NCBI GenBank assembly: GCA_028718465.1
Contig: JAQULX010000185.1
Location: forward strand, 1-6,191
Reading direction: 5' to 3'
DNA: 6,191 bases
From: Dehalococcoidales bacterium
Lineage (GTDB): Bacteria > Chloroflexota > Dehalococcoidia > Dehalococcoidales > UBA3254
Part shown: positions 1-6,191 of the stretch, piece after piece
Position numbering within the stretch: the first letter of the stretch is position 1
How the letters are laid out: every line of letters starts with the position of its first letter
Position numbers and translations under genes: made by a program
Notes under the pieces: model-generated
Seen by the model: only the letters and a program-made list of their open reading frames with translations
The model's database searches: none
Told to the model about the DNA's origin: nothing

Positions 1-924
1 GCTTACGAGAAGGCCAAGAAAGAGGCCGCTGCTCAAAGGCAGGGCGTTATCAAACGCGGCGTAGGGATAGCGGGCTATTCTTTCGGGGTGGCTGAATGGG
101 GAGACAATGCCCAGGTATCTGTTGAAGTGGATAAGGACGGCGGTGTAACCATTTATGGAGCGGTGGCTGATCCGGGCGAAGGCAACGAGAGCATGCTGAA
201 GCAGATAGCCGCCACCATGCTGGAACTGCCTGTGAACAAAGTGCGTATATATACCCGCGATATGGATAAGACCACGCATACCGGCGCTGCGGGCGGGAGC
301 CGCATTACCTATATGTGCGGCGGAGCGCTGGTGAATGCCGTCGAACAGTTGCGAAAGGCACTGAAAGAAAGTGGAGCGGAGACACTGGAGGCATACCTGT
401 CGACCGGCAAGCCCACGCGCTTTGACGGCGTATTAACTATTCCGGGGAGCGGCAACCTCGATCCGAAGACCGGACAGGGCGCCGCCTACGATTCTGAGGC
501 ACATAATATCCAGATGGCCGAGGTCGAGGTCAACACCGAGACCGGCGAGGTCAGGGTCGTCAAGATGACCTCAGCGATTGACTGCGGCAACGTCATCCAC
601 CCACAGAACTTTGAAGGCCAGAATGAGGGTGGTATGGACCAGGGAGTCGGCTGGGCGCTGCGCGAAGAATATGTCCACGGCAAGACTAAGGACTGGATCT
701 CCTTTAAGTTTCCCACTGCCGAGAATGCCTTTGAGGTGGAGTACATCATACGCGAGACTCCGCGCCTGCGCGGGCCTCTGGGTATGACAGGAGTAGGTGA
801 GATGACTATGACTTCAACCGCTCCTGCGGTAATCAACGCCATCAAAGACGCCTGCGGCGTCTGGATTTATGATTTACCCGCTACGCCGGATAAAGTTAAA
901 GCGGCTTTAGCTTCCTCAAAATAG
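1..924 (+). CDS. Molybdopterin-binding (large) subunit of a xanthine dehydrogenase/aldehyde oxidoreductase-family enzyme, C-terminal part (5' end outside window)
   Basis: The reading frame is open from base 1, so only the last 307 residues are seen; a GTG at 88 lies inside the gene and is not its start. In known members this subunit binds the molybdenum cofactor and hydroxylates an aldehyde, N-heterocycle or aromatic thioester, passing electrons to [2Fe-2S] and FAD subunits. Family hallmarks are visible in order: a GGSRITY stretch (codons near 294-312), the strand AEVEVNTETGEVRVVK (about 517-564), DCGNVIHPQ, EGQNEGGMDQGVGWAL, and near the end GVGE, whose glutamate (799-801) aligns with the catalytic base. 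The tail VINAIKDACGVWIYDLPATP followed by a lysine-rich helix is typical of the family C-terminus, so the 3' end is intact. The substrate cannot be deduced. No [2Fe-2S] or FAD subunit gene follows, so these would be upstream if they are linked. A hairpin terminator follows 14 bases after the stop. Confidence 0.93.
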   Translation, partial: AYEKAKKEAAAQRQGVIKRGVGIAGYSFGVAEWGDNAQVSVEVDKDGGVTIYGAVADPGEGNESMLKQIAATMLELPVNKVRIYTRDMDKTTHTGAAGGSRITYMCGGALVNAVEQLRKALKESGAETLEAYLSTGKPTRFDGVLTIPGSGNLDPKTGQGAAYDSEAHNIQMAEVEVNTETGEVRVVKMTSAIDCGNVIHPQNFEGQNEGGMDQGVGWALREEYVHGKTKDWISFKFPTAENAFEVEYIIRETPRLRGPLGMTGVGEMTMTSTAPAVINAIKDACGVWIYDLPATPDKVKAALASSK

Positions 925-938
925 ACCGATCGTATATA

Positions 939-970
939 AAACAGCAGGCCTTGAACAGGGCCTGCTGTTT
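939..970 (+). terminator. Rho-independent-type terminator after the molybdenum hydroxylase gene
   Basis: A perfect 12-bp stem, AAACAGCAGGCC (939-950) with GGCCTGCTGTTT (959-970), encloses an 8-base loop. The 3' arm ends in TTT followed by CCTT, a short U-rich tail, and the 5' arm begins with AAA, so it could also act on the opposite strand. It separates the hydroxylase transcript from the small gene downstream, which therefore probably has its own promoter or depends on read-through. Confidence 0.85.
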
Positions 971-990
971 CCTTATCAGACGCAACTATG

Positions 991-1009
991 TATAATCCCT
1001 GATAGAAGG
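991..1009 (+). promoter_or_regulatory. Possible -10 box and ribosome-binding site ahead of the NifU-like gene
   Basis: A perfect TATAAT (991-996) lies just after the terminator, and AGAAGG (1004-1009) lies 11 bases before the ATG at 1021. No convincing -35 box is seen at the right spacing (968-973 reads TTTCCT), so the promoter call rests on the -10 alone. Transcription would begin around 1003, leaving a very short leader that barely includes the ribosome-binding site. The ribosome-binding site is the better supported of the two. Confidence 0.35.
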
Positions 1010-1020
1010 CAATCATCTGA

Positions 1021-1431
1021 ATGGACGAATTTGTTACAAAATATTACCGCAGGCTACTCAGAACCGGATTCGAGTATGCCGGTGAAATCGAAAACCATGA
1101 CATATTTTTAGATTCGGTAGGCGAAAGGATCCGTATTTGCGGCCACAATACGAATAACTTCATGCACATATTTATCAAACTCTCGGAATGGAAGATTGAC
1201 GATATCAAATACCTCTGTACCTGTGATCCTACGGCTAATGTGGCAATAGAAATATTCTGTAAACTGGTCAAGGGCAAGACACTGAAAGAAGCTGCCGCGA
1301 TCACCCCGGACTCATTTTCCCGCGATCTGGGAAGCACCGAGGAGGAATTCCTGAAAAGGGCCGAGGGGATTATTGAACTGTTTCATAAAGGCTTGCAGCA
1401 GTACTATGACAAGCAGGCAAATCCCGGGTAA
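1021..1431 (+). CDS. NifU N-terminal/IscU-like Fe-S scaffold-type protein lacking the third cysteine
   Basis: This is a 136-residue protein, close to the length of IscU-type scaffolds (about 125-150). The match is in the order of elements: an N-terminal helix with a YYRRLL stretch, C40-G41 where scaffolds have their first cluster cysteine (CGD), LCTC (C66, C68) near the second cysteine, then LVKGKTLKEAAAIT (82-95), which closely resembles the conserved KGK...EA segment after it, and a C-terminal AEG..ELFHKGLQQYY helix. Scaffolds assemble [2Fe-2S]/[4Fe-4S] clusters on three cysteines and hand them to apoproteins. Here the aspartate after CG is a histidine (H42) and no cysteine follows C80, so the third ligand is missing. 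It may be a specialised or non-scaffold relative. The AGAAGG at 1004-1009 supports the ATG. Position beside a molybdenum hydroxylase, whose small subunit carries Fe-S clusters, makes a maturation role possible. The family call is by eye and moderate; the alternative is an unassigned small protein. Confidence 0.6.
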   Translation: MDEFVTKYYRRLLRTGFEYAGEIENHDIFLDSVGERIRICGHNTNNFMHIFIKLSEWKIDDIKYLCTCDPTANVAIEIFCKLVKGKTLKEAAAITPDSFSRDLGSTEEEFLKRAEGIIELFHKGLQQYYDKQANPG

Positions 1432-1493
1432 AAAGCAAAGAACATGCCTGAGATAGAAAATCTAGTAACTGTATACTAACTGAGAGGGGGAGG

Positions 1494-1655
1494 ATGGTTT
1501 GGGCGGACGGGTCCGAGACCCGACCCTACACGCTGGGGTATACTGGCGGGGGCAAAGAACCGCCCCTAAACTTAATTATGGATATCCTGGCGGGGGCGGC
1601 TGTTTCAGGGAAAATGGATGTGACTGACTGCATGAAAAGTTTATTGATTAATTGA
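1494..1655 (+). CDS. Doubtful small ORF (53 codons), unrecognised product
   Basis: An ATG at 1494 opens a frame of 53 codons ending in TGA (1653-1655). A purine-rich GAGAGGGGGAGG runs right up to the ATG and could place a Shine-Dalgarno at about six bases. The predicted peptide begins MVWADGSETRPYTLGYTGGG and ends in DVTDCMKSLLIN, with a hydrophobic middle (NLIMDILAGAAV). I do not recognise it. Against it, the first two thirds coincide with a GC-rich inverted-repeat block, which lacks stop codons simply because of its composition. It could be a real small protein, a gene remnant or chance. Confidence 0.22.
   Translation: MVWADGSETRPYTLGYTGGGKEPPLNLIMDILAGAAVSGKMDVTDCMKSLLIN
1496..1599. repeat. 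GC-rich palindromic intergenic repeat element
   Basis: The block has three layers. The first is a perfect hairpin CGGGTC (1508-1513)/GACCCG (1517-1522) with a three-base loop. The second is an outer near-perfect pair, GTTTGGGCGG (1497-1506) with CCGCCCCTAAAC (1560-1571), two bases longer in one arm. The third is another complement of that middle arm, GGGGCGG (1593-1599) with CCGCCCC (1560-1566). In addition CTGGCGGGGGC occurs twice as a direct repeat (1543-1553 and 1587-1597), 44 bases apart. The arrangement resembles decayed REP/MITE-type palindromic elements found between genes. The similarity is structural only, and no second copy exists in this window. Confidence 0.5.
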
Positions 1656-1673
1656 TCCCAAAATGAATACAAT
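1644..1673 (+). promoter_or_regulatory. Candidate sigma-70-type promoter for the LysR gene
   Basis: TTGATT (1644-1649) and TACAAT (1668-1673) match four and five of six consensus bases and are separated by 18 bases. Transcription would start near 1680, giving a leader of about 170 bases before the ATG at 1849. A tandem ATTGATTA/ATTGATC repeat overlaps the -35 box and could be an operator half-site pair. The call rests on consensus matching alone. Confidence 0.4.
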
Positions 1674-1848
1674 AGTAAGGACGAGGTAGTTGATTTCCCT
1701 TCATATCACCGAAAACTGATGACCAGGGACTCTCTCCTGTCTCCGCTAAAGTTTGTTTCGCAGGCGATCCGATATGAGGATGCTACCCTGGCAGGAGGCA
1801 CTTTAGAGAAGTCTGTCCGTGATTGTTTAAATGGAGGACTGATACACA

Positions 1849-2760
1849 ATGGCGGCTTTTCCCAACCTGGACCCCAATAATCTGGTTATATTCTATATCG
1901 TAGTTACTGAGAAAAGTCTGACATCCGCCGCAGAGAAGCTGTTCCTTACTCAGCCGGCGGTCACTTACCGGTTGAAGTGCCTGGAAGAATACACCCGGGT
2001 TAAATTACTGGATATCAAGAAACATCAGGTGCGGCTTACTTCCTCCGGTGAAGAGGTATTTAAATACGCTCGCGAAATATATCAACAACTGGTAAGCGCT
2101 GACCGGTTCATTTCATCGATAAGAGAGTCCAATCTCAGGGTCGGCATAGCCGGCATCTACAGCACAATTGTGAGCCCGGTATTGAATACTATCTTTGAAG
2201 AGCGACAGTCCGGAGTCAAGCTGACCATCGAAAGCGGAAACGCTTTTGAGATGGTCCAGAATGTCATCGACTCCAATCTGGACCTGGCTATCGTCCCCCA
2301 GTTCAACTATGGATATGAAAACCTCACCCGTATCGAGGTCTCAGCCCCGATGAAGCTGATCTGTTTTACAGGAAGAGAACAGCCGATAAAGAAGCCGGTC
2401 CTGAGCTGGAAAGATTTCAATGATTACCCCTTCGTGGGCGGTTCCCAGACTTCGGTCATCCGCCGGATGGTGGAGGACCGGTTAAAAGGCGAAGGTATAG
2501 AAATACGGCCTCTGGCGGCGGAGGTAGCCAATGTCGAGTGGTGCATCGACCTGGTTGAACATGGCAAAGGCCTCACGTTTGCTTTTATGAATGATATCGA
2601 AAGGCAGATTAATGAAGGGCGGTTGAAAATAGTGCGCCTGGAAGATGATCTCTACCTGTCGGCAGAGGCCATAATGCCCAGCGGAATATTCATAAATCCG
2701 ATCATCGAACGGTTTATTACGATGGTGAAACAGGCTTTTAACAAGGCGGGCGGCAGTTAA
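1849..2760 (+). CDS. LysR-family transcriptional regulator
   Basis: The product is 303 residues, the normal length for the family. Residues about 10-70 form the winged helix-turn-helix, with the characteristic run SLTSAAEKLFLTQPAVTYRL (23-42) and a wing ending in RLTSSGEEV. A linker helix follows (about 70-95), and the two-lobed effector-binding domain starts at LRVGIAGIYST (96-106) and continues to the end, with the second-lobe EVANVEWCIDLVEHGKGLTF typical of the fold. Family members bind as tetramers to T-N11-A sites and respond to a small-molecule co-inducer. GGAGG at 1833-1837, 11 bases before the ATG, supports the start. The gene stands alone, downstream of a 417-bp gap and convergent with the flavoprotein/cytochrome operon; unlike classical members it is not divergent from an obvious target. 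Targets could be itself, the neighbouring operon or a distant locus; the effector is unknown. Confidence 0.93.
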   Translation: MAAFPNLDPNNLVIFYIVVTEKSLTSAAEKLFLTQPAVTYRLKCLEEYTRVKLLDIKKHQVRLTSSGEEVFKYAREIYQQLVSADRFISSIRESNLRVGIAGIYSTIVSPVLNTIFEERQSGVKLTIESGNAFEMVQNVIDSNLDLAIVPQFNYGYENLTRIEVSAPMKLICFTGREQPIKKPVLSWKDFNDYPFVGGSQTSVIRRMVEDRLKGEGIEIRPLAAEVANVEWCIDLVEHGKGLTFAFMNDIERQINEGRLKIVRLEDDLYLSAEAIMPSGIFINPIIERFITMVKQAFNKAGGS

Positions 2761-2770
2761 CTGCCGCCCG
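2747..2770. terminator. Perfect 24-bp palindrome, probable bidirectional terminator
   Basis: CGGGCGGCAGTT (2747-2758) is followed immediately by its exact reverse complement (2759-2770). As RNA it would form a very GC-rich 10-bp stem with a TTAA loop on either strand. It overlaps the last codons and the TAA stop of the LysR gene and ends six bases before the end of the convergent cytochrome b gene. No run of four or more Ts follows on the + side (TCCGGATT), and the minus side reads CCTTGTT, so termination may be inefficient or factor-assisted. Confidence 0.65.
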
Positions 2771-2776
2771 TCCGGA

Positions 2777-3928
2777 TTACTCTTTCGATTCCTCGACTTT
2801 TTCCATCAATTCATCATATTCGCGGCGGAACCACTGCCTGTATTTGTTCTTCAACATCTTGCCGGTAAACATGACGGTATTGACCGGGAATGTGGTAGTC
2901 GCCAGGTGCCCGTAATACATATGGACGATGATAATAAAACTGATAGCCAGGACTGCCTCATCCCGGTGAGCTGCGGCAGCTACTGCGATAGCCCAGCCGG
3001 GCCAGTACTGGCTGAAGAAAGCCGGCACCATCATGATAAAGCCGGTTATCATCATTACCGGCATGCCCCAGAAAATGGCCCAGTAATCGATCTTCTGACC
3101 GTACTGGAAACGCTCATATTCAGGTTCATGCTTGTAAAAGCCGAAGATCCAAAGGAAGGTATGCAGCATGTCCTTGAGGTCTTTCATGTTGGGGACCATG
3201 GCCGTGGGCAGTTTACGTTTTACCACGATGCCGTGAATGACATAGATAATGTGGTAAATGCAGACGGCAATCATACCGAAGGCGGCAGCATCATGCACTA
3301 GCCGCAGCAGATCAGGTCCGCCGAAGAGATTGGTGAAGAAGGCAAAGGTTGGCCAATCGGGGAAACCACGCAGAACACCGGTTACGGCCAGGATGATGAA
3401 GGTTATAAACAGGCCGTAGTGCTGAATGCGTTGATGAACGTCGAAACGTTTAATGTATTCTCCTTCAACCCTGTCCGCAGTGATATTGGGATTTCTCGGA
3501 GAACGGTCTAACAACTCCAGGAGCTCGAATCTTGAATCATTATCCGGCTCAGCAGGTTCGGGGCGGTTCCTGTTAATGAACCGGCGAATTACTTCCAGGA
3601 TAATAATAACGGTTACAGGAATCATCACTCCGGCTGTCAGTGCGAAGAAGAACCAGCGTGTAATAAGAACCGCAATATGGGAAAGATCGCTGCTGGGGAC
3701 AAAGTTGTAATAAGCCGCTTCGGGGAAGATATGGAACGGTTGGATAGGCAGAATATGCAACAGCGCCAGTACCAGGATTACTACCTCTACCAGAATGATG
3801 CCCACGACGAGTGGAAAGTAATATCCGGGCAAGCGTTTATCAGCGGGGCCTGGCCTTAAATGCGCCCCTGTACTATTTCGGCCTTTTGAATATTCCATAC
3901 CGGCTGCTCTATTCCCTTCTTTTGCCAA
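2777..3928 (-). CDS. Cytochrome b membrane subunit, formate dehydrogenase/hydrogenase gamma-subunit type
   Basis: This 383-residue integral membrane protein has six predicted helices at about 37-60, 86-115, 170-187, 210-232, 281-304 and 320-340. The last four match the cytochrome b core of formate dehydrogenase gamma subunits, which carries two b haems and passes electrons between a peripheral enzyme and quinone. Signature stretches are RFDVHQRIQHYGLF (161-174), LVHDAAAFGMIAVCIYHIIY (210-229), KIDYWAIFWGMPVMMITG (279-296), and HRDEAVLAISFIIIVHMYYG (321-340), ending in FPVNTVMFTGKM. Candidate haem histidines are H165/H170, H212, H226/H232, H321, H336 and H341. The N-terminal 120 residues add two helices and a charged, proline-rich linker not present in the short E. 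coli-type subunit. The frame starts at TTG, backed by an AAGGGGAGG seven bases upstream; an ATG ten codons later has a weaker site. It lies 24 bp behind the flavoprotein gene, implying one transcript and a shared redox task. Confidence 0.88.
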   Translation of the reverse strand: MAKEGNRAAGMEYSKGRNSTGAHLRPGPADKRLPGYYFPLVVGIILVEVVILVLALLHILPIQPFHIFPEAAYYNFVPSSDLSHIAVLITRWFFFALTAGVMIPVTVIIILEVIRRFINRNRPEPAEPDNDSRFELLELLDRSPRNPNITADRVEGEYIKRFDVHQRIQHYGLFITFIILAVTGVLRGFPDWPTFAFFTNLFGGPDLLRLVHDAAAFGMIAVCIYHIIYVIHGIVVKRKLPTAMVPNMKDLKDMLHTFLWIFGFYKHEPEYERFQYGQKIDYWAIFWGMPVMMITGFIMMVPAFFSQYWPGWAIAVAAAAHRDEAVLAISFIIIVHMYYGHLATTTFPVNTVMFTGKMLKNKYRQWFRREYDELMEKVEESKE

Positions 3929-3935
3929 CTGGATG

Positions 3936-3944
3936 CCTCCCCTT
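3936..3944 (-). promoter_or_regulatory. Ribosome-binding site fixing the TTG start of the cytochrome b gene
   Basis: On the minus strand AAGGGGAGG (3944 down to 3936) lies seven bases before TTG (3928-3926) in the short gap after the flavoprotein stop. The strength and spacing favour TTG over the in-frame ATG at codon 11. Confidence 0.7.
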
Positions 3945-3952
3945 CCTGCCTC

Positions 3953-6043
3953 TTATACCTCATGCCCTGCTTTCGCCCCGGCGTAGATGGCGTCTACCAT
4001 AATATCGGGTTCCGGTTTAAAACAGCTACCGACGGTATAAATTTCAGGAACGATGTCTTTCAACTTCTCGACCATGTCCAGGTTCTGCTTTAAGAGTGTG
4101 GAAGGCAGTACCGTATCAGCCACGATGGTTTTGGTTTCACCCTCTTTGGTGGTAATAACCAGGCCATCATCCGTGACTCTGACGAATTTGGCGCCGGCAT
4201 AGAGGACCACACCCTTTCTCTTGAACCAGGGCATCAGGAACTCTCTGTCATCGACTGTCATGCCCTCAGCCCAAACTTCGCCGGGATTGACGATAGTCAC
4301 CTTGCGGCCGCGCTTGGTCAGGAATTCTCCCAGTTCGCAGGCGTGATGTTCTCCACCCATGATAACCACTTTCTTCCCGATAGGCATGGAGAACGGGACA
4401 TATTTGCTGCCCCAGGCAGCCAGCTTGGGTCCGACCATGTATAACAGGGCATCCAGTTTAGTCAGAATCATGACATTGCGTTTATTGATGCCGGGGATTT
4501 CCGGGATTTTCACAATACCACCGGTAGCCACGATAACCGCATCCGGTTTTTCCTGTTTGACAAGTTCAGGCGTGACCATGGTCTTCAATTTTAAATTCAC
4601 TCCGGCTTTCTGCATCTGGAGCTTGTACCAGCGAATACAATCCAGAATGACATCCACCTCCAGGTCTTTGACCAGAGCGGCGATGGGCAGCAGACCGCCC
4701 AGCTTGGAATGTTTGTCATACAGAGTAACATCATGCCCTCTCAGGGCAGAGCTCAAGGCTGCCTGCATACCGCCGGGGCCTCCGCCGATGACCATAACTT
4801 TCTTTTTCCTGGCAGCCGGCTGGTTGGCTAATACCGCTTCGCGTCCGCAATGAGGATTCACACGGCATTCCAGAGGCCTATTCTTGTTACGCACATCCAT
4901 ACAGTAAACGCAGCCCTGGCAGGGGCGGACATCTTCCACGTGGCCGGAAAATACCTTGTTAGGCAGATCGTGGTCGGCCAGCAGACGCCGCACCATCGGG
5001 ATGAAGTCCATGCGGCCTTCTCTGAGGAATCTCTCTCCCAGGTCCCAATTCAAACGTCCGGCTGCCCAGACGGGCACCTTCACTCCGCCCTTTTTAACCG
5101 CCATGGTAAGGGTGGAAGTGGCGCCATGGCCTTTGCGGCTCCAATCCAGATCTTTGAGCATGTCGAACACCAGTTGATTCGGTTCAGGATAGAACAGCCG
5201 GTCGGGCTGCAGCAGGCCTTCGCGGTGCCCGTAGATATGTGCGCGGCACTGGATTGCATCGGCGCCGGCTTTCTCCATTTCCAGGGCCAGCGCAACGCCT
5301 TCCTCCATCGTGGTCGCTTTGGGATGATTATATTCACGGATATTTATCAGACAGGTCACTGTGAAGTCCGGGCTGGTGCGCCTCTTGGTTTCCCTGATGA
5401 CCTCGGCCATAAACCTCGCCCGGTTTTCGAAAGACTGGGGCCCGTATTCATCTTCTCTTTTGTTCCAGATCCTGGACAGGAAGGTGTTGATCTGATGGCA
5501 GGTACCGCCGTTGATTTCCACGCCGTCGAAACCGGCTTTCCATGCCCGCACACCGGCCTCTACCCAGATATCAATCATTTCTTTTATTTCGTCATGAGTC
5601 ATGGCGCGCGGCACGGCGAAGTCCGGTCCGGGCAGTTCCTCCTGAGTTAAAGCGGAGGCGGCTTTGGTATCCCGTTTGGGCAGCAAACCGGTAGGATTCC
5701 AGGGGCCGGCATGCTGGAACTGGACCATGATGGGGCAGCCGTGCTTGTGGACAACTTCGGCCAGTTTGGTATAGCTGGGGATCTTGTCATCATTGTCGAG
5801 GCGGAACTGGGCTTCTACATGCTGACAGGCCAGGGGGAATTCAACGCCGCAAGACTCAACGATGATCATGCCTACGCCGCCTTTGGCGAGGGCTTCATAA
5901 TAGGCCAGGGCCCTATCGCCCACATAACCCGTCTCATGCTCAATATAAGATGTGCCGTTAGCGGTCTTGATAATACGGTTTTTGGTTTTGATGCGGCCTA
6001 TCTGGCCCGGTGACATCAATTTTTCAAATCTGCCTGCGCTCAT
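3953..6043 (-). CDS. Old-yellow-enzyme/2,4-dienoyl-CoA-reductase-type FMN, [4Fe-4S], FAD oxidoreductase
   Basis: The 696-residue product has the FadH/trimethylamine-dehydrogenase architecture and length. Residues 1-365 form the FMN-binding TIM barrel (VQFQHAG 107-113, GFDGVEINGG 171-180, NKREDEYG 194-201, WAAGR 326-330, LLADHDLPNKV 354-364). A [4Fe-4S] motif follows, C375-x2-C378-x2-C381-x11-C393, leading into RVNP. The FAD domain starts at VMVIGGGPGG (416-425) with D443 at the end of the second strand. Relatives reduce or oxidise activated C=C bonds of enoyl-CoA, aromatic-CoA or steroid substrates, or demethylate amines. Two departures are notable. H183 aligns with the catalytic tyrosine of FadH. 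In the second nucleotide-binding fold the motif reads GGEHHA (563-568), losing two of three glycines, as if NAD(P)H binding were weakened. AGGAGG (6052-6057) eight bases before the ATG fixes the start. The next gene is a cytochrome b, a possible electron partner. The substrate is unknown. Confidence 0.9.
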   Translation of the reverse strand: MSAGRFEKLMSPGQIGRIKTKNRIIKTANGTSYIEHETGYVGDRALAYYEALAKGGVGMIIVESCGVEFPLACQHVEAQFRLDNDDKIPSYTKLAEVVHKHGCPIMVQFQHAGPWNPTGLLPKRDTKAASALTQEELPGPDFAVPRAMTHDEIKEMIDIWVEAGVRAWKAGFDGVEINGGTCHQINTFLSRIWNKREDEYGPQSFENRARFMAEVIRETKRRTSPDFTVTCLINIREYNHPKATTMEEGVALALEMEKAGADAIQCRAHIYGHREGLLQPDRLFYPEPNQLVFDMLKDLDWSRKGHGATSTLTMAVKKGGVKVPVWAAGRLNWDLGERFLREGRMDFIPMVRRLLADHDLPNKVFSGHVEDVRPCQGCVYCMDVRNKNRPLECRVNPHCGREAVLANQPAARKKKVMVIGGGPGGMQAALSSALRGHDVTLYDKHSKLGGLLPIAALVKDLEVDVILDCIRWYKLQMQKAGVNLKLKTMVTPELVKQEKPDAVIVATGGIVKIPEIPGINKRNVMILTKLDALLYMVGPKLAAWGSKYVPFSMPIGKKVVIMGGEHHACELGEFLTKRGRKVTIVNPGEVWAEGMTVDDREFLMPWFKRKGVVLYAGAKFVRVTDDGLVITTKEGETKTIVADTVLPSTLLKQNLDMVEKLKDIVPEIYTVGSCFKPEPDIMVDAIYAGAKAGHEV

Positions 6044-6051
6044 TGACTTTG

Positions 6052-6057
6052 CCTCCT
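6052..6057 (-). promoter_or_regulatory. Strong ribosome-binding site of the flavoprotein gene
   Basis: A perfect AGGAGG on the minus strand sits eight bases upstream of the ATG at 6043-6041. It confirms the start and suggests efficient translation. Confidence 0.85.
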
Positions 6058-6092
6058 GTATATTTATAAACGGGAATCATTTATTCAAGACT

Positions 6093-6121
6093 ATTTTAAC
6101 ATTATGTGCAGCGCATGACTA
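6093..6121 (-). promoter_or_regulatory. Candidate promoter of the flavoprotein-cytochrome b operon
   Basis: Read on the minus strand, TAGTCA (6121-6116) and TAAAAT (6098-6093) are separated by 17 bases and match four and five of six sigma-70 consensus positions. Transcription would start near 6086, giving a leader of about 43 bases. The -35 box falls inside an inverted repeat, so a bound protein could block or assist polymerase. Confidence 0.4.
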
Positions 6122-6144
6122 ATTCATACAGTCACGGTTGCACA
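6105..6144. promoter_or_regulatory. Nested dyad, candidate operator upstream of the flavoprotein operon
   Basis: Two inverted repeats share nearly the same centre: outer TGTGCA (6105-6110)/TGCACA (6139-6144) and inner TGACT (6116-6120)/AGTCA (6130-6134) around a nine-base spacer. The unpaired segments between the arms are five and four bases. ACAGTCA is also repeated directly at 6128-6134 and 6142-6148. The dyad covers the proposed -35 box, so a transcription factor site is likely. The inner dyad does not have the centred T-N11-A form of a classical LysR box. Confidence 0.45.
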
Positions 6145-6191
6145 GTCATCCAGCCTTGTGTATAAGGAGATTTTATGAAACTATAAAAAAC

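What the first reader, a model, noticed from the sequence alone, without database searches (positions are those of the whole stretch)
2777..6043. Two-gene unit coupling an ene-reductase-type flavoprotein to a quinone-side cytochrome b
Seen: a FadH/trimethylamine-dehydrogenase-type protein gene is followed 24 bp later by a formate-dehydrogenase-gamma-type cytochrome b gene, both with good ribosome-binding sites and with no other gene between them. Known: soluble family members take electrons from NAD(P)H or give them to ETF, while this cytochrome b class normally docks to a ferredoxin-like beta subunit. Inference: the flavoprotein's own [4Fe-4S] cluster may pass electrons directly to or from the cytochrome, making a membrane-bound C=C reductase (respiratory) or dehydrogenase (quinone-reducing). 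I do not know a described enzyme with this composition.
Basis: partly seen in the sequence, partly recalled or inferred. Interest (0 to 1): 0.72.

Follow-up and report, generated by a model that had tools for sequence, protein, structure and literature searches.

The report
Ene-reductase-type flavoprotein paired with membrane cytochrome
In an uncultured bacterium, most likely a Chloroflexota, a flavin enzyme of the ene-reductase kind shares a two-gene unit with a membrane cytochrome b; relatives suggest that this cytochrome is an exchangeable membrane adaptor that may here connect the enzyme to the respiratory chain, but this is untested.

Summary
A 696-aa FadH/NCR-like flavoprotein (3953-6043, minus) is followed after 24 bp by a 383-aa FdnI-like cytochrome b (2777-3928, minus). 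The unit ends at a strong bidirectional hairpin (2745-2772). The [4Fe-4S] cysteines are invariant in 127 of 127 aligned sequences and the four haem histidines in 130 of 130.

The pairing is narrow. In the relatives read outside the window's own clade the genes live apart. The cytochrome's 57-60% relatives (6 genomes) sit in a molybdoenzyme operon and a more distant one beside SdhA/FrdA. The flavoprotein's seven closest placed relatives (54-69%) have no cytochrome; six sit beside an Ldh_1-type dehydrogenase. Inside the clade, two further contigs appear to carry both genes, judged only from equal contig lengths.

Best reading: an exchangeable quinone-linked cytochrome b adaptor was recruited by this flavoprotein in one lineage, probably making a quinone-coupled enzyme. 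Direct cluster-to-haem transfer is inference. 'C=C reductase' is weakened: the OYE catalytic tyrosine is histidine in 127 of 127. A soluble NAD(P)H-dependent flavoprotein merely co-transcribed with the cytochrome is not excluded.

The parts
3953..6043 (-). FadH/NCR/TMADH-type flavoprotein, 696 aa: FMN-binding OYE barrel, [4Fe-4S] segment, FAD/pyridine-nucleotide Rossmann domains
   Evidence: Pfam, NCBIfam, PDB sequence matches
4865..4921 (-). [4Fe-4S] ligand segment C375-x2-C378-x2-C381-x11-C393
   Evidence: All four Cys in 127 of 127 aligned sequences; ligand role by analogy with FadH and TMADH, recalled
5495..5497 (-). His183 codon, at the place of the tyrosine of FadH and NCR
   Evidence: Alignments; His in 127 of 127
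2777..3928 (-). FdnI-like cytochrome b, 383 aa, TTG start, six predicted TM helices (two N-terminal extra plus four FdnI-like)
2921..3421 (-). Span of the four haem-ligand histidine codons: H170 (3419-3421), H212 (3293-3295), H321 (2966-2968), H336 (2921-2923)
   Evidence: 130 of 130 aligned sequences; all four align with FdnI histidines; the ligand roles are recalled
2745..2772 (.). 12-bp-stem hairpin between convergent LysR and cytochrome genes, probable bidirectional terminator
   Evidence: -26.2 kcal/mol, z -4.85 on the + strand; -25.5, z -4.82 on the - strand. The terminator scan did not list it
6093..6121 (-). Promoter-like match TAGTCA-17-TAAAAT upstream of the flavoprotein (weak)
   Evidence: 2 promoter-like sites found in 2600-6191, mean 3.5 in shuffles

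Best explanation
The two genes form one terminated operon encoding a membrane-attached, quinone-linked flavoenzyme. The cytochrome belongs to a family of two-haem membrane adaptors that in other Chloroflexota sit beside a molybdoenzyme module or a succinate dehydrogenase/fumarate reductase flavoprotein. In one lineage it was recruited by an OYE-superfamily flavoprotein. The flavoprotein stays on the cytoplasmic side. One-electron steps run between the quinone pool, the two haems, the [4Fe-4S] cluster and FMN, and FMN reduces or oxidises an unknown organic substrate, most likely a CoA-thioester or carboxylic-acid C=C/C-C couple. Shown: gene order, terminator-like hairpin, intact cluster and haem ligands, charge pattern of the loops, swapping of the cytochrome's neighbours among relatives. 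Inferred: physical complex, direct cluster-haem transfer, direction, substrate.
For: 24-bp spacing and same strand; hairpin directly after the cytochrome. Cluster Cys 127 of 127 and haem His 130 of 130. Loops with 7-11 K/R (residues 1-38, 112-170, 237-282, 344-383) alternate with loops with 0-1 K/R, which places H170 and H336 at the cytoplasmic end. Members of the cytochrome family lie directly after a Mo enzyme in 6 of 6 genomes (the Mo N-terminus is present in 5 and shows no Tat signal by eye) and directly before an SdhA/FrdA that passes the TIGR01812 cut-off in L006, which fits an exchangeable adaptor for cytoplasmic partners. Two other contigs appear to hold both genes: P0009 with P0128 (10,157 bp, both jgi) and P0010 with P0123 (23,302 bp, both ncbi); 0.04 equal lengths expected above 9 kb. 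The cytochromes of both and of the window fall in one 9-member clade (support 0.987) and the flavoproteins in one 17-member clade (support 1.0). [quoted passage not shown]
Against: No adjacency outside the clade: 0 of 14 flavoprotein stretches and 0 of 9 cytochrome loci. The two supporting contigs are known only by length; gene order on them was not seen, and the 9-kb threshold was chosen after the fact: without it 3 equal lengths stand against 0.92 expected (3 or more in about 6% of controls), above 5 kb 2 against 0.19 (2 or more in 1.6%). The second Rossmann domain is retained (G563, with A568 for G), so NAD(P)H use is not excluded. Clade-specific substitutions near the cluster (V379, C399) and in the nucleotide domain (A568, N586) do not cluster significantly (scan p 0.06 to 0.25 by window width). 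Structure models were too poor to use (mean pLDDT 64.7 and 66.9) and no complex was predicted. The characterised relatives in the passages read use soluble donors.
Confidence: 0.45

Rival explanations
1. Co-transcribed but not a complex: the flavoprotein is a soluble NAD(P)H-dependent FadH-like reductase and the cytochrome serves another enzyme, for example a molybdoenzyme module encoded elsewhere in the genome.
For: The 57-60% relatives of the cytochrome lie after the Mo enzyme in 6 of 6 genomes, and a 65% relative (P0025) appears to share a 22,011-bp contig with that Mo enzyme. The seven closest placed relatives of the flavoprotein (54-69%) have no cytochrome beside them; six have an Ldh_1 gene. 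The nucleotide-binding domain is retained.
Against: The unit is closed by a hairpin and holds only these two genes in the part seen; the pair seems kept in at least two further contigs whose cytochromes are only 67% identical to the window's.
Confidence: 0.33
2. A third, separately encoded electron carrier (Fer4 subunit, ferredoxin or ETF) bridges flavoprotein and cytochrome, as in formate dehydrogenase-N or in TMADH-ETF.
For: FdnI-type cytochromes normally dock a Fer4 beta subunit, and TMADH gives electrons to ETF (recalled). A Fer4 protein is encoded in the relatives' Mo operon. Only 148 bp upstream of the flavoprotein is visible.
Against: No Fer4 or ETF gene in the window, and the unit seems to end after the cytochrome.
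Confidence: 0.17
3. Chance neighbours without functional link.
For: No adjacency in the relatives read outside the clade.
Against: 24-bp gap, shared strand, hairpin after the second gene, and two more probable co-occurrences.
Confidence: 0.05

Closest known systems
2-Naphthoyl-CoA reductase NCR (PDB 6qkg) and other type III aryl-CoA reductases
   Same: FMN + FAD + [4Fe-4S] OYE-superfamily flavoprotein, best PDB sequence match; [quoted passage not shown]
   Different: Expressed as single proteins, no cytochrome mentioned in the passages read; NCR keeps the tyrosine that is His183 here. That 6qkg is the naphthoyl-CoA enzyme is recalled; the PDB line says only NCR
E. coli 2,4-dienoyl-CoA reductase FadH (1ps9) and clostridial 2-enoate reductase FldZ
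   Same: Domain order and cluster motif; FldZ assayed with NADH (PMC5882074, passages)
   Different: NAD(P)H-linked (FadH recalled), no membrane partner in what was read; tyrosine present in FadH at the place of His183
Trimethylamine and histamine dehydrogenases (1djn, 3k30, 6de6)
   Same: Same superfamily and a cluster that hands out single electrons (recalled)
   Different: More distant (92-121 bits); acceptor is ETF or a soluble carrier (recalled)
Formate dehydrogenase-N gamma subunit FdnI (1kqf_C)
   Same: Four-helix two-haem b module aligned over residues 161-381, with the four aligned histidines kept
   Different: Window protein has two extra N-terminal helices, no Fer4 beta subunit beside it in the window, and a partner with no evident export signal; scores 50.9 bits against a 115.85 cut-off of TIGR01583
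ETF:menaquinone oxidoreductase of syntrophs (EMO)
   Same: Concept of a cytochrome b joining acyl-CoA/C=C redox chemistry to menaquinone (recalled)
   Different: Different proteins (HdrD/NarI-like fusion plus ETF; recalled)

Membership tests
FadH/NCR/TMADH-type flavoproteins (OYE superfamily) | Oxidored_FMN domain followed by Pyr_redox domain | tested here: met
   PF00724 1.8e-50, PF07992 7e-24
FadH/NCR/TMADH-type flavoproteins (OYE superfamily) | Four-cysteine [4Fe-4S] motif between barrel and FAD domain | tested here: met
   C375, C378, C381, C393 each 127 of 127
Ene-reductases with the OYE catalytic tyrosine | Active-site tyrosine proton donor (FadH Tyr166, recalled) | tested here: not met
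   aligned position is His183, His in 127 of 127
Curated C=C reductase equivalogs (BaiCD, bilirubin reductase, mycofactocin OYE) | Score above NCBIfam cut-off | tested here: not met
   354.9 bits against 793.15 (TIGR03997), 316.9 against 750 (NF045599), 282.7 against 825 (NF041087)
NAD(P)H dependence | NAD(P)H as electron donor | not testable with these tools
   second Rossmann motif present with A568 in place of G; no assay possible
FdnI-type cytochrome b | Four haem-ligating histidines | tested here: met
   H170, H212, H321, H336 each 130 of 130; ligand role recalled
FdnI-type cytochrome b | Score above the FdnI equivalog cut-off | tested here: not met
   50.9 against 115.85 (TIGR01583), 51.6 against 339 (NF007558)
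FdnI-type cytochrome b | Dedicated Fer4 beta subunit in the operon | tested here: inconclusive
   none in the window; downstream end closed by a hairpin, but only 148 bp upstream visible
Complex of flavoprotein and cytochrome | Conserved adjacency in relatives | tested here: inconclusive
   0 of 14 flavoprotein stretches and 0 of 9 cytochrome loci outside the clade; 2 probable co-occurrences inside it, from contig lengths only

The most novel reading that the evidence does not exclude
A respiratory (quinone-coupled) OYE-superfamily flavoenzyme in which the flavoprotein's own [4Fe-4S] cluster exchanges electrons directly with a diheme cytochrome b, with no ferredoxin-like subunit, built by recruiting an exchangeable cytochrome adaptor that elsewhere sits beside Mo enzymes and SdhA/FrdA, and acting on a substrate through a His in place of the canonical Tyr.
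Probability: 0.38. Interest if true: 0.66.

Novelty: new variant of a known kind. Interest (0 to 1): 0.45.

Why it matters
If true, members of the large family of FMN/FAD/[4Fe-4S] ene-reductase-like enzymes, treated as soluble and NAD(P)H-, ETF- or ferredoxin-linked, could be wired to the quinone pool, so reduction or oxidation of unsaturated acids or thioesters could conserve energy in uncultured Chloroflexota. It also suggests that one cytochrome b family serves as a swappable membrane adaptor for at least three catalytic types, which can be tested by neighbourhood mining.

Tried and rejected
Own genome: none held. Viral contigs: no relative of either protein. Flavoprotein in wider genome samples: rang in 3 of 393 genomes of the class at E<=1e-170, identities 43-47%; in 0 of 400 of the phylum. 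In both only two candidates per genome were scored and the centre genome itself did not pass, so they say little about absence. Cytochrome: class-wide 27 of 393 genomes at E<=1e-30, of which only G003 at the level of the close relatives, most others matching only the FdnI-like part; phylum-wide 1 of 400 at E<=1e-70, the centre G003 itself. AlphaFold models of both proteins were poor; Foldseek against PDB with the cytochrome model gave 0 of 169 matches at E<=0.001, so no structural argument is made. Rfam: no family in the window at gathering scores. Clustering of 21 clade-specific flavoprotein substitutions: scan p 0.060, 0.059 and 0.25 for widths of 25, 41 and 60 residues, not used. First contig-length cross-match lacked one hand-entered value; repeated in full. 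There, two further equal lengths (3,399 bp for P0016/P0231; 2,748 bp for P0135/P0262) come from different sources and were taken as chance.

Considered and not adopted: aryl-CoA dearomatisation like NCR (its step lies far below menaquinol, so quinol does not fit as donor); naming the enzyme a fumarate- or cinnamate-type reductase (no substrate evidence).
Full report
What is there. The window carries, on the plus strand, the end of a xanthine-dehydrogenase-family molybdenum hydroxylase (1-924), a NifU_N-like protein (1021-1431) and a LysR regulator (1849-2760); on the minus strand the flavoprotein (3953-6043) and the cytochrome b (2777-3928). The two minus-strand genes are 24 bp apart. A 12-bp-stem hairpin at 2745-2772 lies at the end of LysR, just before the convergent cytochrome stop, and folds far better than shuffles on both strands (z -4.85 and -4.82), so the unit very probably ends after the cytochrome; the terminator scan did not list it. 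Upstream of the flavoprotein 148 bp remain. All three frames there hold stops, and what precedes them does not resemble the Ldh_1 ends printed alongside, by eye; the end of some other upstream gene cannot be excluded. One weak promoter-like site lies there.

The flavoprotein. It has the FadH/NCR/TMADH architecture, is closest in PDB to NCR and FadH and falls far below the cut-offs of curated C=C-reductase families. In an alignment of the window protein, the other 119 homologues listed (120 of 3967 matches were listed) and seven genome loci, 127 rows in all, the four cluster cysteines are invariant, and the place of the FadH and NCR tyrosine is histidine (H183) in 127 of 127. The aligned family therefore departs from the textbook ene-reductase proton donor, and a C=C reduction remains an inference.

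The cytochrome. Residues 161-381 align with FdnI. Four histidines are invariant in 130 of 130 rows: the window, the 120 proteins listed (of 228) and nine loci, three of these core part only. A hydropathy scan gave seven peaks, the last two overlapping and read as one, so six helices, with both termini and the K/R-rich long loops inside. With H170 and H336 at the inner end and H212 and H321 at the outer end, a partner in the cytoplasm would meet the inner haem. The N-terminal part is a separate small ORF in the distant loci L006 and L008 and a separate match in the genome of L009.

Relatives of the cytochrome. Nine loci were found in GTDB genomes with two peptide patterns. In the six at 57-60% identity (G001-G005, G007; 6 of 31 genomes of one family) the gene lies directly after a molybdopterin oxidoreductase of 90-94% identity to that of L003. 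Fer4 and NrfD genes precede it in 5 of 6, L001 being cut off before them. UbiA and radical-SAM genes follow in 6 of 6 and a UbiE-like gene in 5 of 6, L002 being cut off (Pfam names from L003). G004 is split over two contigs (L098, L004). In L006 (41%) an SdhA/FrdA follows directly (783 bits against a 567 cut-off). In L008 and L009 (36 and 42%) fumarase and UbiA precede the gene and a UbiE-like gene follows; L009 also has Iso_dh and Ldh_1 genes. None of the nine loci encodes a relative of the flavoprotein (0 of 9; L004 and L006 are short contigs).

Relatives of the flavoprotein. In the order of G003, 32 of 156 genomes have a match at E<=1e-100; two of them (G001, G004) hold 68-69% relatives. 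Fifteen stretches were fetched, 14 of them holding a flavoprotein gene: the seven closest (54-69%) and seven with relatives at 41-44%. A relative of the window cytochrome occurs in 0 of 14, also by tblastn at E<=1e-3 (L056 is a 3.6-kb contig). Of the seven closest, six have an Ldh_1-family gene next to the flavoprotein, on the opposite strand in L090. So in these genomes the two genes are not linked, although G001 and G004 hold both in different places.

Pairing inside the clade. The protein database gives contig lengths but no context. Comparing the three lists of 120, cytochrome P0009 and flavoprotein P0128 share a contig length of 10,157 bp, and P0010 and P0123 share 23,302 bp, with the same source in each pair. 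Above 9 kb 0.04 equal lengths are expected, and two or more were seen in 0.05% of the jittered controls; above 5 kb 0.19 expected and 1.6%; with no threshold three are seen, 0.92 expected and about 6% (thresholds set after the fact). The cytochromes concerned group with the window in a 9-member clade and the flavoproteins in a 17-member clade. P0025, outside the cytochrome clade, shares a 22,011-bp length with a Mo enzyme. So the association looks like an innovation of one lineage. This is indirect: gene order on those contigs was not read, and 14 of the 17 flavoprotein clade members gave no information.

Mechanism. The genes around the cytochrome family in relatives, chiefly a Mo enzyme and in one case SdhA/FrdA, suggest a general link between cytoplasmic redox enzymes and quinone, with UbiA- and UbiE-like genes beside it in eight of the nine loci, UbiE cut off in one. 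Recruited by the flavoprotein, it would connect [4Fe-4S]/FMN chemistry to the quinone pool. [quoted passage not shown] these enzymes have no cytochrome in the passages read. Direction is open. Menaquinol (about -74 mV, recalled) could reduce ordinary enoyl-CoA (about -10 mV, recalled) but not an aryl-CoA, whose naphthoyl step is given as about -493 mV.

Literature. Searches for OYE, enoate reductase or FadH terms with quinone, cytochrome b or respiration terms listed no paper whose title or abstract start describes such an enzyme: 8 of 8 papers seen, 3 of 3, 15 of 51, 8 of 8, 12 of 187. Searches found no papers. The library holds open-licence papers only. A Chloroflexi single-cell genome paper says that Dehalococcoides and Dehalogenimonas make no quinones (PMC5736913, passages); the UbiA/UbiE-like genes beside the cytochrome suggest that these relatives may differ, which was not tested.

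Verdict. Observation confirmed. Interpretation partly supported: plausible and interesting, but clade-restricted and without direct evidence for a complex. That the organism is a Chloroflexota is inferred from the nearest placed relatives, which are Dehalococcoidales and other Chloroflexota MAGs.

Noticed in passing
L003:6004-13972 and the equivalent in L002, L005, L007: Conserved operon Fer4 - NrfD - molybdopterin oxidoreductase without evident Tat signal - cytochrome b - UbiA - radical SAM/SPASM - UbiE-like methyltransferase (L002 cut off within the radical SAM gene) in Dehalococcoidales-like genomes; function unknown.
   Followed up: partly
L006:134-3086: FdnI-like cytochrome b, split into a small N-terminal ORF and a core, directly followed by an SdhA/FrdA: an unusual possible anchor for a succinate dehydrogenase or fumarate reductase.
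   Followed up: partly
L085, L056, L086, L088, L089, L090: FadH-like flavoprotein genes beside one or two Ldh_1-type dehydrogenase genes in 6 of the 7 closest relatives read: a possible two-step 2-hydroxyacid pathway.
   Followed up: partly
window 5495-5497 (-): OYE catalytic tyrosine replaced by histidine in a family of FadH-like proteins (127 of 127 aligned).
   Followed up: partly
window 1021-1431 (+): NifU_N-like 136-aa protein directly after a xanthine-dehydrogenase-family gene (PF01592 E 1e-4, 22.9 bits against a cut-off of 22).
   Followed up: no
L089:7986-15246, L092:7588-15557, L094:423-9998: Flavoproteins of this family near genes that match the Fer4 and Mo-enzyme proteins of L003, with NrfD in L089 and L092.
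   Followed up: partly
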